Shown here piece by piece: positions 1 to 64,000 of a stretch of DNA of 64,000 bases. Every line of letters starts with the position of its first letter. The stretch's first letter is position 1. Below the pieces are notes generated by a model. The model saw nothing but the letters and a program-made list of their open reading frames with translations. It did not search any database and was not told the DNA's origin. A program made the position numbers and the translations under genes. Source of the DNA: a virus; IMG/VR virus record IMGVR_UViG_3300036770_003657, positions 186,001-250,000 of that record; one strand, 5' to 3'.

Positions 1-645
1 ACTAATCATATTTTTAATAATGAGAATTTTTCTAAAATATCAGCAAAAGCAGTTAGTTCTAAAATAGATACGTTAGTCTTGCCTGCTAGTGGATTTTATT
101 CAGTTCATGCTTTTTCTCATTTTAGGCCTACTAAAATAATTTATTATGATATAGACAATGTTACTCTTAAGGCTAGAAAGTTAATTAATGAAACTTGGAA
201 TGGTGTTGATAATATTGACTTCGGCGATCTTTCTGTAAATATTTTTCAAGATAAAAATGTCAACAATATACAACTTGTTGATAATGAATGGATTAAAACT
301 AGAGAAGAAGCTTTAGAAATATGGAAAGATTTTCAAAAAGTTGACAAAGTGTACCATAATATTGATATTATAGAAGATTATGATAAACTTTTAGGAATTT
401 TGCCTGATAATAATATGTTTATTTGGTTAAATAGTATATATACTTATAGTACAAATATTTGGAACCATAGACCTAGTAAGATATTTAAATCTTATTTTTC
501 TCTTGTATATAGACTTATTGATTTCAAAAGTCAAATTTGGATAGATGTAAAAGAGCCTATGGGACAATATCGTTGTTTTGAAGTACATAAATATAGTCCA
601 GATGCTGTAGCTATGTCTTATGCTAATTATAAAAAATTTATATGA
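1..645 (+). CDS. Rossmann-type protein, 5'-truncated by window edge
   Basis: The frame is open from base 1, so the gene starts upstream of the window; an internal TTG at 79 is not a convincing start. Near the visible start is a beta-strand/acid pattern (TLVLPASG, then KIIYYDID about 20 residues later), as in nucleotide or SAM-binding Rossmann folds, but no clean GxGxG loop. The same layout recurs in the N-terminal half of the protein at 1181-2728 (LLVIGAG, then IIIIDH), and later segments (NMFIWLNS versus NPYVYFSN) also align, so the two look paralogous. It overlaps the next gene by 4 bp (ATGA), as in an operon. The function is unknown; a divergent methyltransferase-like fold is the best inference. 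Confidence 0.75.
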   Translation, partial: TNHIFNNENFSKISAKAVSSKIDTLVLPASGFYSVHAFSHFRPTKIIYYDIDNVTLKARKLINETWNGVDNIDFGDLSVNIFQDKNVNNIQLVDNEWIKTREEALEIWKDFQKVDKVYHNIDIIEDYDKLLGILPDNNMFIWLNSIYTYSTNIWNHRPSKIFKSYFSLVYRLIDFKSQIWIDVKEPMGQYRCFEVHKYSPDAVAMSYANYKKFI

Positions 646-1184
646 TTATTGCTGGTAATAAAAACTATGGGCTCGCTAAAGAATTATATAAATATTATCC
701 TGATGCCTTTTTTGCTAGTAGAACTACAGGATTTGATTTAACTAATTCTACTGATCAAAAAAAGTTAGCAGATTTAGTTTTGGAAAACAAAGTTTTTATT
801 AATTGTAGTGCTTTATGGAAGTTTAATCAAACTGTTTTATTAGACATAGTTTATAAAAAATGTTTAGAAAATAGTCATAGACCTTACATAATAAATGTTG
901 GATCAACAACAGATCGTGTAAAAAAAGGGGGGTCTTGGTTATATAATGCTGAAAAGAAAGCATTGAGAGATTATAGTAATACTTTAGGTATAAATGGAGT
1001 ATGGGATAAGGGACCGAAAGTGACCTTAATAAGTTTTGGGTCATTATCAAATGTACAGCAAAAGCATCCTAGTAGAAAATGTATTCCTATTGATATTGCT
1101 GCTTCCTATATAAAATGGATTTTAGAACAGCCTGAAAGTTTATGCATAAATGAAATAAGTATTGACCCGGTACAGTTTATATGA
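642..1184 (+). CDS. Short-chain dehydrogenase/reductase-like protein
   Basis: 180 residues, shorter than classical SDRs (about 250). Visible SDR-like elements are an N-terminal strand with a Gly-containing loop (IIAGNKNYGLAKEL), a mid-protein strand ending in a Ser (INVGSTT) and the YxxxK active-site pair (YNAEKKAL) followed by a helix and LISFGSL. This order matches Ser-Tyr-Lys SDR enzymes; the cofactor loop is degenerate. It sits in a run of 4-bp ATGA overlaps with both neighbours, so co-translation is likely. The substrate is unknown. The cassette suggests modification of a small molecule, glycan or peptide, but that is inference. Confidence 0.65.
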   Translation: MIIAGNKNYGLAKELYKYYPDAFFASRTTGFDLTNSTDQKKLADLVLENKVFINCSALWKFNQTVLLDIVYKKCLENSHRPYIINVGSTTDRVKKGGSWLYNAEKKALRDYSNTLGINGVWDKGPKVTLISFGSLSNVQQKHPSRKCIPIDIAASYIKWILEQPESLCINEISIDPVQFI

Positions 1185-2728
1185 AAATTAAAATAGGAAT
1201 ATTATTTAATGAACTAAATGTTGATAAGGAAATACTTTTTGTAAGGAATTATCTAGAAAATACATTAAGAGCATTCAATACAGATTCTTTTTTTTGGCAA
1301 AAAATTTCTGATATAGAAGAATCAGTAGACTATTTATTAGTTGTTAAAAATGATTTTGTCATTATAAATGCTGATTTATTTGTTCAAAATTTGATAAATT
1401 TATGTGATAATTCTACTTATGAAACAGAAGAGTTTGTATTTACTAAAAAAAATAATTCTGTAGAAACGAGCAAAAAGTTAGAATTATATTATTCCAGTAC
1501 TTATCTTGCATATGATAGATTCAAAAGAGAGTATGACGGTCACGGTAGTAAATTTTTTTTAAAATATTGGGCGTATAATTCTGAAGTTATACCTTATCAA
1601 ATTCCACCACGAACAGATTGCTTGCTAGTTATAGGTGCAGGATTATTGCCTTTGGCTGCTATATCGCATTTAGAAAATCCTGCTACAATAATTATAATTG
1701 ATCATAATAAAAATTGCATTGATTTTCAAAAATTTTTAATAAACAATTTTGATTACATTAAGAATAGTAATTCTTACCACAATTTAGTTGATAACTATAC
1801 AATAGAAAATAGACAAGATTATTGTAATATCAAAAATAATAATAATTTAGAAGTTATTTTAAAAAATTTAGATAAAATACGGAAAAGATTAAATGATAGT
1901 AATATTTTATATTTTTATAATGATATTACTGAACCAAATTTAGAAATATTAGATATTATAAGAAAATCTAATAACCCATATGTATATTTTAGTAATGTAT
2001 TTTGTTATACACCTACTTTATTTGAAAAATCTAATAAAGAAGTTTTTGAAACTTTTTTAAATATGTTATTAGGTTCAAATCTTAACTTAAAATGGCAAGG
2101 TGAATCCTATAATAGATGTTGGTCCACCAATTATGTTAAAAATTCTGATGAGAAATATTATTGGCCAATAAACATTCAAGTGCCTTACACAGAATTTTTG
2201 AAAGAAATTGAAGTATTAGAATCTAAAAATTTATTTGTAAAACACCGAGAAGCTGATCAATATAAGGGTATTTATTTTAATCATGGATGGGAAAGTTTTT
2301 GCATTTGCGGAATAAGTTACAATAAAACTCATGGATCCGAAAAATATGGATATACAGAGGAAACTGCTCCTTATAGGTTTACTCCTCAAGCTATGGAAAA
2401 TTGTCCTAAGCTTGTTGAATGGTTTAGAACTAACAATTTTAAAGATAGATATCATAGAGTTAGAGTAATGAAATTAAAACCTGGAGGATTAATAGGTATT
2501 CATTATGATAATGAAAACCATAATGCTGTAGCAACTAATATAGCAATTAATAATCCTGATAATTGTGAGATGCATTTTATTAATAGGAAATTTCAATATT
2601 TAGGAAAAGTTCCTTGGAAAGCAGGTGATGTTTATAAAATACGAATAGGTCTTTATCATTATGTTATTAATATGAGCAAAGAAGATAGATATCATTTAAT
2701 AGTTCATGGCACAGGTGGTATTCTATGA
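1181..2728 (+). CDS. Fusion: Rossmann-like domain plus aspartyl/asparaginyl beta-hydroxylase-like domain
   Basis: 515 residues. The N-terminal half (about residues 145-310) holds LLVIGAG and IIIIDH strands and resembles the truncated first gene. The C-terminal quarter looks like a cupin-type aspartyl/asparaginyl beta-hydroxylase: RVRVMKLKPGG, then an HxD iron-site pair at H441/D443, a second His near H493 (LYHYVIN), and an Arg at about 503 in a DRYHLIVHG strand that would hold 2-oxoglutarate. Family knowledge: such domains are Fe(II)/2OG oxygenases. The fusion with a Rossmann-like module is unusual. ATGA overlaps on both sides place it in a single operon. The substrate is not evident. Confidence 0.7.
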   Translation: MKIKIGILFNELNVDKEILFVRNYLENTLRAFNTDSFFWQKISDIEESVDYLLVVKNDFVIINADLFVQNLINLCDNSTYETEEFVFTKKNNSVETSKKLELYYSSTYLAYDRFKREYDGHGSKFFLKYWAYNSEVIPYQIPPRTDCLLVIGAGLLPLAAISHLENPATIIIIDHNKNCIDFQKFLINNFDYIKNSNSYHNLVDNYTIENRQDYCNIKNNNNLEVILKNLDKIRKRLNDSNILYFYNDITEPNLEILDIIRKSNNPYVYFSNVFCYTPTLFEKSNKEVFETFLNMLLGSNLNLKWQGESYNRCWSTNYVKNSDEKYYWPINIQVPYTEFLKEIEVLESKNLFVKHREADQYKGIYFNHGWESFCICGISYNKTHGSEKYGYTEETAPYRFTPQAMENCPKLVEWFRTNNFKDRYHRVRVMKLKPGGLIGIHYDNENHNAVATNIAINNPDNCEMHFINRKFQYLGKVPWKAGDVYKIRIGLYHYVINMSKEDRYHLIVHGTGGIL

Positions 2729-3459
2729 TATTTGATAAAAATTTATTAGATGAAGTCAATAATAAATTTGGTGTGGTACCACTGGATGATTTAGTTATTT
2801 TAATGTATATTGTAAAACATTTAACACCATACCAACATGTTCTAGAAATTGGATCATGGTTAGGAAGAAGTGCTTATGCAATGGCTAGAATCAAGAATCC
2901 AGATGTAGTACTGCATCTTGTGGATCCTTTTCAAAGTAATCCAGATAATGGGAATTTTAAAACTACAAGTTGGGATATTTTAAATCATTACTATAAATTT
3001 AAGAAAGTCTGTAGTTATATGGATGAAAAGCTTATAGAATCTTATAGAGATAAAATTGTAGAACATAATTATGATAATTTGCCTTTAGTAAAAGAAATTT
3101 TAAGTGATTTTTCTTCTTCAATTAATTATCATAAGTGTTACAGTAAGGATTTTACAATTACATTTCATCCTGCTTTTTCTTTTGTAGATGGTGATCATAC
3201 TTATGAAGGATGCAGGGCCGATTTAGAAAAAATAGGTTTTTATGATGAATTAGTAGCGGTTCATGATTTTGACCAAAAAGAAGTTATGCAAGCTACATTA
3301 GACTATATAAAAGAAACTAAAAAAGAATTCCGAGTATTTAATAATAATAGGTTATGTATTATCTTAGATAAAGATAAGAATTGGCTTCCTATTATAAATG
3401 AATTAAGATTGCAAATTAAACTAGGATATGGATATGAATATAGGAATTTTTGGCGATAG
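2725..3459 (+). CDS. Class I SAM-dependent methyltransferase
   Basis: 244 residues. Motif I is clear (VLEIGSWLGRSA, about residues 38-49), followed by an acidic strand end (LHLVDPF) that would bind the SAM ribose, and a later FVDGDHTYEG strand typical of the Methyltransf_24 group. That DGDH segment is the usual metal/catalytic region of this subgroup. It starts within the stop of the previous gene (ATGA). The substrate is unknown; the neighbours (SDR, hydroxylase, SGNH hydrolase, radical SAM) suggest a tailoring pathway. Confidence 0.8.
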   Translation: MIFDKNLLDEVNNKFGVVPLDDLVILMYIVKHLTPYQHVLEIGSWLGRSAYAMARIKNPDVVLHLVDPFQSNPDNGNFKTTSWDILNHYYKFKKVCSYMDEKLIESYRDKIVEHNYDNLPLVKEILSDFSSSINYHKCYSKDFTITFHPAFSFVDGDHTYEGCRADLEKIGFYDELVAVHDFDQKEVMQATLDYIKETKKEFRVFNNNRLCIILDKDKNWLPIINELRLQIKLGYGYEYRNFWR

Positions 3460-4135
3460 TTATGCAGTTGCTCAAAAGGAGCACGGTAATGATACTTTAT
3501 CTTGGGTTGATATTGTAGCATCACAATATAGAGTTACGAATTTAAGTCAAGCTGGGTCTGGATTATACTATATGTATACTAAATTTATTGAAAATAATCA
3601 AAAATTTGATAAAATTGTTTTTTTAATCACCAACTCAGGCAGACTTTATATAGATGAATGTAAGATTCAACAACATTTTGTAAATTATGAGCAATGTGAA
3701 TATCTTTATAGCATGGCTGAAGACCTTAAAGATAAAAAAATTATAGATGCTATAAAATCTTATTATTCTTATGTGAAACAGGATAGTTTCGATTTATTTG
3801 TGCATGATTTAATAATTGAAAAAATTAAAAGCATTAGGAATGATGTTTTATTCATACCTTGCTATTCAGAAAATTTACAATCTCTATCAAATAAAAATTG
3901 TCTTTTTCAAGCCTGTGTTATAGATTGGGCAGGATATAACATCAATGGAAATGAAGCTCATGCTAATAAACGATATGTAGATAAGCGTCATGGGCACATG
4001 AACGAACCTAATAATCGTATACTAGGTGAAGAAGTATTGAAATATTTAAGATTAGGGTCTTTTAATATAGAAAATTGTAAGTGGATATTTGATGAAAGTA
4101 AACCTTTAGAATTTTATTTTGATAAAAAATATTAA
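3434..4135 (+). CDS. SGNH/GDSL-type hydrolase-like protein
   Basis: The protein begins MNIGIFGDSYA, which matches SGNH block I with Ser as nucleophile. A later NLSQAGSG supplies the block II Gly, and GHMNEPNN near the C-terminus fits block V, where the catalytic His lies. An in-frame ATG exists at 3428, but the AGGA at 3423-3426 is correctly spaced only for the ATG at 3434, so that start is used. The gene overlaps the methyltransferase end by 26 bp. SGNH enzymes are esterases or O-acetyl transferases/hydrolases on glycans and lipids; the actual substrate is unknown. Confidence 0.7.
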   Translation: MNIGIFGDSYAVAQKEHGNDTLSWVDIVASQYRVTNLSQAGSGLYYMYTKFIENNQKFDKIVFLITNSGRLYIDECKIQQHFVNYEQCEYLYSMAEDLKDKKIIDAIKSYYSYVKQDSFDLFVHDLIIEKIKSIRNDVLFIPCYSENLQSLSNKNCLFQACVIDWAGYNINGNEAHANKRYVDKRHGHMNEPNNRILGEEVLKYLRLGSFNIENCKWIFDESKPLEFYFDKKY

Positions 4136-4147
4136 TAGAGTTTTAAT
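4119..4147 (+). promoter_or_regulatory. Weak candidate sigma-70 promoter for the radical SAM gene
   Basis: TTGATA (4119-4124), a 17-bp spacer and TTTAAT (4142-4147) each match consensus at 5 of 6 positions. It lies just before the radical SAM gene, the only cassette gene with a real intergenic gap in front. In DNA this AT-rich a chance match is plausible. Confidence 0.3.
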
Positions 4148-4166
4148 GTAAAATAATTGGAATAAT

Positions 4167-5372
4167 ATGTCAGAAAATTTAACTTACAGTGCTTATGATT
4201 TTACCAAAATTCCTTATGATGACATTGTAAGGGTAGGCCAACGTACAATGCTATACAAAGATTTGTTTACAGTAAGTTGGTTATTAGGAAGATATTGTAA
4301 TTATAGATGCAGTTATTGCTGGCCATATGCTAGAAGTGATACAAAAGATCATAGACCTACAGAACTATGCTTAAAAACAATTGATGAAATAAAAGGACAA
4401 GCTAGGGAAAGAAATTTTAATAGTTTTCATTTTAGTTTGAGTGGTGGTGAACCAACCTTTCATCCTGGATATATCAAGATATTAGAATATTTAAATGATG
4501 ATGTTGAAAATACAAATTACACAAGTGTACATATGACAAGTAATATGAGCCGACCTATTAAATGGTTTGAAGAAAACTATTGTCCCGCTGTAAGTAAGTT
4601 TCATAGAGCTAGTATAACTGCTAGTTTACATACTGAACATGTTGATACTAAAGAAAAAATGCAAGAGTTTGCAGATAAATTAATACTATGCCAAGAGCAT
4701 GATGTACAAATTACTATCAATATGGTAATGGTTCCTGAGTGGTTCAATAAAGATTATGATAATGCGTTATTTTTTCATGAACAAGGTATTAACGTAACAC
4801 TAAAACCACAAAGTGATCCCACTGCTAGTAGAGTAGTGGATGGTTATACTAAAGAAATGTTGGCCAAATTACATAATGGAATGCCCCAGAGAGCATTCAC
4901 AGAAGATAAGGCCAATAAAGCTAAAAAGGTTAAAAGACCAGAACCAAAATTTTATAAAACTCCCGATCCTATTTTTAAAGAAGAAAATAGTAAAATTCCA
5001 CAACATTTTCAAGTTGAATTCGTAGATTCGAAAAAGAAAATTTGGTATATGGATCAAGCAGAGCGATTTAATGCTTTTAACTTCAATAGGTTTAATGGAT
5101 GGGAATGTAGCAGTGGGTATAGAGGAATAATAATCAGGGAACCTGATGGAAGTATTAAGAGGAGTTATAGTTGTTATGATAAACCTATTGGCAATATAGA
5201 GACTGGGTTTAAATTATATGATGGTCCGAAACCATGTTCTAGTCCAAGTTGTGTAAGTAGTGCAGACAGTAAAATACCTAAAAGAGCTCCAGGTACGCAA
5301 CTACCATTATGGCCAGGTGATAAAACCTATCTAAAGTCAGAAACTAGTGGAAATACTTTGGCTATTACTTGA
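4167..5372 (+). CDS. Radical SAM protein with SPASM-like Cys-rich C-terminus
   Basis: 401 residues. The CxxxCxxC cluster motif is at C44, C48 and C51 (CNYRCSYC), followed by the Gly-rich SLSGGEP strand that contacts SAM. The C-terminal third has further cysteines (YSCYD, KPCSSPSCVS) that could bind an auxiliary cluster as in SPASM or twitch enzymes. SPASM enzymes often modify peptides or sugars. No obvious precursor peptide is seen next to it. It has a GGA ribosome site just upstream of the ATG. Its last 46 bp overlap the 3' end of thyX on the other strand, so the two are convergent and share coding DNA. Confidence 0.85.
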   Translation: MSENLTYSAYDFTKIPYDDIVRVGQRTMLYKDLFTVSWLLGRYCNYRCSYCWPYARSDTKDHRPTELCLKTIDEIKGQARERNFNSFHFSLSGGEPTFHPGYIKILEYLNDDVENTNYTSVHMTSNMSRPIKWFEENYCPAVSKFHRASITASLHTEHVDTKEKMQEFADKLILCQEHDVQITINMVMVPEWFNKDYDNALFFHEQGINVTLKPQSDPTASRVVDGYTKEMLAKLHNGMPQRAFTEDKANKAKKVKRPEPKFYKTPDPIFKEENSKIPQHFQVEFVDSKKKIWYMDQAERFNAFNFNRFNGWECSSGYRGIIIREPDGSIKRSYSCYDKPIGNIETGFKLYDGPKPCSSPSCVSSADSKIPKRAPGTQLPLWPGDKTYLKSETSGNTLAIT

Positions 5373-6001
5373 GCACAAACTCTAGCAATTGCCTGATGCT
5401 CCAATTGAGTGCCATTAGCACTGCGTAGTTCAACATAGTGTATCCAACTACGCAAAGTACCATTCATGTATAACTTACTTTCCATAATACCCTCAGGCAA
5501 TACAGCACGAGCTTGTTCTTTAGCTATGCCATTATTGACAGCCCAAGTGTAGGCTTTTCTAGCGGCCTTAATGACTTCTTCTTGTTGTTGAATCCACTGT
5601 TCTCTGAGTACACTATGTTCAATGGTAGCATCGAGTTCAATACTGTTTTGTCTATTTTTGGTGTCCTGCAAGCGGGCTTCTCTAAATACGAACGAGAGGT
5701 CTTTAGTAGGGTCAGCGTATCGCTGGCTGAATTCTTGGAAACTAAAACTTCTGTGTCTGAGTATTTGTCGGGCAATGTCTCTTGTGGTTGTAATTTCGAG
5801 GCAGGCACTGACCATTTCCAGCGGGCTCCAGTGTTGGTGGTTAACCAAGTATCTGATGAGTCGTTGGCTTGTCTCCGTGTTGAGCTGATTGCTTGGATTG
5901 GAGACACGGGCGCAGAAAGCAACAAGGTCCTGCGCATCCTCGATACCGTGAGATCTAAATTCCTCAGTGGGTTGGGAGTAGGAGACAAGTTTAACATTCA
6001 T
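5327..6001 (-). CDS. thyX: Flavin-dependent thymidylate synthase
   Basis: 224 residues, the normal ThyX length. The signature RHRxxSxxxxSxR is intact at residues 82-94 (RHRSFSFQEFSQR), and the C-terminal RSWIHYVELR segment, the substrate-binding region of the family, is present. The enzyme makes dTMP from dUMP using methylene-tetrahydrofolate, NADPH and FAD, which feeds phage DNA synthesis. It is the last gene of a minus-strand operon. Its ATG overlaps the stop of the upstream gene by 4 bp, and its tail overlaps the radical SAM gene. Confidence 0.97.
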   Translation of the reverse strand: MNVKLVSYSQPTEEFRSHGIEDAQDLVAFCARVSNPSNQLNTETSQRLIRYLVNHQHWSPLEMVSACLEITTTRDIARQILRHRSFSFQEFSQRYADPTKDLSFVFREARLQDTKNRQNSIELDATIEHSVLREQWIQQQEEVIKAARKAYTWAVNNGIAKEQARAVLPEGIMESKLYMNGTLRSWIHYVELRSANGTQLEHQAIARVCAQVIAKVFPLVSDFR

Positions 6002-6312
6002 TTGAGCCTTCTTTTAAGAAATTTATTAGTTTGCTTGGTTACATCACGCTTAATTTTATCTGTATCTAATTTAAAATCTATGCTATCAATATGACGTTTA
6101 TAATTCATTATGATTTCATATATGTTTTGTTCTATAGATTGCCAATTTTCGTTTCTAAATTCTGGTTTAATATCAATGTTCCAAACTCTTTTATCTTTGA
6201 ATTTAACATGTACACCAGACAAATATTGAATTGGTACTACATTTAACTTTACTTCATCAAAAATCTCAGGCCAACTTTCCACGACATCCTTACTTAGTTT
6301 TTTTATTAGCAT
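5998..6312 (-). CDS. Conserved phage protein of unknown function
   Basis: 104 residues. No catalytic motif is visible. The central part (SWPEIFDEV, VKFKDKRVWNIDI) is a mixed alpha/beta pattern of a kind I associate with small conserved proteins of T4-like aquatic phages, and the C-terminus is strongly basic (LKRRLK). It overlaps both neighbours and is translated within the thyX operon. Nucleic-acid contact through the basic tail is possible but is inference. Confidence 0.7.
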   Translation of the reverse strand: MLIKKLSKDVVESWPEIFDEVKLNVVPIQYLSGVHVKFKDKRVWNIDIKPEFRNENWQSIEQNIYEIIMNYKRHIDSIDFKLDTDKIKRDVTKQTNKFLKRRLK

Positions 6313-6916
6313 TTCGTTTGGTAGGCACCAGCTCTTCGGCTTGCCGTCTTAGGTCAGCGGCCTGTTTGCTAAGTTTATCAGCTTCACCTCTCAACTTAGT
6401 GGCACGTTGTTCAATAGTTAAAACTGGCTCTACTACCGGTTGCTCCGTTAATTCAGTTTCAGTATTAGTTACAGGAACTTCGTTAACCTGTGCTATATCC
6501 TGCACCTCAACATTTGGATCTTTTGCAGTTTCAGTTAAGGCTAAATCATTTACAGCTACCCCTTTTTGTTCTGCAATCATCATATTAAGCTCATCAAGCC
6601 TAATAGTTGTTTGAAAGTTGGGGATCATTTCAACTTCATCGGTAGGAACTTTAACTAGCTTGCCTTGTTTGTGTAAACTTGCTAACATAACACTACCATC
6701 TGTAAAGTGATTTCTTGCTAGCACTTCAGCAAATTCGAAACTATTTTGAGCTGCATTACTTTCGACCAAACTGATCAAAGTGTCATGATAGGAATCTTGA
6801 ACAGCTTCTGTAGGAATTACTAAACAATTATATGCATCACCAGGTAATGTTCTGTATGCAACAATACATTTCCTCTTATTCTTAACAAATCTGCCTATGT
6901 GTTTTAAATTAGTCAT
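6290..6916 (-). CDS. Conserved phage protein with coiled-coil C-terminus
   Basis: 208 residues in two parts: an N-terminal globular half (residues 1-110, beginning TNLKHIGRF and containing CIVAYRTLPGDAYNCLV), then an acidic, Thr/Val/Pro-rich linker and a charged helix of heptad character (ATKLRGEADKLSKQAADL) ending in Lys-rich residues. It overlaps the genes on both sides. The function is not recognised. The layout resembles adaptor or structural phage proteins rather than an enzyme. Confidence 0.7.
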   Translation of the reverse strand: MTNLKHIGRFVKNKRKCIVAYRTLPGDAYNCLVIPTEAVQDSYHDTLISLVESNAAQNSFEFAEVLARNHFTDGSVMLASLHKQGKLVKVPTDEVEMIPNFQTTIRLDELNMMIAEQKGVAVNDLALTETAKDPNVEVQDIAQVNEVPVTNTETELTEQPVVEPVLTIEQRATKLRGEADKLSKQAADLRRQAEELVPTKRNANKKTK

Positions 6917-7124
6917 TACCTTGTCCCTTTGATTGATCTAAAAACTTAGCTAACTTATTATACACCCTACCAACTGCTTCCATTTCATTAGCCTTAAATG
7001 ATCCTCTACTATTCGTAATTTCAATAATTTGCTTTAGTGCATTTAGATCATTAATATTTAGGTCATCGTTTGATTGTTCTGGCTCACGCTCTGGTTCTTT
7101 TTCTGGAATAGATTTTGTAACCAT
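6909..7124 (-). CDS. Small acidic conserved phage protein
   Basis: 71 residues. An acidic N-terminus rich in Glu/Pro precedes a helical segment (DLNALKQIIEI, then FKANEMEAVGRVYNKLAKFL). The second half fits a small helical domain seen in conserved unknown proteins of T4-like phages. A strong ribosome site (GAGGAGAT) precedes the ATG. Its stop overlaps the start of the next gene by 8 bp. No function can be assigned. Confidence 0.7.
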   Translation of the reverse strand: MVTKSIPEKEPEREPEQSNDDLNINDLNALKQIIEITNSRGSFKANEMEAVGRVYNKLAKFLDQSKGQGND

Positions 7125-7171
7125 ATTATCTCCTCAGTATATATCTATATATCTGGTTTAGGATAAAATGT

Positions 7172-7450
7172 TTACAATTCTGAATATCCTAATAAAAAGA
7201 AACTTAATTCTTTCTGTTCTTCAAAACCAATCTTAGTTGCGTAGGTAATAGTATTAGTGCTATCTAAAATTAAAGTTTGGCCAATGTAATATCTACCATT
7301 CAAATTTTGATATATCCAATCATCTACACTCATACTACGATTAGGATTGTAGCGATTTCTAGTGGTATAATGAAAATGGCGAGCCGGAAACCGCACTCGC
7401 CGCAAATCCAACAAATTTAAAGGATTTGGCTTGCCATGCTTAAGAGCCAT
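7172..7450 (-). CDS. Conserved phage protein of unknown function
   Basis: 92 residues, Arg/Tyr/Asn-rich in the N-terminal half (RRVRFPARHFHYTTRNRYN). Its ATG overlaps the stop of the VWA gene by one base, so it is probably co-expressed with that gene. No enzyme motif is visible. A role linked to the MoxR/VWA pair is suggested only by position. Confidence 0.65.
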   Translation of the reverse strand: MALKHGKPNPLNLLDLRRVRFPARHFHYTTRNRYNPNRSMSVDDWIYQNLNGRYYIGQTLILDSTNTITYATKIGFEEQKELSFFLLGYSEL

Positions 7451-8634
7451 TATGCTTGAGCCTCTTCCTCATAGTAAGCATAAGCACCAAAGGGAGGAAC
7501 AATACTGGTAGTACCGTGTATAATAAACAAGGTATCGCAATAGTTCTCATCACCCCATGATCCAAAAGGATAGCCATCAGTAAACATAATAAACTTTTTA
7601 GGACTATAGTCTGTTTCCTTCATATAGTTCCAGTTAGCCTCAAAGTCAGTACCACCACCACCTTTGAGTTCATAGCCTAAAATGTCATCATTGTATCCAT
7701 CAAAGTCCGCCTCATTGTATACTCTAGTATCAAAACACCATACTTTGATCTTAAAGTCTTTGTACTCATCCATAATGCCTTTGATCTCGCTGAGGAAGTC
7801 TTTAGCCATACTATCGCTAATACTACCACTCATATCAATACCAACAGCAATATCAATAGTCTCATCGTTCTTAAGACCTGGAAGTATAGCACCAGTATGC
7901 CAACCTTTACGATTAGGACGCTGAAAACTGTAGTCATTCTTAATCAAACTTTGAATCTGCTGACGTAGCATTTGACGCCAATTGATCTTGGGCTCAGTAA
8001 GATCCTTAATAAGTCGTGCTACACTGGCGGGAGTATTACCAGCACCCGCAGCATTAGCAGCCTGCATAGTAGCCTCACGAACTTCATCACGAATCTGTTT
8101 AAGTTCTTCTTTAGTGTATTGTGGACGACTACCTTTACCGTCACTATCACCCTCCCAGTCAATATGCTCGTCTAATAACTTACCCAATGCTTCAAGTTCT
8201 TCCTCATCATACTTTTCCATCAGTTCATCATAGACCTGTTCCGCACTCTTACCATAATGAGTCTGATCATGAAAGATTGGAATCTTAGGAGGTTGATCGC
8301 CAATCTTGTCACGAATTAATTGACCGTTTACACAATAGTCTGCGGCAATGTTGTAGATTTTAGGATTGCGACTTTCACGACGACCCATATGATCGAACAC
8401 GTTATGGAGAATCTCATGAGCAACTACGAACTCTACATTCTTAGTAGAGAGTTCTTCAAAAAATTGTCGATTGTAGTATAGAGCACGTCCATCAGTGGCC
8501 GCAGTTTGACACCAATCGCTAGCATCAATGATCTTCAAGCGAGTAGCCATATTGCCAAAAAACGGGTGACGTAATAGTAAGCCAACACGGGCAATAATAA
8601 TCTTGTCTATTACGGGATCTAAACTATGTTGCAT
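7450..8634 (-). CDS. VWA-domain protein with HExxH metallopeptidase-like N-terminus (DUF2201-type)
   Basis: 394 residues. The N-terminal region contains HEILH (H73, E74, H77), a zinc-metallopeptidase motif. The C-terminal region is a von Willebrand A domain with an intact MIDAS start, DMSGS (D267, S269, S271), and a Thr/Asp pair further on (GGGTDF, FTDGYP). Between them is a charged helical linker. This architecture fits putative metallopeptidase/VWA proteins that partner MoxR-type AAA+ ATPases, and such an ATPase is the next gene upstream. Family knowledge: such pairs act as metal-insertion or protein-remodelling chaperones. CobT-like cobaltochelatase function is an alternative. It has its own consensus promoter at 8657-8685. 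Confidence 0.88.
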   Translation of the reverse strand: MQHSLDPVIDKIIIARVGLLLRHPFFGNMATRLKIIDASDWCQTAATDGRALYYNRQFFEELSTKNVEFVVAHEILHNVFDHMGRRESRNPKIYNIAADYCVNGQLIRDKIGDQPPKIPIFHDQTHYGKSAEQVYDELMEKYDEEELEALGKLLDEHIDWEGDSDGKGSRPQYTKEELKQIRDEVREATMQAANAAGAGNTPASVARLIKDLTEPKINWRQMLRQQIQSLIKNDYSFQRPNRKGWHTGAILPGLKNDETIDIAVGIDMSGSISDSMAKDFLSEIKGIMDEYKDFKIKVWCFDTRVYNEADFDGYNDDILGYELKGGGGTDFEANWNYMKETDYSPKKFIMFTDGYPFGSWGDENYCDTLFIIHGTTSIVPPFGAYAYYEEEAQA

Positions 8635-8656
8635 GATATCTCCTTAACAAAAGCAT

Positions 8657-8685
8657 ATTATAACAGGGGTCTGTGCCCCTGTCAA
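8657..8685 (-). promoter_or_regulatory. Consensus sigma-70 promoter with an inverted repeat in the spacer
   Basis: Read on the minus strand: TTGACA (8680-8685), a spacer of exactly 17 bp, and TATAAT (8657-8662), a perfect match to both hexamers. The spacer carries a 7-bp inverted repeat (ACAGGGG 8663-8669 / CCCCTGT 8676-8682) that reaches into the -35 box, as an operator would. It drives the VWA gene 23 bp downstream. The repeat could also act as a weak hairpin for moxR transcripts, but no U-tract follows it. Confidence 0.85.
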
Positions 8686-8686
8686 T

Positions 8687-9778
8687 TTATTTGCGCTCAG
8701 TAGCGGCACTAATATACTTACCAAACTTAGCGTGGAAGTCATCAAAGCATTCAATCTCATCTGGATCTAACGGAAGTTGATATTGGGTAAGAGCAAGTTT
8801 AGTGCTCATAATAACCAATTCAGTCTCAAAGTTCTCCATAATAAAGCCAAAGAAGTTATTGACCTGCTTGTTCCAATTCTTAGCCTTCTTGTCTGCTGAA
8901 TCCTTAAGCTCATAACACAATGAAACTGCCAAACTGTACATAGCACTGATCTCTTTTGACTCCATTTTCTTAACCTTACCGCTAAGGATGTCAGTGGGGT
9001 CAGGCATCTTGCTGGCAACTTTGCGATGTGCCATAAACTTAAGTGCCAAACCTTCACCTACTGCGCCTGAGATAAGGTCAGTTAAGGTGTTCTCATCACA
9101 GTCATCATCCTCAAGTAACTCGCTAACAAAGGTCCAGCTACGTGGAGTAGCAAAAGCACGGCTTGAACTCTTAGGATCAAAGTCATAAAGATCTTTCTTT
9201 GAGAAGGTCAAGTAGCCAACTACATCCTTATGGATACGATTCTCGGTAGCCCAAAAACTGTAGTCTTCCCAATCTACCTTCATCTCCAAGTGTACAAAAC
9301 GATTGGCTAACGGAGCAGGCATACGATAAGTTACACCCTTATCACCCTCACGGTTACCAGCAGCCACCAATACTACATTTTTTGGAAGCACATAAGTACC
9401 TACACGGCGGTTAAGTACCAATTGATAAGCCGCTGCCTGTACAGCAGGAGGAGCACTATTCATTTCATCCATAAAGAGGATGATCTTGTCGTGCTGTGAT
9501 GCCATCTCAGCATCAGGCAATTCTACTGGGGGAGCCCAAACCATTTTGCTGGTGTTGCTGTCAAAGTATGGGATACCTTTAATATCAGTGGGTTCCCAAA
9601 GAGAGAGACGAACATCGATAACGTGAGCACCGATATCTGCTCCAATTTGTTTAACAATGTCTGACTTGCCAATACCTGGAGGACCCCACAAGAACAAGGG
9701 ACGCTGTTTAGCAAAGCCTTTGAGAATAGCTTTTTTGGCGCCACGGGGGCCTACAGTGCGGCTTACAATCTCGGTCAT
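8687..9778 (-). CDS. MoxR-type AAA+ ATPase
   Basis: 363 residues. Walker A is GPPGIGKS (residues 32-39), Walker B is ILFMDE (D104/E105), and an Asn-containing sensor-1 strand (VVLVAAGN) and PLANRF arginine-finger region follow in the usual order. Length and motif spacing fit the MoxR branch of AAA+ proteins; phage CobS-like ATPases are the nearest alternative name. It is followed after a 52-bp promoter-bearing gap by the VWA/HExxH gene, its expected partner. It has its own promoter at 9822-9850, so it is likely expressed early in infection. Confidence 0.9.
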   Translation of the reverse strand: MTEIVSRTVGPRGAKKAILKGFAKQRPLFLWGPPGIGKSDIVKQIGADIGAHVIDVRLSLWEPTDIKGIPYFDSNTSKMVWAPPVELPDAEMASQHDKIILFMDEMNSAPPAVQAAAYQLVLNRRVGTYVLPKNVVLVAAGNREGDKGVTYRMPAPLANRFVHLEMKVDWEDYSFWATENRIHKDVVGYLTFSKKDLYDFDPKSSSRAFATPRSWTFVSELLEDDDCDENTLTDLISGAVGEGLALKFMAHRKVASKMPDPTDILSGKVKKMESKEISAMYSLAVSLCYELKDSADKKAKNWNKQVNNFFGFIMENFETELVIMSTKLALTQYQLPLDPDEIECFDDFHAKFGKYISAATERK

Positions 9779-9821
9779 TTTTGCTTCCTTATTAAAGTTG
9801 AAATAGTGTTGCTATGTTCGT

Positions 9822-9850
9822 ATTATACGACAGGTCCACTATCTAGTCAA
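9822..9850 (-). promoter_or_regulatory. Sigma-70 promoter for the MoxR ATPase gene
   Basis: On the minus strand TTGACT (9845-9850) is separated by 17 bp from TATAAT (9822-9827). The -35 box matches 5 of 6 positions and the -10 box 6 of 6. It lies 43 bp upstream of the moxR ATG and overlaps the 3' end of the upstream gene. Confidence 0.8.
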
Positions 9851-10241
9851 GCAAATCAGCCTCTTTTTGTTGCTTTTTGAGCGCCTTCATTAAGCCAAAT
9901 TTGCGTATATCGTCAGCGAAGAAGTGTAGTTCAAATGCCTTTTTTTCACTGAAAACGGTGAGGCTGTGTCTGGTTAAGTAGTATGGGCAATCCAAAAATT
10001 GATCGAAAAAGATAATCAATTGTGGATTCAATTCGATTTCTTCGGTAAATGGTACTGTATAGTCTTTTAATTTCATTTCCGAAATCAAATATTCGCAGCC
10101 TTTTTCGGTAAGCCTAAGTCCACCTACTTCTTTGGTGCGTGTATTCATAAACCAAGTTTTATGATATATTCGAACGTTGGCTTCGTCTATACTCTTATTT
10201 TGAGTTTGAAGGAATATTTTGGTATAGGTCTTACTATTCAT
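9843..10241 (-). CDS. Conserved phage protein of unknown function
   Basis: 132 residues of mixed alpha/beta character with aromatic-rich strands (LIIFFDQFLDCPYYLTRHSL). No catalytic signature is recognised. It overlaps the upstream gene by 8 bp, and its 3' end contains the moxR promoter. It belongs to the group of small genes that probably start from the late-type box at 10550. Confidence 0.65.
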   Translation of the reverse strand: MNSKTYTKIFLQTQNKSIDEANVRIYHKTWFMNTRTKEVGGLRLTEKGCEYLISEMKLKDYTVPFTEEIELNPQLIIFFDQFLDCPYYLTRHSLTVFSEKKAFELHFFADDIRKFGLMKALKKQQKEADLLD

Positions 10242-10524
10242 TTTTTAGAGTCGGTCCACTATTCAAAACTACTACAGTGAAGTCTCTACAATCGAATTGG
10301 AGGTTTAATTTTTTGGCAAGATTGATAGCATGTCCAGGATTACTAAATGCTACCTTTTTATATTTAGGTCCTGGATAGCTGATCATACTACTAAAACTTT
10401 TTAAATTGAATGGACGATTTTTATAGAATACAGCCCAAATAGCTTCTGCTTCCAAAATTTGATCTGTTTTGAAATTCTTTTTGCTGGTATTTTCTAATAA
10501 AACTTTTGGTTTTGGTCTACTCAT
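10234..10524 (-). CDS. Conserved phage protein of unknown function
   Basis: 96 codons including the stop when started at MSRPKPKVLL. An in-frame ATG lies 12 codons upstream at 10560, but a T4-late-type box (GATAAATA) sits at 10550-10557, between the two, and the extra residues look like translated leader, so the shorter start is chosen. The sequence includes FKTDQILEAEAIWAVFYK and a C-terminal RDFTVVVLN strand. No motif gives a function. Confidence 0.65.
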   Translation of the reverse strand: MSRPKPKVLLENTSKKNFKTDQILEAEAIWAVFYKNRPFNLKSFSSMISYPGPKYKKVAFSNPGHAINLAKKLNLQFDCRDFTVVVLNSGPTLKNE

Positions 10525-10549
10525 ATATGTATACTCAATTATACACACA

Positions 10550-10557
10550 TATTTATC
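10550..10557 (-). promoter_or_regulatory. T4-late-type promoter box
   Basis: GATAAATA on the minus strand, 7 of 8 matches to the T4 late consensus TATAAATA. It is 25 bp upstream of the ATG at 10524. The same octamer occurs before five other minus-strand transcription units in this window. Confidence 0.55.
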
Positions 10558-10563
10558 CAAATT

Positions 10564-10800
10564 TTATTTAAATCCGCCACCGTCCATTCGTAGTTCTATG
10601 ACTTCATTATTATTAGATTGTAGCTTAGTAAGTAATTCGTTATAATCTTGATTTACTTTGGCTAGTACTTCTCCAATATTATATGCTAAGATTCTTGCCG
10701 TCTTAATATCTAACTTAATTTCTTTTTGGTTAGTCATTTCGGCAATTCGTATATTCTCCAAAAATTGCTGTACTGGATACGTATTAATATCATTTGGCAT
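10564..10800 (-). CDS. Small helical conserved phage protein
   Basis: 78 residues. Two predicted helices (VQQFLENIRIAEM and ILAYNIGEVLAKVNQDYNEL) separated by a short Lys-rich link, with a Gly-rich tail. It overlaps the next upstream gene by 11 bp. Unknown function; small helical proteins of this kind are common in T4-like phage early regions. Confidence 0.65.
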   Translation of the reverse strand: MPNDINTYPVQQFLENIRIAEMTNQKEIKLDIKTARILAYNIGEVLAKVNQDYNELLTKLQSNNNEVIELRMDGGGFK

Positions 10801-11263
10801 GACTCAACGCCTCTTTAGCTTCCTCTTCTGTTTTAAATGGACCATGATATGGATAACGTTCAATAGTAATAAGTTTAGGACAAAAACTTCGTACCCAATT
10901 CTTCGGAAACTTAATTATATAGTGGCCAGCACAGAAAAGACTTTTGCTTTGATTACTCTTAGTAAACAAAGGGAGACGTTTTCTAATATTATACATGCTC
11001 TTATGTGGCTTCCACTTAGTAGGATATCCGTGACAGTCATAGTTTTCTACTTTACTTACAGTAGTTTCTATATCCTTTAAAAAGAATTCCTTACCAAACT
11101 GTTTAGTAACATCACTTTTACGATTGAAGAATAACTCACCATGTTTGGTACTAAACATATAGTGATTGTTTTCTTTCTTATGTAGTGTGCCTACTCTAAC
11201 ACCATCTTTTTCTACTACCCATAATACACCATCTACTACAGGTTTTGCGTGAATATCCGTCAT
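10790..11263 (-). CDS. Conserved phage protein of unknown function
   Basis: 157 residues. Begins with beta-rich sequence (VLWVVEKDGVRVGTL), continues with a basic, His-containing middle (NYDCHGYPTKWKPH) and ends with an acidic helix (KTEEEAKEALSHAK). Its ATG overlaps the RNase H stop by one base, implying coupled translation with that replication gene. No recognised domain. Confidence 0.65.
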   Translation of the reverse strand: MTDIHAKPVVDGVLWVVEKDGVRVGTLHKKENNHYMFSTKHGELFFNRKSDVTKQFGKEFFLKDIETTVSKVENYDCHGYPTKWKPHKSMYNIRKRLPLFTKSNQSKSLFCAGHYIIKFPKNWVRSFCPKLITIERYPYHGPFKTEEEAKEALSHAK

Positions 11264-12240
11264 TATGCCTCCACAGGTTCTGGATAATTAGCTTGAAAAG
11301 GTTCGCTATATTGTTGAATATTATCGCTGATCTTTTTCAAGTCATATAAGTTACAAAATTTTAACAGCCTAATACCAACTTGTGTAATATTTTTTGGTTT
11401 ACTACCTTCTTTAATTGTGTTTTCAATAGTAGACCTAATGTCCTCAGGTTGATAACTTAGATCAATTAGTCTACGATTACGATTATAGCAGTCCAATACT
11501 CTTTGTTCTACTCCATTATGGTCAACCCATCGTTGTAGCATGAGATTATTCCAAGCAAAGCCCTGACGCTTACGATCATTAAATGCTTCCTCCAATTTAT
11601 TCTTACGTACTTTTGGATAAGCACTGAATACATTATCAGTAGGATCACCACGCATACATTTTTCAAATAAAATCCACTCTGGATCTGGAATAGCCTTTTC
11701 TGTATTAGTCTTTTTATCTACTACTCGTTTACCTTTTTTATCAAATATACCATCAATAGTTACAGTTTGTTCAGTCACTCCGTTGTATTGACGCACATTA
11801 GGAGCAATGAGTTGATAAAAATCACTATCAGTGCTTATGATGACATGATCACTATCAGGATGGCTTTGAATAAAACCAGCAATAAGATCGTCAGCCTCAA
11901 GAGTGGGATGTTGGAGTACCGTGGCATTCGTCTTCTCAATTAAGAACTCCTTAAAAGTATCAAAGGCCTCCCAAAAGATTCGATCTTCTTCTTGCTCACG
12001 TTCAGTAGCAGCCGCACGAGCCTCAGCACGGTTACGCTTGTAGGGCTCGTAATAGTCCTTACGCCAAGATCTACCCTCTAAACAGAATACAAGATGGGCA
12101 CCATCAAAGTCTTGCCAAGCCTTTTTCACACTGTTAAGAGTAATATGGAATGCCATACCCAACTTAATATCAGCACTGCCATTGATTACATGGCGGCTAC
12201 GGAAGAAAGTATTAGCAGTATCAATCAAAATGTAGGTCAT
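11263..12240 (-). CDS. rnh: 5'-3' exonuclease / RNase H (FEN-like, T4 Rnh type)
   Basis: 325 residues, close to T4 RNase H (305). The family's metal-binding acids are visible: LIDTAN at the N-terminus, the EADDLIAGF block and STDSDFYQL in mid-protein, and a later MRGDPTDNV segment, the helix-hairpin-helix region typical of FEN nucleases. In T4 this enzyme removes RNA primers from lagging-strand fragments, consistent with the nearby clamp and polymerase genes. It overlaps neighbours by 1-4 bp. Confidence 0.9.
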   Translation of the reverse strand: MTYILIDTANTFFRSRHVINGSADIKLGMAFHITLNSVKKAWQDFDGAHLVFCLEGRSWRKDYYEPYKRNRAEARAAATEREQEEDRIFWEAFDTFKEFLIEKTNATVLQHPTLEADDLIAGFIQSHPDSDHVIISTDSDFYQLIAPNVRQYNGVTEQTVTIDGIFDKKGKRVVDKKTNTEKAIPDPEWILFEKCMRGDPTDNVFSAYPKVRKNKLEEAFNDRKRQGFAWNNLMLQRWVDHNGVEQRVLDCYNRNRRLIDLSYQPEDIRSTIENTIKEGSKPKNITQVGIRLLKFCNLYDLKKISDNIQQYSEPFQANYPEPVEA

Positions 12241-12686
12241 TTTACCTCAGACTTAGTGTCGTTTAGTTTAGTTACGTTAATAAACCCTGCACCGCGGGAA
12301 ATATCTTGACCTTCTTCAGCCAAAATGTTGCGTACAATATCTCTAAACCAGCGATCCACGATTTCTTCCTCTTTATCACCTTCAAAACCATATCCAGCTT
12401 CACGTAATTGTACTATAAAATACTCGTTCCAGTCAAGCTCAAAGAAGCCATTTCTGATATTATCTTTATTTACATGCGTGTCTAATACACTGACCCAAGG
12501 TTCTTTACGACGTGTAGCACGATCTTTGGCTGTAAGTTTGGCTTCTTCTTGTTCTTCTAATGCTTTTTGAGCAGCGGCTTCTGCTTCTGCTTTAACCCTT
12601 TCTGCCTCTGCTACTCGTTCTCTGGTTTCAGCAATAGCCTTTTCCATTTCATCAATACCAAATAGCTTACGTAGTATTTTTTTCAT
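12237..12686 (-). CDS. Conserved phage protein with N-terminal coiled coil
   Basis: 149 residues. The first 55 form a charged Ala/Glu-rich helix with heptad character (ERVAEAERVKAEAEAAAQKA). The rest is a compact domain with WVSVLDTHV, LDWNEYFIVQLREAGY and DRWFRDIVRNIL. No enzymatic motif is visible. It overlaps the RNase H start by 4 bp and is separated from the methyltransferase gene by 2 bp, so it lies inside an operon. Unknown function. Confidence 0.7.
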   Translation of the reverse strand: MKKILRKLFGIDEMEKAIAETRERVAEAERVKAEAEAAAQKALEEQEEAKLTAKDRATRRKEPWVSVLDTHVNKDNIRNGFFELDWNEYFIVQLREAGYGFEGDKEEEIVDRWFRDIVRNILAEEGQDISRGAGFINVTKLNDTKSEVK

Positions 12687-12688
12687 GT

Positions 12689-13372
12689 TTAGCCTAATGG
12701 GTTAGGATATGGATTTGGTCTAAGCCATTTTGCCTGACCCTTAGTAAAAGTGACCATACTGTTATGGAAGCTTACACTGCCAATGTCTCCAAAGTTTTTC
12801 ATAATGAAATCAGTTTCTGGAGTAATCATACCTTGCCAATGGTTTAGATTAACAATATCCACTAGCTTTTTACTAAACTCCATAAAGGTATGACCATGTA
12901 ATAGGCCATTGCCCCAATCCATATAGTAACTAGTATGAGTATCTTCTACCATATATACACCGCCTACACGAATTTTGGGCCATACAGTGAGCATGGTATC
13001 AATTTGATGTTTCATTTGATGACTACCATCATCTAAGAAAACGTCCACAGTGCCTAACTTGGGTAATACTTCAGTCCAAAAGTTGGGGTCACCTTGGTCA
13101 CCAATAAACAGTTCTACATTTTCAGCACGACGTTCCAATACTTTGGGATCAATGTCCATACCAATAATACGGGCCTTGTTACCAAAGTACTTACGCCACA
13201 TTTCTAAACTACCACCACCCTGTACACCTACTTCTACAAAGGTTAAGTCAGTATTTCTATAACCACTAAAGAAGTGTTCATACACTGGAAAGTATGGAAG
13301 GTACTTGTCACAGTGTAAGGTTAAATCATTAATAAAAATTTCCAGTAAACTCTTTTGCATTAGGTTCCCCAT
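12689..13372 (-). CDS. Class I SAM-dependent methyltransferase (macrolide O-methyltransferase-like)
   Basis: 227 residues. Motif I FVEVGVQGGGSLEMW is followed by IIGMDIDP, VELFIGDQGD and then FLDDGSHQ and VYMVEDTHTSY. The DD..H and ED.H pattern resembles the metal-dependent sugar O-methyltransferase group (MycE/TylE-like) and cephalosporin-hydroxylase-like relatives. The substrate in the phage is unknown. It overlaps queE by 13 bp, so a link to the modified-base or glycosylation genes around it is possible. Confidence 0.82.
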   Translation of the reverse strand: MGNLMQKSLLEIFINDLTLHCDKYLPYFPVYEHFFSGYRNTDLTFVEVGVQGGGSLEMWRKYFGNKARIIGMDIDPKVLERRAENVELFIGDQGDPNFWTEVLPKLGTVDVFLDDGSHQMKHQIDTMLTVWPKIRVGGVYMVEDTHTSYYMDWGNGLLHGHTFMEFSKKLVDIVNLNHWQGMITPETDFIMKNFGDIGSVSFHNSMVTFTKGQAKWLRPNPYPNPLG

Positions 13373-14205
13373 TCATTCTTGAATAATGGCACTTGTAGCC
13401 TATCACTATAGCGTACACCACATTGCATGGCCAGTTCAGCTACACGACGATTGTTCATACTATATACACTTTCCACACCACCTACTGGCATCAAATAGAC
13501 ATCACCATTAAATCCAGCTTTTCTATATTGTAGGCTAGCAACAAGAGCATCTTTAGCATCGTCCTCAGTGGCCACTACAAACTTCAAATATACATGACCG
13601 ACTTGTGCGTATTCACATACTACTTCAGGTAGGATAGCTTCTTCCCACTTTTCACCACTGCTAGGAAGTTTAGCACTTACACTAAAAGTAATTTCTCTGT
13701 CATCCCAGTCAGCCCATTCACCTAAATACTTTTTAAAATCAGCTGTAAGTTTTTGAGTACCATTAGTTTCAAAAGTTAATTGCTTCAAAGGCTGCATGAA
13801 CGCATGTTCTAATAGGTCAGGGTAACTGCGTTGCCAACCTAATAAAGGTTCACCACCAGTAATAACAAGATGTTCTCTAGTCCAGCGTTTAAATGGCAGT
13901 AAATCCATAATACTCTGTGCTATGCTGGCAGTGTCCAATACAGGACTAAAGTCCTTAAACCTTGGATCCCAACTAGCATAACTGTCACAGCCAGTATGTA
14001 CTAAGGGAAGATCCTTATAAGTTTTAAACTCTAGGATATGATCTGCGGCTTGGTCACGTTCTGTGCTGCGTAGACCACGTGCCATTCCAAATCCATCACA
14101 GGTAAAGTTACAGCCAAATGTGCGTAAGAACACACTGGGTACTCCCATAAACCTACCTTCACCCTGTAGGCTATAAAATAATTCACTTATCTTTAGTTTT
14201 GACAT
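13360..14205 (-). CDS. queE: 7-carboxy-7-deazaguanine synthase-like radical SAM enzyme
   Basis: 281 residues. The start SELFYSLQGEGRFMG and the LVITGGEPLLGW strand are QueE hallmarks. The cluster region is atypical: C32 and C36 are present (GCNFTC), but the usual third Cys nearby is Phe/Gly, and the next candidate is C73 in TGCDSY, after an insertion. QueE converts 6-carboxytetrahydropterin to 7-carboxy-7-deazaguanine. With folE, queD and dpdA in the same operon it fits phage DNA 7-deazaguanine modification. Confidence 0.9.
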   Translation of the reverse strand: MSKLKISELFYSLQGEGRFMGVPSVFLRTFGCNFTCDGFGMARGLRSTERDQAADHILEFKTYKDLPLVHTGCDSYASWDPRFKDFSPVLDTASIAQSIMDLLPFKRWTREHLVITGGEPLLGWQRSYPDLLEHAFMQPLKQLTFETNGTQKLTADFKKYLGEWADWDDREITFSVSAKLPSSGEKWEEAILPEVVCEYAQVGHVYLKFVVATEDDAKDALVASLQYRKAGFNGDVYLMPVGGVESVYSMNNRRVAELAMQCGVRYSDRLQVPLFKNEWGT

Positions 14206-14533
14206 TTTGTTCTCTAAAAGTTTCTACATCTTTAATAGCAGATTGTAACACACTAGCATAGTTTAATGCTGCCTGTTTGGAAAGAATAATAGTGCTTTCT
14301 CTACTAATATATCCAGTGAACAGTAGTTTAAAAATATGACTCCATCTATCCTTACTCCAAAAGTTTGTTTTAGTATTAGTATAGATATAGACAGTAACGT
14401 CACTGTCATCTGCTTCAATGTCAATGGTATGGGTATGATCCAAGTCGCCACAGTGGCAAACAGCCTGATACATTTTGCTACTACCCCAGTCATTTACTCG
14501 TAATATACCCTGTGCTGGAGTTTCTGGTGTCAT
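14183..14533 (-). CDS. Conserved phage protein of unknown function
   Basis: 116 residues. Contains a His/Cys cluster (AVCHCGDLDHTHTIDIE), beta-rich middle and C-terminal helix (ALNYASVLQSAIKDVETF). It overlaps queE by 23 bp and the upstream gene by 4 bp. The clustered Cys/His residues could bind metal; that is inference. Not recognised as a known enzyme. Confidence 0.65.
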   Translation of the reverse strand: MTPETPAQGILRVNDWGSSKMYQAVCHCGDLDHTHTIDIEADDSDVTVYIYTNTKTNFWSKDRWSHIFKLLFTGYISRESTIILSKQAALNYASVLQSAIKDVETFREQNVKTKDK

Positions 14534-14814
14534 GTCTTCAAACTTTCCAATGTAGCGATTTTAGCAATACGTTCCCCAAAGTCTTGATCGTTGGTAATAA
14601 TATAGGTAGTAGTATGACTACGATCTATTTTACGATCGTAGTACCTAAACTCCACTACTCGACCACCAACAGCAGGGAATACTTTAAAATTAAGTATTGG
14701 ATCAGAACCAACACTTTCACTGTCAGCACTTAAAATCATACCTTCGCGAGCAAGTTTAGGCTCATTATTATAATCATTGACCCATTTGGCTAATTTGCGT
14801 TTAAGCCATCTCAT
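14530..14814 (-). CDS. Small conserved phage protein
   Basis: 94 residues with a basic N-terminal helix (RWLKRKLAKWVNDYN) and a beta-rich remainder (VVEFRYYDRKIDRS, TTYIITNDQDFG). It is joined to both neighbours by 4-bp overlaps. No function recognised. Confidence 0.6.
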   Translation of the reverse strand: MRWLKRKLAKWVNDYNNEPKLAREGMILSADSESVGSDPILNFKVFPAVGGRVVEFRYYDRKIDRSHTTTYIITNDQDFGERIAKIATLESLKT

Positions 14815-14960
14815 TTTTGTGCCTGTGGTGTTTGTTTAGCGTTATGTTCAGCAAGTTTGGCTTGATATTGTGCTTCTGTAAGATTGTGCCAACCAATACA
14901 ATTTCCAGTGGGGCTACGTCCGCAGCCACAAGTACCTTTGGGTTTTTCATTTTGTGTCAT
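14811..14960 (-). CDS. CDGSH-like iron-sulfur mini-protein
   Basis: 49 residues from MTQNEKPKG; a longer in-frame start at 14993 would extend into the upstream gene and is less likely. The core is CGCGRSPTGNC followed by IGWH. This is close to the CDGSH pattern CxCxxSxxxPxC(D)GxH, but one residue shorter and without the Pro and the D. Three Cys and one His could still hold a 2Fe-2S cluster. It lies between folE and queE, so a redox role for radical SAM QueE is an attractive but untested idea. Confidence 0.65.
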   Translation of the reverse strand: MTQNEKPKGTCGCGRSPTGNCIGWHNLTEAQYQAKLAEHNAKQTPQAQK

Positions 14961-15174
14961 AGTAAAATTCCTTTTCTTTAAAATATGTTTCAAGTACCTC
15001 TAATTTATCCTTGTATTCTGCCATACAATGAATCTCTAGTTCCAAAGCCGCCATAATATCTGTATGTTCATGAATAGCTATTGGATTTGCCAACATTACT
15101 TCAACATTCATACGATGTTTATTAATGTTGCTATGAAAGTGTTGACTTAATGCGTTTAATAGTTCTGTTCTCAT
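14947..15174 (-). CDS. Small helical conserved phage protein
   Basis: 75 residues, almost entirely helical: MRTELLNALSQHF, then AIHEHTDIMAALELEIHCMAEYKDKLEVLETYF. It is a type I associate with T4-like aquatic phages. It starts in the last codons of folE (4-bp overlap). Unknown function. Confidence 0.7.
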   Translation of the reverse strand: MRTELLNALSQHFHSNINKHRMNVEVMLANPIAIHEHTDIMAALELEIHCMAEYKDKLEVLETYFKEKEFYYDTK

Positions 15175-15944
15175 CTTGGTGCAAAGTCCTGTTGTAGTTT
15201 AATATTATCAAAAAACTCTTTTTTAGTGCCATGGTCTACTTCAAAAGCACCTTTTAATACTGTAGTTTGTGTAAGACTACTATGTGCCATAATGCCTCTA
15301 TTCTCACAGCATCCATGAGTGGCCTGTATATAAACACCTACATTAGGACTACCTGTAGCCTTTTCAATTTCACGAGCAATTACATTACATAGTTCTTCCT
15401 GTAGAGTTCCTCTACGGGCACACCATTGTGCTATACGAGTATACTTACTTAGGCCTATTACACGACCATTAGGAATAATTCCTATATATGCTACGCCGTT
15501 TACAGGTTGATGATGATGACTACACATACTGCGTAATTCACTACGAACTACCAGCATACCCTTATAAGCATTTTCCCCCTCATTGGGAAAACTTGTAGCA
15601 TCTGGCCTTTCTTCATAACGACCACTCATAATCTCATAAACATACATCTTAGCCAGTCTACGTGCTGTACCTTGGCTGTTTGGATCATTGACTCGATCAA
15701 TTACTAAACTATCTAATACACCTTCGAACTTAGTGGTAAGTTCGTCAATGAGTAGTTCACGTTCATCTTCATTGATGTATTCACTAATATTATCACCAGC
15801 AAAGTACCTACCACCGCCTAGTTTAATACGATCTCTAATAACACGGCTTAAAGGCTTGCCAACAGGATCGTTAAAAATAGCACCCTCATATCCAGGATGA
15901 TATGGTGCTTCTTCTACAAGTTTATTATTCAATTCAATTTCCAT
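15171..15944 (-). CDS. folE: GTP cyclohydrolase I
   Basis: 257 residues. The family's zinc site is visible: MCSHHHQP gives C141 and H144, and C212 or C213 in HGCCENRG supplies the third ligand. RIAQWCARRGTLQEEL matches the conserved helix region. It converts GTP to dihydroneopterin triphosphate, the first step to 7-deazaguanine bases (and folate). With queD, queE and dpdA it supplies the phage DNA-modification pathway. Its ATG overlaps the stop of the upstream methyltransferase by 1 bp. Confidence 0.95.
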   Translation of the reverse strand: MEIELNNKLVEEAPYHPGYEGAIFNDPVGKPLSRVIRDRIKLGGGRYFAGDNISEYINEDERELLIDELTTKFEGVLDSLVIDRVNDPNSQGTARRLAKMYVYEIMSGRYEERPDATSFPNEGENAYKGMLVVRSELRSMCSHHHQPVNGVAYIGIIPNGRVIGLSKYTRIAQWCARRGTLQEELCNVIAREIEKATGSPNVGVYIQATHGCCENRGIMAHSSLTQTTVLKGAFEVDHGTKKEFFDNIKLQQDFAPR

Positions 15945-16444
15945 TATATAATTTTCTCCGCTACTACAGTAAAGCTATGATTTAAGTCTTTATCTCCATG
16001 TAGTATATTAACATATTTTTTATGTTGTAAATAGTCGTTAATTTGCTCAAAAGTTAGAGCATGGATATGTTTGGGATTATTCCAAGGACGCCAATATTGC
16101 TGGTCATAGTGTGGAAGATATAAAAATAGCACTCCATTCTTTTTTAATCGAGTGGTCCAATGATCTAGAGCAGTTACCCAGTTAGGTAAGTGTTCCAAAC
16201 AATGGCTACTAAAAATATAATCTACCTGACGGTCTGGTAAGTTATAGGCATCGTAACCATCATTATAATTTAAGTCTATGCCTTGAGCACCTGGAAAACA
16301 CCACTCTGGTCTATTACAACCAATATCAAATCCATCACCCTTACAAAAGCGTTGAGCAAAAGTCCAACAGAATTGACTACTAAATCCTTCAGCTTGAAAC
16401 TTAGGATAACGCCATGGGCCAAAATTAATAAATTCTATGCTCAC
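15944..16444 (-). CDS. Class I SAM-dependent methyltransferase (type 11-like)
   Basis: 166 residues, shorter than typical. A reduced motif I (GFDIGCNRPEW), an acidic ribose-binding strand (GIDLNYN), then VDYIFSSHCLEHLPNW and VLFLYLPHYD are the usual Methyltransf_11 order. It starts in the stop of the HIT gene (ATGA). The target is unknown; the gene lies directly before folE. Confidence 0.8.
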   Translation of the reverse strand: MSIEFINFGPWRYPKFQAEGFSSQFCWTFAQRFCKGDGFDIGCNRPEWCFPGAQGIDLNYNDGYDAYNLPDRQVDYIFSSHCLEHLPNWVTALDHWTTRLKKNGVLFLYLPHYDQQYWRPWNNPKHIHALTFEQINDYLQHKKYVNILHGDKDLNHSFTVVAEKII

Positions 16445-16845
16445 CAGTTTACACTCTCCACTATAGGTTGTTCTATTACTTTTTTATAGTTACCCTTTTC
16501 TGGGATAACGTGTCTTACACCGCCTCTGGGATCAGCCATATCACCTTTACGACGTGGTATCATATGTACGTGAGGATACATTACTGTTTGACCAGCAACC
16601 TCCCCAATGTTTTGACCAATGTTAAATCCGTCCCACTTTTCATTTTGGACTCCTTCATAGCCAAACTTGTATGCTCCTCTGTAGCATTCAAATAAAGCGT
16701 CCGGTGTTTGGCTGGTAGGCACAAATAGCAAATGCCCTTGGGTAACTGGGTACGCATCTCTGAAAACCCAGAAGTTACGGGTTCTGTATTCAATCTCTGT
16801 CCACGGTGCTGTTTTTTCATTAAGTGCCTTTTCTAAATCAGTCAT
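16441..16845 (-). CDS. HIT-family protein
   Basis: 134 residues. The N-terminal RDAYPVTQGHLLFVP strand and the C-terminal QTVMYPHVHMIPR block are HIT features. The canonical HxHxH triad is YPHVH here: the first His is Tyr, while the catalytic central His and the last His remain. HIT enzymes hydrolyse or transfer nucleotidyl groups. It is co-transcribed with methyltransferase, folE and queE genes. Confidence 0.85.
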   Translation of the reverse strand: MTDLEKALNEKTAPWTEIEYRTRNFWVFRDAYPVTQGHLLFVPTSQTPDALFECYRGAYKFGYEGVQNEKWDGFNIGQNIGEVAGQTVMYPHVHMIPRRKGDMADPRGGVRHVIPEKGNYKKVIEQPIVESVNW

Positions 16846-17033
16846 GATAAATCCTTAAACATTTTTTTACGATTTGCTATACCTAAATGGTTGTCATATA
16901 TTTCCTTGGCACTTATCATCATGCAACTAGCCATCATAAGTAAGTCTTCTGTATTATCGCACATCATGACGGCTTTGTCAATAGGTTCGAACAGTTCTCT
17001 CATTCGTTTTAAATCTTGTTCTCTATCACGCAT
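16842..17033 (-). CDS. Small helical conserved phage protein
   Basis: 63 residues from MRDREQDLKRM. The open frame extends 18 codons further upstream, but that part overlaps the preceding gene and reads like non-coding leader, so the ATG at 17033 is preferred. The conserved stretch MMCDNTEDLLMMASCMM is followed by a basic tail (NRKKMFKDL). Unknown function. Confidence 0.65.
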   Translation of the reverse strand: MRDREQDLKRMRELFEPIDKAVMMCDNTEDLLMMASCMMISAKEIYDNHLGIANRKKMFKDLS

Positions 17034-17376
17034 CTTTAAGTTTCTTCCAAGTTCTATATTTTTCCAATTCCCGTATATAAGCATCATAGGCTTTTTTCAG
17101 TTTGGGAAATTCTTTTTCCAACTCTGGGTCACGCTCAGGTATCATTAATACTCTTTCAATAGTTTCCAATCTTTCTTCCAAGTCTCTACCGTTATGAACA
17201 ATTTTACCTTTAACTTCTAAACTAGCTGGGCTGTTATTAATTTTAATATGTTCGCCTAAACTATATCCACTGGCATTAGTAGTAGTATAAGTATAGCCAC
17301 TGGTGCTAGCACCGTTATTGGCAGCGATGTATACTTGATTAGGGTTGGAGTTTACGGGAAGCGAGGTATTGCTCAT
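17026..17376 (-). CDS. Conserved phage protein of unknown function
   Basis: 116 residues. A low-complexity Ser/Thr/Asn N-terminus (ASTSGYTYTTTNAS) precedes EHIKINNSPASLEVKGKIVHNGRDLEER and a helical, charged C-terminus (LKKAYDAYIRELEKYRTW). The SPASLEVKGKIVHNGRDL segment looks like a short beta repeat found in structural proteins. It overlaps the cupin-like gene by 38 bp. Unknown function. Confidence 0.65.
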   Translation of the reverse strand: MSNTSLPVNSNPNQVYIAANNGASTSGYTYTTTNASGYSLGEHIKINNSPASLEVKGKIVHNGRDLEERLETIERVLMIPERDPELEKEFPKLKKAYDAYIRELEKYRTWKKLKDA

Positions 17377-17824
17377 TAGGTATCCATTTATTCTTTACCA
17401 GGAATCCCCATTCTTTACGCTGTGGGCCTGGCATAAACAGCGTCCAACAAGTAATGTCTGGATCAAGTTCTATACGGTGATAACTACTGGCCTTACTAAA
17501 ACGAAAATGCCCTGCACCACGCCAATGTGCTATTTCGTTTACCTTACGACCTTGCTCATCAAACTGTGGGATCCATTCCCAATAGCCGCCTCTAAGTATA
17601 AAAGTAGCATAGGGCCAAGGATGATCGTGTACATCATCTGGATCACTCTTGAGGAATTTGTGTAGGAATATGTTAAATGGAAACCATTTACGATCTTTTA
17701 GGAAAACATAATAGCGTTCCAAATAAGGTTCCTCACTAACACGATCCAGTATGATACGCTTGCGTCCCATACGATCAAGTAAGTTTAAGAATTTATCTTT
17801 TAGGCGTTGGGTTATCATAGTCAT
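17339..17824 (-). CDS. Cupin-like protein
   Basis: 161 residues. A basic N-terminal helix is followed by DDVHDHPWPYATFILRGGYWE, whose HDHPW and turn look like the first cupin motif, and a later RFSKASSYHRIEL with a second His, as in cupin motif 2. Cupins include isomerases, dioxygenases and sugar-binding folds; the substrate is unclear. It lies near the glycosyltransferase gene. Confidence 0.6.
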   Translation of the reverse strand: MTMITQRLKDKFLNLLDRMGRKRIILDRVSEEPYLERYYVFLKDRKWFPFNIFLHKFLKSDPDDVHDHPWPYATFILRGGYWEWIPQFDEQGRKVNEIAHWRGAGHFRFSKASSYHRIELDPDITCWTLFMPGPQRKEWGFLVKNKWIPNEQYLASRKLQP

Positions 17825-18299
17825 CCTTGACCAAGGTATAAACGGTTGATAAATTTTCTAATGCTTTCTTAATAGCAGGATACTTTTTGGCCATATCCTG
17901 CATCTTATACCAAGCAGGCCAAGTGTCAACAAATTCCTCTTGTTGTGGCCAATGTATCTTAGTATAATCTGTACCTGTACCTAAAGCACCAATCTGGGCT
18001 GTATTTAAAGTAGCCCACTGACTAGTATCTAAAGGCTGTATTGTTATTAGATCATTAAATTGAGCACCTTCAATTGGTGCATTATATGTATAAGTTGGTG
18101 TAGGCCCATTTAAATCAATACCACTCAAAGTAATACTACTCAAATCAATTGCTTGTATTTGATCTGTGGTCAATGCAGGTATTTGCGTATTCATATTAAT
18201 CCAACTATTATCGCTACCAGCACTAATAGTTAGAGTTTCTGTAGCCGTAAAATCACTTAAGGTTATTGTATAAGGGCTGTGCTGAGAAGAATCGTTCAC
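17793..18299 (-). CDS. Conserved phage protein, GTG start
   Basis: 168 residues, starting at GTG (18299) behind an AAGGA ribosome site. The N-terminal part is Ser/Thr-rich and beta-type (YTITLSDFTATETLTI), like phage structural sequence. The C-terminal helical part (WYKMQDMAKKYPAIKKALENL, then YTLVKDDYDNP) resembles a conserved tail found in T4-like phage proteins. It overlaps the glycosyltransferase end by 47 bp. Function unknown. Confidence 0.65.
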   Translation of the reverse strand: MNDSSQHSPYTITLSDFTATETLTISAGSDNSWINMNTQIPALTTDQIQAIDLSSITLSGIDLNGPTPTYTYNAPIEGAQFNDLITIQPLDTSQWATLNTAQIGALGTGTDYTKIHWPQQEEFVDTWPAWYKMQDMAKKYPAIKKALENLSTVYTLVKDDYDNPTPKR

Positions 18300-19311
18300 T
18301 TAGTTGTTCCTTTTGTTGTTGTAATAGTTTCAACCTAGTACTGTAATTATCCATATGTTGTATAATAGTATAACATAATTTTTGACGATGTGTCAAATAA
18401 TACTCATAATTTTCAGTACATACTGATGGATATTTAAATGTATCAAAATACATTTCAGTATAACTTAGGCGATCTGGAACCAATGGGATAGCATCTAACA
18501 CCACACCCTCATAACAACTTATACCCAATGTTTCCTGTAGGTTAGCACTGAATACCATCTTAGCCTCACCTAATAATGTATGGTATTCGTGTTTAGTAAG
18601 ATTCAATTCTTGGCATACTACAAATTCGTATTGAGGCAAGTGTGTAGCAAGGTCTTTGAATATCTCTACCTGCTTCTCTGGTGTTATACGATGTGGGAAA
18701 AGAATTAGGTCACGCTTGGTTAATCCTTTATATGGAAGAAGCATAGTTTCCATATATTCCATTGGCCACCCAGATCGAATAACTTTGTTTTCATCGTAAT
18801 CAACTACATTATGTAATAAATTATGATCAAACATATTGATATGAAACTGTGTGGCAAAATAATTATGATCTATAGCATGAAAGAATGCTTTTTCGCTATG
18901 TCTCACCCACGGGGCATTACCAATAAGCCTGCCTAAAAAGTCTTGGGGATCATATGATCCAGCATGCCATAATGCGTGAATTCTTACAGGAATCTGTAAT
19001 AGTTCACTCATATATTTTAAGTTTATGATACCTGGGTGCCAAGCATCAGTAAAAATAAAATGGTCGCCAGGTGTGATGCGTCCCTCGCAAAACAATCTGC
19101 TAATTGTAGCGACTTGGTGAGACTTGTAGATATTAGTGCCGCCAAAATTAAGAAAGGCACCAGGAGTAGTGGCTTTAGGAATATCCTCTGGACCAACAAT
19201 AACTTCAACTTCATGTCCTAAACTCCGTAATTTTCTTGGTAGAGCACTTTTCCACTCGATGGTATATCGAGTGGAAACGCTTTCCAGATCAACCAGAAAT
19301 ATTTTGCTCAT
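18253..19311 (-). CDS. GT-B-type glycosyltransferase
   Basis: 352 residues from MSKIFLVDLES; the frame is open 36 codons upstream but that part overlaps the preceding gene in another frame. Two Rossmann halves are discernible: an N-terminal acceptor half and a C-terminal half with LILFPHRITPEKQ and the ExxxxxxxE signature (QETLGISCYEG) that binds the nucleotide sugar in GT4-like enzymes. It could glycosylate DNA, a virion protein or host surface glycans. Its place between queE/folE and queD/dpdA makes DNA or base modification one possibility. Confidence 0.82.
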   Translation of the reverse strand: MSKIFLVDLESVSTRYTIEWKSALPRKLRSLGHEVEVIVGPEDIPKATTPGAFLNFGGTNIYKSHQVATISRLFCEGRITPGDHFIFTDAWHPGIINLKYMSELLQIPVRIHALWHAGSYDPQDFLGRLIGNAPWVRHSEKAFFHAIDHNYFATQFHINMFDHNLLHNVVDYDENKVIRSGWPMEYMETMLLPYKGLTKRDLILFPHRITPEKQVEIFKDLATHLPQYEFVVCQELNLTKHEYHTLLGEAKMVFSANLQETLGISCYEGVVLDAIPLVPDRLSYTEMYFDTFKYPSVCTENYEYYLTHRQKLCYTIIQHMDNYSTRLKLLQQQKEQLSERFFSAQPLYNNLK

Positions 19312-19531
19312 TACGCTTTTTTCCAGTACGAGTCTGGTTATTGTATGGTCGCTTGGGCCGTTTACTGGCCAAGTACGCACTATACACTGGGCTGTTCTTA
19401 CGATAAAGTTCAGCCTCATTAAAGGGTGCTAGTTCCCAACGACACCAGTCATGATATGCTTCGAGGTCTTCGAAAATTTTAGTAACCTCTGGCTTCATAA
19501 CCAGATACTTGTTAAGCCAACTTGCTGCCAT
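19289..19531 (-). CDS. Small conserved phage protein
   Basis: 80 residues. WLNKYLVMKPEVTKIFEDLEAYHDWCRWE is followed by FNEAELYRKNSPVY and a strongly basic tail (KRPKRPYNNQTRTGKKRNE). It is preceded by an AGGAAG ribosome site. The basic tail suggests nucleic-acid or RNA-polymerase contact, but no function can be assigned. Confidence 0.65.
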   Translation of the reverse strand: MAASWLNKYLVMKPEVTKIFEDLEAYHDWCRWELAPFNEAELYRKNSPVYSAYLASKRPKRPYNNQTRTGKKRNEQNISG

Positions 19532-19564
19532 TTTTACTTCCTTTGTTTATGTTGATTAAAAAAA

Positions 19565-19942
19565 TTAAGGTTTATATTCAATAATGCCGTCTGATTCACC
19601 ATCTTCTGAAACAGTTATTTCATAGTATCTCTCTCCGTACTTGGGTAATAAATGATTTTCTAAAATATCAGTGGCAATCATTTCACAACTTTTATGATTC
19701 ATATTGCCACCTTGGATGAACTCAGCCAGTGCCCATTTTACTAAAAAGAATTCTAACTCTCTATCTAAATGGTTAACACTGATCTTTACTTCTACTTTGA
19801 ACATATGTCTATGTTCATTTTCTAAAAACTTAATTCTGGGATCAATACTGCCAGCATTAGGATAATAGTGAAAACCTTCAAACTCGGTTCTCACTCTAAT
19901 ATATGTCATCTTGCTAGGCCTAACATCTTGTTTAATAATCAT
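19565..19942 (-). CDS. queD: 6-carboxytetrahydropterin synthase-like (QueD family), divergent
   Basis: 125 residues. Zinc ligands fit H25 (EGFHYYP) and H44/H46 (NEHRHMF), and the C-terminal SCEMIATDI and VSEDGESDG match the distal QueD motifs. The Cys normally just before the HxH pair is not evident, so the catalytic set is divergent. QueD makes 6-carboxytetrahydropterin from dihydroneopterin triphosphate. Position in the folE-queE-dpdA operon supports the call. It overlaps the next gene by 4 bp. Confidence 0.75.
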   Translation of the reverse strand: MIIKQDVRPSKMTYIRVRTEFEGFHYYPNAGSIDPRIKFLENEHRHMFKVEVKISVNHLDRELEFFLVKWALAEFIQGGNMNHKSCEMIATDILENHLLPKYGERYYEITVSEDGESDGIIEYKP

Positions 19943-20136
19943 CGTAAACCTTGTATTAGTAGTTCAATTTCTTGTTGGTTTAAAAATAGGTTGTAGGTAC
20001 TAGTATTAGTTACAAGACCTTCCTTAACTGTTTCTTGTGCAAATTCGATATTATATAGAGTTTTAGGATTATCACAAGCACGTTTGGTCATTCTAATCCT
20101 ATATTCTGGCATATTCTTAATTAATATTTGGCTCAT
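19939..20136 (-). CDS. Small conserved phage protein
   Basis: 65 residues with a basic patch (YRIRMTKRACDNP) and a C-terminal helix (NQQEIELLIQGL). It is joined by 4-bp overlaps to queD and the upstream gene. No function recognised. Confidence 0.6.
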   Translation of the reverse strand: MSQILIKNMPEYRIRMTKRACDNPKTLYNIEFAQETVKEGLVTNTSTYNLFLNQQEIELLIQGLR

Positions 20137-20636
20137 ACTGGTGTATCTCCTTCGTATTCTTTCCAGTCTGTATATACCTCACGACTCATAAGATCGTGTA
20201 AGTAATGACACCATACTCCAGGGTTAGTGTCACCCCAAGTATTGTCGTCGATTTTTAATACTGCGTTATAGTTGTATAGTTTAATATATGGAATTTTTAC
20301 ACTGATCATAGGAATGAATCTATTACTCTCTGTAAAGCTCATTTCGTGAATTTCATCAGCATATTTTACATCAAAGTCAAGAGTGACCCAATAACCAATA
20401 TCTAATAAACCATTGATCATTTTACTCCAAGCACGCCAATCTTCAAGACTAACGGGTGTAAAACTTTGACTAGTGCCTAAATAGACGTGATCAAGGTTAT
20501 CTATTTTGCTAACTATTTCATCTACAGGTTTGACACCAACTACAAATAATGTTCTTTGGCCTTTCATTGGAGTATTTTCAACTTCAGTGCCAATAAAATA
20601 GTCTACTTGTTGTCTACCTTCTGTTCCTATGGCCAT
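20133..20636 (-). CDS. Conserved phage protein of unknown function
   Basis: 167 residues. Beta-rich segments (RTLFVVGVKPVDEI, HVYLGTS, GYWVTLDFDVKY, MISVKIPYIKLYNY) alternate with short helices, suggesting a single globular domain. It lies between queD and an alcohol-dehydrogenase-like gene with small overlaps. Because it sits in the modification operon it could take part in base modification, but no motif proves it. Confidence 0.65.
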   Translation of the reverse strand: MAIGTEGRQQVDYFIGTEVENTPMKGQRTLFVVGVKPVDEIVSKIDNLDHVYLGTSQSFTPVSLEDWRAWSKMINGLLDIGYWVTLDFDVKYADEIHEMSFTESNRFIPMISVKIPYIKLYNYNAVLKIDDNTWGDTNPGVWCHYLHDLMSREVYTDWKEYEGDTPV

Positions 20637-21505
20637 ACTATATAACCTCTGCCGTAATTTGTTGGTCTATCAGCACCATCTTTGAAAGCCTGCTGCCACT
20701 CTGTAGTCCTATTATACGCACGAGTCCAGAACCTGTCAACATTTAATTGACCTTCCTTTATCCATTTTACAGCATATTCCATACTTTGGTGGAATGTTTT
20801 ACTACGTGGGCTTGGACGTACAGTTGTTACGCAATTCCAAAGTAAATGATCTTCAGTTTGTTTACTAGTAGCCTTACCAACAGCATTAACCAATATGCCG
20901 TTTGTAGCTATGGGATAAAGATCCTCTCCTTTAAAATCCATAATCACATCGTATTCACCATCATAGGTACTTTTATGATCCTCACCAAACAGATCAGTAT
21001 GATGATTACCCAATACATTAATATCAAAATTAAAATTACTAATCTTTAGTGTAGTATATGCCACATAACTTAAAAATCCAGTACCATTAATCAGTAGTCT
21101 CCCACCTTCTTTACGTTTGAGATGATAGTAATATTGGTTTACGCTGTTTACTCCACAGGCCACAGGTTCAATGATATAGCGTGGATGTGCTTCTGGCACC
21201 TGTACATACTCTCCACCTCTTACATTATAGAAGTCAGCATAAGCAGGTTCACCTCTGGTTGCTACAAGGTCACCAACTTGTACATCATATACAAACTTAC
21301 CTACTTCTATGACTTCACCTAAACCTTCGTGTCCCTGCATACCTAATGGTAATGGACCAAAGTTGCCCTGCATCATATCAATATCACTACGACATACGCC
21401 GGTCATAATGCTACGCACACGAATACCTGTACTTGGAGTAGGTTCTAATGCTATACGTGTTTCAAAAAACTCACCGTTGCCGGTAGTGGCTAATAGTTTA
21501 TTCAT
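20627..21505 (-). CDS. Zinc-type alcohol dehydrogenase-like oxidoreductase (MDR superfamily)
   Basis: 292 residues, shorter than the usual 340-350. The N-terminal GroES-like fold has the zinc ligands TGVCRSD and GHEGLGEV, and YIIEPVACGVNSV matches the domain junction. The nucleotide-binding Gly loop is weak (LLINGTGFLSYVA). Such enzymes oxidise or reduce alcohols and sugars. It is adjacent to a Gfo/Idh-type oxidoreductase (4-bp overlap), so the two may act in sequence on a sugar or on a modified-base side chain. Confidence 0.82.
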   Translation of the reverse strand: MNKLLATTGNGEFFETRIALEPTPSTGIRVRSIMTGVCRSDIDMMQGNFGPLPLGMQGHEGLGEVIEVGKFVYDVQVGDLVATRGEPAYADFYNVRGGEYVQVPEAHPRYIIEPVACGVNSVNQYYYHLKRKEGGRLLINGTGFLSYVAYTTLKISNFNFDINVLGNHHTDLFGEDHKSTYDGEYDVIMDFKGEDLYPIATNGILVNAVGKATSKQTEDHLLWNCVTTVRPSPRSKTFHQSMEYAVKWIKEGQLNVDRFWTRAYNRTTEWQQAFKDGADRPTNYGRGYIVWP

Positions 21506-22395
21506 AATTTCTCGATTTTACTGTGTATCCAACTGTCCATAAAATATTGATTATCCCAAAACTCTTGGTTATTGATATTGTTTAGTGCTGTTTCAATCAT
21601 TGTTCTATAGGCACTTTCTGGACAAAGACCTAATGGAACAAAATGTTTATGTCCTGTAAATAATTGAAAGTGGATACCAATGTCAGCAGGGTTTAGGCTA
21701 CGCCAATCTGCTGTCAGTGTCCACATAGTTTCAGCACCAAGGAATCCTAGTCTACAATAGTCATCTACATTGTACACACCATCTGGATTGACCTTTCCAT
21801 AACTGGTATTTGTGAGGTCTGCCAAAGTCCAGCGTTGTTTTACATCTTTGCGGGTACGATCTGCGTCGTAATATTGTGGGTCCATAACGCACCAAATACT
21901 TAATAAGTGTGGCATAAGGTCACGGCTAACTCCACCCCAAGCAAGTTCACGGTTAGTAAACCAACTACCTGGACTTGGCACACGATCATCATTGATCCAA
22001 TTTACGTCAACTATAACACTGGCACTGGCCAAATGTTTTATTTCATCAATATTATCTCTATATTGATTATTCTTGACCATCATAATTCGTGTATTAGGGT
22101 GGCTTTCTACAAGTAAATCCCAAGCTTCACTGGTGGGTAATCCTGGTTTCTCAATAAACAATATACTAGTATGATCAACTACTTCAAGTGCTATAGTACC
22201 GTGTGTAAAGTTAGGTGTACAAATATGTGCTGTATCAAACTTATCATTGTCCTCTAGTGCTTGATTTAGACTAGTGTAATCAGCATGGCATAATGGGTTA
22301 GTATCTACAGTGACCACAGTATGTCCCATACTTTCCAATACATCCTTGTATAGTTGACCTATACCCATACCAATGACCAGACTAGTTTTGCTCAT
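21502..22395 (-). CDS. Gfo/Idh/MocA-family oxidoreductase
   Basis: 297 residues. An N-terminal Rossmann fold (SLVIGMGIGQLYKDVL, TVVTVDTN, TAHICTPNFTH) leads into FIEKPG, the conserved EKP lysine motif of the family; the C-terminal half supplies the substrate domain. Such enzymes act on sugars and inositols with NAD(P). In this operon it may work with the MDR dehydrogenase and the glycosyltransferase; this is inference. Confidence 0.85.
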   Translation of the reverse strand: MSKTSLVIGMGIGQLYKDVLESMGHTVVTVDTNPLCHADYTSLNQALEDNDKFDTAHICTPNFTHGTIALEVVDHTSILFIEKPGLPTSEAWDLLVESHPNTRIMMVKNNQYRDNIDEIKHLASASVIVDVNWINDDRVPSPGSWFTNRELAWGGVSRDLMPHLLSIWCVMDPQYYDADRTRKDVKQRWTLADLTNTSYGKVNPDGVYNVDDYCRLGFLGAETMWTLTADWRSLNPADIGIHFQLFTGHKHFVPLGLCPESAYRTMIETALNNINNQEFWDNQYFMDSWIHSKIEKL

Positions 22396-22636
22396 TTTTA
22401 CTGTCCTCGTATTTCATAAACATACGTGTCACAGGTTCCATTTCTTTAGCAAAATCATTAGGCATATGTATAGTCATCATTTCCAAATGATAATCAGTAG
22501 GGTAGTGCTTTAATAAATTCCTAGCACGTTCACGTACAACCTTTGGAACCTTTGGAGTCATAAGTGGACTAGTAAGTTCCATTAGAAACTTTCTAGTTTG
22601 AACAATATTACGATAGCGTTCGTCAGGCAGTGTCAT
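22382..22636 (-). CDS. BPSL0761-like small protein
   Basis: 84 residues. The pattern MTLPDERYRNI, then TPKVPKVVRERARNLLKHYP, matches a small family known in betaproteobacteria (BPSL0761 family) and in some phages. The role is unknown; the Arg-rich helix could contact nucleic acid. It overlaps dpdA upstream by 14 bp and the Gfo/Idh gene downstream by 14 bp. Confidence 0.75.
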   Translation of the reverse strand: MTLPDERYRNIVQTRKFLMELTSPLMTPKVPKVVRERARNLLKHYPTDYHLEMMTIHMPNDFAKEMEPVTRMFMKYEDSKNEQN

Positions 22637-24173
22637 CTTCTACTTCCATTTCTAAGGTTTCCAAGTTATCAATTTCGTCATCACTAAATTCACCTTCTTC
22701 TAATTGTACAGGATTATCCTCTACAAAGTCAAAGAATTTATTGAATAATGGTTTAAATGCTCTTGGACCACTATCCCCTCTAGTGCCAATAACTTGATCA
22801 TAAAATTTGCCAAAGTCATCTATAATTTCTAAAGCTACTTGTTTATTACTAGTAGAAAATACAGCATTCACTATATCTCTAAAATATGTTCTATCTATTT
22901 TTTCTTTAACTAACATAGCAGGACATATTCCAGCATCATATTGGCGGTTAGCTTCTTGTACAGCATTAATATGATGCCAAATATTGTGACACATCATTAT
23001 ACCGTAGCTAAAACTATCCCAACTTGTTTTATTACTTTGTCCAAACTTATTCAAGTCACCTGGGCCGTATACACATATGTCTCCAACTTGTATTTTATCC
23101 ATAGGTGGACTATTTTCAAATACTGGTAATATGCCATCCTGTACTACTGCGTCCTTATAGAACCTTTGATCATTTTTATATTTTTTGTCATCCAAACCAG
23201 CACTCATTCTATAGGTCCATTTTTTACGATCAATGGTTTCAGTTTGATAATAAATTTGACCATTAGCAGTGGCTAGGAAAGGACTGGCACAATCAAAAGT
23301 AATAGTAAAATTTGGATTATGATATTTTCTTACTGCTCTCTGTAGGTCAGTTAATAATACAGCCCATTCTAATTTACTGGTTCCAAGAAAGTGCATATAG
23401 TCTTGATAGCCTTTTTCTAAAAGACCATCAAACCTTAATGCTACAAGTCTCTTTAACACAAGGTGGATATCACACATATTTTGTCCACCCATAGCCCAAC
23501 CATTAAAATGTTCATTAGGATATTGTTTTGGGTCACTGTATTTTTTCATTTCCTGATACCAACGTTCTGCTTCGGTATGGTCTTCACCTTGTAGAACGTT
23601 CAGGAATTTACAATTACCATTACGATTACGTATAAAGTATTCGTTATTAATATGTGTGCCGGCTACAGCATCATCAAAGTCTTCAATTTTTGTTTTTTTA
23701 ACTGCTTCTTTAAAATTGCCAATCCAACTAGGAATATCTAAAATCATTCCATAGTCCATCAGCGTATCCATCCAAGTTAATACTTGATAACGCTTTTTAG
23801 CCGCTTTAGGACAATTTGGGTCTTTCCAATTGCCTTCCCATTTGCCCTTACCTATTTGGAAACCACCGCTATCACCAAGTACCCAACTTGTCTTACGATC
23901 ACGATTGCGAAACATATCCTCACGCCAACTTACTTTAGTCAAGTCTAAATTAGCGTGTCCAGCACTGTACAAACACCATTGATAATAAAACTCACCCTTT
24001 ACCGGGTCTAAAAAGTTCAAACTTTCCATACCATTACCAAAAGCTTTTGGTATACGAGCAGGATCTACATAGTTAAAATAACGCTGTTTACCTATAAAAG
24101 TAGCATAAAAGGTGCTAGTAGCTGGCAGAAACTTTGCATAATCTAGTTGGGTACTGGTTAAGTCTTTATTCAT
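22623..24173 (-). CDS. dpdA: DpdA-like DNA-guanine transglycosylase
   Basis: 516 residues. The tRNA-guanine transglycosylase fold is shown by GDSGGFQ with catalytic D101, WAMGGQN at about 226-232 and the nucleophile block ITFDCASP with D294. The C-terminal CxC..C..H zinc site of bacterial tRNA enzymes is not visible, and the tail is acidic instead, as in phage DpdA proteins that act on DNA. It would exchange guanine in DNA for a 7-deazaguanine. FolE, QueD and QueE in the same operon supply the precursor. QueC is not in the window. Confidence 0.9.
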   Translation of the reverse strand: MNKDLTSTQLDYAKFLPATSTFYATFIGKQRYFNYVDPARIPKAFGNGMESLNFLDPVKGEFYYQWCLYSAGHANLDLTKVSWREDMFRNRDRKTSWVLGDSGGFQIGKGKWEGNWKDPNCPKAAKKRYQVLTWMDTLMDYGMILDIPSWIGNFKEAVKKTKIEDFDDAVAGTHINNEYFIRNRNGNCKFLNVLQGEDHTEAERWYQEMKKYSDPKQYPNEHFNGWAMGGQNMCDIHLVLKRLVALRFDGLLEKGYQDYMHFLGTSKLEWAVLLTDLQRAVRKYHNPNFTITFDCASPFLATANGQIYYQTETIDRKKWTYRMSAGLDDKKYKNDQRFYKDAVVQDGILPVFENSPPMDKIQVGDICVYGPGDLNKFGQSNKTSWDSFSYGIMMCHNIWHHINAVQEANRQYDAGICPAMLVKEKIDRTYFRDIVNAVFSTSNKQVALEIIDDFGKFYDQVIGTRGDSGPRAFKPLFNKFFDFVEDNPVQLEEGEFSDDEIDNLETLEMEVEDDTA

Positions 24174-24366
24174 TAACTTCTTTCAAATAGTCTATATGCT
24201 GATTAATCAGCAATATTTTAATGCTAGTAGGATCAACGGCATTATTTCTTTCTATACTTAAATGAACCAGTACATTTTGTTTGTGGAGAGTCACTAGTGT
24301 ATCATTAATTAATGATACACAGTCCTTCAACATTTTTACTTGTTCTTTAATTTGAGGATCCATCAT
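24166..24366 (-). CDS. Small helical phage protein
   Basis: 66 residues, mostly helical (VKMLKDCVSLINDTLVTLHKQ). Lies between the sliding clamp and dpdA, overlapping both by 4-8 bp, so it is translationally coupled. No function recognised. Confidence 0.6.
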   Translation of the reverse strand: MMDPQIKEQVKMLKDCVSLINDTLVTLHKQNVLVHLSIERNNAVDPTSIKILLINQHIDYLKEVNE

Positions 24367-25097
24367 TTGCTCTGTGCTGGTAAGATATAGTTGTATTCGG
24401 CAATACCACTATCTACAGTAATCATCATAGCACCTTGGTCACTGATCTTCATAGTCATGTCACCGTCTAAGTTTAGAATACTAAGAACTTGTTGTACTGG
24501 CCAACTCCATTCTTGCTTAAGTTTACCTGTGACCTTAGGTTGAAAAACAAAACTACCTGCGTGAGTACTAGCATCTCCAAAGCTTACTACAAGGTCTTTA
24601 TTCTCCACTTTAACTTGGAAAATAGTTTCTTCATTATGAACTTGTGCCTGTAGCTTGAGCCGTTGTGTACTACTTAGGCTAGGTGTAAATTCAATATCCC
24701 AACTTGATCCTTTAAACTTTACACTTTTTAGTTTTTCATTAATGATTTGTGTACTCATAAACCTATAGTCATTAACATAGTCCCTATCTTCATTTTCAAA
24801 GTGTAAGCCTGTAGGAATATCTTCACCATTGCGATTACTGACCACTACGTCAATACTAGCGTTTTCTTTATACTCTGGATTTTTCAATAGTAAATTAAGT
24901 TTATCCAAGTTAGGCATACCAAATATACCTTGAAAATCACCTACTGGGTTATGTGTTTTAGCTGTTAAAATTACGCTACGATCTTCTGCCATACTTTCAA
25001 TAGTAGTATCTGTACCTTCACCTGTAATTTTTACTAAGGGTAAAAATCCTAAACTATGAGTATGTGTTACAATATCTGTTAAAATGTCTTTAATCAT
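24363..25097 (-). CDS. DNA polymerase sliding clamp (gp45-like)
   Basis: 244 residues (T4 gp45 is 228). The beta-strand/helix repeat pattern of a clamp is visible without catalytic motifs (SIDVVVSNRNGEDIPTGL, GDMTMKISDQGAMMITV). Position just downstream of the family B polymerase and beside other replication genes supports gp45. It forms a trimeric ring tethering polymerase and, in T4, also activates late transcription together with DsbA-type late functions. A perfect sigma-70 promoter lies directly upstream (25115-25143), so it can be expressed apart from the polymerase. Confidence 0.88.
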   Translation of the reverse strand: MIKDILTDIVTHTHSLGFLPLVKITGEGTDTTIESMAEDRSVILTAKTHNPVGDFQGIFGMPNLDKLNLLLKNPEYKENASIDVVVSNRNGEDIPTGLHFENEDRDYVNDYRFMSTQIINEKLKSVKFKGSSWDIEFTPSLSSTQRLKLQAQVHNEETIFQVKVENKDLVVSFGDASTHAGSFVFQPKVTGKLKQEWSWPVQQVLSILNLDGDMTMKISDQGAMMITVDSGIAEYNYILPAQSK

Positions 25098-25114
25098 TGT
25101 TATCTCCTTCGTTA

Positions 25115-25143
25115 ATTATATTTAGAAAAATGTTATTTGTCAA
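25115..25143 (-). promoter_or_regulatory. Consensus sigma-70 promoter for the sliding clamp gene
   Basis: On the minus strand TTGACA (25138-25143), a spacer of exactly 17 bp and TATAAT (25115-25120). Both hexamers are perfect. The -35 box overlaps the last codons of the DNA polymerase gene. The clamp ATG (25097) is 17 bp past the -10 box and is preceded by GGAG. Confidence 0.88.
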
Positions 25144-27809
25144 GCTTCAAATTCAAATAGTTGATTGAATGTGTTCGATTCCTGCGTGTTTATAATCTTC
25201 CATTTTAGAACACCGATAAGATTTTCTAATTTACTATCTATAATGGTGTCTTCCATGGCAGCATGGTCAAAAGGTAACTCCTTAAACCATTGTGGCAATC
25301 TTAATTCATCTACAGGATATGCTACGCTGGTATAATTTAATGGATTAGGTTTTAGTTTACATACTACTACTTTCATACCGTCAACAATATTCATTGAATA
25401 TTTGTCACCATTCATACGTTTAAGAGTGTTCCAGTTAATAGCAGCTCTAACGTGTCCTGGCATATTGGCCTTACCCTGTTTGCGCTCTTTTTCCTCATAG
25501 TCAGTAATATTATTGGCACGACGTGGACTACCTTTTTCCCAACCAGGACGTGACTTAAAGTTTAGTCTAAATTCAGTAATATAGTCTAATACACTGGTTT
25601 CGTCATGTCCAGTAAGCACCATCTCTAGTACTTGACTTAAAAAGTCCTGTATGAATTCTGGAGTATCAGATCTTTTAAGATCCAGTCCCATGGCCTTGAT
25701 CTTGCCTGGTTTATCTTCTAAGTCCTGTCGTTTACCTTCTTTATCATAATACAGTACACTATAGCGTTTTTTGGTAATGAATAATCCTTTACTGGCCACT
25801 AGTTCACGTCCTGCCTTAATTACACTGCCTCTTGATTTAGGACAATGAAATGCTTGCATCATAAAGTCTGGGAATGAAGTATTCACTACATCTGCTACAC
25901 CATCATACAATTGTATAACAGTTTCTTTGGTCCAAGGTATGATACCTTTATCTATATCTTTTTTCAGCGTACGATAAGCACTAAAGTAGGCACTGTCAGT
26001 ATCACCATAAATTATGCTACGACCAACATGATCATAGTCACCAGTGATAACCTCATTTATCTTAGCAGCCATGTGCTTGGTAATTTGCCTGCCACTAAGG
26101 GTAGTACTTTGCCCAATACGCTTATCAAAAAACCTACACCCAGGATTAAGAATAGCGCCATAAAGACTGTTAAGGTTAATCTTCTTAACCAACTGTCGTT
26201 TATCCCAGTATTCTTCCTCAATTTTATTTCCAGCATTTATAGCCTCCTTAAGTTTGGCCTGCATTTCTTTACGTTCTTTGTACCAACGTTCAAGTAATCC
26301 TGGAATTACTCCTTCCTTCTCATAGGTGAATATTGTACCGTTAGCACTGAGCATCCATGGTTGATTGCTGTCAAAGATCAGTTTATATGCTTCAGCAGCA
26401 CTAACTATGTCATGACCACCTTCTTCCCAGTCAATAATAATTTCAGTACCAATCTCCTTATTCATTACTGCGTCATATTCCATGCTACCAAAACGACCTT
26501 CCCATGACCCAGCAAAGCTCTTACCCTTGGCCATTTGCTCGTTCATATAAGTATCAGTCATTGTTTGACGTAGTTGACCAACGATAGTTTCTGGACCCAT
26601 GTTAAGAGCACGAATAGCACTGGGATATAGACTGTTAATGTCCACACTGCCTATCCAATCGTGTATACCTTCTTTGGGATGAGCTACATAAGCACCAGCA
26701 GCACTACCATCATCACGTTCAGCTTTTCTAGTACGATTAGGAACTACTAGTCCTCTACGATGTGCTTCATTGATAATGGCCTGTTCTGTGACTGCCACAG
26801 CGCCCATTGTAGTTTGTAGCAGTACAGTGTTTTCATGGGCTAGTGTATTGGCTAGATCAATAAATCTTAGTTTACGATCTAGCTTATCTAATAAGGCACA
26901 GTCTTGACGATTGTATTCAATAAACTTGGCAAAGTCAGTATTGTAAAGTTGATCCAGTGTACCTTCATATACTGTCTTACGTTCTCCTACTTCCATCTCA
27001 CCAATAGCATCCAGTCTATAAGTATGTCTTTCTTCATAAGTATATCTGCGATAAAGTTCTAAACTATCAAGATGCACTCGACCAACTAGGTCATAGGTTG
27101 TAGCAGTTTTTCCAAACTTTTCATATTCTCTACGTTTGGGATAATGGTTCCATAAACAAAAGCGTCTTGTATCATCTTTACTCAATACTTTGGTAACACG
27201 ATTTACAGTGTAGGGGATATCATAGCCTTCACTGTTCCAACCTGTTAATACATCAGCATCTTCAATCAAGTTTAAAAAAGTATCCAACATATCAGCTTCA
27301 TTATCAAAGAGGTGTGTATTAGGAAAGTCTTTGACTAACTTTTCTGCCTCTTTAATATTTAGGCCTTTAGGTGGAATAGCCAGTGTGACCAATGTATCGA
27401 GCCATTGTAAATGTACACTGATGGCAGTGATGGGCATAAAAGCATCATCTGGACTAGCATATCCACGTTCTGGATCAAAGTCTACCTCAATGTCAAAAAA
27501 TGCTACCTGTAGTTTTGGTGCTTCAGCATTGAGATATTGATCACTTAAACAGACAAATATTTGGTTAATATCTGCTTCATAGATCTTTTTATTTGAGTTA
27601 ATTTTAAGTTCTTTGTGGAAATCCTTTTGTGTTTTACAAATAGTTCTACTTACTGGGGTTCCATATATACTGGTATATTTTCCTTTGGAGTCGTCCGAGT
27701 AAAATACGAACTTAGCAGGATATTCTTTAAAAACACGTTGACCCTTGCGGTCACGTTCCACGACCTTGACAATATCATTGTCCCGATCAAAATAGGCATC
27801 TACATACAT
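25140..27809 (-). CDS. Family B DNA polymerase (gp43-like)
   Basis: 889 residues (T4 gp43 is 898). All motifs are present in order: exonuclease FFDIEVD, WNSEGYDIPY and IEYNRQDC; polymerase VDINSLYPS, KKINLNSLYG and IIYGDTDS; and the KKRYSVL motif. It is the replicative polymerase with proofreading. A GGGAG ribosome site precedes the ATG. Codon use and orientation match the neighbouring replication genes. No intron or intein is apparent. Confidence 0.97.
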   Translation of the reverse strand: MYVDAYFDRDNDIVKVVERDRKGQRVFKEYPAKFVFYSDDSKGKYTSIYGTPVSRTICKTQKDFHKELKINSNKKIYEADINQIFVCLSDQYLNAEAPKLQVAFFDIEVDFDPERGYASPDDAFMPITAISVHLQWLDTLVTLAIPPKGLNIKEAEKLVKDFPNTHLFDNEADMLDTFLNLIEDADVLTGWNSEGYDIPYTVNRVTKVLSKDDTRRFCLWNHYPKRREYEKFGKTATTYDLVGRVHLDSLELYRRYTYEERHTYRLDAIGEMEVGERKTVYEGTLDQLYNTDFAKFIEYNRQDCALLDKLDRKLRFIDLANTLAHENTVLLQTTMGAVAVTEQAIINEAHRRGLVVPNRTRKAERDDGSAAGAYVAHPKEGIHDWIGSVDINSLYPSAIRALNMGPETIVGQLRQTMTDTYMNEQMAKGKSFAGSWEGRFGSMEYDAVMNKEIGTEIIIDWEEGGHDIVSAAEAYKLIFDSNQPWMLSANGTIFTYEKEGVIPGLLERWYKERKEMQAKLKEAINAGNKIEEEYWDKRQLVKKINLNSLYGAILNPGCRFFDKRIGQSTTLSGRQITKHMAAKINEVITGDYDHVGRSIIYGDTDSAYFSAYRTLKKDIDKGIIPWTKETVIQLYDGVADVVNTSFPDFMMQAFHCPKSRGSVIKAGRELVASKGLFITKKRYSVLYYDKEGKRQDLEDKPGKIKAMGLDLKRSDTPEFIQDFLSQVLEMVLTGHDETSVLDYITEFRLNFKSRPGWEKGSPRRANNITDYEEKERKQGKANMPGHVRAAINWNTLKRMNGDKYSMNIVDGMKVVVCKLKPNPLNYTSVAYPVDELRLPQWFKELPFDHAAMEDTIIDSKLENLIGVLKWKIINTQESNTFNQLFEFEA

Positions 27810-27873
27810 TATAATCTCCCTTGTGATTTGAGGCTCACAAATACCATTGTAGTGACTTATGGCTCACTGGGCC

Positions 27874-28089
27874 TTACATATATACTTTAATTATGCCTAC
27901 AACATAGATTAAAGTAATAACTATCTGCATTACTGTTAGGCTCCACTTGCGCCATATTACACCTAGTATTACCCAACCAAGATTTCCTATCAACAATACC
28001 CAAAGGTTTAAGGGAAATATATTGAAACTAGTTAGAGCAACACCTGCTAGTAATACAATGGTACAGAGCCATTCAAATGCTGTCAGCAT
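27874..28089 (-). CDS. Small integral membrane protein
   Basis: 71 residues from MLTAFEWLC; the frame is open 15 codons upstream, but the ATG at 28089 overlaps the dsbA stop (TAATG), which is the normal coupled arrangement. Three hydrophobic segments fit membrane helices (LCTIVLLAGVALTSF, LWVLLIGNLGWVILGVIW, VMQIVITLIYVVGII). No function is known. It is co-transcribed with dsbA. A role in lysis inhibition or membrane modification is conceivable but unsupported. Confidence 0.7.
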   Translation of the reverse strand: MLTAFEWLCTIVLLAGVALTSFNIFPLNLWVLLIGNLGWVILGVIWRKWSLTVMQIVITLIYVVGIIKVYM

Positions 28090-28346
28090 TAGATTTTTTT
28101 GGTAATATCCAAAATTGCTTCTACTTCTTTCCAATCATTATCGTAGTTGCTCCAATCACCCTTATGTGCGATTTTGATAGCACGATTGATAACACTGGTT
28201 TTTACGTTTAGTTCTTCGGCTACTGCTTTAACGGTTTCTTTAAGACCTTCTTGGAGATCTTCAATTTCACGAAGAACAGTGCTGCCTTCGTTAATCAATT
28301 TCTCCAATTTTGCTTTTTCTTCAGGTCCGTAAATTCTTGTGGTCAT
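28089..28346 (-). CDS. dsbA: DsbA-like double-stranded-DNA-binding late transcription protein
   Basis: 85 residues from ATG at 28346; a TTG two codons upstream is less likely because GAGG is spaced for the ATG. The helical layout EKLINEGSTVLREIEDLQEGL, then TVKAVAEELNVKTSVINRAIKIA, matches T4 DsbA (89 residues), which binds late promoters and stimulates late transcription. The name is the T4 one and is unrelated to thiol oxidoreductase DsbA. The call rests on recalled similarity. A sigma-70 promoter for it overlaps the divergent promoter of the next gene. Confidence 0.75.
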   Translation of the reverse strand: MTTRIYGPEEKAKLEKLINEGSTVLREIEDLQEGLKETVKAVAEELNVKTSVINRAIKIAHKGDWSNYDNDWKEVEAILDITKKI

Positions 28347-28374
28347 TGACAATCCTCTAAAGTGAATATATAAT
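28346..28374 (+). promoter_or_regulatory. Consensus sigma-70 promoter for the secreted HExxH gene
   Basis: TTGACA (28346-28351), a spacer of exactly 17 bp and TATAAT (28369-28374), both perfect. The ATG of the secreted protein is at 28407, behind AAGGTG. Its -10 box shares bases 28370-28374 with the opposing dsbA promoter, so polymerase cannot sit on both. Confidence 0.85.
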
Positions 28375-28398
28375 ACATGTATTGTTAACTTAAGTCAA
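28370..28398 (-). promoter_or_regulatory. Sigma-70 promoter for dsbA, overlapping the opposing promoter
   Basis: On the minus strand TTGACT (28393-28398), a 17-bp spacer and TATTAT (28370-28375), each 5 of 6. Just beyond the -10 box is the palindrome ATACATGTAT (28373-28382). It drives dsbA and the small membrane gene. Confidence 0.75.
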
Positions 28399-28406
28399 GG
28401 TGTTCT

Positions 28407-28730
28407 ATGAAAAAAGTCATTGCTAGTTTACTCGTTGCTTATTCCAGTGCCAGTTTAGCCTATTTGGGCACTTGGAATGATCCCTTGAAGCCATTTGATG
28501 CTACAAAAAATGATATCAGCAAAATGAGCATAACTTGGAAAATTACTGATGATGTAGTTGGCGAATGTAATAAGGCAAATAGGGCTATGGGATTTACCAA
28601 ACCATTAGGTCCTTTGACTGCCTGTAGTTTTTGGAAATTTGATACTTGTACCATTATCACCAGTAAAACTCCTACCATGCATGAAGTTGGGCATGAGCTT
28701 AGGCATTGCTACCAAGGAAATTGGCATTAA
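28407..28730 (+). CDS. Secreted protein with HExxH zinc-protease-like motif
   Basis: 107 residues and the only plus-strand gene between 5.4 and 48 kb. A signal peptide is clear (MKKVIASLLVAYSSASLA, cleavage near residue 18). The C-terminus holds HEVGHELRHC (H92, E93, H96, H100), an HExxH motif with a further His as in gluzincin/metzincin-type sites, but the protein ends seven residues later, so a full peptidase fold is doubtful. Four other cysteines could form disulfides in the periplasm. It resembles small host-type secreted proteins, so it may be a captured bacterial gene. Its perfect sigma-70 promoter suggests early expression. Confidence 0.75.
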   Translation: MKKVIASLLVAYSSASLAYLGTWNDPLKPFDATKNDISKMSITWKITDDVVGECNKANRAMGFTKPLGPLTACSFWKFDTCTIITSKTPTMHEVGHELRHCYQGNWH

Positions 28731-28751
28731 AAATCTTTTTTGCCTTTTTCT

Positions 28752-29744
28752 CTACGATTTTGCTGGTCTTGGTGCTGATTTAGCACCACTATCACCGCCA
28801 GGGTTAGGAATTCCGCCATTACCTCTTAATTTAGTATGTCTCAGAAGTAATTTATCAACATCTGGATTGCGGCCCATATGCTTGCCTAATTTATCTGCTA
28901 ATAAGGCTAATTCTTGTTCTTCTTCTGGGCTTAATCCACCTGCACCTGCTGCGGCAGGATTAGCAGCAATACCACCTGGTTTACCACCTGGTTTACCACC
29001 TGGAGTATTAGTGCTACCATCTGGACGTGCTCCGTAAAGTGCTAGGCCCCCTGCTGCTGCTAGGGCTGCTGCCGACTTAGCAACATTGTTATTAGATGGA
29101 GTTCTGCCTGTTGGAATCTGTTTGATTAGTTCATCAGCACTTGGTTCTACTTTAGATGTTGCGGCACGACCTATATCATCTGCACTTGAAGCTGCTCCTT
29201 TGAGCCCTGCTTGAGCACTGTATCTAGCTAGAAGGTCATCCAAACCTTGTTTTCCTATATTTGTTACTGTTGGAAATACTTCTGCTCCAATAGCTGCCGC
29301 TTTAGGTGCAAATTGTTCATCTATCTGTGCTAGTTTAGTTCTAATTGCCTTAATTTGATCTACACTATTCATATTAAAATCTTCTTTGACATCTTTTTTT
29401 GTCTGGTTATCTTTATACCATTGTTGTATATCTCTACCAACGTTGGCGGCATCTCCCATGCCACCAAGCGTCCAACCTCCAGGACCAGGAATAAGATATC
29501 CTGCTGCGGCTAATGCTGAAATGACTGCACCGGTTCTATCACCTTTTTGAAACCTATCCCAAGCGTTCTTTAGTGCTAGACCACTGCCTAATCCTGGAAC
29601 CATTTTAGCTAATTGTTTTGTTCCTAGTTCTTTACCAACCACTGCCATACCAGCTGCACCTGCACCTGCATCTTTAGCCAAGTCTAATGCCCCGTAGCCA
29701 GTATCATCTTCTACTAAAGAAATATAATTTTTTATGCTTTTCAT
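28752..29744 (-). CDS. Putative head-packaged protein, Ala/Gly-rich
   Basis: 330 residues. The N-terminus MKSIKNYISLVEDD resembles the T4 capsid-targeting sequence and offers an LVE site for prohead-protease cleavage. It then alternates hydrophobic Gly/Ala segments (GAGAAGMAVVGKEL, AVISALAAAGYLIPGPGG, SAAALAAAGGLALYG) with acidic helices, and ends in Pro/Gly-rich repeats (PGGKPGGKPGG). Such segments might insert in membranes during DNA entry. It is last in a run of similar genes. No homologue is recognised; virion protein is inferred. Confidence 0.6.
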   Translation of the reverse strand: MKSIKNYISLVEDDTGYGALDLAKDAGAGAAGMAVVGKELGTKQLAKMVPGLGSGLALKNAWDRFQKGDRTGAVISALAAAGYLIPGPGGWTLGGMGDAANVGRDIQQWYKDNQTKKDVKEDFNMNSVDQIKAIRTKLAQIDEQFAPKAAAIGAEVFPTVTNIGKQGLDDLLARYSAQAGLKGAASSADDIGRAATSKVEPSADELIKQIPTGRTPSNNNVAKSAAALAAAGGLALYGARPDGSTNTPGGKPGGKPGGIAANPAAAGAGGLSPEEEQELALLADKLGKHMGRNPDVDKLLLRHTKLRGNGGIPNPGGDSGAKSAPRPAKS

Positions 29745-31069
29745 ATTTTAAAGGCCCTAATTCTATCTAATATTATATCATCGGCTAGGCGATCTACTGA
29801 TTCCTTTTGTGCCTGAGCTGGTGCTGCTGGACTTGCTGCTTGACCGTCTTCTGGAAATGGTTTAAATGTGTACGATCTTCCTGTACGTTCCCAATATCCC
29901 ATTTTTCCAGTTCTTCGATCTCTCGCAGCAGGTTCTCCGTTTGGTCCTTTTTGTGGTGCCGTTGCTGGTGCCGCCGGTGCTGCTGGTGCTGCTGGTGCTG
30001 CTGGCGGCATAGTACCTTGCATGACATGTGGACTAGTTGCTGCCCCAGGAGGTGGATTAGCTGCTCCTCCACCACTCATACCTCTGGCAATTTTGTCCAT
30101 AGTGTCACCTGCTTTTACTACATAAGTACCACCACCTGGCATTTTTAATTGTTGACCAGGATATATTTTATTAATATCTTTGATTTGTGGATTTAATTTA
30201 TGTATGGCCTGTGCCCCTGCACTGCCCTTATATCCTTGTGCAGCAGGTTTATTAGTCTGTTGACTCGCAGGTGGATTAGCAGCACCTCCTGCACCTTTTT
30301 CTAATTTATCTAATAGTTCACCAAATCTTTTTACATCGTTAGGATCAATAGTTCCTGGATCTTCCTCACCTTGATTATTAGTTGATCCAGGAACTTCAGC
30401 AGCAGACGGAGGATTAGTAGCAATACCACCTGGTTCTTGCCAATTAGCTAAATCAGTTCCAGGATTACCTGGTTGTATGTCTGGACTGCGTACTGGATGT
30501 GATGTTGCTACAGGAGCATTGCTACCAGCGTATCCATAATTTTCTGGATCTTCACCACCACCTGCGTCTGCATCGTCAGCCCCTATAGTAGTTGGTGGAA
30601 CATATTCACCTGGATTGGCAGCTATACCTTGATGTTCTTGTCCACCACTCATCACAGGTTGTCCATCACTACTTCTAACTATTTGTCCATCGCTACCACG
30701 TAATGGTTCACGTCGAATATTTGGTGGTTGTGTTTCTCCATCTTCATCTACTCCCATATCCTGCATAAGAGCTTTGGCGATACTACCTCTAAATTCTGGC
30801 ATTGGTGTAGTTTGACTTTGTTTAGCTACCATTCTATAGTCAGGGTGTACTTGAGCTAGACTTTTTTCTGCATCAGCAGCAGCTTGACTAAATCCTTGAG
30901 CTCTTAATTTTTTAATATGTGCTAACCAAGCAGCCACTTTAGCAGCAGCAGTGCCACCCACAAATTCATCTACTTGACCATCTAACGCCATTGGACTAGC
31001 ATCTTCTTTTAGAACTTTTTTACTTTCAATAGCATCCATACGTGCTATCATTGATTTCATATCCATCAT
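29741..31069 (-). CDS. Pro/Ala-rich protein with permuted LysM-like segment
   Basis: 442 residues, mostly low complexity: Pro/Gly/Asn-rich stretches and a PAAPAAPAAP run. A LysM-like sequence lies around residues 285-340, but in the wrong order: the C-terminal half (LNPQIKDINKIYPGQQLKMP) comes before the N-terminal half (YVVKAGDTMDKIARG). The N-terminus MDMKSMIARMDAIESK contains helix-like sequence and a VLKED site. LysM binds peptidoglycan, so this could be a virion protein acting at the cell wall. Overlaps the next gene by 4 bp. Confidence 0.6.
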   Translation of the reverse strand: MMDMKSMIARMDAIESKKVLKEDASPMALDGQVDEFVGGTAAAKVAAWLAHIKKLRAQGFSQAAADAEKSLAQVHPDYRMVAKQSQTTPMPEFRGSIAKALMQDMGVDEDGETQPPNIRREPLRGSDGQIVRSSDGQPVMSGGQEHQGIAANPGEYVPPTTIGADDADAGGGEDPENYGYAGSNAPVATSHPVRSPDIQPGNPGTDLANWQEPGGIATNPPSAAEVPGSTNNQGEEDPGTIDPNDVKRFGELLDKLEKGAGGAANPPASQQTNKPAAQGYKGSAGAQAIHKLNPQIKDINKIYPGQQLKMPGGGTYVVKAGDTMDKIARGMSGGGAANPPPGAATSPHVMQGTMPPAAPAAPAAPAAPATAPQKGPNGEPAARDRRTGKMGYWERTGRSYTFKPFPEDGQAASPAAPAQAQKESVDRLADDIILDRIRAFKI

Positions 31070-33061
31070 TTAATCCTTGTCTGATCCATCAGCCTTTTTA
31101 TGACTCTTATAGCCTTTGTTTTTCATATGCCAGGCCAATGCCCATGGGTTCTTTTCCTTACCATCTTTAGTTTTACCCTTGGTTAGTTCAGGATGTTTTT
31201 TCATAGCCTTTACCGTGCCCTTAAAACCAGGTGGGCTTACTTCTTTAAGGCCAAAACTCTGTAGTATACCTTCACTAATGCTTTCCATCTTAACACAATT
31301 GTCTACAGTTTTGCCACCTTTCTTTTTAGTGCCCATACGCTTATAGCCTTTCCAGCAGGCTTTACCGTCTACACCTTTTTGTTTTTCTTCCGCCACACCT
31401 TGCTCTTTGATCTTGTCTTGAATCTTTTTGTAGCGATGAAAGTTAGCATCTTTATCAGCATCAGTCTTGCCAAACTTACCAGCGTCCATCTTCTTATCAA
31501 TTTCACGCTTGGCATATCCTGGAACAACCTTGCGTAGAGTCTGTGGCAAGCCTTCCGCCACACCTTGCTCTGGCAAATTAGGTTTACGATGTTTTCCATG
31601 TGCATTTTTAATACTGGCTTTCAGACTGTTTATCTGGTCTCTGGATGGGAGACCTTTTCTATTGCCAGCAAGATTAAGGCTATGTTTGATGCCGCTACGA
31701 CCAATGCCCTGCCCCTTTTTCAATAGATCATCGTTATCGAATTCACTGCCTACACCACCCATCCTGCGCTTTTGACCCGGATCGTTTTCTGGACGCTCAG
31801 GAAAATCGTAGCCGTACCCAATGCTGTCATAATCGTCGCTATCCCCGGGCTCTTGAGTATACAATCTGTCTTTGTATTTAGGATCACGCCATTTGGCCGC
31901 TTCCGCCACACCTTGCTCTTTGATGTTTAGTTGCTTTTTTGTATAGGCCACTGCGTCATCCAATGCGGCCAACCCTTTCTGTTCTGAATTCTTACTTAAT
32001 CCAGTATCATATAGTTCATCACCGTTATAGATACGCACCTGCCAGCCCATTCCTGTATCAACCAAATCGTGTCTAAAGTTGCCCACCTTGACAGATTTTA
32101 CTACATTCTTTCCCAAGCCTTCCGCCACAGCCTTCTTTTCATCCTTTTTCTTCTCAGGCTTAACAGGTTTAGCCACATCCTTATCACTTACTGGATAGTC
32201 TCTTAAATGACGAGTAGTAGCATTAGGTTTTTTCACAGCCTCTCTAAGCATTTGAATAAGTTTTGGTAGTGATTTACCTTTAAAACTAGCAGACGTTAGA
32301 TCTGGATATTTGTCTAACAAACGATTAATAGTCTGTTGTCTCATTTTATTACTAAAGTCTTGATCATTTGGACCGTCTCTATCTATACGATCTGTACGTG
32401 GCATACGACCACTTTGACTAAATTGATCATCTCTATTACGACCAAACCTACTCTCTGCTGCGCCACCTACCAGTTTACCTTTAGGATAACCTGTTGGTCC
32501 TGGACTACGTAATTGTCCAGCCTGTCCAATTTTGTGTTTACCTAAACCAGCAAAAGGTATACTATTTTCATCTAAGTTTTTACCTTTATGTTTTTCTTTA
32601 CCCTGCTTTTGATCTTTCTTTTTGTCTTTATGTTTGCCTGCTCCAGTTTGTGGACGTAATGGACCTTGTCTTGGCTTTTGCGGCACACGAGCATCTTCCA
32701 TCATACGTTGTACAATACTACGAACTTGTTCTGTACTCTCATAAGATTCTTGTGATGGTAAAGGAGCAGGTGGACGTGGTCGTTGTCTTGGACTAATACT
32801 ATCTAGTGCTTTCTTTGTAGCAGGCCCAATTTGATCAGCACCTACATAGTCAGTCATCTCTCTGCCACCAGTTACGGTGACTATTTGATAAGCATCAGGT
32901 ATTTTTTGACTGATTAAGATCATTTTATTACTTTGCTGATCTAGTACGCCAGCCATACCGTTATAACGTATGTTAGCAAAGCCATCACCCAACTGGCCTA
33001 TTATTTGCATATTAGGGATGTCAGCCTGCTCAACTAGTTGGATGAAGTTTTTAATAGTCAT
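31070..33061 (-). CDS. Modular basic protein with EQGVAEG repeats, putative head-packaged protein
   Basis: 663 residues, strongly basic and charged. The N-terminus MTIKNFIQLVEQAD fits the capsid-targeting pattern with an LVE site. Further on, unrelated segments are joined by a repeated linker (KKAVAEG, KEQGVAEA, PEQGVAEG, KEQGVAEE) coded by a near-identical GC-rich DNA repeat. Other modules include a WQVRIYNGDELYDTG segment, a CWKGYKRMGTKKKGG block with two cysteines and a C-terminal NPWALAWHMKNKGY block. The function is unknown. The layout suggests cassette assembly of short domains. Confidence 0.6.
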   Translation of the reverse strand: MTIKNFIQLVEQADIPNMQIIGQLGDGFANIRYNGMAGVLDQQSNKMILISQKIPDAYQIVTVTGGREMTDYVGADQIGPATKKALDSISPRQRPRPPAPLPSQESYESTEQVRSIVQRMMEDARVPQKPRQGPLRPQTGAGKHKDKKKDQKQGKEKHKGKNLDENSIPFAGLGKHKIGQAGQLRSPGPTGYPKGKLVGGAAESRFGRNRDDQFSQSGRMPRTDRIDRDGPNDQDFSNKMRQQTINRLLDKYPDLTSASFKGKSLPKLIQMLREAVKKPNATTRHLRDYPVSDKDVAKPVKPEKKKDEKKAVAEGLGKNVVKSVKVGNFRHDLVDTGMGWQVRIYNGDELYDTGLSKNSEQKGLAALDDAVAYTKKQLNIKEQGVAEAAKWRDPKYKDRLYTQEPGDSDDYDSIGYGYDFPERPENDPGQKRRMGGVGSEFDNDDLLKKGQGIGRSGIKHSLNLAGNRKGLPSRDQINSLKASIKNAHGKHRKPNLPEQGVAEGLPQTLRKVVPGYAKREIDKKMDAGKFGKTDADKDANFHRYKKIQDKIKEQGVAEEKQKGVDGKACWKGYKRMGTKKKGGKTVDNCVKMESISEGILQSFGLKEVSPPGFKGTVKAMKKHPELTKGKTKDGKEKNPWALAWHMKNKGYKSHKKADGSDKD
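31388..31406. repeat. GVAEG-encoding interspersed repeat, copy 1
   Basis: TTCCGCCACACCTTGCTCT, 19 bp, identical to copies at 31553 and 31901. It codes on the minus strand for the EQGVAE linker and is more GC-rich than the surrounding gene. Confidence 0.85.
31553..31571. repeat. GVAEG-encoding interspersed repeat, copy 2
   Basis: Identical 19-bp core. It lies between two unrelated protein modules of the same gene. Confidence 0.85.
31901..31919. repeat. GVAEG-encoding interspersed repeat, copy 3
   Basis: Identical 19-bp core, with a further TTGAT shared with copy 1. A partial copy (TTCCGCCACA, 32120-32129) codes the VAEG of KKAVAEG. Confidence 0.85.
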
Positions 33062-34272
33062 TATGCTACCGCTTTCTTCTTTTTAGCAATGGCAATAGCA
33101 GCTTGTTGTTTAGCATTTGCTGCTTCTGTTTTCAAACGACCATCTCGCTCAGCACTCTTTAACAGAGCTGCTCGATCTCCATAACTGCCACGCTTAACAT
33201 CCCTAGCAGCATCCTTTTCACCCTTTGTTGGATTCTTTACGTGCTTCAAAGGATTAAATGCTTCTTTCATACTACACTCTTTCATACCGTGTACTGGACA
33301 ACTTTTACCTTTGGCTGTATGATTACACTTGGCTGATTCGCTAACTTTTTTATCCTTCACAGCCTTCTTCATTGGCTCTTTTTTATTGCCATCCTTGTCC
33401 ATATCTAAAAAGTCTGGTTTAGCCTTTTTACCTTCTTCAAATGGCTTACCTGACTTGGCTGCTGCCTTAGCACGACTGCCCCATACTTCATCTTTAGGAC
33501 TTTCTTTCTTGCCATCACCATCATAATCTTTTTTACTTACTTTCTGACCTTCTCTGGTTTTTACATTTTTGCCTGGAGGTGGAGCAGTAGCACCATCTGG
33601 AGGACTTGGAATATTACCAGTTACACCACCTTTAGGATATAGTTTATTAGTGGGCTTTGGTTGTGCCATTGTATTTTCACTAGTTTTCTTACGTATGCTA
33701 TCTACACTGTAGCCTTGACTCTTATGATCACGACCTGCACGATCTCTTACTTCGCTTTCGCTTTCACCTTCATCTGCATCATAGTGTACATTTTTAGATT
33801 TATTGCCATCTTTGTGCATGAGTTTTACGCTGTACTGACTCTTAGTACTAGTATCAACTTTGCCCTTACGCTTGTCCTTAGCAGTAAAGCCAGTAGCCTC
33901 ATCTACCTTTTCATCCTTTTTCTTCATCTTTTCAGCCTGGGCCTTTTTAAGGGCTTTCATTTTGTCCTTGGCTTCCATTAGTTTGTTTCTAAGGATACGT
34001 TTTTCTTCGGTAGTGTACATATCACTCATTTCAAGTTTTTGTCCATATTCATTGAACTTCATCTCATACTCTAAATAGTGATATACGCTAGCCATATAGT
34101 CTGCTGCTTTAGTAATTTTAGCCTGTATCCACCCTTCTAGTTGGGCATTATCATCCATCATTTTAAATAGTTTTAATGCGTATCTAGCAGTTTTATAAAG
34201 GTCAGCCTTGGCCATTTTACCTTCATCTTCATTCTCTGGGGCGGGCAAACTGCCCTGCATAATAGGATCCAT
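33061..34272 (-). CDS. Lys-rich modular virion-type protein
   Basis: 403 residues. The N-terminal third (LYKTARYALKLFKMMDD, GWIQAKITKAADYMASVYHYLEYEM) is a helical domain I associate with proteins of T4-like aquatic phages. The rest is low-complexity and basic, with two DxDxDG-like loops (DYDGDGKKES, DMDKDGNKKEP) that resemble calcium-binding repeats and a Cys/His segment (CNHTAKGKSCPVHG). It lacks the targeting-like N-terminus of its neighbours. A late-type box and a GGAG ribosome site precede it. Confidence 0.65.
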   Translation of the reverse strand: MDPIMQGSLPAPENEDEGKMAKADLYKTARYALKLFKMMDDNAQLEGWIQAKITKAADYMASVYHYLEYEMKFNEYGQKLEMSDMYTTEEKRILRNKLMEAKDKMKALKKAQAEKMKKKDEKVDEATGFTAKDKRKGKVDTSTKSQYSVKLMHKDGNKSKNVHYDADEGESESEVRDRAGRDHKSQGYSVDSIRKKTSENTMAQPKPTNKLYPKGGVTGNIPSPPDGATAPPPGKNVKTREGQKVSKKDYDGDGKKESPKDEVWGSRAKAAAKSGKPFEEGKKAKPDFLDMDKDGNKKEPMKKAVKDKKVSESAKCNHTAKGKSCPVHGMKECSMKEAFNPLKHVKNPTKGEKDAARDVKRGSYGDRAALLKSAERDGRLKTEAANAKQQAAIAIAKKKKAVA

Positions 34273-34292
34273 ATCTTACTCCGAATTTGTAA

Positions 34293-34300
34293 TATTTATC
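34293..34300 (-). promoter_or_regulatory. T4-late-type promoter box
   Basis: GATAAATA on the minus strand, 20 bp upstream of the ATG at 34272 and overlapping the 3' end of the preceding small gene. GGAG follows at ribosome-site spacing. Confidence 0.65.
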
Positions 34301-34502
34301 GTTTTAACATTGTTCCGCCAAATAAGCTAATATCACTATCTAGTGCATTTTTGGCTGTTCCATTTTTATTTTTTAATGTTTCTACTTTAACTAACTTTGG
34401 TTTTCCGCCTTTATTAGTTATATGTGGGTTGGCTATGGCAACTACATTACCAGCACTGGTGGCTCCTCCGCTTGCTGTTTCATACAGTTCCCTTAGTCTC
34501 AT
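34296..34502 (-). CDS. Small protein with capsid-targeting-like N-terminus
   Basis: 68 residues. MRLRELYETASGG gives the shared basic start and an LYE site near residue 8. The remainder is Lys/Asn/Gly-rich (NKGGKPKLVKVETLKNKNG) with no motif. Cleavage at the LxE would release a basic peptide of about 60 residues. Its ATG follows the preceding gene's stop directly (34503). Function unknown; head-packaged DNA-binding protein is a guess. Confidence 0.6.
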   Translation of the reverse strand: MRLRELYETASGGATSAGNVVAIANPHITNKGGKPKLVKVETLKNKNGTAKNALDSDISLFGGTMLKR

Positions 34503-34880
34503 TTATACTCCATATTGATTACGTTTGATTTTTGCTACAGGGCTTACTGTATTTGTGCTTTTCAGTTCTAAGCTACGCATATCACCTTTGTTTAAATCTT
34601 TGTGATTTGCACCTACAGCTTTACTGGCTTTAACAAACATTTCATGTTCTACTTCTGTATAAGGATGTATAGTTTTCTTTTTACCAAACCAACTCTTGGC
34701 ATCTATATCAGGAACACTTTTTCCATCAGTACTGGCCATAGCTTGTCCTAACTTAAAAGCCACGTAGTCGCTATTGGCTCTTTCTGCGTCACTGTAAATG
34801 CTTACACCGCGTGTAGACTCTTTTTGACGTTTAGTCAATTTGCCTTGTTTACGCTCTGCCAGTATTTCTCTAATCTTCAT
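34503..34880 (-). CDS. Conserved phage protein with capsid-targeting-like N-terminus
   Basis: 125 residues. It begins MKIREILAERKQ, with an LAE site. The remainder (DSAERANSDYVAFKLG-type segment, WFGKKKTIHPYTEVEHEMFVKASKAVG, then TNTVSPVAKIKRNQYG) is a pattern I recall from conserved T4-like aquatic phage proteins. It is basic and might contact packaged DNA. Overlaps the nucleotidyltransferase start region by 4 bp. Confidence 0.65.
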   Translation of the reverse strand: MKIREILAERKQGKLTKRQKESTRGVSIYSDAERANSDYVAFKLGQAMASTDGKSVPDIDAKSWFGKKKTIHPYTEVEHEMFVKASKAVGANHKDLNKGDMRSLELKSTNTVSPVAKIKRNQYGV

Positions 34881-36238
34881 TGCTTGAACATATCCTTAGA
34901 TCCAAATACTTGGCCAAACTTATCACCTAACATATTCTTTAACTTAGTACGTTGATCCGCTCTAAGTACAATCATACCATTATCAAACTTGTAGCCCATG
35001 TCACGTAATTTGGGCATTAGGTCAGTAGCCAACAATTTGTACCTAAATACATCTGGTTGTGCCACAGCATGACCACCCATTTGGCTATTTGGTTTACCAG
35101 GTATGGGCGCACGACGTCGTTTACCATCTAGACCAACGACAAAATGATCTACACCTTTAGGTTTAGTTTCTGGTTCTACCCCAGCATCTTTACCTTTATA
35201 CAGTTTAAAGCGTTCATCAGCACCACCACCTATAAGGCTTTTTAATTCCTTTAGTTCAGGTCCAAAGTCACTGCGTAGAGCACTTAGAGGGAATACAAGT
35301 TCAGCAGCCTCGCCACCAATAAAGTCCACGTCACGTATAGCATCTTCTAATTCACCAAGAGCACTGCTGGCATCAGTAAATTCAAAGTTCACTCTAAGTG
35401 GACGACCTTTGCCACCCTTCTTATCTCTAATGCCTACATTTTGACTACGCTGTACAACTTCTTCTGGGAATGTAGCAAAGTCACCTATAACCTGTATTAG
35501 ATTAGTTCTTGGGTTTAGTTTGAATATAATGTATAGTGTGCCACTAGGCTGTTCTAATTCATATAGTCTCATTTCTTTAGCCTTCTTTTTTGGTTTAGCA
35601 GCAGCGAATTGTCCCATACGCTCCTTGGCCTTACGCATAAGATCCATAACTTGATCATCATCTATTTCTGGACTCATAGCATCACGCCATACTGCAAATT
35701 GTTCTTGTTCACTCTTAGTGGGATCTGTTAATACTTGACGCATTGGTGTAGCACGTGGGCCTTCTTCACCAGCACTAGGGTCACCTGTTTCTTGACGGGC
35801 TATAACGTCCAAGTTATCAAACTTAAATGGAATATCACCTGCCTTATTAGGTTTACCGTTATATTGTTTAAGATATTGGAATGCCTGTTTTTGATCAGCA
35901 CCAACAACCACTGTGACGTTGTTATAACCTTGTTGATTTAGGTTAGTCAATACTCTAGTTAGATCAGGCAGTTCATCTGTGGCAGTTTGAAATATATGCC
36001 CTTGTTCTGGGAATACCTTTTTGTATATGGCCAATTTTTCTTCAGGTTGTAAAGGATCATCTGGACCATATGTTCTACTCACTACAAAATATGGATCACC
36101 GCCCATCTTGTCAGCATAGGTTATAACACTACTGGCCAACATCATATGACCTTTATGACCCATACCTCTGCCCCAACCTACCACAGCAGTTGATCCTTCT
36201 CCTGTTCTATCTAGTTCAAATAATTGTCTAAGCCTCAT
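34877..36238 (-). CDS. HxGH-type nucleotidyltransferase fused to unknown domain
   Basis: 453 residues from MRLRQLFELD at 36238, whose ATG overlaps the upstream stop (ATGA); an ATG 7 codons earlier is less likely. After an LFE cleavage-type site comes a cytidylyltransferase-like fold: VVGWGRGMGHKGH with HKGH at residues 28-31, and later VTVVVGADQKQAF. Such folds transfer nucleotidyl groups (NadR, CoaD and relatives). The second half (IIFKLNPRTNLIQVIGDFA) is an unknown alpha/beta region. Its targeting-like start suggests delivery inside the head. Substrate unknown. Confidence 0.7.
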   Translation of the reverse strand: MRLRQLFELDRTGEGSTAVVGWGRGMGHKGHMMLASSVITYADKMGGDPYFVVSRTYGPDDPLQPEEKLAIYKKVFPEQGHIFQTATDELPDLTRVLTNLNQQGYNNVTVVVGADQKQAFQYLKQYNGKPNKAGDIPFKFDNLDVIARQETGDPSAGEEGPRATPMRQVLTDPTKSEQEQFAVWRDAMSPEIDDDQVMDLMRKAKERMGQFAAAKPKKKAKEMRLYELEQPSGTLYIIFKLNPRTNLIQVIGDFATFPEEVVQRSQNVGIRDKKGGKGRPLRVNFEFTDASSALGELEDAIRDVDFIGGEAAELVFPLSALRSDFGPELKELKSLIGGGADERFKLYKGKDAGVEPETKPKGVDHFVVGLDGKRRRAPIPGKPNSQMGGHAVAQPDVFRYKLLATDLMPKLRDMGYKFDNGMIVLRADQRTKLKNMLGDKFGQVFGSKDMFKQ

Positions 36239-38115
36239 TCGCCTTTCCTTGGAGCCCAATTAGCTTGGTCAATTGCTTTGACAAATTGTCCAGGTAAATC
36301 ATTTTGAAATGCTACACCAGGATGAGCACTAACATATCCTTCTGGTTTTGTCTGTCTTATACCATTGTGTGTTCCACTGCTTAGGTTTTGAATCATTTCC
36401 AGTTTAGCTCTAGTTAGTAATTCTACAGCAGTTAATACAGCATCCATACCAGCACGATCTTTAAGTATCATATCTGCTTGTTTAGAGCTGGTATTAGCAG
36501 TGACCCAATCAATAAATTTTTGTTTAACTCCTGGAATACGTAGGTTTTGATTATAAAATTTGTACAATACATCACCTGGTTTACTTAGTCCAGGCTTAGG
36601 AGCTAGGAAGTTGTTGATTAGATTGGCATTTTCCTGTATATATGATTGAACACTATCTAAACTATTTTCTGTAAATTGTGGAGTTTGTTCAGTATACGTT
36701 GTACCCTGCACTATGGTATATGGGGTGCTCAAGCTTTCTGGGTCTGGATAACGTCCTTCATCACTGCTGCCCAAACTTTCATAAAACCCTGTAGCAGCCA
36801 CCATAACTTTGGCATTGCGAATCTTACGACCAAGATCACTATTTTTTCCTATATGGAATGTAGTAATATTTGGAGTGAACTCATACTCTTGCGTTTTTGG
36901 ATTAAGTATTGGTTTGGCACTTTGTCCATCTGGTTTAGTACCTGGATAAAATAATAATCCACCTTCTAAGAATCCATCATCTGGACTGGCCTGTTCAAAG
37001 AAGGGCCAAAGGCTGGCTAATTGTTTGGCATATTGACGTCGTTGTGCTATTTGATCAGGATCAGCTTTACCCGTACCCATTAGGAACTTTTGTACTTCTT
37101 CTGCACTGCGGGGTATGGTGCTTATGCCATTTTGTAACTCTGTCTTACCACGTTTAAGATATTCCCAAGCATTTTTAGGAATCATCATAAACTGTCCATC
37201 CTGTTTGCCCCAATATACTACAGGGCTACCATCCCATTTAAGTTCTATATTACCACCTTGTGTGCTCATATAACGAAGTCGTTCTACAGCATGTAGTCCG
37301 CCCTTGGCACCATTAGTAAAAACTAGATCTTCAATATGTTGATATTTGCGACCTATTGTTGGTGCTGCTGCTTCGAAAAACTTCTTCTCAGGTCCTTTTA
37401 ATGGCGCACTTTTCCAACTTTGTCCACTACTAGCCAAGCTATAAATTTTTTCACGTTGCGTTATAGGTAGTGCATTCATTATACTTTCTACACTGCCTAA
37501 ATCCTGACTACTTGCTCTTGGACCCAATAATTTCTGTGCTATCTCATCCATATCAGTTGATATAAGGTTAGCCTTTTTACCTTTATCGTCTCTAGCAAAT
37601 AACCCTTCATCTGGACTCCATAGCATACCTTGACTGCTAGCAAGAGCATTCATAACCATCTGTTTGTGTACACCTTTATAAGGACTATCTTTTGGTATGC
37701 TATGAACATGGTACCTATGTACCTGTTGTGCATTGGGCACAACTTTTATATCTACCTGATGAAAACTGCGTCCGAATGGTAGTTTAACATGGACCTGTGT
37801 ACCACTTTTTTTAGTATCAAGACCTTTACCTTGTAGGAATCGTTCTAACTCTACTCTAACACCTTTTGCATCTTGTTGTTGAAATACTTTAGCAGCTACA
37901 TTAGCATCTGCCATAACATCAAGATCACCACTCATAACACCTGGTGTAGGTGTTGCTCCACTGCCTATACGATATAGTTTAATGCCTGTACCCTGTAGGT
38001 AGCGTTCCAATTCTGTTTCTAACCTAGGTGCAAGACTTTGGTCAAATGGTTCAACATCGTCCCAAATATTGCCACCTTCCTTAAGTGGCCTAGCAAATAG
38101 CTCACGAAGGATCAT
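36235..38115 (-). CDS. Pol-beta-type nucleotidyltransferase with KxDG ligase-like motif
   Basis: 626 residues. The start MILRELFARPLKEGG has an LKE site. An N-terminal nucleotidyltransferase pattern follows: RIGSG (50-53), SGDLDVM with D64 and D66, and a third Asp at D122 (HQVDIKV). Further on, ELKWDGSPVVYWG gives K293-W-D-G296, which looks like motif I of the DNA/RNA ligase superfamily. A protein with both signatures is uncommon. Whether both sites are active cannot be told here. It lies next to the HxGH protein with a 4-bp overlap, so the two may cooperate. Confidence 0.65.
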   Translation of the reverse strand: MILRELFARPLKEGGNIWDDVEPFDQSLAPRLETELERYLQGTGIKLYRIGSGATPTPGVMSGDLDVMADANVAAKVFQQQDAKGVRVELERFLQGKGLDTKKSGTQVHVKLPFGRSFHQVDIKVVPNAQQVHRYHVHSIPKDSPYKGVHKQMVMNALASSQGMLWSPDEGLFARDDKGKKANLISTDMDEIAQKLLGPRASSQDLGSVESIMNALPITQREKIYSLASSGQSWKSAPLKGPEKKFFEAAAPTIGRKYQHIEDLVFTNGAKGGLHAVERLRYMSTQGGNIELKWDGSPVVYWGKQDGQFMMIPKNAWEYLKRGKTELQNGISTIPRSAEEVQKFLMGTGKADPDQIAQRRQYAKQLASLWPFFEQASPDDGFLEGGLLFYPGTKPDGQSAKPILNPKTQEYEFTPNITTFHIGKNSDLGRKIRNAKVMVAATGFYESLGSSDEGRYPDPESLSTPYTIVQGTTYTEQTPQFTENSLDSVQSYIQENANLINNFLAPKPGLSKPGDVLYKFYNQNLRIPGVKQKFIDWVTANTSSKQADMILKDRAGMDAVLTAVELLTRAKLEMIQNLSSGTHNGIRQTKPEGYVSAHPGVAFQNDLPGQFVKAIDQANWAPRKGE

Positions 38116-38498
38116 TTATATAAACCATCCTTAATATTTTGTATTTCAGTTTCGTAGATATGATGTGCTACTTGCTCTTTAAAATCTTCTTCTAAATTAT
38201 CATCTAGTTCTCTTACTGGAAATTCTTTTTTATATTCATCGTAGGCTTTTTCGATAACTTTTTTAAACACTCTGTGGCTAAATTCTCCACCACTTTCATA
38301 TTGAGCTTTACAGGTTTTTAGTATAGGAAAAAAGTGACGACGATAAAAGTCATCATTGTGATGCATGAAAAATACAAGATCTTCTGCTAGATCAAATTCA
38401 TATTTTCCTTGATCATCCTTAATAATTTTACTGGGACCAGTGTTTAACATGTCCTCAATGGGCATTTCCTTATTCCCAAACATTTCAAATAGTTTCAT
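38112..38498 (-). CDS. Conserved phage protein, helical
   Basis: 128 residues from MKLFEMFGNKEMP; an in-frame ATG at 38516 would add MIRLGD. The short start gives MKLFEMF with an LFE site, fitting the neighbouring genes. The body is helical and acidic (YEFDLAEDLVFFMHHNDDFYRRHFF, VFKKVIEKAYDEYKKEF). No enzyme motif. It heads the block and follows a late-type box. Confidence 0.6.
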   Translation of the reverse strand: MKLFEMFGNKEMPIEDMLNTGPSKIIKDDQGKYEFDLAEDLVFFMHHNDDFYRRHFFPILKTCKAQYESGGEFSHRVFKKVIEKAYDEYKKEFPVRELDDNLEEDFKEQVAHHIYETEIQNIKDGLYK

Positions 38499-38549
38499 AT
38501 CACCAAGCCTTATCATGCTATGTTAATAACCATAGCCAGTCTTACTTAA

Positions 38550-38557
38550 TATTTATC
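38550..38557 (-). promoter_or_regulatory. T4-late-type promoter box
   Basis: GATAAATA on the minus strand in a 60-80 bp gap, 51 bp upstream of the ATG at 38498. It would start transcription of the putative head-protein block. Confidence 0.6.
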
Positions 38558-38579
38558 AATGTCTGTTTATTGGGAATGT

Positions 38580-39227
38580 CTATTTTTCGCTGATGACTCG
38601 ATCTATACGCTGTATATTTGAGCCAATAAACATCTGTACCATGCTCAAACTTTTGGCATCTTTAACATAAAAGTAACTGTCACCTACTCTGTAACCACGC
38701 TTTACGTGGCGTTGACAGCGTTCTGGCATACGAATTTTGTCATTATCCCTACACCAATTAAAAAAGCTTTCATTATTATCTATACGATTACTAATGGTCA
38801 CTTTATAGTCATAGTTAATACGTTTGAGATATATTGTATTCTTTTCTAAAACTGGAGTAGTTTCAGAAGGGATACTAATATATTTAATTTGATTTTTAAG
38901 ATTTTTGCTAACTGAATAAAAATCATCGTAGCTATCTGTGTAATAACTTACAAAAGGGCTACTGACCATTACTTTGTATTCGTGGCCAGCAGTCTGAAAA
39001 GTTCTTGCTATTAATAATGATATATCATAATCTGACTTCTCTCCACTCCAAATATAGGGAGGAAATTTATCTACACTTTTCCAATATAATATTTTACTAA
39101 CAATTAATTCCATATCCTTATTCCTAAACATAGGCGCAAATTTAGTTACAAGAACTATTTTGTACCTATATTTGTCTAGGAATAGTTTATTGGTTCTCTT
39201 CGTGGGTAACAATGTTAGGTGATTCAT
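38580..39227 (-). CDS. Conserved phage protein of unknown function
   Basis: 215 residues, basic and Tyr/Ser-rich, with mixed alpha/beta segments (KIVLVTKFAPMF, YKVMVSSPFVSYYTDSYDDF, RHVKRGYRVGDSYFYVKD). It overlaps the clpA 3' end by 41 bp, so translation is probably coupled. No motif is recognised. Its position between clpA and the head block leaves its role open. Confidence 0.65.
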   Translation of the reverse strand: MNHLTLLPTKRTNKLFLDKYRYKIVLVTKFAPMFRNKDMELIVSKILYWKSVDKFPPYIWSGEKSDYDISLLIARTFQTAGHEYKVMVSSPFVSYYTDSYDDFYSVSKNLKNQIKYISIPSETTPVLEKNTIYLKRINYDYKVTISNRIDNNESFFNWCRDNDKIRMPERCQRHVKRGYRVGDSYFYVKDAKSLSMVQMFIGSNIQRIDRVISEK

Positions 39228-41451
39228 TTTCAGTTACTTTACTAGTTCTTACACGTTTTGTCACGGTGATTTGGTCATTTTCCAAACCAATTACTGCCGA
39301 ACCACCATCCTTAAGTTCACCAAACAGCATCATACGGCTTAGGGGACGTTTAATCTCCTTGTCTATAACACGTTGTAGTGGACGGGCACCCATTTTACTA
39401 TCAAACCCCTTTTCAATCAAGTTATTTATAGCAGCATCGTTAATACGTATGCGAATGCCCTTGTCTGATACTTGTCGTTTAAGTTCATCAATAAACTTAA
39501 CAACAACCTTATACATTGTATCTTTATTCAACTTGGTAAATGTGATTATGGCATCCAAACGATTTCTAAACTCAGGAGCAAAGAATTTCTTTAGATCCTT
39601 GTCATCATAGTCTTTTTCCTGCTTACCAAAACCAATTTGATTCTTTTCAGCAGCTTGGGCACCAGCATTAGTAGTAAGGATTAGGATAATGTTTCTACAA
39701 TCTGCTTTCTTACCATTGCTACCAGTTACAAACCCATTGTCCATCATCTGTAATAGTATTGTACTAACATCTGGATGACTCTTTTCTACTTCGTCAAAAA
39801 GTAACACACAGTATGGATTTTCTTGTAATTGAGTGATAAGTAATCCTGCATTTTCCTCAAAGCCAACATATCCTGGAGGAGATCCAATCAACTTGCTCAC
39901 GCTGTGCTTTTCTTGATACTCACTCATATCAAAGCGTATAAGTTTTACACCAAGATGTTTGGCTAATGTTTTAGCTGTTTCTGTTTTACCACAACCAGTT
40001 GGCCCCATAAAAACAAATGATCCAATAGGCTTGTTTTCAGGCTTAAGACCAGCACGAGCGACTAGTATTTTATCTACAAGTTCTGTAACAGCATCATTCT
40101 GCCCAAATACTTCATCATTGATTTGCTTTTCAAGATTAGCCAAGTTATTGCTCTCTGTTTCAGCAATTTGTTCTTCAGGCATTTGAATAGCCTGACTTAG
40201 CTCAAATTGAATTTCGTGTTCACCAATAATACGTTCCTGATCTAATTTAAGATTAAATCTACTACAGGCACAATCAATAAGATCAATTGCTTTATCAGGC
40301 AACTTTTTCTCTGTTTGATACTTTATGCTAAGTTTTACAGCAGCTTGAATAGCATCATCTGTAATTTTAACTTTATGGAACTGCTCGTAGTATTTTTTAA
40401 CACCTTTAAGGATTTGAATAGTTACGTCGTATGTTGGTTCATCCACCGTGATACGTTGGAACCTACGCATTAGAGCACGATCTTTTTCAAAGTACTTGCG
40501 ATATTCCTCCCAAGTTGTACTGGCCACTACTTTGATATTACCCTTGCTTAGAGCAGGTTTCATCATGTTAGCAAGGTCATTAGCACTATTACCTGCACTG
40601 CCTGCTCCGCTGATCATATGAGCTTCATCAATAAACAATATTGTTTTACCCTTGGTCTGTAGGCCTTTGAGCACTAGTTTAAAACGTTCTTCAAAATCTC
40701 CACGATATTTACTACCAGCTAACATGCTGCTAATATCCAAACTATAAACCTTGTAATCCTTTAAAAACTCCGGTACATGACCTTTTTCAATATTAAAAGC
40801 CAGTCCTTCTGCAATAGCAGTTTTACCAACACCTGGATCACCGACAAGCATAACATTATTTTTATTGCGACGTCCCATGGCTAAGGCAATATTTTCCAAT
40901 TCTGTCACTCTGCCTACCACTGGATCAACTTTATTACGTTTGACAAGATCATTCAAATTTGTAGTAAATGCTTTTATGGCACGATCTACTTGATGATCAG
41001 TGACTTCTTCTTCTTCAGTTTGTACTTCACTATTGAGATAATCTGCAAACTTATTCTTATCTACCCCAGCCTGTTGAATATAATAACTGGCATAGCTACG
41101 CTTCTCACTCATAATGCTTAGGAACACGTCACTAAGTTCCATAGTTTGTCGGCCATTAAATAGGGCCTGTGTAAATGCACGATTCAATACACGCTCTACT
41201 GCCTGTGTCTTTTTTGGTTTAGTGGCTTCTTCTTTAATAATATCATCAAGTTTATTCTTTAAGTAGTGCTCTAAATTCTTTTTAATGTATTCTGAATCAG
41301 CGCCATATGTTTGTATAGTATTAACAAAATGCTCTTCACCTAACATTGAGTATAATAAATGTTCTAATGTTAAGTATTCATGTTTATAGTTTTTAGCTAG
41401 TTCGATGGCCTGTTCAAAAACTTTTTTAAGATTGTCGCTGGGCTCTACCAT
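39187..41451 (-). CDS. clpA: ClpA-like AAA+ unfoldase
   Basis: 754 residues, near E. coli ClpA (758). An N-terminal Clp repeat domain (LTLEHLLYSMLG, MELSDVFLSIMSE) precedes D1 with GDPGVGKT and ILFIDEAH and D2 with GPTGCGKT and VLLFDEVE, followed by the D2-small domain (GARPLQRVIDKEI). It could feed substrates to host ClpP or act alone. It overlaps the deformylase gene by 26 bp. Phage ClpA is rare enough to be of note. Confidence 0.92.
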   Translation of the reverse strand: MVEPSDNLKKVFEQAIELAKNYKHEYLTLEHLLYSMLGEEHFVNTIQTYGADSEYIKKNLEHYLKNKLDDIIKEEATKPKKTQAVERVLNRAFTQALFNGRQTMELSDVFLSIMSEKRSYASYYIQQAGVDKNKFADYLNSEVQTEEEEVTDHQVDRAIKAFTTNLNDLVKRNKVDPVVGRVTELENIALAMGRRNKNNVMLVGDPGVGKTAIAEGLAFNIEKGHVPEFLKDYKVYSLDISSMLAGSKYRGDFEERFKLVLKGLQTKGKTILFIDEAHMISGAGSAGNSANDLANMMKPALSKGNIKVVASTTWEEYRKYFEKDRALMRRFQRITVDEPTYDVTIQILKGVKKYYEQFHKVKITDDAIQAAVKLSIKYQTEKKLPDKAIDLIDCACSRFNLKLDQERIIGEHEIQFELSQAIQMPEEQIAETESNNLANLEKQINDEVFGQNDAVTELVDKILVARAGLKPENKPIGSFVFMGPTGCGKTETAKTLAKHLGVKLIRFDMSEYQEKHSVSKLIGSPPGYVGFEENAGLLITQLQENPYCVLLFDEVEKSHPDVSTILLQMMDNGFVTGSNGKKADCRNIILILTTNAGAQAAEKNQIGFGKQEKDYDDKDLKKFFAPEFRNRLDAIITFTKLNKDTMYKVVVKFIDELKRQVSDKGIRIRINDAAINNLIEKGFDSKMGARPLQRVIDKEIKRPLSRMMLFGELKDGGSAVIGLENDQITVTKRVRTSKVTENESPNIVTHEENQ

Positions 41452-41953
41452 ATTTTTTCCTTATTTTGTCGAATTTTTTCATAGCCATACTTTGCTTGAG
41501 TTTACTTACACGATCTGTAAAACAGATACCATCTAAGTGATCTAGTTCATGTAAAAAACATTTAGCATCTATGTCATGTAGTGATATTACACAATTATTG
41601 CCATCGCTGTCAAGATACTCGGCAACAACAATTTTTGGTCTTTTAACTGGAATAAGCATTTTAGGAAAGCTCAAACATCCTTCAATTGACTCCAATAATT
41701 GATCACTTGCTGCCTGTAGCCTTGGGTTAAACATGGCAAATGGTCCTGTTTCTAAACTAATGTCTCTAGGAAAGATAGTAATTACTCTAGCTCTAAGCCC
41801 AACTTGATTTCCACTAAGACCTATACCTCTTTCTTTAACCATTAGTTCTATCATTTCTTTTTCAATTTGTTTTGGATCCATTATGGGATTCTCAAAATCA
41901 AAATCAGGCATTTGTTCTCTTAGTATGTCATTTGGAAAGGTTATTAAGTTCAT
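41426..41953 (-). CDS. def: Peptide deformylase
   Basis: 175 residues. The three catalytic motifs are visible: GIGLSGNQ (43-50), EGCLSFP (91-97) and HELDH (135-139). The canonical first motif is GxGLAAxQ, so Ser replaces the first Ala and Gly the second. The enzyme removes the formyl group from new proteins; phage versions are common in aquatic phages. Overlaps clpA and dnaJ by 26 bp on each side. Confidence 0.93.
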   Translation of the reverse strand: MNLITFPNDILREQMPDFDFENPIMDPKQIEKEMIELMVKERGIGLSGNQVGLRARVITIFPRDISLETGPFAMFNPRLQAASDQLLESIEGCLSFPKMLIPVKRPKIVVAEYLDSDGNNCVISLHDIDAKCFLHELDHLDGICFTDRVSKLKQSMAMKKFDKIRKKYGRAQRQS

Positions 41954-42770
41954 TTTTTATATCCAATAATTTTTTCTTTATCTTTTCATCGTGTATTGTA
42001 GGAATTTTAATATAAATTATAATTACAAAATCTCCTTGTTGTCCAGTAGTAATATTTGTGAATCCTAGTCCTTTAGATGAATATTCGCCACCGTGTGTCA
42101 TTCCTGGACGTACTTTGATATTTAATAATCTACCATCTATTGTTTCCACTGGTTTATTACATCCTATCATAGCTTCAATAGCATCAATTTCTATGATAGT
42201 AGTTATGTCGTTATTTCTTCTAGTAAAATTTAAATCCTCTGCTACCAAGATACTAACATTTAAATCCCCACGAGCCAATTGAGGATATGTGTCATCACCC
42301 ATACCTTTAAATTTTAGTATATGTCCACTTTCAATTCCAGGTGGTATATTAATTACCACTGTTTCTTTACGTCCAGAAGGTAAAGCATAACTAGCTTCAA
42401 TTTCCTTGCCAATAAAACTATCAAGTAGAGTAATCTTACACTTGATATTAAGATCTAAATTTTTATTTCTTACATGTCTACGACCAAAATCAAACCCTGC
42501 CCGTCCTCTAAACATATCATTAAATACGTCGTGTATATCTTCAAAACTTCTAAAGTTTCCATTAAAGTTTTGTTTAACATTGATTTCACTGTCGTATCTA
42601 TTACGTTTATTTGGGTCACCTAACGTATCGTAGGCTTGACTAATTTTTTGGAAGTGGCTTTCATCACCACCTCTATCTGGGTGATGCTCCATAGCCAATT
42701 TACGATAGGCTGTTTTTATATCTTGTGCTGTTGCTTCTCGGCTAACGCCTAATATGTCGTAGTAGTTCAT
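41928..42770 (-). CDS. dnaJ: DnaJ-family co-chaperone, type II
   Basis: 280 residues. A J domain is clear, with HPD at 30-32 in AYRKLAMEHHPDRGG. The CxxCxGxG zinc fingers of type I DnaJ are absent; a short linker leads into the C-terminal beta domains (LDLNIKCKITLLDSFIGKEIEASY, FKGMGDDTYPQLARGDLNV). That is the CbpA-like plan. It stimulates Hsp70 ATPase in the host. A terminator-like hairpin abuts its ATG. Confidence 0.92.
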   Translation of the reverse strand: MNYYDILGVSREATAQDIKTAYRKLAMEHHPDRGGDESHFQKISQAYDTLGDPNKRNRYDSEINVKQNFNGNFRSFEDIHDVFNDMFRGRAGFDFGRRHVRNKNLDLNIKCKITLLDSFIGKEIEASYALPSGRKETVVINIPPGIESGHILKFKGMGDDTYPQLARGDLNVSILVAEDLNFTRRNNDITTIIEIDAIEAMIGCNKPVETIDGRLLNIKVRPGMTHGGEYSSKGLGFTNITTGQQGDFVIIIYIKIPTIHDEKIKKKLLDIKNELNNLSK

Positions 42771-42800
42771 AAAAATTAAGGCTGTGTGTAGCAGCCTTAA
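42771..42800 (-). terminator. Rho-independent terminator-like hairpin
   Basis: The perfect 9-bp stem TTAAGGCTG (42776-42784) / CAGCCTTAA (42792-42800) has a 7-nt loop and, in the minus direction, is followed by five T residues (42775-42771). It would end transcripts from the envelope block (42828 onwards). The T run touches the dnaJ ATG. Confidence 0.75.
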
Positions 42801-42827
42801 TATTTAACCTACTAGATTAAGATTAGT

Positions 42828-43073
42828 TTATTTTTTAACTTCTTTTTTAGCATCTTCAATCTTTGTAGCTTCGTGTTTTTGATGTGCCTTAACTTCTTTA
42901 CATTGTTGTTTAGGCTTGTTAGTTTTTGGATCCATTACTGGCTTACCATCTTTACCCTGTACATCAACACATACTTTACGTGTTTCTGGTTTAGCATCAT
43001 CCTTCTTATCTGCTGCGTAGGCAGGAATAGTTAATGCTAGACCTAATACAAATGCTGTTAAAAATTGTTTCAT
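42828..43073 (-). CDS. Small secreted Lys-rich protein
   Basis: 81 residues. A signal peptide (MKQFLTAFVLGLALTIPAYA, cleavage near residue 20) precedes a charged, Lys-rich mature peptide with two cysteines (KVCVDVQGKDGKP, KQQCKEVK). It resembles host-type small periplasmic proteins. The hairpin at 42776-42800 follows its stop. Function unknown. Confidence 0.7.
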   Translation of the reverse strand: MKQFLTAFVLGLALTIPAYAADKKDDAKPETRKVCVDVQGKDGKPVMDPKTNKPKQQCKEVKAHQKHEATKIEDAKKEVKK

Positions 43074-43082
43074 AATTGCTCC

Positions 43083-43625
43083 TTATAGTTCTGGAAATGG
43101 TGGTTGCCCAGGCATTGGTTTGCCTTTACTACTATTACTTACCTGTCCCCAGGCGTCTGGTTGTGTCATTGCTCCAAACTGAGTAGGTGCTCCAAACTGA
43201 GTAGGTGCTCCAAATCCACCACCACTGTATGTTGTAGTAGTTGTAGTAGGGGTCGGGCTCACTGGTGGTGGTTTATTGGCTGCTTCTAGTGCCTTGGCCT
43301 TTAAGTCCTTATCGTTACCAGCTAGCATGATGCCACTTAATGTACCTGTTAAAAATGTAGCAATAGGTACAATAAGTTCAAAAAACTTTTGATCAATTGG
43401 GCTTATAGCGTTAAGTGGTTGTGTTACAAATATTAAACTATATAATACTACAAACACAATACCAGTTAGGGTCAATGACAAGCAAATTCCAATAAAGAAT
43501 TTAAGCCTAGCCATTAATTGTTCTTCAGTATAAATTAGTGGTTCTTTACTTTCCACAATTACCTCCTTGTGTGTTCGCCCCCCAAACAGGCGTTGCAGGA
43601 CCGAGATTAGGGATTTGATTGCCAT
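43083..43625 (-). CDS. Membrane protein with two TM segments and QFGAPT repeats
   Basis: 180 residues. Two membrane helices (FIGICLSLTLTGIVFVVLYSLIF and ELIVPIATFLTGTLSGIML) follow a 38-residue N-terminal part, and a Thr/Gly-rich tail holds repeats of APTQFG. Start at ATG 43625 behind AGGA is favoured although it overlaps the upstream gene by 80 bp. In the lysis block it is a holin candidate by topology only. Confidence 0.65.
   Translation of the reverse strand: MAIKSLISVLQRLFGGRTHKEVIVESKEPLIYTEEQLMARLKFFIGICLSLTLTGIVFVVLYSLIFVTQPLNAISPIDQKFFELIVPIATFLTGTLSGIMLAGNDKDLKAKALEAANKPPPVSPTPTTTTTTYSGGGFGAPTQFGAPTQFGAMTQPDAWGQVSNSSKGKPMPGQPPFPEL
43171..43215. repeat. 18-bp tandem repeat, about 2.5 copies
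   Basis: GCTCCAAACTGAGTAGGT at 43171-43188 and 43189-43206 and a partial third copy. It codes APTQFG repeats in the tail of the membrane protein. Confidence 0.85.
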
Positions 43626-43842
43626 TGTTTTTTCCTAAAGTTCTTGGGTCTATTTGACCCTTAAATACGTGTTCTGGACAAGTACGTGTTACATCACATT
43701 GTGGCAGTTGACATATTGGTTTCTCCCAATTCTGCGGATCTTGGCATGGATATCGAAATCTATCTCCACCAAATGCTGCTAGTCCAACCGGTAAAAATAT
43801 CAGTAGTCCTAACCATTTAAATAACTTTTTATCCTCTGCCAT
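43546..43842 (-). CDS. Small membrane-anchored Cys-rich protein
   Basis: 98 residues. One N-terminal hydrophobic helix (WLGLLIFLPVGLAAFGG) and a periplasmic-type part with five cysteines spaced as CQDPQNWEKPICQLPQCDVTRTC-like clusters. GGGAG precedes the ATG. It overlaps the next gene by 80 bp in another frame. Not recognised; disulfide-rich envelope protein is the best description. Confidence 0.65.
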   Translation of the reverse strand: MAEDKKLFKWLGLLIFLPVGLAAFGGDRFRYPCQDPQNWEKPICQLPQCDVTRTCPEHVFKGQIDPRTLGKNNGNQIPNLGPATPVWGANTQGGNCGK

Positions 43843-43863
43843 TATTCGCTCCCAATAATGTAT

Positions 43864-44103
43864 TTACTTTATTTCTACCGAATCCTTTAGGTCGTTATAC
43901 TTGTGTTCTGCTGCCAATAAGTCCATATCACGATCAGAAGATTTTTCAGCCCGTTTAATATCTTGTTCGTAGGCCCGTTCTATTTGAACTAGTGCCTTGG
44001 CCTGTGCTTGCCCTAGTTCTTTTCTAATACGATCGAACTCTGCTATAGCATAACGGGCCCTACGATCAGGACTTAAAAATAAGTTTAGTAAAGCTTCAAA
44101 CAT
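43864..44103 (-). CDS. Small coiled-coil protein
   Basis: 79 residues from MFEALLNLF at 44103, one base after the upstream stop; the frame extends 5 codons further to 44118. An amphipathic N-terminus is followed by a long charged helix (EFDRIRKELGQAQAKALVQIERAYEQ-like heptads). No function assigned. It lies in the envelope block. Confidence 0.6.
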   Translation of the reverse strand: MFEALLNLFLSPDRRARYAIAEFDRIRKELGQAQAKALVQIERAYEQDIKRAEKSSDRDMDLLAAEHKYNDLKDSVEIK

Positions 44104-44104
44104 A

Positions 44105-45019
44105 TTACTGACATACACCGTTAGTTAAAATTTGACTTACTGGACATACATTATTGTTAGTACTGGTAGTATTGGTAGTTGTAGTAGTTGTTGTAGTAGT
44201 CGTGCCACTTAACTTACTTATTGCCGTATCTAAAGCACTACGGTATCCGCCAGTTACAGTAGTAAGATTATTACTGGCCTGTGTGCCAAGACTAGTTATA
44301 GTAGTGTTAGCATTGTTAGTAGCAGTAATAAGTCCATTTATACTAGTCGTGCCTAAATTAGTTGTAGCAGTAAGTCCAGCATTAGCAGCATTATTAACAC
44401 CTGTGATACCTGCTGTACTTATGCTTGTAGCTGCCGATAATCCTTCTTTAGATGTACTTGTAACACCGGTAATACCATTATTAGCTACATTAGTTACTGC
44501 GGTCATTGAACTGTTTGCTATGGTTGTAATAGCAGTGTTAGCAGCACCTACTGCATCAAAACCAGCCTTAGCAATATTTGTATTACTGTTGGCCATATTT
44601 GTACTCATAGTAGCAAATGTATTATTGGTGCTTTGAGCAGTAGCAGCGGCATTATTACTTTGTGTGACTGCTATTTGTCTTTGACTGTGTATGCCATAAA
44701 TTTGTGTAACACTTGGTAATAGTACACCTGCCCATTTAAGAAGTTTTGTATCCCAATCTTCTGGAGCAGCCACCTGTTGCTGTGGTCTTGATCCTGCGCC
44801 ACCCTGTCCCATTTGTATACTTAATACTGCGGCTACTTTGGCAGCACTATCACCGTTCTTGGCTATTTCAAGTAGTGCATTATATCTTGCTGTATCTGCA
44901 ATAGCATTGGCCTGTGCAATTTTAGCCTGGGTGTCTGCATAAAGTTGATATGAGCTTGGGCCAGAAGCACAGCTGGCCAATAATATTGTGGTTCCGAGAA
45001 CTAAAATTGACTTTTTCAT
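44105..45019 (-). CDS. Lipoprotein with 11-residue Ala/Thr repeats
   Basis: 304 residues. The signal ends with a lipobox (LLASC, Cys17). After a helical region comes a long stretch of 11-residue repeats (e.g. NNGITGVTSTS, KEGLSAATSIS, TAGITGVNNAA, NAGLTATTNLG), then a run of ten Thr and a C-terminal Cys pair. Hendecad repeats form right-handed coiled coils. It may be an outer-membrane or periplasm-spanning lysis or exclusion protein. One base separates it from the preceding lipoprotein. Confidence 0.65.
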   Translation of the reverse strand: MKKSILVLGTTILLASCASGPSSYQLYADTQAKIAQANAIADTARYNALLEIAKNGDSAAKVAAVLSIQMGQGGAGSRPQQQVAAPEDWDTKLLKWAGVLLPSVTQIYGIHSQRQIAVTQSNNAAATAQSTNNTFATMSTNMANSNTNIAKAGFDAVGAANTAITTIANSSMTAVTNVANNGITGVTSTSKEGLSAATSISTAGITGVNNAANAGLTATTNLGTTSINGLITATNNANTTITSLGTQASNNLTTVTGGYRSALDTAISKLSGTTTTTTTTTTNTTSTNNNVCPVSQILTNGVCQ

Positions 45020-45020
45020 A

Positions 45021-45311
45021 TTAATCCTTCCATTTATGAGTTTGCCATTCTTTACGATTTAATTCGTACCATTCTTTCCATTGATCATTTTTTAAACTAC
45101 ATTCGTAGTATAAACCATAATTTTTAACTATTGATTGTAATAGTTCAGTTATTGCAACTTTATCACCCTCAATTTTTTGTAAGTCAGGACAAGATTGTAA
45201 TAATGAAGTATTTTTCTGTTCAGGAAACTTACGCCAAGTAGGCAAATATTGAGTCATACTTGCACAACTAGACAGTATTAAACAGGCTAGAGCTATACTT
45301 AATTTTTTCAT
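45021..45311 (-). CDS. Small lipoprotein, candidate outer-membrane spanin (Rz1-like)
   Basis: 96 residues. Signal with lipobox LSSC (Cys16), then a mature part with two more cysteines (QSCPDLQKIEGDK, YYECSLKNDQW). It overlaps the coiled-coil membrane protein gene by 4 bp, and both follow the endolysin gene, as o-spanin and i-spanin genes do. Assignment rests on this context and the lipobox. Confidence 0.65.
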   Translation of the reverse strand: MKKLSIALACLILSSCASMTQYLPTWRKFPEQKNTSLLQSCPDLQKIEGDKVAITELLQSIVKNYGLYYECSLKNDQWKEWYELNRKEWQTHKWKD

Positions 45312-45919
45312 TTTTTAGCTCCCCTATCTGTTATTGTTTGATTAATTTCATCTATAACTCTTTTGGGAACAGGGCAATTTTTAAGTGAATCCAATAATTC
45401 ATTTATTTGACCTTCATATTCCTTTTTCTTTTCTTCATTCATATTTTCATATTTTTTACGCTCTTCATCACTTAGATTTTGTATTACAACCTGAGGCGAT
45501 GGAGGTACTCCGTTATTAGTACCATTTTTTAATGCTTCTTTTAAAGCATTATCAAGTTTACCTATGTCCTTATTTCTTTTATCATTAGCAATCTTTAAGT
45601 CATTAGCAGCTTTTTGTTGAGCCTGTGCTAACTTAATATTTTTTTCTTCTAGTTCTTTATCTTTCTTTTCAGCCTCTAGCCTAGCCTTTTCTATACGATC
45701 CTGCCATATATCATTTATAGCAGTACCACCATACATAAAAACACTGACTATTATAATTAATCCGCCGACAGGTTTGACAAACATCATATAAGGGCGTAAA
45801 GGTGGTATATGACTAAACATACTGGCAAAGAAAAATGCTAAAAATCCTACGACAGCCAGTGCGATCCAAAATTCACTTGGTAAATTAAGTAACCAATGCT
45901 CTACTAACCACATCAACAT
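45308..45919 (-). CDS. Membrane coiled-coil protein, candidate inner-membrane spanin
   Basis: 203 residues. Two N-terminal hydrophobic helices (FWIALAVVGFLAFFFASMF and VGGLIIIVSVFMYGG) precede a long charged coiled coil (EKARLEAEKKDKELEEKN) and an acidic tail. An i-spanin normally has one N-terminal helix; two helices would need a different topology, so a holin/spanin-like hybrid is an alternative. Overlaps the endolysin gene by 1 bp. Confidence 0.6.
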   Translation of the reverse strand: MLMWLVEHWLLNLPSEFWIALAVVGFLAFFFASMFSHIPPLRPYMMFVKPVGGLIIIVSVFMYGGTAINDIWQDRIEKARLEAEKKDKELEEKNIKLAQAQQKAANDLKIANDKRNKDIGKLDNALKEALKNGTNNGVPPSPQVVIQNLSDEERKKYENMNEEKKKEYEGQINELLDSLKNCPVPKRVIDEINQTITDRGAKK

Positions 45920-46548
45920 TATGCTACTCCGAATACGTGTAAAGCGTGTTTATAATGCTTTTCACGATCTGCTAGTCCAATAGTACCACCGTTAATCTTT
46001 TTGGTCAATGTTAATATATCACCTTGGTCAGCCCAAGTGTTTAGATTATTCATCTCCCAAAAGAAGCAACCACTTTGTACAGCACCTTCAAATGTTTCTA
46101 AATATTCACTTGCTTCTTCAATTGGAATATCCAAACTACCAGCAAAGAAAGTGTAATTATTTTTACCAGTAAGTTGTATAAGTCCTCTGCCACAATACCT
46201 ATAACCATCTCCACTAGCCTCATCACCGTTGCCCATACGATTAGCATATACACGATTGGCAATACGTTCTGGTTTTCTTTCATATTCTCTAGCAAGATCA
46301 TCTGTTGGAAAATATTTTGGGAACACTTTACGTAGGCTAGCTGCTCTATAATTTAAGTTTTCTTTTAGAAATTTAAAGCCACCACTTTCATGAGCACATT
46401 GAGCAATGAAGGCTGCTACTCGTTGTGGGGTATTAATTTGATATTCAGGTAGTATAGTATGTAAGGCATTGTACCAATATTCAGTGTAAGGGTTACCTGG
46501 TATCATTTGTTTTAATTGTTCTTTTGTAAAGTCAAAAGTAAAACTCAT
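45919..46548 (-). CDS. GH19-type endolysin
   Basis: 209 residues. The chitinase-class-19/lysozyme pattern is clear: FIAQCAHESGGF with catalytic E54, RYCGRGLIQLTGKNNY and the C-terminal KKINGGTIGLADR. It cleaves peptidoglycan glycan strands to lyse the host. No signal peptide is seen, so release needs a holin. It is followed by spanin candidates in overlapping order. Confidence 0.9.
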   Translation of the reverse strand: MSFTFDFTKEQLKQMIPGNPYTEYWYNALHTILPEYQINTPQRVAAFIAQCAHESGGFKFLKENLNYRAASLRKVFPKYFPTDDLAREYERKPERIANRVYANRMGNGDEASGDGYRYCGRGLIQLTGKNNYTFFAGSLDIPIEEASEYLETFEGAVQSGCFFWEMNNLNTWADQGDILTLTKKINGGTIGLADREKHYKHALHVFGVA

Positions 46549-47279
46549 CTCGCTCTCTCCAATACAAGGGCACGATTTTCATTTTCAAATACATACACAT
46601 CGTTGACCTTGGTTATGTTATAATTTCCTAAATATTTTGTATAAAAAATACTTTCACTAATAGCTCTAGTACCAATGTCAATACGTCCACCTAATCGTTG
46701 ATATACTTCATTAGTTGGACCAAAGTCTTTAATACGCATAATTACACTTTCGGCAAACATTTTATGGAATGTTATATCATCTTCTAACACTTCTATATTA
46801 TCTACATAACTGCGACTAAAAAAGTTACTAAAGTTGTTTAATCTATTTTCCTTAATACTTATTGAGTAAGCATCCTTATCTAATGGTACAGTATTTCTAA
46901 TATGTTGTTCATCTGCTGGTTGTGTTCTAAAACTTTTATAATACCTAAACCTAAAATTTTCTATATTAGTTAATTTTTTTACAGCATCTAATAGTTCTAT
47001 CAAACGCTCTGGAATATGTTTATTACGCTCTAATTCAACAAATACTTTATATTTGCCAGTATCAATGGGACCATCAGTGGCATCAGCATCCACAACCCAA
47101 TCAAATCCAAGTTCTAAAAAACGTGCCAGATCATCAGCAGGTTCTTTATCATCTACATTAAAACTGAGTACAACCATTTTTTCGTCGTCACCAATTTTAC
47201 TTTTATAACTATCAATTTCAACTACGCTGCTAACTAATAGTCTAAGATCACCTGCTAGTAATGTTTCATTGATCTGCAT
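46545..47279 (-). CDS. Conserved phage protein of unknown function
   Basis: 244 residues. Mixed alpha/beta sequence: MQINETLLAGDLRLLV, a DKEPADDLARFLELGFDWVVDAD segment, then RFRYYKSFRTQPADEQHIRN. It lies between the endolysin and the gene at 47279-47863 with 1-4 bp overlaps. I associate it with conserved T4-like structural or DNA-metabolism genes but cannot name it. Confidence 0.65.
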   Translation of the reverse strand: MQINETLLAGDLRLLVSSVVEIDSYKSKIGDDEKMVVLSFNVDDKEPADDLARFLELGFDWVVDADATDGPIDTGKYKVFVELERNKHIPERLIELLDAVKKLTNIENFRFRYYKSFRTQPADEQHIRNTVPLDKDAYSISIKENRLNNFSNFFSRSYVDNIEVLEDDITFHKMFAESVIMRIKDFGPTNEVYQRLGGRIDIGTRAISESIFYTKYLGNYNITKVNDVYVFENENRALVLERAR

Positions 47280-47863
47280 TACATCGGTGCTCCTGCTACT
47301 GGTGCTGCCATAGGTGCTGCTGGTGCCATACCTGGTTGAGCTGGCATCATACCTGGTTGAGCTGGCATCATACCTGGTTGCATTGGTGGAGCCATTGGTG
47401 TAGGTTGTTGTTTCTTCTCGTCACCTTTACGTTCTTCTCTGATACGATCCATATAACTGTTAAAGATATCAAATACTAGCTTTTTAGGCATTAGTATTTT
47501 CACAACCCATACAGGATGTGCGTCTAGTTTACCCTTTTTAGTACCTGGTCTAAAATCATCTGGGCTACGTATTTTACGTGGCTCTATTAGTTCATCTCTG
47601 GTAAACTTTACTCTACAGCCTATTTCTATAAGACGTCGAGCACCATCAGGATCAGGCATTTTATTCTTTGGCCACATAAATTCAGCACTGACCCAATGCC
47701 TACTGATTTTGGGACCGCTGAGTAATTCACCATCTAACCAGTTTTTATATACGTAGATATCCATTTCATCCAATACACGTTCAAAGTCTTTAAGTACAGC
47801 CAAAGTACTATTGTTGTTATAGATGGTATCTACGTTGCGAATAACGTCTAAAATATCTTTCAT
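47279..47863 (-). CDS. Conserved phage protein with Met/Pro-rich tail repeats
   Basis: 194 residues. The globular part (ILDVIRNVDTIYNNNSTLAVLKDFERVLDEM, WLDGELLSGPKISRHWV, AHPVWVVKILMPKKLVFD) ends in a charged helix, and the tail repeats QPGMMPA twice. First gene of the minus-strand endolysin operon; a late-type box lies 23 bp upstream. Function unknown. Confidence 0.65.
   Translation of the reverse strand: MKDILDVIRNVDTIYNNNSTLAVLKDFERVLDEMDIYVYKNWLDGELLSGPKISRHWVSAEFMWPKNKMPDPDGARRLIEIGCRVKFTRDELIEPRKIRSPDDFRPGTKKGKLDAHPVWVVKILMPKKLVFDIFNSYMDRIREERKGDEKKQQPTPMAPPMQPGMMPAQPGMMPAQPGMAPAAPMAAPVAGAPM
47331..47372. repeat. 21-bp tandem repeat, two exact copies
   Basis: Two adjacent copies of a 21-bp unit (47331-47351, 47352-47372) code the QPGMMPA repeats; a partial third follows. 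Confidence 0.85.
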
Positions 47864-47886
47864 AATGGGCCCAGAATTTACTATAT

Positions 47887-47894
47887 TATTTATC
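47887..47894 (-). promoter_or_regulatory. T4-late-type promoter box
   Basis: GATAAATA on the minus strand, 23 bp upstream of the ATG at 47863. It would drive the endolysin and envelope operon. Confidence 0.65.
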
Positions 47895-47949
47895 GTGTTA
47901 GAATTCTAGCGTAACCTTATGATAATTCCGCAGAAGGTTAAATAAAATT

Positions 47950-48004
47950 GTAGGACCTCTGTAGATATCGGGCGGTACTACAAGTCCTACTTTTCTAAGT
48001 AGGA
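47950..48004 (+). promoter_or_regulatory. Structured leader of phoH with competing pairings
   Basis: GTAGGAC (47950-47956) pairs with GTCCTAC (47984-47990), extended by TGTAG (47960-47964) with CTACA (47978-47982). A second GTAGGA (47999-48004) could pair instead with the same TCCTAC (47985-47990); that alternative hides the AGGAG ribosome site of phoH. TTTTCT follows the first stem. The gene-free gap 47864-48012 holds this leader, the late box and a 10-bp palindrome (47899-47908). Confidence 0.55.
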
Positions 48005-48012
48005 GTTACTGG

Positions 48013-48729
48013 ATGAGCAAAAGAGTGAAAAAACGCTTTACCTCAAATGTGAATGTGATTGATTTTAACACATTCATCCCGCAAAAAAATTGCAGGGTAC
48101 ATCTTTACCCTCGCAATGAAGCACAAAAAATCTATATTCAAAAGCTACAAAATGAAGATAATAGTATATTATTTGCCATAGGACCAGCAGGTACAGGCAA
48201 AACATTACTAGCAGTTCAAGCTGGAATAAAGTTTTTTCAAGAGGGCAAGGTAGACAAGCTCATAGTTACAAGACCCGCCGTTAGTGTAGATGAAGATCTT
48301 GGCTTTTTGCCAGGCACATTAAATCAAAAGATGGAGCCATGGACCAAGCCTATATTTGACGTTTTAGGAGAATATTATAGTCAAAGAGATATAGTAGAAA
48401 TGTTAAGTGAAGGAGTAATAGAGATCAGCCCCTTGGCCTATATGAGAGGACGCACATTTAAGCGTGCCTGGATTATAGCCGATGAGATGCAGAATGCTAC
48501 AGCAAATCAAATGAAAATGCTGCTAACAAGATTGGGAGATCAAAGCCGTATGGTAGTCACAGGAGATTTGGCACAAGCAGATCGTCTTGCTGACAACGGG
48601 TTGATCGAATTTTGCAACCTACTGGGAAATCGCAAAAGAACAGAACACATCGATATCGTTAGGTTTGAAGCCAAAGATATCGAGCGTCATCAAGCCGTAA
48701 AGGAGGTATTAGAGATATACGGTGATTAA
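48013..48729 (+). CDS. phoH: PhoH-family ATPase
   Basis: 238 residues. Walker A is GPAGTGKT (57-64) and IIADEMQNAT carries Walker B; RMVVTGD and the Arg-rich IDIVRF region match PhoH. PhoH is widespread in phages of aquatic bacteria; proposed roles include RNA metabolism and phosphate stress, without proof. It is alone on the plus strand among minus-strand genes. Its stop overlaps that of the DUF2452 gene by 4 bp. The leader may control it. Confidence 0.93.
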   Translation: MSKRVKKRFTSNVNVIDFNTFIPQKNCRVHLYPRNEAQKIYIQKLQNEDNSILFAIGPAGTGKTLLAVQAGIKFFQEGKVDKLIVTRPAVSVDEDLGFLPGTLNQKMEPWTKPIFDVLGEYYSQRDIVEMLSEGVIEISPLAYMRGRTFKRAWIIADEMQNATANQMKMLLTRLGDQSRMVVTGDLAQADRLADNGLIEFCNLLGNRKRTEHIDIVRFEAKDIERHQAVKEVLEIYGD

Positions 48730-49220
48730 TTAACAGGTTCGCCTTGGGCGTCTACTTCTATCCATGAATAGTCGCCCAACCATTTAACTCTAGTAATATA
48801 TTCATATTCAACTGGAGGTGCCGTGGCCCAATCATCAGGTCCCAGCATACTTAATCTTGTACAACTATGTTTGTTATCGTACAAGAGCCAATACACTTTC
48901 CCATGAAAAATCTGAAACTGATACTTAGCAGCATGAACAGCATCAGTAACTTCCAGCCTACGTTTGATCTGATCTGCCTGAGCCTGTAATACTGCCACAA
49001 GATCCATAATGCGTTTATATTCCTGCTGAGCATGTAGACGTGCTACATTGACCATTATATCCTTTTGTTTCTCAATAGGTATAAGATCAAACTTTGGAGC
49101 ACCTACATCAGTAGGATAAGGAGTTACATTTTTATTAAAAAAGTTTACAAGTCCCGTGCCTAACTCTGCATCAAAACTTGTACGTCCCTTGGCACTATTT
49201 GGTCTATCAGTCATTAACAT
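48726..49220 (-). CDS. DUF2452-type conserved phage protein
   Basis: 164 residues. The pattern LIPIEKQKDIMVNVARLHAQQEYKRI followed by FQIFHGKVYWLLYD and LSMLGPDDW matches my memory of DUF2452 proteins of T4-like phages. It starts within the last codons of the clamp-loader gene. A second ATG lies two codons downstream. Unknown function. Confidence 0.72.
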   Translation of the reverse strand: MLMTDRPNSAKGRTSFDAELGTGLVNFFNKNVTPYPTDVGAPKFDLIPIEKQKDIMVNVARLHAQQEYKRIMDLVAVLQAQADQIKRRLEVTDAVHAAKYQFQIFHGKVYWLLYDNKHSCTRLSMLGPDDWATAPPVEYEYITRVKWLGDYSWIEVDAQGEPVN

Positions 49221-50127
49221 GAGCCAATCTTATAAGTGTAGCAGCAAGATTAATTTCTGGATCACTGACCAATGTATGATCTACCAGTCCTTGTTTGATA
49301 ATCAGAATAGCTTTCTCTTGTTTAGCATCGTCACCAAATAAGGTGACATTATCATAAAGCCAACGATAAATGTCTTCCATTTCTTCTGGTCTAGCTTGGC
49401 TACAAACTAGTTTACGAGCATCACCAATTTTACCTGCTTTAAATAATTGTACCATTTCTATTTTATAGTCAGATTCAGTATTGTCATCCGCATCTGGTGG
49501 TAGTAATACATTATTAATACAATTCATTTGTACACTGTTAATACATTTCCGCAAGTCAGGATATGAAGCCTTTACTATAGTATCTAAAGTATCTAGTTCA
49601 AATTCTATATTTTCTTCAACAAGAATTGTGGCTACCCTAGCTGTAAATTCTGTTTGATCTATACGTTCAATATGAAAGCCTTGACAACGACTATGTAGAG
49701 CAGGAATAACACGATTAGGATAATTACAGGTTAAAATAAATCTTGCTGTGGTATGATATTCTTCCATCACACCACGTAGAGCTGCCTGTGCGTTAACACT
49801 TAAGTAGTCAGCCTCGTCAAGTAGTATAACCTTAAAATCACCAAATGGAATCATTTGTGCAAAGTTAACAATACGTCCACGAACATCATCTACGCTATTA
49901 ACACGACTAGCGTTGATTTCTAAAATATCTAAATCATTTATTTCTAATTCATTCAGTAAGATTTTAGCCAGTGTAGTTTTACCAATACCAGCATTACCAC
50001 TGAATAATAGATGTGGAATAGTACGATCTTTTACCCAAGTTTCAACTTGTTTACGTTGATGATCATCTCTAAAGACATACTCAGAAAGAGTACGGGGTCT
50101 ATATTTTTCTACCCAAAGTTCACGCAT
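49207..50127 (-). CDS. Clamp-loader ATPase subunit (gp44-like)
   Basis: 306 residues (T4 gp44 is 319). Walker A GNAGIGKT (44-51), Walker B ILLDEAD (D104-D107) and the SRC arginine-finger motif (146-148) are all present, after the RFC-type start WVEKYRPRTLSEY. It loads the gp45-like clamp. The gp62-like partner is not recognised in the window. A GAGG ribosome site precedes it and its 5' end follows a small zinc-finger gene by 2 bp. Confidence 0.95.
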   Translation of the reverse strand: MRELWVEKYRPRTLSEYVFRDDHQRKQVETWVKDRTIPHLLFSGNAGIGKTTLAKILLNELEINDLDILEINASRVNSVDDVRGRIVNFAQMIPFGDFKVILLDEADYLSVNAQAALRGVMEEYHTTARFILTCNYPNRVIPALHSRCQGFHIERIDQTEFTARVATILVEENIEFELDTLDTIVKASYPDLRKCINSVQMNCINNVLLPPDADDNTESDYKIEMVQLFKAGKIGDARKLVCSQARPEEMEDIYRWLYDNVTLFGDDAKQEKAILIIKQGLVDHTLVSDPEINLAATLIRLAHVND

Positions 50128-50129
50128 AA

Positions 50130-50294
50130 TTACCTCTTAAAAAAGTTTTTAACAGCAGTGAATAAATTATAAAATCTTAAGTGATGATTGTCAAGAAAAC
50201 TTGGATGATGTGGACATCTTCCCTGCCTATAATCACAGGCAGGGCTATATTCCTTACGGCAAATATTACATTTAAAACTCTGAGGGTCGCTCAT
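50130..50294 (-). CDS. Small Cys/His zinc-finger-like protein
   Basis: 54 residues: ATG at 50294, TAA at 50130-50132. It fills a gap that otherwise looks empty. KCNICRKEYSPACDYRQG then RCPHH gives four Cys plus His residues in a zinc-finger-like layout (CxxC, later C and CPHH). The pattern is one I recall from small proteins next to clamp-loader genes in T4-like aquatic phages. It overlaps the co-chaperonin gene end by 23 bp and ends 2 bp before the gp44-like gene. Confidence 0.75.
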   Translation of the reverse strand: MSDPQSFKCNICRKEYSPACDYRQGRCPHHPSFLDNHHLRFYNLFTAVKNFFKR

Positions 50295-50589
50295 CAGCTA
50301 CAGCCAAAATACAATCATTATCAATACGGCGAATAGTTTCTTCACCATTGGCAGTTTCAACATTAATGCCTCGGGTCCAACGGCCGTGTTCAACTAGAAC
50401 CCAATCACCAATTTTGACATCTTGCTGTTCATCACCCACAGCCCAAACACGACCCCATCTTGGTCTAATGCCTTCTGTTTTCCCATCATCATTTAATAAA
50501 AGAATTCCAGTACTGGTAGTTCTATTATCAAAATCCATATTGGATACTAGTACATTATCACGAATTGGAGTAATTTTTCCTTTAATCAT
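50272..50589 (-). CDS. GroES-like co-chaperonin (gp31-type)
   Basis: 105 residues. ITPIRDNVLVSNMDF, STGILLL, then GRVWAVGDEQQDVKIGDWVLVEHGRW are the GroES beta-barrel pattern with the mobile-loop region NRTTSTGILL. In T4, gp31 replaces GroES for folding of the head protein gp23. The T4 name is applied by function, not by high identity. Located upstream of the clamp-loader gene. Confidence 0.85.
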   Translation of the reverse strand: MIKGKITPIRDNVLVSNMDFDNRTTSTGILLLNDDGKTEGIRPRWGRVWAVGDEQQDVKIGDWVLVEHGRWTRGINVETANGEETIRRIDNDCILAVADERPSEF

Positions 50590-50598
50590 AAGTGCCTC

Positions 50599-50799
50599 TT
50601 AGTTAGTTCCTTTATAATATTTGTCCTGAATTTCCTCTCTACGACGAACAATTTTACCACCTGGACCAAGTTCGTCACCTCGAGCATTCATTTTGGCATT
50701 GCCTACAGCCACAGTGTTCTCATTCATAGTACGAAGTTTTTCCATATCAACTTCTCTGCCCTGCATACTTCTATAAACTTTTTTTGGACCTTCTTTCAT
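50599..50799 (-). CDS. Small conserved phage protein
   Basis: 66 residues. KKVYRSMQGREVDMEKLRTMNENT, then VGNAKMNARGDELGPGGKIVRRREEI is a pattern I recall from T4-like aquatic phages. The ARGDELGPGGKIV segment is its most conserved part. No function. It lies between the co-chaperonin and the PolIII-alpha-like gene. Confidence 0.7.
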   Translation of the reverse strand: MKEGPKKVYRSMQGREVDMEKLRTMNENTVAVGNAKMNARGDELGPGGKIVRRREEIQDKYYKGTN

Positions 50800-50809
50800 A
50801 GTATTCTCC

Positions 50810-51304
50810 TTACCTTAAAAATTCCCACCAATCTAAATCATATTTAATTGGATCAATTTTATGTACACCTATTAAGTATAAAACATAACTGGCTACACTA
50901 CTGCCTCGACCCACGCCCCAAACTATATTGTTAGCTCTTGCTGTATCAACAAAGTACTTGAGCCAACGTAATAGATCCATCATATTCCTTACTTCAAACT
51001 CAAACAATTCATCTCTGAGTCTTTGGTTACGATCATCCCAAGGGGGGATTTGATTGTACAACCAAGTTTCTATATCCATTTCTTTATACTTATCAGGCAT
51101 TAGCCATTCGCTTTGACAAATACTATCATAGTCTTCGATATTGATTTCATATAACGAATTATCAATAGTTTTAGTCTCAGTATCTAAAATTTCTAGTTTA
51201 TTGTCTGTGTAAACTAGTTTTATTAGATCAGTTTTATTTTGGTAAACAAGCTCTAATAGATCTTGTTCTTCGTAGATGCAGTGACCAAATTTATCAGTTT
51301 TCAT
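50810..51304 (-). CDS. DNA polymerase III alpha-like fragment
   Basis: 164 residues. The C-terminal third reads NIVWGVGRGSSVASYVLYLIG then IDPIKYDL, matching the active-site entry region of C-family polymerases (GRGSAAGS and DPL.YDL). The catalytic Asp pair downstream of that block in DnaE is missing, since the protein ends. A full-length polymerase is not encoded; a truncated derivative with another function is likely. Confidence 0.72.
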   Translation of the reverse strand: MKTDKFGHCIYEEQDLLELVYQNKTDLIKLVYTDNKLEILDTETKTIDNSLYEINIEDYDSICQSEWLMPDKYKEMDIETWLYNQIPPWDDRNQRLRDELFEFEVRNMMDLLRWLKYFVDTARANNIVWGVGRGSSVASYVLYLIGVHKIDPIKYDLDWWEFLR

Positions 51305-51312
51305 GCTATATT

Positions 51313-51543
51313 TTAGTTTACACTGATTAAATTGTCAAGTCCTTTATCACTATTTTTCTTAAATTGTTCTTCGTAAGTTCGCATTCTGCGTTCTTGTAAT
51401 TCCATTTTATGCAAATCAATTAGTTGAATAATTTGATACTTTAGTTCTCCACTCATTGGCATAAAATATTTTCTACTTAATTCCTGTATTTTATCTTCTA
51501 ATTGATTATCTGTTAATTTGGTTAAGTCTACTAATGGATTCAT
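51313..51543 (-). CDS. Small helical conserved phage protein
   Basis: 76 residues, predicted helical (LTDNQLEDKIQELSRKYFMPM, LIDLHKMELQERRMRTYEEQ). It begins at the stop of the fibre-type gene upstream. No function recognised. Confidence 0.65.
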   Translation of the reverse strand: MNPLVDLTKLTDNQLEDKIQELSRKYFMPMSGELKYQIIQLIDLHKMELQERRMRTYEEQFKKNSDKGLDNLISVN

Positions 51544-52217
51544 TATATACCTATAAATTTATTAATATAGTTCACGAATACTGTTAACCCTCCATCGTAA
51601 CTCCAAACTTCTAAAACGTGTTCATAATCATTTAGATTTTCGCTTAGGTCTACAATAATACTAGGTCTCAAAAACCAAATATATTTATTAGTGACTATAT
51701 TGAATTCATATTCTAATGGGCTAGCACCTTTTATAATACCACCCACTTCTGTAGCAAAGTTTAGTCTATAATTAAATTTATTAGGATCAGTATAGTCAAT
51801 ATTAAAGACTACATGTAATATTAATTTTTGAAATCTTCCTTGAGTAGTAGTTTCGGGCCAATTAGTAAATTTTAAAGTAGTGTTACCTATAATGCCTATT
51901 TTTTGTGCCATACCGTTTTGGAGGTTGACTATGACTTGTGATCCTGATAGATTTTGCTGACCGTTAAAATAACTTTGTCCAGAATAATCAATAATGCTAT
52001 CTCTGATTACATTGCCCTGAAAGTCATTATACAATAGATTGTCCTCAATTATTGTAACACCTTGAGCAGTGGATGATTCTAAATTTTCAATTTCATTTCT
52101 TGCTACGTTAAGAGCATTCTTAATAGCTAAAAAATTATCTCTAAATCCTTGGCTAGGATTGTCCTCACCTAATATAGGAAAATTTTCATCTATTACTGCA
52201 TAATTTATATTACTCAT
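51543..52217 (-). CDS. Virion fibre-associated protein
   Basis: 224 residues. The N-terminus contains GEDNPSQGFRDNFLAIKNAL, a member of the NDGTGD..RTAF..N..F motif family seen again at 55369 and 61948. A beta-rich C-terminal half follows (YIWFLRPSIIVDLSE). Context of tail-fibre genes supports a structural role. Overlaps the Ig-repeat protein by 4 bp. Confidence 0.7.
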   Translation of the reverse strand: MSNINYAVIDENFPILGEDNPSQGFRDNFLAIKNALNVARNEIENLESSTAQGVTIIEDNLLYNDFQGNVIRDSIIDYSGQSYFNGQQNLSGSQVIVNLQNGMAQKIGIIGNTTLKFTNWPETTTQGRFQKLILHVVFNIDYTDPNKFNYRLNFATEVGGIIKGASPLEYEFNIVTNKYIWFLRPSIIVDLSENLNDYEHVLEVWSYDGGLTVFVNYINKFIGI

Positions 52218-54652
52218 AATACTACCTCTTTGTCTTTAAATACCAAATATTTGTCTTCACTATAGCCATTTACACTATCGATGATATATCTATCTACAGT
52301 ATAGTCTAATAGTTTAAAATTAAACTCACTGTTTTTAATGTTTAATACTATTTCACTAGCAGCACCTTCAATACAATAACATAATGGCATGGCTAATACA
52401 AATCCTAGTTCCTGTCTATTATCTTGAAAACTACGCATCCATAATGGAAGATACTTTGGTTGATATACTACGCCTTCTCCATTAGGAGTAGTATAACTTT
52501 TGATGCGTCTACGCCAATTAGTATATGTGTTTGGATATCTATTTCTAGATTTAAAGTCACTGACCTGTAAATCAGTACGATCAATTGTTATACGTTCTAT
52601 AGGTCTTCTACTATATGGTTCTTTATCTTTAATGAAAAGTTCTTCTTCATCACTACGCCAAATATAATTGCTAGCATCTGTACTAATAACATTATTAGCT
52701 TTGCTTAATTTAATTTTTAGATCTAGGTTTCTTTTGTTAAAATCGTCTATAGTTAAATTTAAAGGTAGTTTATCATCTTTAAAGTCTTGATGATCTACCA
52801 TTTGGATATAAACAACTTCATATACAACATCATTGGTTCCTGGAATCTTGGCCTGTGCTGTCCTTATATCACCAAATCTAAAACGTTTTCTTTTGTGATT
52901 TAGGCCAATCATACTGATATATTCGCTAGCATCTATAGTTTCTATACCAGCAAACATCAACATTCTAAGATCTTTTCTGATTCCAAAGTTTACATCATTT
53001 TGTCTGTAGATTAAATCTTTAGGAAATATACCTTCATTATTGATAAAGTCACTAAAATATTGTCTCTTAGTTTGTGGCATATAGGTAGTAACATATATAT
53101 TACTATAAAGTTTATTATCTGGGGTTCCAATTTCTAAGGTAAATTCTTGATCAATAGCACTGTATATACTCTGATCTGTGGCTCTAACAATGAACTTATA
53201 AATCTTATCTACAGTGGTTTGATTATTATCAAATGTTAGGTTGCTTACACGTTGTCCATTTACCACGTCATAAAATGTGGTTAGGCCTAGTGTAGTATTA
53301 TTAGGATATTGATTTATTTTGCCTATGATTTCACCATTGTTCAATAATGTTAACCCTGGAGGTAAAGTTCCACTAATCAGTCTATAATCTATTCTAGCAT
53401 TAGCTATACTGGTTGTTGCTTGAATTTTTAGTGTACTTATTAGGTTAACATCTAATATACCTAAGTCACTATCACTGAGCCAAGTCATATTACTATCGAC
53501 TTCTCCTAGTGTTTGTATGGTAAAGGTTCTACTTACGCTACCAGTTTCAACTCTGCCAAACCTAGTTGCAGTAATTGTGAATTGGTACGTTTTTATATAA
53601 TCGGATTGATAAGGGATTATACCAAATACTTCACCGCTGCGTATATCCAGTTTCATTCCAGGTGGTAGTTGACTTTTAGGACTGGTTAAATCATTTGGTG
53701 TTAAGTTGGGTTCTAAATAATATTGTACGCTGCCATATGCTATCATATCAACAATATCTAGTTTAATTATATGATAGTTATTGGCTCTTATTACGCCCAA
53801 ATTAGCAGGAGTAATCCAAATTGGTGTTCTTACATCAGTATTATCTGCACGATAAAAGTTTGTTCCTGCTTTGGTAAGTGTATTATCTGCTTTTAAAAAG
53901 TCTTCACCTACTACATATATTCTAAATTTTCGTTTTTTTGGAGTAGTATGTCCATCACTCACTGTAATAATGAATTCATAATTTCTGTTTAATTTTTTTG
54001 GAACACGTAATGGTTCAAAATAATCAAAGGTTATAACATCATAATTAAAGGTATCAAATCCATTATCAGTGATTATGCCATAATCAAAACCGTATCCATC
54101 AAATCTATTACTATCATATCCACCATTACGATCTTTAATAAACACACTGAGTAAGGGATCTATTAGCCCAGTAATCTTTCCGCTATTGCTCAGTTCAAGT
54201 CCAGGAGGCAACGTACCATCTCCGCTACTAATAAAATAGCGTAGTTCTTGTCCTGCTGCTGTGTCAAAGTCTATAGCTTGTATTTGAAATTCTACAGGCG
54301 TTCTATCTAATACAAAAAATGTTTGATTAGGTCCTACAGGTAAAAGATCAGGTGGAGTTATGATTTCTGGTTCATCAGAACCTTCTATAGTGATGAAAAA
54401 CGTTCGATCGGTGATTAGATTATTTTTACTGGCCCTTATAACAAATTTAAATGTCTTCGGCTCAACAACTTCTTTAGCACTACCTTTTATACTATTGCTT
54501 TCTAATCTTAGCCCATCTGGTAATTTACCACTTATTATTTCAAATTTTAGATCTGTAATGTTAGAATTTAAGGGTAAAGGTAGATTAAGTGGAACATTTT
54601 CTTGATGTGTTCCAAAGGTATAACCACTAAGTTGTGTCCAAACATTGAGCAT
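52214..54652 (-). CDS. Large fibre/adhesin with He_PIG-type Ig repeats
   Basis: 812 residues. At least four He_PIG-like (putative Ig) repeats are marked by SGKLPDGLRL, DGTLPPGLEL, KSQLPPGMKL and SGTLPPGLTL, each followed by a GxxxG strand turn. The C-terminal quarter is different and basic/aromatic. Such repeats extend receptor-binding proteins. An exact TATAAATA late box lies 17 bp upstream of the start. It is the largest protein of the fibre block. Confidence 0.82.
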   Translation of the reverse strand: MLNVWTQLSGYTFGTHQENVPLNLPLPLNSNITDLKFEIISGKLPDGLRLESNSIKGSAKEVVEPKTFKFVIRASKNNLITDRTFFITIEGSDEPEIITPPDLLPVGPNQTFFVLDRTPVEFQIQAIDFDTAAGQELRYFISSGDGTLPPGLELSNSGKITGLIDPLLSVFIKDRNGGYDSNRFDGYGFDYGIITDNGFDTFNYDVITFDYFEPLRVPKKLNRNYEFIITVSDGHTTPKKRKFRIYVVGEDFLKADNTLTKAGTNFYRADNTDVRTPIWITPANLGVIRANNYHIIKLDIVDMIAYGSVQYYLEPNLTPNDLTSPKSQLPPGMKLDIRSGEVFGIIPYQSDYIKTYQFTITATRFGRVETGSVSRTFTIQTLGEVDSNMTWLSDSDLGILDVNLISTLKIQATTSIANARIDYRLISGTLPPGLTLLNNGEIIGKINQYPNNTTLGLTTFYDVVNGQRVSNLTFDNNQTTVDKIYKFIVRATDQSIYSAIDQEFTLEIGTPDNKLYSNIYVTTYMPQTKRQYFSDFINNEGIFPKDLIYRQNDVNFGIRKDLRMLMFAGIETIDASEYISMIGLNHKRKRFRFGDIRTAQAKIPGTNDVVYEVVYIQMVDHQDFKDDKLPLNLTIDDFNKRNLDLKIKLSKANNVISTDASNYIWRSDEEELFIKDKEPYSRRPIERITIDRTDLQVSDFKSRNRYPNTYTNWRRRIKSYTTPNGEGVVYQPKYLPLWMRSFQDNRQELGFVLAMPLCYCIEGAASEIVLNIKNSEFNFKLLDYTVDRYIIDSVNGYSEDKYLVFKDKEVVL

Positions 54653-54669
54653 TTTAGGATCCTATAGTA

Positions 54670-54677
54670 TATTTATA
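54670..54677 (-). promoter_or_regulatory. T4 late promoter, exact consensus
   Basis: TATAAATA on the minus strand, identical to the T4 late consensus, 17 bp upstream of the Ig-repeat gene ATG (54652). Confidence 0.75.
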
Positions 54678-54682
54678 GGATT

Positions 54683-55357
54683 CTAGCTGTCTACTTTACT
54701 CCGTATACTGGGCATGAACACGTTGTTTCCGCCATATGGTTGAGCACTTCCTGGTAATATGTGTAGTTTAAGATCATTCATTCCTGCTGCTAGAGGGAAA
54801 CTAAGTTGATCCCTACTACTACTCTGTACAATGATATCCCACCAATTTAACATAGCAGCCTGTACTCGAGGACTATTACGATATATAAAGCTAGTCATCT
54901 CATATAATCCAGCATGAGCAGGCCAATTACATCGACGAAATACGTCGTGCATGGCATTTAGGCTTTCCACAGTATCAAACTTACTCAATGCCACAATATG
55001 TATTTCCTCATATACACAATCTCTACTGGCATGTTTGAAGACGCCCATATCATTATCCCCAATCTGCTCTATAATTAGTTTTGGGTCAGTTTGGACTTCA
55101 CAATAATGATCGTGCCAAATATAGTAATCGTATCCTGGTATCATCATAAAACCAAGTACTTTGGGCAGTTTAGCATTACGTCTTGCTGCGTATACTGGGT
55201 CTTTACTGAATTCTATTATAGGACGCTGTCGCCATACCTTAACGTCGTGTAGTCTATCTACATAGGCATAATAGTCTACACCTTCAAACCCACCATTACT
55301 GGGATCACGTAGAGTGGAATTAAGTCCTGATAAACTGGTTATTACTGCTACTTTCAA
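54683..55357 (-). CDS. DUF616/TOD1-like glycosyltransferase
   Basis: 224 residues, starting at TTG (55357) behind GGAGG. The pattern PKVLGFMMIPGYDYYIWHDH, then FKHASRDCVYEEI and QLSFPLAA resembles DUF616 (TOD1/MUCI70-type) glycosyltransferase-like proteins. The WHDH segment corresponds to the DxD-like sugar-nucleotide site region. Lying between fibre genes, it may glycosylate a fibre; this is inference. Confidence 0.65.
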   Translation of the reverse strand: MKVAVITSLSGLNSTLRDPSNGGFEGVDYYAYVDRLHDVKVWRQRPIIEFSKDPVYAARRNAKLPKVLGFMMIPGYDYYIWHDHYCEVQTDPKLIIEQIGDNDMGVFKHASRDCVYEEIHIVALSKFDTVESLNAMHDVFRRCNWPAHAGLYEMTSFIYRNSPRVQAAMLNWWDIIVQSSSRDQLSFPLAAGMNDLKLHILPGSAQPYGGNNVFMPSIRSKVDS

Positions 55358-55368
55358 CCTGCCTCCAA

Positions 55369-55860
55369 TTATAAACTATTGTCAGCATATCCTCCGTCGA
55401 TTATAGCACCATCATCTAGAATAAAAATTGCTGATGCAGCGCCACCATCTAATGTGCTAAATGCTGCATTTACTGGTCCAGGTTGCCATATACCATCTTT
55501 AAATACAAGACCGTCACCGCTACTTGGTGGTTGATCATATATAACATCGCTTAATCCTTCTAAGCTATGATTGCTAATATCAGTTATTTGACCAATAAAA
55601 CTAGCAGCTTGTAAGGCACCTGTTACTGTAAACTTGCTAGTATTTAATGTGACAGGGCTACTGCTATATAAATTCTTACCGTTTAAGTTTAAATCACCAC
55701 CTAAAGTGGGATTAGTATCCTCTGCTAGGCTACTAGGTAAAGCTTCTTGAATTAGGCCAAAGTTAGCATTTACTTTTTCAAATGCTGTACGTAGGTCATC
55801 ACCTGTGCCATCATTGGCATAGTCACCTAGGTTAACTTGTTGTAGTGTGATTTGTGGCAT
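55369..55860 (-). CDS. Fibre-associated protein with NDGTGD..RTAF motif
   Basis: 163 residues. It begins with NLGDYANDGTGDDLRTAFEKVNANF, the full form of a motif shared with two other genes here. Further on DTNPTLGGDLNLNGKNLY and SFIGQITDISNHSLEGLSD are typical fibre repeat sequence. The C-terminus is Gly/Asp-rich. A late-type box precedes it. Confidence 0.75.
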   Translation of the reverse strand: MPQITLQQVNLGDYANDGTGDDLRTAFEKVNANFGLIQEALPSSLAEDTNPTLGGDLNLNGKNLYSSSPVTLNTSKFTVTGALQAASFIGQITDISNHSLEGLSDVIYDQPPSSGDGLVFKDGIWQPGPVNAAFSTLDGGAASAIFILDDGAIIDGGYADNSL

Positions 55861-55875
55861 AGTTCGCTCCCCTAG

Positions 55876-55883
55876 TATTTATC
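55876..55883 (-). promoter_or_regulatory. T4-late-type promoter box
   Basis: GATAAATA on the minus strand, 15 bp upstream of the ATG at 55860. Confidence 0.6.
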
Positions 55884-56631
55884 ATAGCCCATACTTGGCT
55901 TTATCAGCATTGTAATTTTGTAATACTTCTGCACTGCTCAATGATGTATTATATATTCTCACTATACCAATCTGTCCGTCAAACCATTGTGGATACTCGC
56001 CACCGTTATAACTGCCTATATATAAGTTATTTGTAGTATTCAATACGCTGGCTAAACTATGATTTACTGAACCTATACTGGCACCATTAACAAATGTTTC
56101 AAAGGTTTTAGTTCCACCGTTTTTCCAAACATAGGCCAATTGACGCCAAGTGTTTAATGTAGCAGAGTGACTTGTGCTGTTTTGATATAGAGTGGATCCA
56201 CTGCCACTACCACTAGCATATTGAGCATAATAAGAATTACTAGTAGTTCTTATACTATAGCCTACATTTTGTGTAAGACCGCCTGGGTCAAACTTACCTA
56301 ATACTACATCATTGCCTGCTACAATTTGTTTGACCCAAACTTCTATAGTCCAATCACCACTACCAGGTTCTAAAGCAATGTCATCAGGTACACTTATTTG
56401 ACTACTTGTTCCATTATAGGTAAAGTAATTAGCACTGGCAGTAATGTCACTCATAGTTCCAGTATGACTTGAGTTGGCCAAATTGTTTATTGTTGTTCCA
56501 CTACCAGGATAACTTAATGGGTTACTGGGGTCATAATGTAATACTAGTCCTGAACTTATAGGCAGTATAACAGATATAAGTTTAGGCCTACGACTTAATG
56601 AACCACCTATGCTGCGAAAGTTTCTAAACAT
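55882..56631 (-). CDS. Fibre protein with LamG/concanavalin A-like domain
   Basis: 249 residues. A basic N-terminus (MFRNFRSIGGSLSRRPK) leads into a LamG-type domain: SGLVLHYDPSN, GDWTIEVWVKQ, WRQLAYVWKNGG and WFDGQIGIVRIYNTSLS. Such domains bind sugars. The N-terminus matches that of the next gene, so both may dock at the same place. Confidence 0.85.
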   Translation of the reverse strand: MFRNFRSIGGSLSRRPKLISVILPISSGLVLHYDPSNPLSYPGSGTTINNLANSSHTGTMSDITASANYFTYNGTSSQISVPDDIALEPGSGDWTIEVWVKQIVAGNDVVLGKFDPGGLTQNVGYSIRTTSNSYYAQYASGSGSGSTLYQNSTSHSATLNTWRQLAYVWKNGGTKTFETFVNGASIGSVNHSLASVLNTTNNLYIGSYNGGEYPQWFDGQIGIVRIYNTSLSSAEVLQNYNADKAKYGL

Positions 56632-56652
56632 AATTATGCAGTCGTTAAATTC

Positions 56653-57237
56653 TTAAGTTGTAGTTAGTGTAATATAATCCACCATAGGACCATGATTACC
56701 TGCCCAAAACCCATTATCTATTCCTGAAATACTTATATCTACAGTGGCTATTGTGTTAAAAGTTGAGGGTATTTCGATTCTATTAAGAACTAATGAGATA
56801 TCAGTATAATTTTGTGGAGCATTTACAGTTCCAGTAGTCTTAGTTATTATGCTTGTACCCCCACTATTTTTAAAATTTAGAGTAAAATTATAAGTATCTA
56901 TCAGGGAATAAGTAGCAGCATCACTTTTTTCTCTATGCTTTATGTTACATATACCAGTAAATGAATTAACTTGACTAATAATACTGCTAACTGATACTGA
57001 TTGACTTACAGTACGATTTACATAACTAAAATATAGGATACCACTATCTACTGCTGCTTGGTTTCCGCCGCTATAATTATAAGTTTGAAATCCCCCTGTG
57101 GCAGTCCAACCTGTAGTACCATTATCAAAACTGCTGTTTGTTACTAATTGTTGAACTATACCTGAAGCAGGAGCATAAACTATAGGATTTATGCTTCTAC
57201 CTATTTTACCTCTAAAAGATTTAAAAGACTTAAACAT
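56653..57237 (-). CDS. Fibre protein, carbohydrate-binding-like beta-sandwich
   Basis: 194 residues. Basic N-terminus MFKSFKSFRGKIGRS, then NSSFDNGTTGWTATGG, the opening of many carbohydrate-binding beta-sandwiches, and many beta strands (YSLIDTYNFTLNF, TVDISISGIDNG). Resembles CBM-like modules. It overlaps the next fibre gene by 1 bp. Confidence 0.65.
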   Translation of the reverse strand: MFKSFKSFRGKIGRSINPIVYAPASGIVQQLVTNSSFDNGTTGWTATGGFQTYNYSGGNQAAVDSGILYFSYVNRTVSQSVSVSSIISQVNSFTGICNIKHREKSDAATYSLIDTYNFTLNFKNSGGTSIITKTTGTVNAPQNYTDISLVLNRIEIPSTFNTIATVDISISGIDNGFWAGNHGPMVDYITLTTT

Positions 57238-58751
57238 TAACCAAAGCTTACCAATTGACCTAATACAGTATAAGTTCCTGCTACATTCAATATGCTAAAA
57301 CTCATTACATCTTTCTTATTACTATTGCCTGTTGGGGCACTGCTACTACCTTGCCAGTTTATAGTTTGTGCTACACCACCTATTTGTAGTGCGTTACAAA
57401 TATAAGCAGTAGCACCTTGATTAAGAACCAAGGTAATGTTAGTGGCCGTACCAGCAGCCAAGTTTAAATTAGTCAAGTCAGCAGTAAAATCAGCACTAAT
57501 TGAACTGTGAACAAATACTTTATTAGTAGCACAATCATGAGTAACTACACCTGTGGCAGTGCTCTTTGATTCAAATCCATCATCAGGCACTGCTGTCAAA
57601 TAGCCTGCGCCGGAGTGATCACCCCAACCATAAGCAGTATCCCAGTTACCTACCTTGGTAGTTGTTATACTGGCATCAGCAGTGTTTAAGAATGGATCTA
57701 AAAAGTTTATACTACCATCTGTGGCAAAACTCCATTTTTTCTGTATAAATGCTGGAGTAGGAGTGGCTCCGTCGTCACCGTTAATACTAATAACTACTGC
57801 TGCTGCACCATTATCAGTTTCTATTGTATTAGCAGTAAAGGTAAAGTCACCAGTGCTTGCACCACCTAAACCAGTAGTACTGTTTATGCTAGTACCATCA
57901 CTAAATGTAATAGTAGTATCAACACCTGCTTGACCAATATTAACAGTGTCAGTCCGAGATCTACCAATATTAACTGTTCCGTTAACATCATCTAAACCAT
58001 TTCTGCCTCCATCAATCCATACATCTCCTGGTAGTCTGCCAGAAACACTTGCATCTGAACCTGTAATAAAGAATGGTGTTGTTTTGTTACTACCGGTAAC
58101 ATGATCGTTAGTTATGGGAGATATTTCTATGCCATCGTTCCAGGCAACAGATAATTCAGGTCCTGTACCTATATTATTCCAACTTGGACGCAAATTAACT
58201 CCATAATCTCCAAATACAGTGGGGTCACTGCCATTGCCGTAGGAGTTGCCTGGAAGAACTAGTTTGCCATCGGTATTAAATGTCCATTGGTTATTATTTG
58301 ATTTAATATATACAGTAGGATCAACTCCGCTGGCTACCCTAAGGTTGCTGTTTTCTCCACCTATTATTAACTCAGCATTTGAGTTATCAATAGCACCACC
58401 AGCACGTAGATGTATATGTCCTGGATCAGTAGGATCTACAATAAGGTATTGATCGTTACCGTAACTACCAGCACTATAGTGTAGAGCAGAGTCTGGAATA
58501 AGTTTGATTGTGTCAGCACCGCTACCGTCTCCTGCGTCACCATTGCTACCATATAATACGCCAGGCTCTAATACCTTGCTACGAAGGTGTGTCCTAACTC
58601 CGTCGTGTATGGTCAATACGGGTTTATTTGTGGGTCCGTTGCCGTCTATATAGATCGCCGCCTCGCCAAAGGGGCGGATTTCATCGTCGTTGGTATTGTT
58701 AACTTCTCTGCCTTCAACTTGGCTTACATTTATTCTTCTTACTCGTGTCAT
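57237..58751 (-). CDS. Putative tail fibre protein
   Basis: 504 residues, Gly/Asn/Thr/Asp-rich and beta-type. HLRAGGAIDNSNAELIIGGENSNLRV, then TFNTDGKLVLPG and repeated WSFATDGSINF segments are features of phage fibre shafts. No catalytic motif is visible. Overlaps the preceding gene by 1 bp. Receptor binding is inferred. Confidence 0.72.
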   Translation of the reverse strand: MTRVRRINVSQVEGREVNNTNDDEIRPFGEAAIYIDGNGPTNKPVLTIHDGVRTHLRSKVLEPGVLYGSNGDAGDGSGADTIKLIPDSALHYSAGSYGNDQYLIVDPTDPGHIHLRAGGAIDNSNAELIIGGENSNLRVASGVDPTVYIKSNNNQWTFNTDGKLVLPGNSYGNGSDPTVFGDYGVNLRPSWNNIGTGPELSVAWNDGIEISPITNDHVTGSNKTTPFFITGSDASVSGRLPGDVWIDGGRNGLDDVNGTVNIGRSRTDTVNIGQAGVDTTITFSDGTSINSTTGLGGASTGDFTFTANTIETDNGAAAVVISINGDDGATPTPAFIQKKWSFATDGSINFLDPFLNTADASITTTKVGNWDTAYGWGDHSGAGYLTAVPDDGFESKSTATGVVTHDCATNKVFVHSSISADFTADLTNLNLAAGTATNITLVLNQGATAYICNALQIGGVAQTINWQGSSSAPTGNSNKKDVMSFSILNVAGTYTVLGQLVSFG

Positions 58752-58765
58752 TTATCTGCCCCTAA

Positions 58766-59506
58766 TTAATCGTATAATTCTGAACCGTAGAACACTTTTG
58801 CGGCCCAATGTATTTTTAGTGTTTTTTCTTCACCGTCTATCCTGCGATAACTGATGGTGCCTTCATTTTGTACTACCCAGAGGTCATCGTTATCACCGTC
58901 GGTGCCACCACTGGCAACTTCGCTGTGGGTGATGTTTTCTTCACCGTCGTCGTCTACAATGTGTATTGTGCCTATTATTGTTGATTCGCCAGTATAGGCA
59001 TGGTAATCTATAATAGCACCTCTAAAATTAGTACCACCTCCAGGTAAACTATTTTTATCCCACCATACTTGTGGTTGTGCTCCTGTTGTAATTCTTAGGT
59101 AAACTGTGTTGTCTTCTGTCTGTGAAACATAAGAATTATTATTTTCATAATAGAACCAATACTCTGTTGCTTGGATACTTGAAAACCAACCTGGTAGATA
59201 TGTTATATTATCAAAAGATATCTCAAAAGTAGCACCACCGTTATCATATATTGGTTGTAATATTGCGTCTAACTCTAGAGTACGTTTTACAAAAATTTCA
59301 TAGTTAGTTGTAGTGGTTCTAGCACTAGCACCTGTGTAATCGGTGGTTATTCTTTCTGTGACTGAAATGGTGTTATTGCCTGTAACTTCTTCGATTCTAC
59401 GATCTTCGCTAGCTGTTGATTTTACACTACCAACACCGGCTGCTGTGGTCATTGATGTACCATCTGCGAATTCTAACCCATCTTGAACTTTAAATTTGTC
59501 TGCCAT
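58766..59506 (-). CDS. Putative fibre/adhesin protein
   Basis: 246 residues. Starts MADKFKVQDGLEFADGTSM, a fibre N-terminal type, followed by Thr-rich beta segments (RTTTTNYEIFVKRTL, DNTVYLRITTGAQ) and an acidic C-terminal region. No further domain recognised. Between two fibre genes. Confidence 0.7.
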   Translation of the reverse strand: MADKFKVQDGLEFADGTSMTTAAGVGSVKSTASEDRRIEEVTGNNTISVTERITTDYTGASARTTTTNYEIFVKRTLELDAILQPIYDNGGATFEISFDNITYLPGWFSSIQATEYWFYYENNNSYVSQTEDNTVYLRITTGAQPQVWWDKNSLPGGGTNFRGAIIDYHAYTGESTIIGTIHIVDDDGEENITHSEVASGGTDGDNDDLWVVQNEGTISYRRIDGEEKTLKIHWAAKVFYGSELYD

Positions 59507-59516
59507 TTTATTTTCC

Positions 59517-61373
59517 TTATATTGCTATAATTTGTGCAATAACCTTAAATCTTACTGTTGCAATACTATTAGGTACTGTAGCATTTAATTCTAAATTACT
59601 ACCATTGATTACGGTATCCAATGTGTAAAGAGGAGTAGCACTAGTATGAATAACTGCATAAACTGTTGACTTATGACTAGTATTAGAATTTAGGGTTAAC
59701 AACACTTCACAGGTATGTGTATCACCAGTACTAAGATCACGACCCCTTACTATTAACTTAGCTCCATCTACTGAATTTGTTGGTATATCCCAAATAGTTA
59801 CAGTGGCACCACCATCTACATTTCTATTTTCTATAACAGGTAATATGTTATTAGTATCAGTAAACTGAGCTACATCATCTTGTACTAAGTTCTTAAGAAA
59901 CTTCACTGAATCTAAAACTGTATTTGCCAGTGCAGCAGTACCAACTCCTACATTAAAAATAGTGTTACTGACACCGTTTGGACTGCTATTAATACTAGTT
60001 ACTATTAAACGGCCTGTATTAGAAGTATTATAATAACCAATAATAGTATCACTAATCTTTAAATTGCTCAGTGTTGTAAATAATGTAGAACTATTGTCAA
60101 CATTACTAAACAATACAGTGTTATCGGTTCTCCATTCAATATAATTTACATCAGGAGCACTGCCTGTAAGTTCTTGACCTATTTCAAGTTTATTATCTGG
60201 ATTTACACTTACGATGGTATCTCCTAAATAAATTGAACTAGAGCTTAGATATAAGTCTCTAAACCTTTTAGTTGGGCTACCTAAATCATAAGTTATGTCT
60301 GTGGTAGGTAATATATCTTGTGCTACACTGGCTAAATTTGGTACAGATGGTTTATTCTTAATAAAGTCACTAGCAGTATTATCACTTTGGCTCCAATCAC
60401 TTTGTAGAGCAGCTGGAGTTAGACCAATATTACTCTGTGCTACTAGTTTTTGTGTAGGTGTTAGTGTTTGTACATCATCAAATCTTACTCTATTGCCTAA
60501 GGCTGTAGTTGTTGTAGTAGCAAAATTTTCATCATCCGCTACAGCAGCAGCTAATTCATTTAAGGTATCTAGTAAGCCTGGTGCTCCATCAATGATATTA
60601 CTTATAGCATTATCAACATAAGTTGTTGTTGCATATCCAGTTAAATTAAGTGGAGCACTCCATTGTAGTTCACCTGAACCATTTGTTGTCAAGTAATTAC
60701 CACTACTTCCATCTGTTGTGGGCCAATTTAAGTTATTAATCTTAATGCGGCCTGTACCATTAGATAGTATTTCAAAATCACCATCAGTAGTAACTGCACT
60801 AATTTTATTTGAGTATAATACACCTAAACTATCAATTTTAGTGACAGATCTTAGTGTTCCTGTGTTATCTACAGTTTGAAAATCAAAACTTCCTGGGCAA
60901 AAATTTGTTCCTACAGATGAATCTACTTTAACACTTAATACTGCGGCTGTGCCAAATGTATTTCCAGCTTGACCTATAAAAGCTATATCAGCTATATCAT
61001 CTCCCACTTGCACTGGTTGAGGATTAGTAAAAGTTCCTCTACTTCTATATAATACAATATTATTCGCATCTACATTATCATGACGTTGCATTAGTCTTAG
61101 AATTGGGGTAGATACATATGCATTTTGGTTTATATCTAAAGATCCAAGTCCCAGATCAGATCGGTCACCAATTGTGACTCCGTTAATCGGAGTCATTATG
61201 TATCTATTGTCTACCAGAGCAATTGGATATGGTGTTTCAGATGGTATGCCGCCTACCGTACTACCGTCACCTACATATATTTTTTTAGTATCTGTCGTAT
61301 AAATTAACTCACCTTCAGCAGGAGTTATTGTTAATCGTTCTGCGTCTGTTCCGCGTCTTATTTTAAATGCCAT
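59517..61373 (-). CDS. Tail fibre with Mtd-N-like N-terminus
   Basis: 618 residues. It opens with FKIRRGTDAERLTITPAEGE and YTTDTKKIYVGDGST, the typical fibre N-terminal anchoring pattern (major-tropism-determinant-like). The shaft is Asn/Thr-rich; the C-terminal part is beta-rich (TVYAVIHTSATPLYTL). It may be a main receptor-binding protein. Ends 2 bp from the next gene. Confidence 0.78.
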   Translation of the reverse strand: MAFKIRRGTDAERLTITPAEGELIYTTDTKKIYVGDGSTVGGIPSETPYPIALVDNRYIMTPINGVTIGDRSDLGLGSLDINQNAYVSTPILRLMQRHDNVDANNIVLYRSRGTFTNPQPVQVGDDIADIAFIGQAGNTFGTAAVLSVKVDSSVGTNFCPGSFDFQTVDNTGTLRSVTKIDSLGVLYSNKISAVTTDGDFEILSNGTGRIKINNLNWPTTDGSSGNYLTTNGSGELQWSAPLNLTGYATTTYVDNAISNIIDGAPGLLDTLNELAAAVADDENFATTTTTALGNRVRFDDVQTLTPTQKLVAQSNIGLTPAALQSDWSQSDNTASDFIKNKPSVPNLASVAQDILPTTDITYDLGSPTKRFRDLYLSSSSIYLGDTIVSVNPDNKLEIGQELTGSAPDVNYIEWRTDNTVLFSNVDNSSTLFTTLSNLKISDTIIGYYNTSNTGRLIVTSINSSPNGVSNTIFNVGVGTAALANTVLDSVKFLKNLVQDDVAQFTDTNNILPVIENRNVDGGATVTIWDIPTNSVDGAKLIVRGRDLSTGDTHTCEVLLTLNSNTSHKSTVYAVIHTSATPLYTLDTVINGSNLELNATVPNSIATVRFKVIAQIIAI

Positions 61374-61375
61374 TT

Positions 61376-61939
61376 CTAGCTCCCTAAATCAATTGGACCT
61401 GCATCGTGGTTAATGTTTACAGGTTGAGTTATAGTTCCATTATCAATATCAATTGATAATAATATCCATTCTATTTTTGTTGCTACATTAGTACCTATTA
61501 TAGTACCAAAATCAAAACCAATTAAACTTTCAGCAATTGAATTAAATTGTCTTACAATGCCTAATTGATCGGTAGTATCAGTTATTTGGCTTAAATCTGT
61601 TGGTATAAATGGTTTATCTGTTAAATCATCATAGTTACCACTAGTAGCCACACTGGCAAAGTTGGGCTTACCAGTTAGATCTGCATAATCACCGCTAAAG
61701 CGTTCTGGTATAATATTCCAACTTATATTGCCATCACCATCATTGGCTAAGTATCCTTCAGCATTGGGTGGTAATTCTAAAGTTTTTATATAGGGTAAAT
61801 TGCTCCAAGTATTAATACCGTCACCAATTTTTACCCTACCACTATCAATTTCAAAACCAGGTTCACCTTGACTCAGAACAGGATTAACATTGTTCCAAGC
61901 AATTGATGAATCTCGTCTTAGTTGTATTAAATTGGCCAT
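61376..61939 (-). CDS. Short fibre protein with C-terminal FDFG domain
   Basis: 187 residues. N-terminal LIQLRRDSSIAWNNVNPVLSQGEPG and the repeated GDYADLTGKPNF and GNYDDLTDKPF are fibre hallmarks. The end, FDFGTI..., then LSIDIDNGTITQPVNINHDAG, is also the C-terminal domain of the neighbouring gene at 61948. That domain may be a trimer cap or attachment module. Confidence 0.8.
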   Translation of the reverse strand: MANLIQLRRDSSIAWNNVNPVLSQGEPGFEIDSGRVKIGDGINTWSNLPYIKTLELPPNAEGYLANDGDGNISWNIIPERFSGDYADLTGKPNFASVATSGNYDDLTDKPFIPTDLSQITDTTDQLGIVRQFNSIAESLIGFDFGTIIGTNVATKIEWILLSIDIDNGTITQPVNINHDAGPIDLGS

Positions 61940-61947
61940 TTTAATAT

Positions 61948-62244
61948 TTACTCTATATTGCCTGCATCATAGTCTATTAAAGTGGGATCTGTAATATAGC
62001 CTAAGTCTATAGTGCTTGTTAAAAATAATAATTGTAAAGGACTTGTAATATTATTAAGTTGAATTTTACCAAAATCAAACTCGTTTACACTGTTAGCACC
62101 ATTTATGGCAGCAACATTAAATGTTAAATCTTCTACAATATTATCTAAGTCTTGAAAGTTCTTATTAATTTTATCAAATGCTGTACGAATTGGATCCCCA
62201 TTACCCTTATCAGCCTGTCCAATATTAACTATTCTTACGGTCAT
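61948..62244 (-). CDS. Small fibre protein, RTAF motif plus FDFG domain
   Basis: 98 residues. GNGDPIRTAFDKINKNF is the RTAF..N..F motif and the C-terminus FDFGKIQLNNI, LTSTIDLGYITDPT, DYDAG is the same domain that ends the previous gene. It is thus a hybrid of the two small-fibre modules with no shaft. Starts in the stop of the next fibre gene. Confidence 0.75.
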   Translation of the reverse strand: MTVRIVNIGQADKGNGDPIRTAFDKINKNFQDLDNIVEDLTFNVAAINGANSVNEFDFGKIQLNNITSPLQLLFLTSTIDLGYITDPTLIDYDAGNIE

Positions 62245-64000
62245 TACATTCTCCCTACAGCCACTTCAATAACACCTGTACCTAAGCTATCTTTATCTTC
62301 AAGAGCTTTACCTATAATTGATCCTAATACTGGGTTGCTGGCCTTAATAGCATATCCAGCAGTGGCACTAGTTGTCAATAAGTCTCCTTTTCTTATCCTG
62401 CCTATTACACGACAAGGCACTCTACCCTGTAATGCTATACATACTGTATTAGGTTGATCAGCAAGTTTATTATTCATAGTATAAGCAGGATCAGTAGTCA
62501 CTATACCTGCTACTCTTGTGTCAGCAAATATGTTTGTACTAGTAGTTTCTCTAGAACCACCAAATATTAATACTACACCTGGTTCATATTTTCCATCACT
62601 AGTATACCATTCTGCCAAGTCAGCATAAGTGGCCTGTAAACTACTACCATCAGTTAGAGCCCAAGCACCAGTAATAGTGCCAGCTATACTTGATCCACCT
62701 GTACTTATTTCTGTTAAACTTGTTAAACTAGTATGAGTATGTTCTGCACTAGCAGCTCCTAGACTATTATAACTTATGGTTACAGCATTAGAACCATTAA
62801 ATGATGAACCACTATTCACACCAGATCCATCATCACTAAATGTTAACGCATTGGCTAGACTAGCCGCAGTACCCACGCTTAGGTCACTAACATTGGCCCA
62901 ACTTGGGTCACTATTAGCTCCATTAGTTCTAAGAATTTGTCCTGATGTACCTGGAGCCAGTAATGCAGTAGCATTAGCAGCTGATTGATATAATATTGAA
63001 CCTTGTACACCACCGTTAATATTATTTGCACTTTCGGCACTGGTAGCATGTAGACTAGCACTATCTCCAGCAGTCCATTGACCCATATACACTACTGGAG
63101 TGGCCGTTATATCGTCACCACTAAATGTAAGTACAGGTATTCCATCATTTGTTTCTATGCCAGTTAGTTGGGTACGTCCATTATTTTTTCTTTGAACTAT
63201 TGTATTGGCTGTAGCATTTGTAGTATACTCTACAGCAGCTTGAGTACTATTTTCTTCCTCCGTTAATTGTAAACTGCCCCACACATATCTTCTAGCAGGT
63301 ATTACACCAGCATTAGTTAAGCTATCTCTAAAACCTTTTTGAAACACTGTAGCGAATGGTATACTGGTTGGAGAGCTAGCAGTGCTAGTTTCATTCCCTA
63401 GTACTGATCTTGCGGCAACATCATCTATATCACTGTGTGCTACACCCTTACTTTTTATTCTAACAAATCCGCGATCTACTTCAAAGTTAAGATCACTAAA
63501 GTTAGCTAATCCACAATCTTCTTGATCTTTATCAGTTTTAGCCCAACCATTATCAGCGTCATCTTCTGGAAATGTTTCAGCTAGCCTCATTGATAATTTG
63601 CTTTGTAATATACCGGCATTGACATTTACGTCAGCATTAACTATAGATCCTGCACGAATTTGTTGATTAAGTTCTAGTTTGTTTAAACTAATAACAGTAG
63701 CACCTGTACTGTGTGATCTTGTAAATCCATTATTAAATTTTGCATTAATATCAGCATCTTCTAAGCTCAACCTTGTTACTATTTGAAGATCATTGCCAGT
63801 TTTATTACCGTAATAGAAAACTTCTTCATCTATTAATACATATCCTTCAACTGGGAAATCACTAGCATCAACTAAAGTTATTTCATTAATAGATCCAGTA
63901 GCTGGTATAGCTACATTTAGTGTACTTGTAGCGCCACTAGTTATGCTTGATTCTAAGTCTCCTGCAACTTTGGCACTTGCAAATCCTTTAATTACTTCAC
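62244..64000 (-). CDS. Large fibre protein, 5' part beyond window
   Basis: The frame is open to base 64000, so the TTG at 63770 is not a real start. Upstream residues (ASDFPVEGYVLIDEEVFYYG) are typical fibre N-terminal sequence. The shaft is Ser/Thr/Asn-rich; the C-terminus (DLAEWYTSDGKYEPG, RVAGIVTTDPAY, RVPCRVIGRIRKGDLLTTS) is a conserved fibre tail, resembling G2-type self-cleaving chaperone ends, but the active site was not verified. Confidence 0.8.
   Translation of the reverse strand, partial: EVIKGFASAKVAGDLESSITSGATSTLNVAIPATGSINEITLVDASDFPVEGYVLIDEEVFYYGNKTGNDLQIVTRLSLEDADINAKFNNGFTRSHSTGATVISLNKLELNQQIRAGSIVNADVNVNAGILQSKLSMRLAETFPEDDADNGWAKTDKDQEDCGLANFSDLNFEVDRGFVRIKSKGVAHSDIDDVAARSVLGNETSTASSPTSIPFATVFQKGFRDSLTNAGVIPARRYVWGSLQLTEEENSTQAAVEYTTNATANTIVQRKNNGRTQLTGIETNDGIPVLTFSGDDITATPVVYMGQWTAGDSASLHATSAESANNINGGVQGSILYQSAANATALLAPGTSGQILRTNGANSDPSWANVSDLSVGTAASLANALTFSDDGSGVNSGSSFNGSNAVTISYNSLGAASAEHTHTSLTSLTEISTGGSSIAGTITGAWALTDGSSLQATYADLAEWYTSDGKYEPGVVLIFGGSRETTSTNIFADTRVAGIVTTDPAYTMNNKLADQPNTVCIALQGRVPCRVIGRIRKGDLLTTSATAGYAIKASNPVLGSIIGKALEDKDSLGTGVIEVAVGRM

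Follow-up and report, generated by a model that had tools for sequence, protein, structure and literature searches.

The nine-gene block and its N-terminal leaders

We analysed a window of 64,000 nucleotides (bases 186001-250000 of a 399,796-bp virus record), in which nine closely spaced ORFs on the minus strand occupy positions 28752-38498; they are referred to here as p1 (28752-29744) to p9 (38112-38498). All nine genes, with the N-termini quoted for them in an earlier sequence-only reading of this DNA, were recovered. A strict form of leader opens the products of p5-p9: they start M-x-[LI]-x-[EQ]-[LIF]-x and have (L/I)-x-E in roughly the first 13 residues. In p1 and p3 the leader is looser, of the kind seen in T4 internal proteins, in p2 it is longer, and p4 is without a leader. 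The leaders measure 5-13 residues in p1, p3 and p5-p9 and 22 residues in p2. The features are as follows (a slash marks a predicted cut).

38484-38498 (-): leader of p9 (128 aa, beginning MKLFEMF), MKLFE, the shortest of the set
38077-38115 (-): leader of p8, MILRELFARPLKE, with the predicted cut before GGNIW (from the motif in relatives and the structural model)
36235-38115 (-): p8, 626 aa, with a Pol X/pol beta-like domain at about residues 21-230 and DUF6267 at about residues 250-626
37372-37386 (-): internal KKFFE/AAAP of p8, ancestral gene junction and predicted internal cut (conserved Glu)
36215-36238 (-): leader of p7 (34877-36238, 453 aa, beginning MRLRQLFELD), MRLRQLFE
35552-35572 (-): internal MRLYELE of p7, before QPSGTLYII (sequence reading, few relatives)
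34854-34880 (-): leader of p6 (34503-34880, 125 aa, basic, beginning MKIREILAER), MKIREILAE; relatives have, for example, MRAKEFIDE and MKILELITE
34479-34502 (-): leader of p5 (34296-34502, 68 aa, beginning MRLRELYETA), MRLRELYE (profile and relatives)
34443-34478 (-): p5 residues after the predicted cut, TASGGATSAGNV, matching the expected N-terminus of the mature capsid protein
33061-34272 (-): p4, 403 aa, basic modular protein beginning MDPIMQGSLPAP, leaderless, profile score at background
33029-33061 (-): leader of p3 (31070-33061, 663 aa, beginning MTIKNFIQLVEQ), MTIKNFIQLVE; relatives have MSIKDFIQLVE and MDMKKYITLLE
31385-31915 (-): stretch of p3 with three IKE/LPE-QGVAE seams (31901-31915, 31550-31570 and 31385-31405; from the sequence)
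31004-31069 (-): long leader of p2 (29741-31069, beginning MMDMKSMIARMDAIESKKVLKED), MMDMKSMIARMDAIESKKVLKE, a weak fit read from the sequence
29709-29744 (-): leader of p1 (330 aa, beginning MKSIKNYISLVED), MKSIKNYISLVE, like T4 MKTYQEFIAE/A class by class, a likeness without profile support

The bodies behind the leaders were said to be unrelated, and the block proteins do differ in their Pfam and PHROG matches and in their folds. Of the two nucleotidyltransferases announced, p7 is of the HxGH type (phrog_3041 cytidyltransferase, E = 6e-22; HKGH at residues 28-31) and p8 has a predicted Pol X-like fold; the LysM protein is p2 (PF01476, E = 4e-6), and the basic modular proteins are p3 and p4. 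The starts at 31069 and 34272 had been singled out as poor fits, and rightly so: in p2 an LKE comes as late as residues 20-22, and p4 is leaderless. Genes at the p2 position elsewhere read MSMKNLIAQMDAIEQGKKFIAE/S and MNIRDLLDKIDTLSE/A. Because p2 has a LysM domain and the gene at the p1 position in a relative encodes a peptidoglycan-binding domain, some members of the block may work in the cell envelope while the phage enters. Relatives of p9 begin, for example, MKIFELF, MRIKELLEG or MKIIELFED; for p5, no match was found in named phages. The neighbours of the block are genes for DNA polymerase and ClpA, not head genes. On the opposite strand, at 28407-28730 (+), lies a small ORF with a signal-peptide-like start and an HEVGH (HExxH) motif near its end; a Pfam search with it gave no match, and similar-looking ORFs occupy the same place in two further contigs (L012 and L038).

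Statistics of the leader

The gene sample for the statistics comprised the window and 157 kb of further stretches, i.e. 221 kb of genome with 265 genes. A loose T4-style rule, which asks for Lys or Arg at one of residues 2-6 and for an [LI]xE that ends between residues 5 and 16, was passed by 6/9 block genes and by 34/256 others in the 221 kb (Fisher p = 5e-4); with the start of p3 set to 33061, the block count rose to 7/9 (p = 4e-5). We also used a position weight matrix over residues 2-8, trained only on relatives of p6-p9 from 80 viral contigs. The top seven of the 265 genes were p7, p5, p9, the gene directly after the portal gene (the post-portal gene), p8, a gene of 299 aa close to those for the tail, and p6. 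When the family concerned was held out, the number of non-block genes scoring as high was 0 for p5, 2 for p6, 1 for p7, 0 for p8 and 4 for p9, with p5 the best-scoring held-out gene; p1-p4 fail the strict profile. In the control phage CBB (564 ORFs, 356 kb), no gene exceeded the profile threshold of 6, and in Phosso a single gene scored above 9. The sequence-only reading had proposed an N-terminal profile search across related phages; this search, with a profile trained without head genes, placed the post-portal gene of Atu_ph07 (MKLTELFNPLTE/SYY) first of 675 ORFs.

As a measure of conservation, we counted distinct N-termini with [LI]xE in residues 2-16 in each family of relatives and compared them with shuffles and with other genes. 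The motif is present in 42/42 relatives of p8 (shuffles, 11.6), 44/48 of p9 (12.2), 35/39 of p7 (8.5), 25/34 of p6 (6.5) and 7/7 of p5 (1.4), i.e. in 73-100% of the p5-p9 families compared with ~20-28% of shuffles and 22% of other genes. The peptide LREL is written by 26 different codings, and selection therefore acts on the peptide rather than the DNA; for the same reason, a DNA-level repeat was rejected as the source of the similarity between leaders.

The earlier description of the leaders as a T4-like, MKTYQEFI-type signature holds for the short leader with (L/I)-x-E but not for the leader class, as T4 ipI, ipII and ipIII score only -0.7 to -0.1 with the profile. By eye, p1 and p3 alone resemble the MKTYQEFI leader of T4, and the leader of most members, M-x-[LI]-x-E-[LIF], is closer in sequence to the N-termini of head-core and scaffold proteins. 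Since the leaders of p5-p9 lack homology to MKTYQEFI, p5-p9 would work like T4 internal proteins without being members of that family; on sequence grounds, they are like T4 internal proteins in every feature tested except leader homology. The block had also been read as encoding a set of packaged proteins. A set of leaders is indeed present in it, but at least seven more leader-bearing candidates lie elsewhere in the genome, where the proteins with leader-like starts include a protein-kinase-like one (phrog_15752), a GNAT-like one and one with DUF6321. We also noted a small cluster of leader-like starts at L089:17024-18377 (MRLKEFVDFVQ, MKIDEIITESG and MKIYEILNEDW); one of them belongs to a peptidoglycan-binding tail lysozyme, another to a DUF6321 protein.

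The head cluster, its protease and the capsid-like junction

The search for a gp21-like protease, likewise suggested in the sequence-only reading, identified one (PF03420, E = 3.5e-26) among portal, core, scaffold and capsid genes. The head cluster follows the T4 order, namely portal, an 80-aa gene, an acidic core protein, the S77 protease, scaffold and the major capsid protein, the last of which is 65-70% identical to its counterparts in Phosso, Vibrio phage 2.275.O and the 121Q group. The 80-aa post-portal gene begins MILRELF (MILRELFYLNPE); gp67 of T4 likewise has 80 aa and the same position. The equivalent gene in 121Q begins MLKDIFE/SSS, and scaffold proteins begin MLDVLKGLFE/NN, MSKLEKLLKE/SS and MNQGLKELLE/SA.

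The capsid protein (L082:18329-19507) is expected to be matured at KYLAE/TASAGTTSAGNVATLN, and its Phosso counterpart at PLME/TATAGATSAGNVATLN. The predicted junctions of p5 and the major capsid protein, E/TASGGATSAGNV and E/TASAGTTSAGNV, are nearly alike: p5 reads MRLRELYE/TASGGATSAGNVVAIAN and its relatives E/TASAGATSAGNV, and in some p3-type relatives the leader ends in YVLE/TATSGATSAGVV or YVLE/TATSGATSAG. Comparison of the p5 and p3-type junctions with those of the capsid protein thus points to sequence common to the putative cargo and the shell around the site where the cut is predicted.

p8 and p7 as putative fused precursors

In the relatives of p8, 29/29 distinct leaders of 5-21 residues, ranging from MILLE/GGN to MLLRELFVNLPNKKIINE/GGN, put (L/I)-x-E directly before (G)GGN. 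The position of the predicted cut is kept although the leaders differ in length and in the residues around the site. The structural model of p8 has residues 1-14 disordered, as well as residues 231-258. The part between them (residues 21-230) matches human Pol lambda in Foldseek (E = 3e-6, prob 1.00), and the Pol X-type motifs (GS, DxD...D) are present, with SGDLDVM and QVDIK conserved in the consensus; by fold and motifs, the N-terminal domain is a predicted Pol X (pol beta-like) nucleotidyltransferase. The second half matches DUF6267 (PF19782, E = 3.5e-14), of which a literature search found no mention. Its KWDG is invariant and resembles ligase motif I (KxDG), and the best PDB matches of the modelled domain are RNA and DNA ligases; because these matches are weak (E = 0.013, prob 0.41), we treat the ligase identity as a lead and not as a result.

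In many relatives, DUF6267 is a separate gene with its own leader (MKIRELIIE/AAAA, MRLRELFE/AAAP or MRAREFLFE/AAAP), which ends at the same place as the p8 junction. The fused p8 keeps the Glu, KKFFE/AAAPTIGRKYQHIED, inside a disordered stretch of the model. The Glu is kept in 43/43 distinct DUF6267 junctions, and P3 is Leu, Ile, Val or Phe in the fused forms read. A standalone leader in relatives, together with a junction Glu in a disordered stretch, is the pattern expected of a precursor with an internal processing site. p8 is probably a precursor from which two cuts release a nucleotidyltransferase of the Pol X-like kind and a DUF6267 protein resembling ligases. The internal MRLYELE of p7 looks like a second leader fused within the gene, and p7 may be a second case of such a precursor.

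GVAE seams and exchangeable modules

The DNA word GGTGTGGCGGAA reads in frame as GVAE in 67/67 cases, which include the p3 seams in the window, a site at L087:15363 and many relatives. Its codons GTG and GCG are rare here (13% of Val and 6% of Ala), yet they are used in GGTGTGGCGGAA. The word lies at the seams of exchangeable modules, where six left modules have several right partners and eight right modules several left ones; within the sample of the phage's own genome, GVAE codings of this type occur in two proteins only, both with leader-like starts. In a p7-type protein (L054:2482-4167), a GVAE seam carries an inserted module with the look of a twin-arginine signal (SRRGFLRGASALAVGSALAGGARA). 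We suggest, as a tentative and rather doubtful extension, a mix-and-match cargo in which cassettes of leader and body would fuse into precursors bounded internally by prohead-protease sites, GGTGTGGCGGAA would mark the exchange seams, and new combinations would be packaged and released as individual proteins.

Proposed packaging and delivery of the block proteins

We infer that the block proteins are docked, cut, packaged and delivered, and put a probability of roughly 0.8 on the reading that the block encodes cargo of the phage head. The short N-terminal leader would dock each protein into the scaffold core of the prohead, the gp21-type S77 protease encoded in the genome would cut after (L/I)-x-E and so free the mature protein inside the head, and the mature proteins would probably be ejected from the head with the DNA. 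This reading is supported by the leaders themselves and the conservation of their cut motif, by the gene for the protease, by the occurrence of the leader on a head-core gene and by the capsid-like junction.

The alternative that survives best, unlikely as we consider it, is that the leader serves for docking to a complex inside the cell, for instance the replication machinery, with the proteins left unpackaged and LxE being part of a helix rather than a cut site. This would suit the position of the block between DNA polymerase and ClpA, and the cyanophages P-HM1 and S-PM2 have their DUF6267 and cytidyltransferase homologues in the replication module. However, these very homologues have no leader, and a docking peptide of this kind would have to account for the leader on the post-portal head gene, for the capsid-like junction in p5 and for a cut position that is kept while the leader length varies from 5 to 21 residues. 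Given the genomic neighbours of the block, and the leaderless enzymes of P-HM1 and S-PM2 compared with the MYNDLLVE/D and MKTLKELL starts in HTVC008M, certain lineages may have turned old replication-linked enzymes into cargo; alternatively, the leader may have a role inside the cell.

It is very unlikely that the ClpA-like ATPase encoded next to the block reads the leader as a tag for degradation or regulation. The ClpA-like gene (39187-41451) does adjoin the block, in this phage and in relatives, but a tag leaves unexplained why Glu is invariant where the body begins, why head-core genes have the leader and why a second copy stands at the fusion points; moreover, Rak2-like phages such as Escherichia phage UE-S1 have ClpA, and CBB of that group is without the leader. 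Chance likeness of a common N-terminal composition (Met-Lys/Arg-hydrophobic) with no shared function could draw on the share of other genes with [LI]xE and on the failure of p1-p4 in the strict profile, but is strongly disfavoured by the held-out ranking, the CBB control, the junctions conserved in 29/29 and 43/43 cases and the selection on the peptide.

If packaging into the head is the right reading, one short motif would serve to list the proteins that a large group of environmental jumbo phages carry into the cell and to predict their cut sites. The predicted cargo (Pol X-like and HxGH nucleotidyltransferases and a ligase-like protein, with kinase-like and GNAT-like proteins elsewhere in the genome) points to a role in nucleic acid repair or in taking over the host at the onset of infection. 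That the cargo is specifically an injected set for nucleic-acid repair or modification plus host-takeover enzymes is the view we favour, conceivable if on balance somewhat improbable. The comparable proteins of T4 are anti-restriction factors and an ADP-ribosyltransferase.

Comparison with known systems

IPI, IPII and IPIII of T4 also have a short leader ending in (L/I)-x-E (MKTYQEFIAE/A in the T4 record), unrelated bodies and a gp21-type protease. In IPIII, the first 10 residues suffice for packaging, with residues 4 and 7 involved in targeting and residues 8 and 10 in processing (PMC9026906); the T-even internal proteins have only the leader in common (PMC3012670; PMC12373910), and many of them were found in genomes by it (PMC12373910). 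The T4 proteins differ in being small and in their leader class, whereas p5-p9 have M-x-[LI]-x-E-[LIF] and the block includes large enzymes and putative fused precursors. Alt of T4 is a packaged ADP-ribosyltransferase with a cleaved leader of 7 residues (PMC9026906), which compares with leaders of down to 5 residues in the relatives of p8; the block enzymes, in contrast, are predicted nucleotidyltransferases, and no Alt homologue was found in the block. The ejection proteins of SPN3US and phiKZ are head proteins of giant phages that an S77-type protease cuts after x-x-E (PMC5694885). Their propeptides are mostly >100 residues long, and the named SPN3US sites are AxE (PMC5694885), whereas here we find 5-22 residues and (L/I)xE.

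The Rak2/121Q-like jumbo phages (121Q, CBB, Atu_ph07 and Phosso) have the same head gene order as the phage studied here, and Atu_ph07 and 121Q also have the leader on the post-portal gene. Unlike the block, CBB, for which proteomics identified 55 virion proteins, has no comparable cargo leaders, and tblastn found no homologues of p7 and p8 in this group. In Atu_ph07, mass spectrometry of virions detected 29 of the 46 products of CDS 31-76, a figure for the cluster as a whole (PMC6102473). This cluster includes gp53-gp62 (L155:39484-49507), ten tandem paralogues that start with M[RK]W[EHQDN]QL[TNI]E followed by a YRGM-type motif; the two paralogues examined both match phrog_11975. We do not claim them as ADP-ribosyltransferases on the strength of the YRGM motif, as Pfam and PDB gave no match. 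In a literature search, we found neither leaders of this type described for Rak2-like phages nor any account of nucleotidyltransferase cargo or fused precursors. The principle itself is that of T4; what is new is its extension to jumbo phages of the Rak2/121Q type, to predicted nucleotidyltransferase cargo and to polyproteins that are likely processed.
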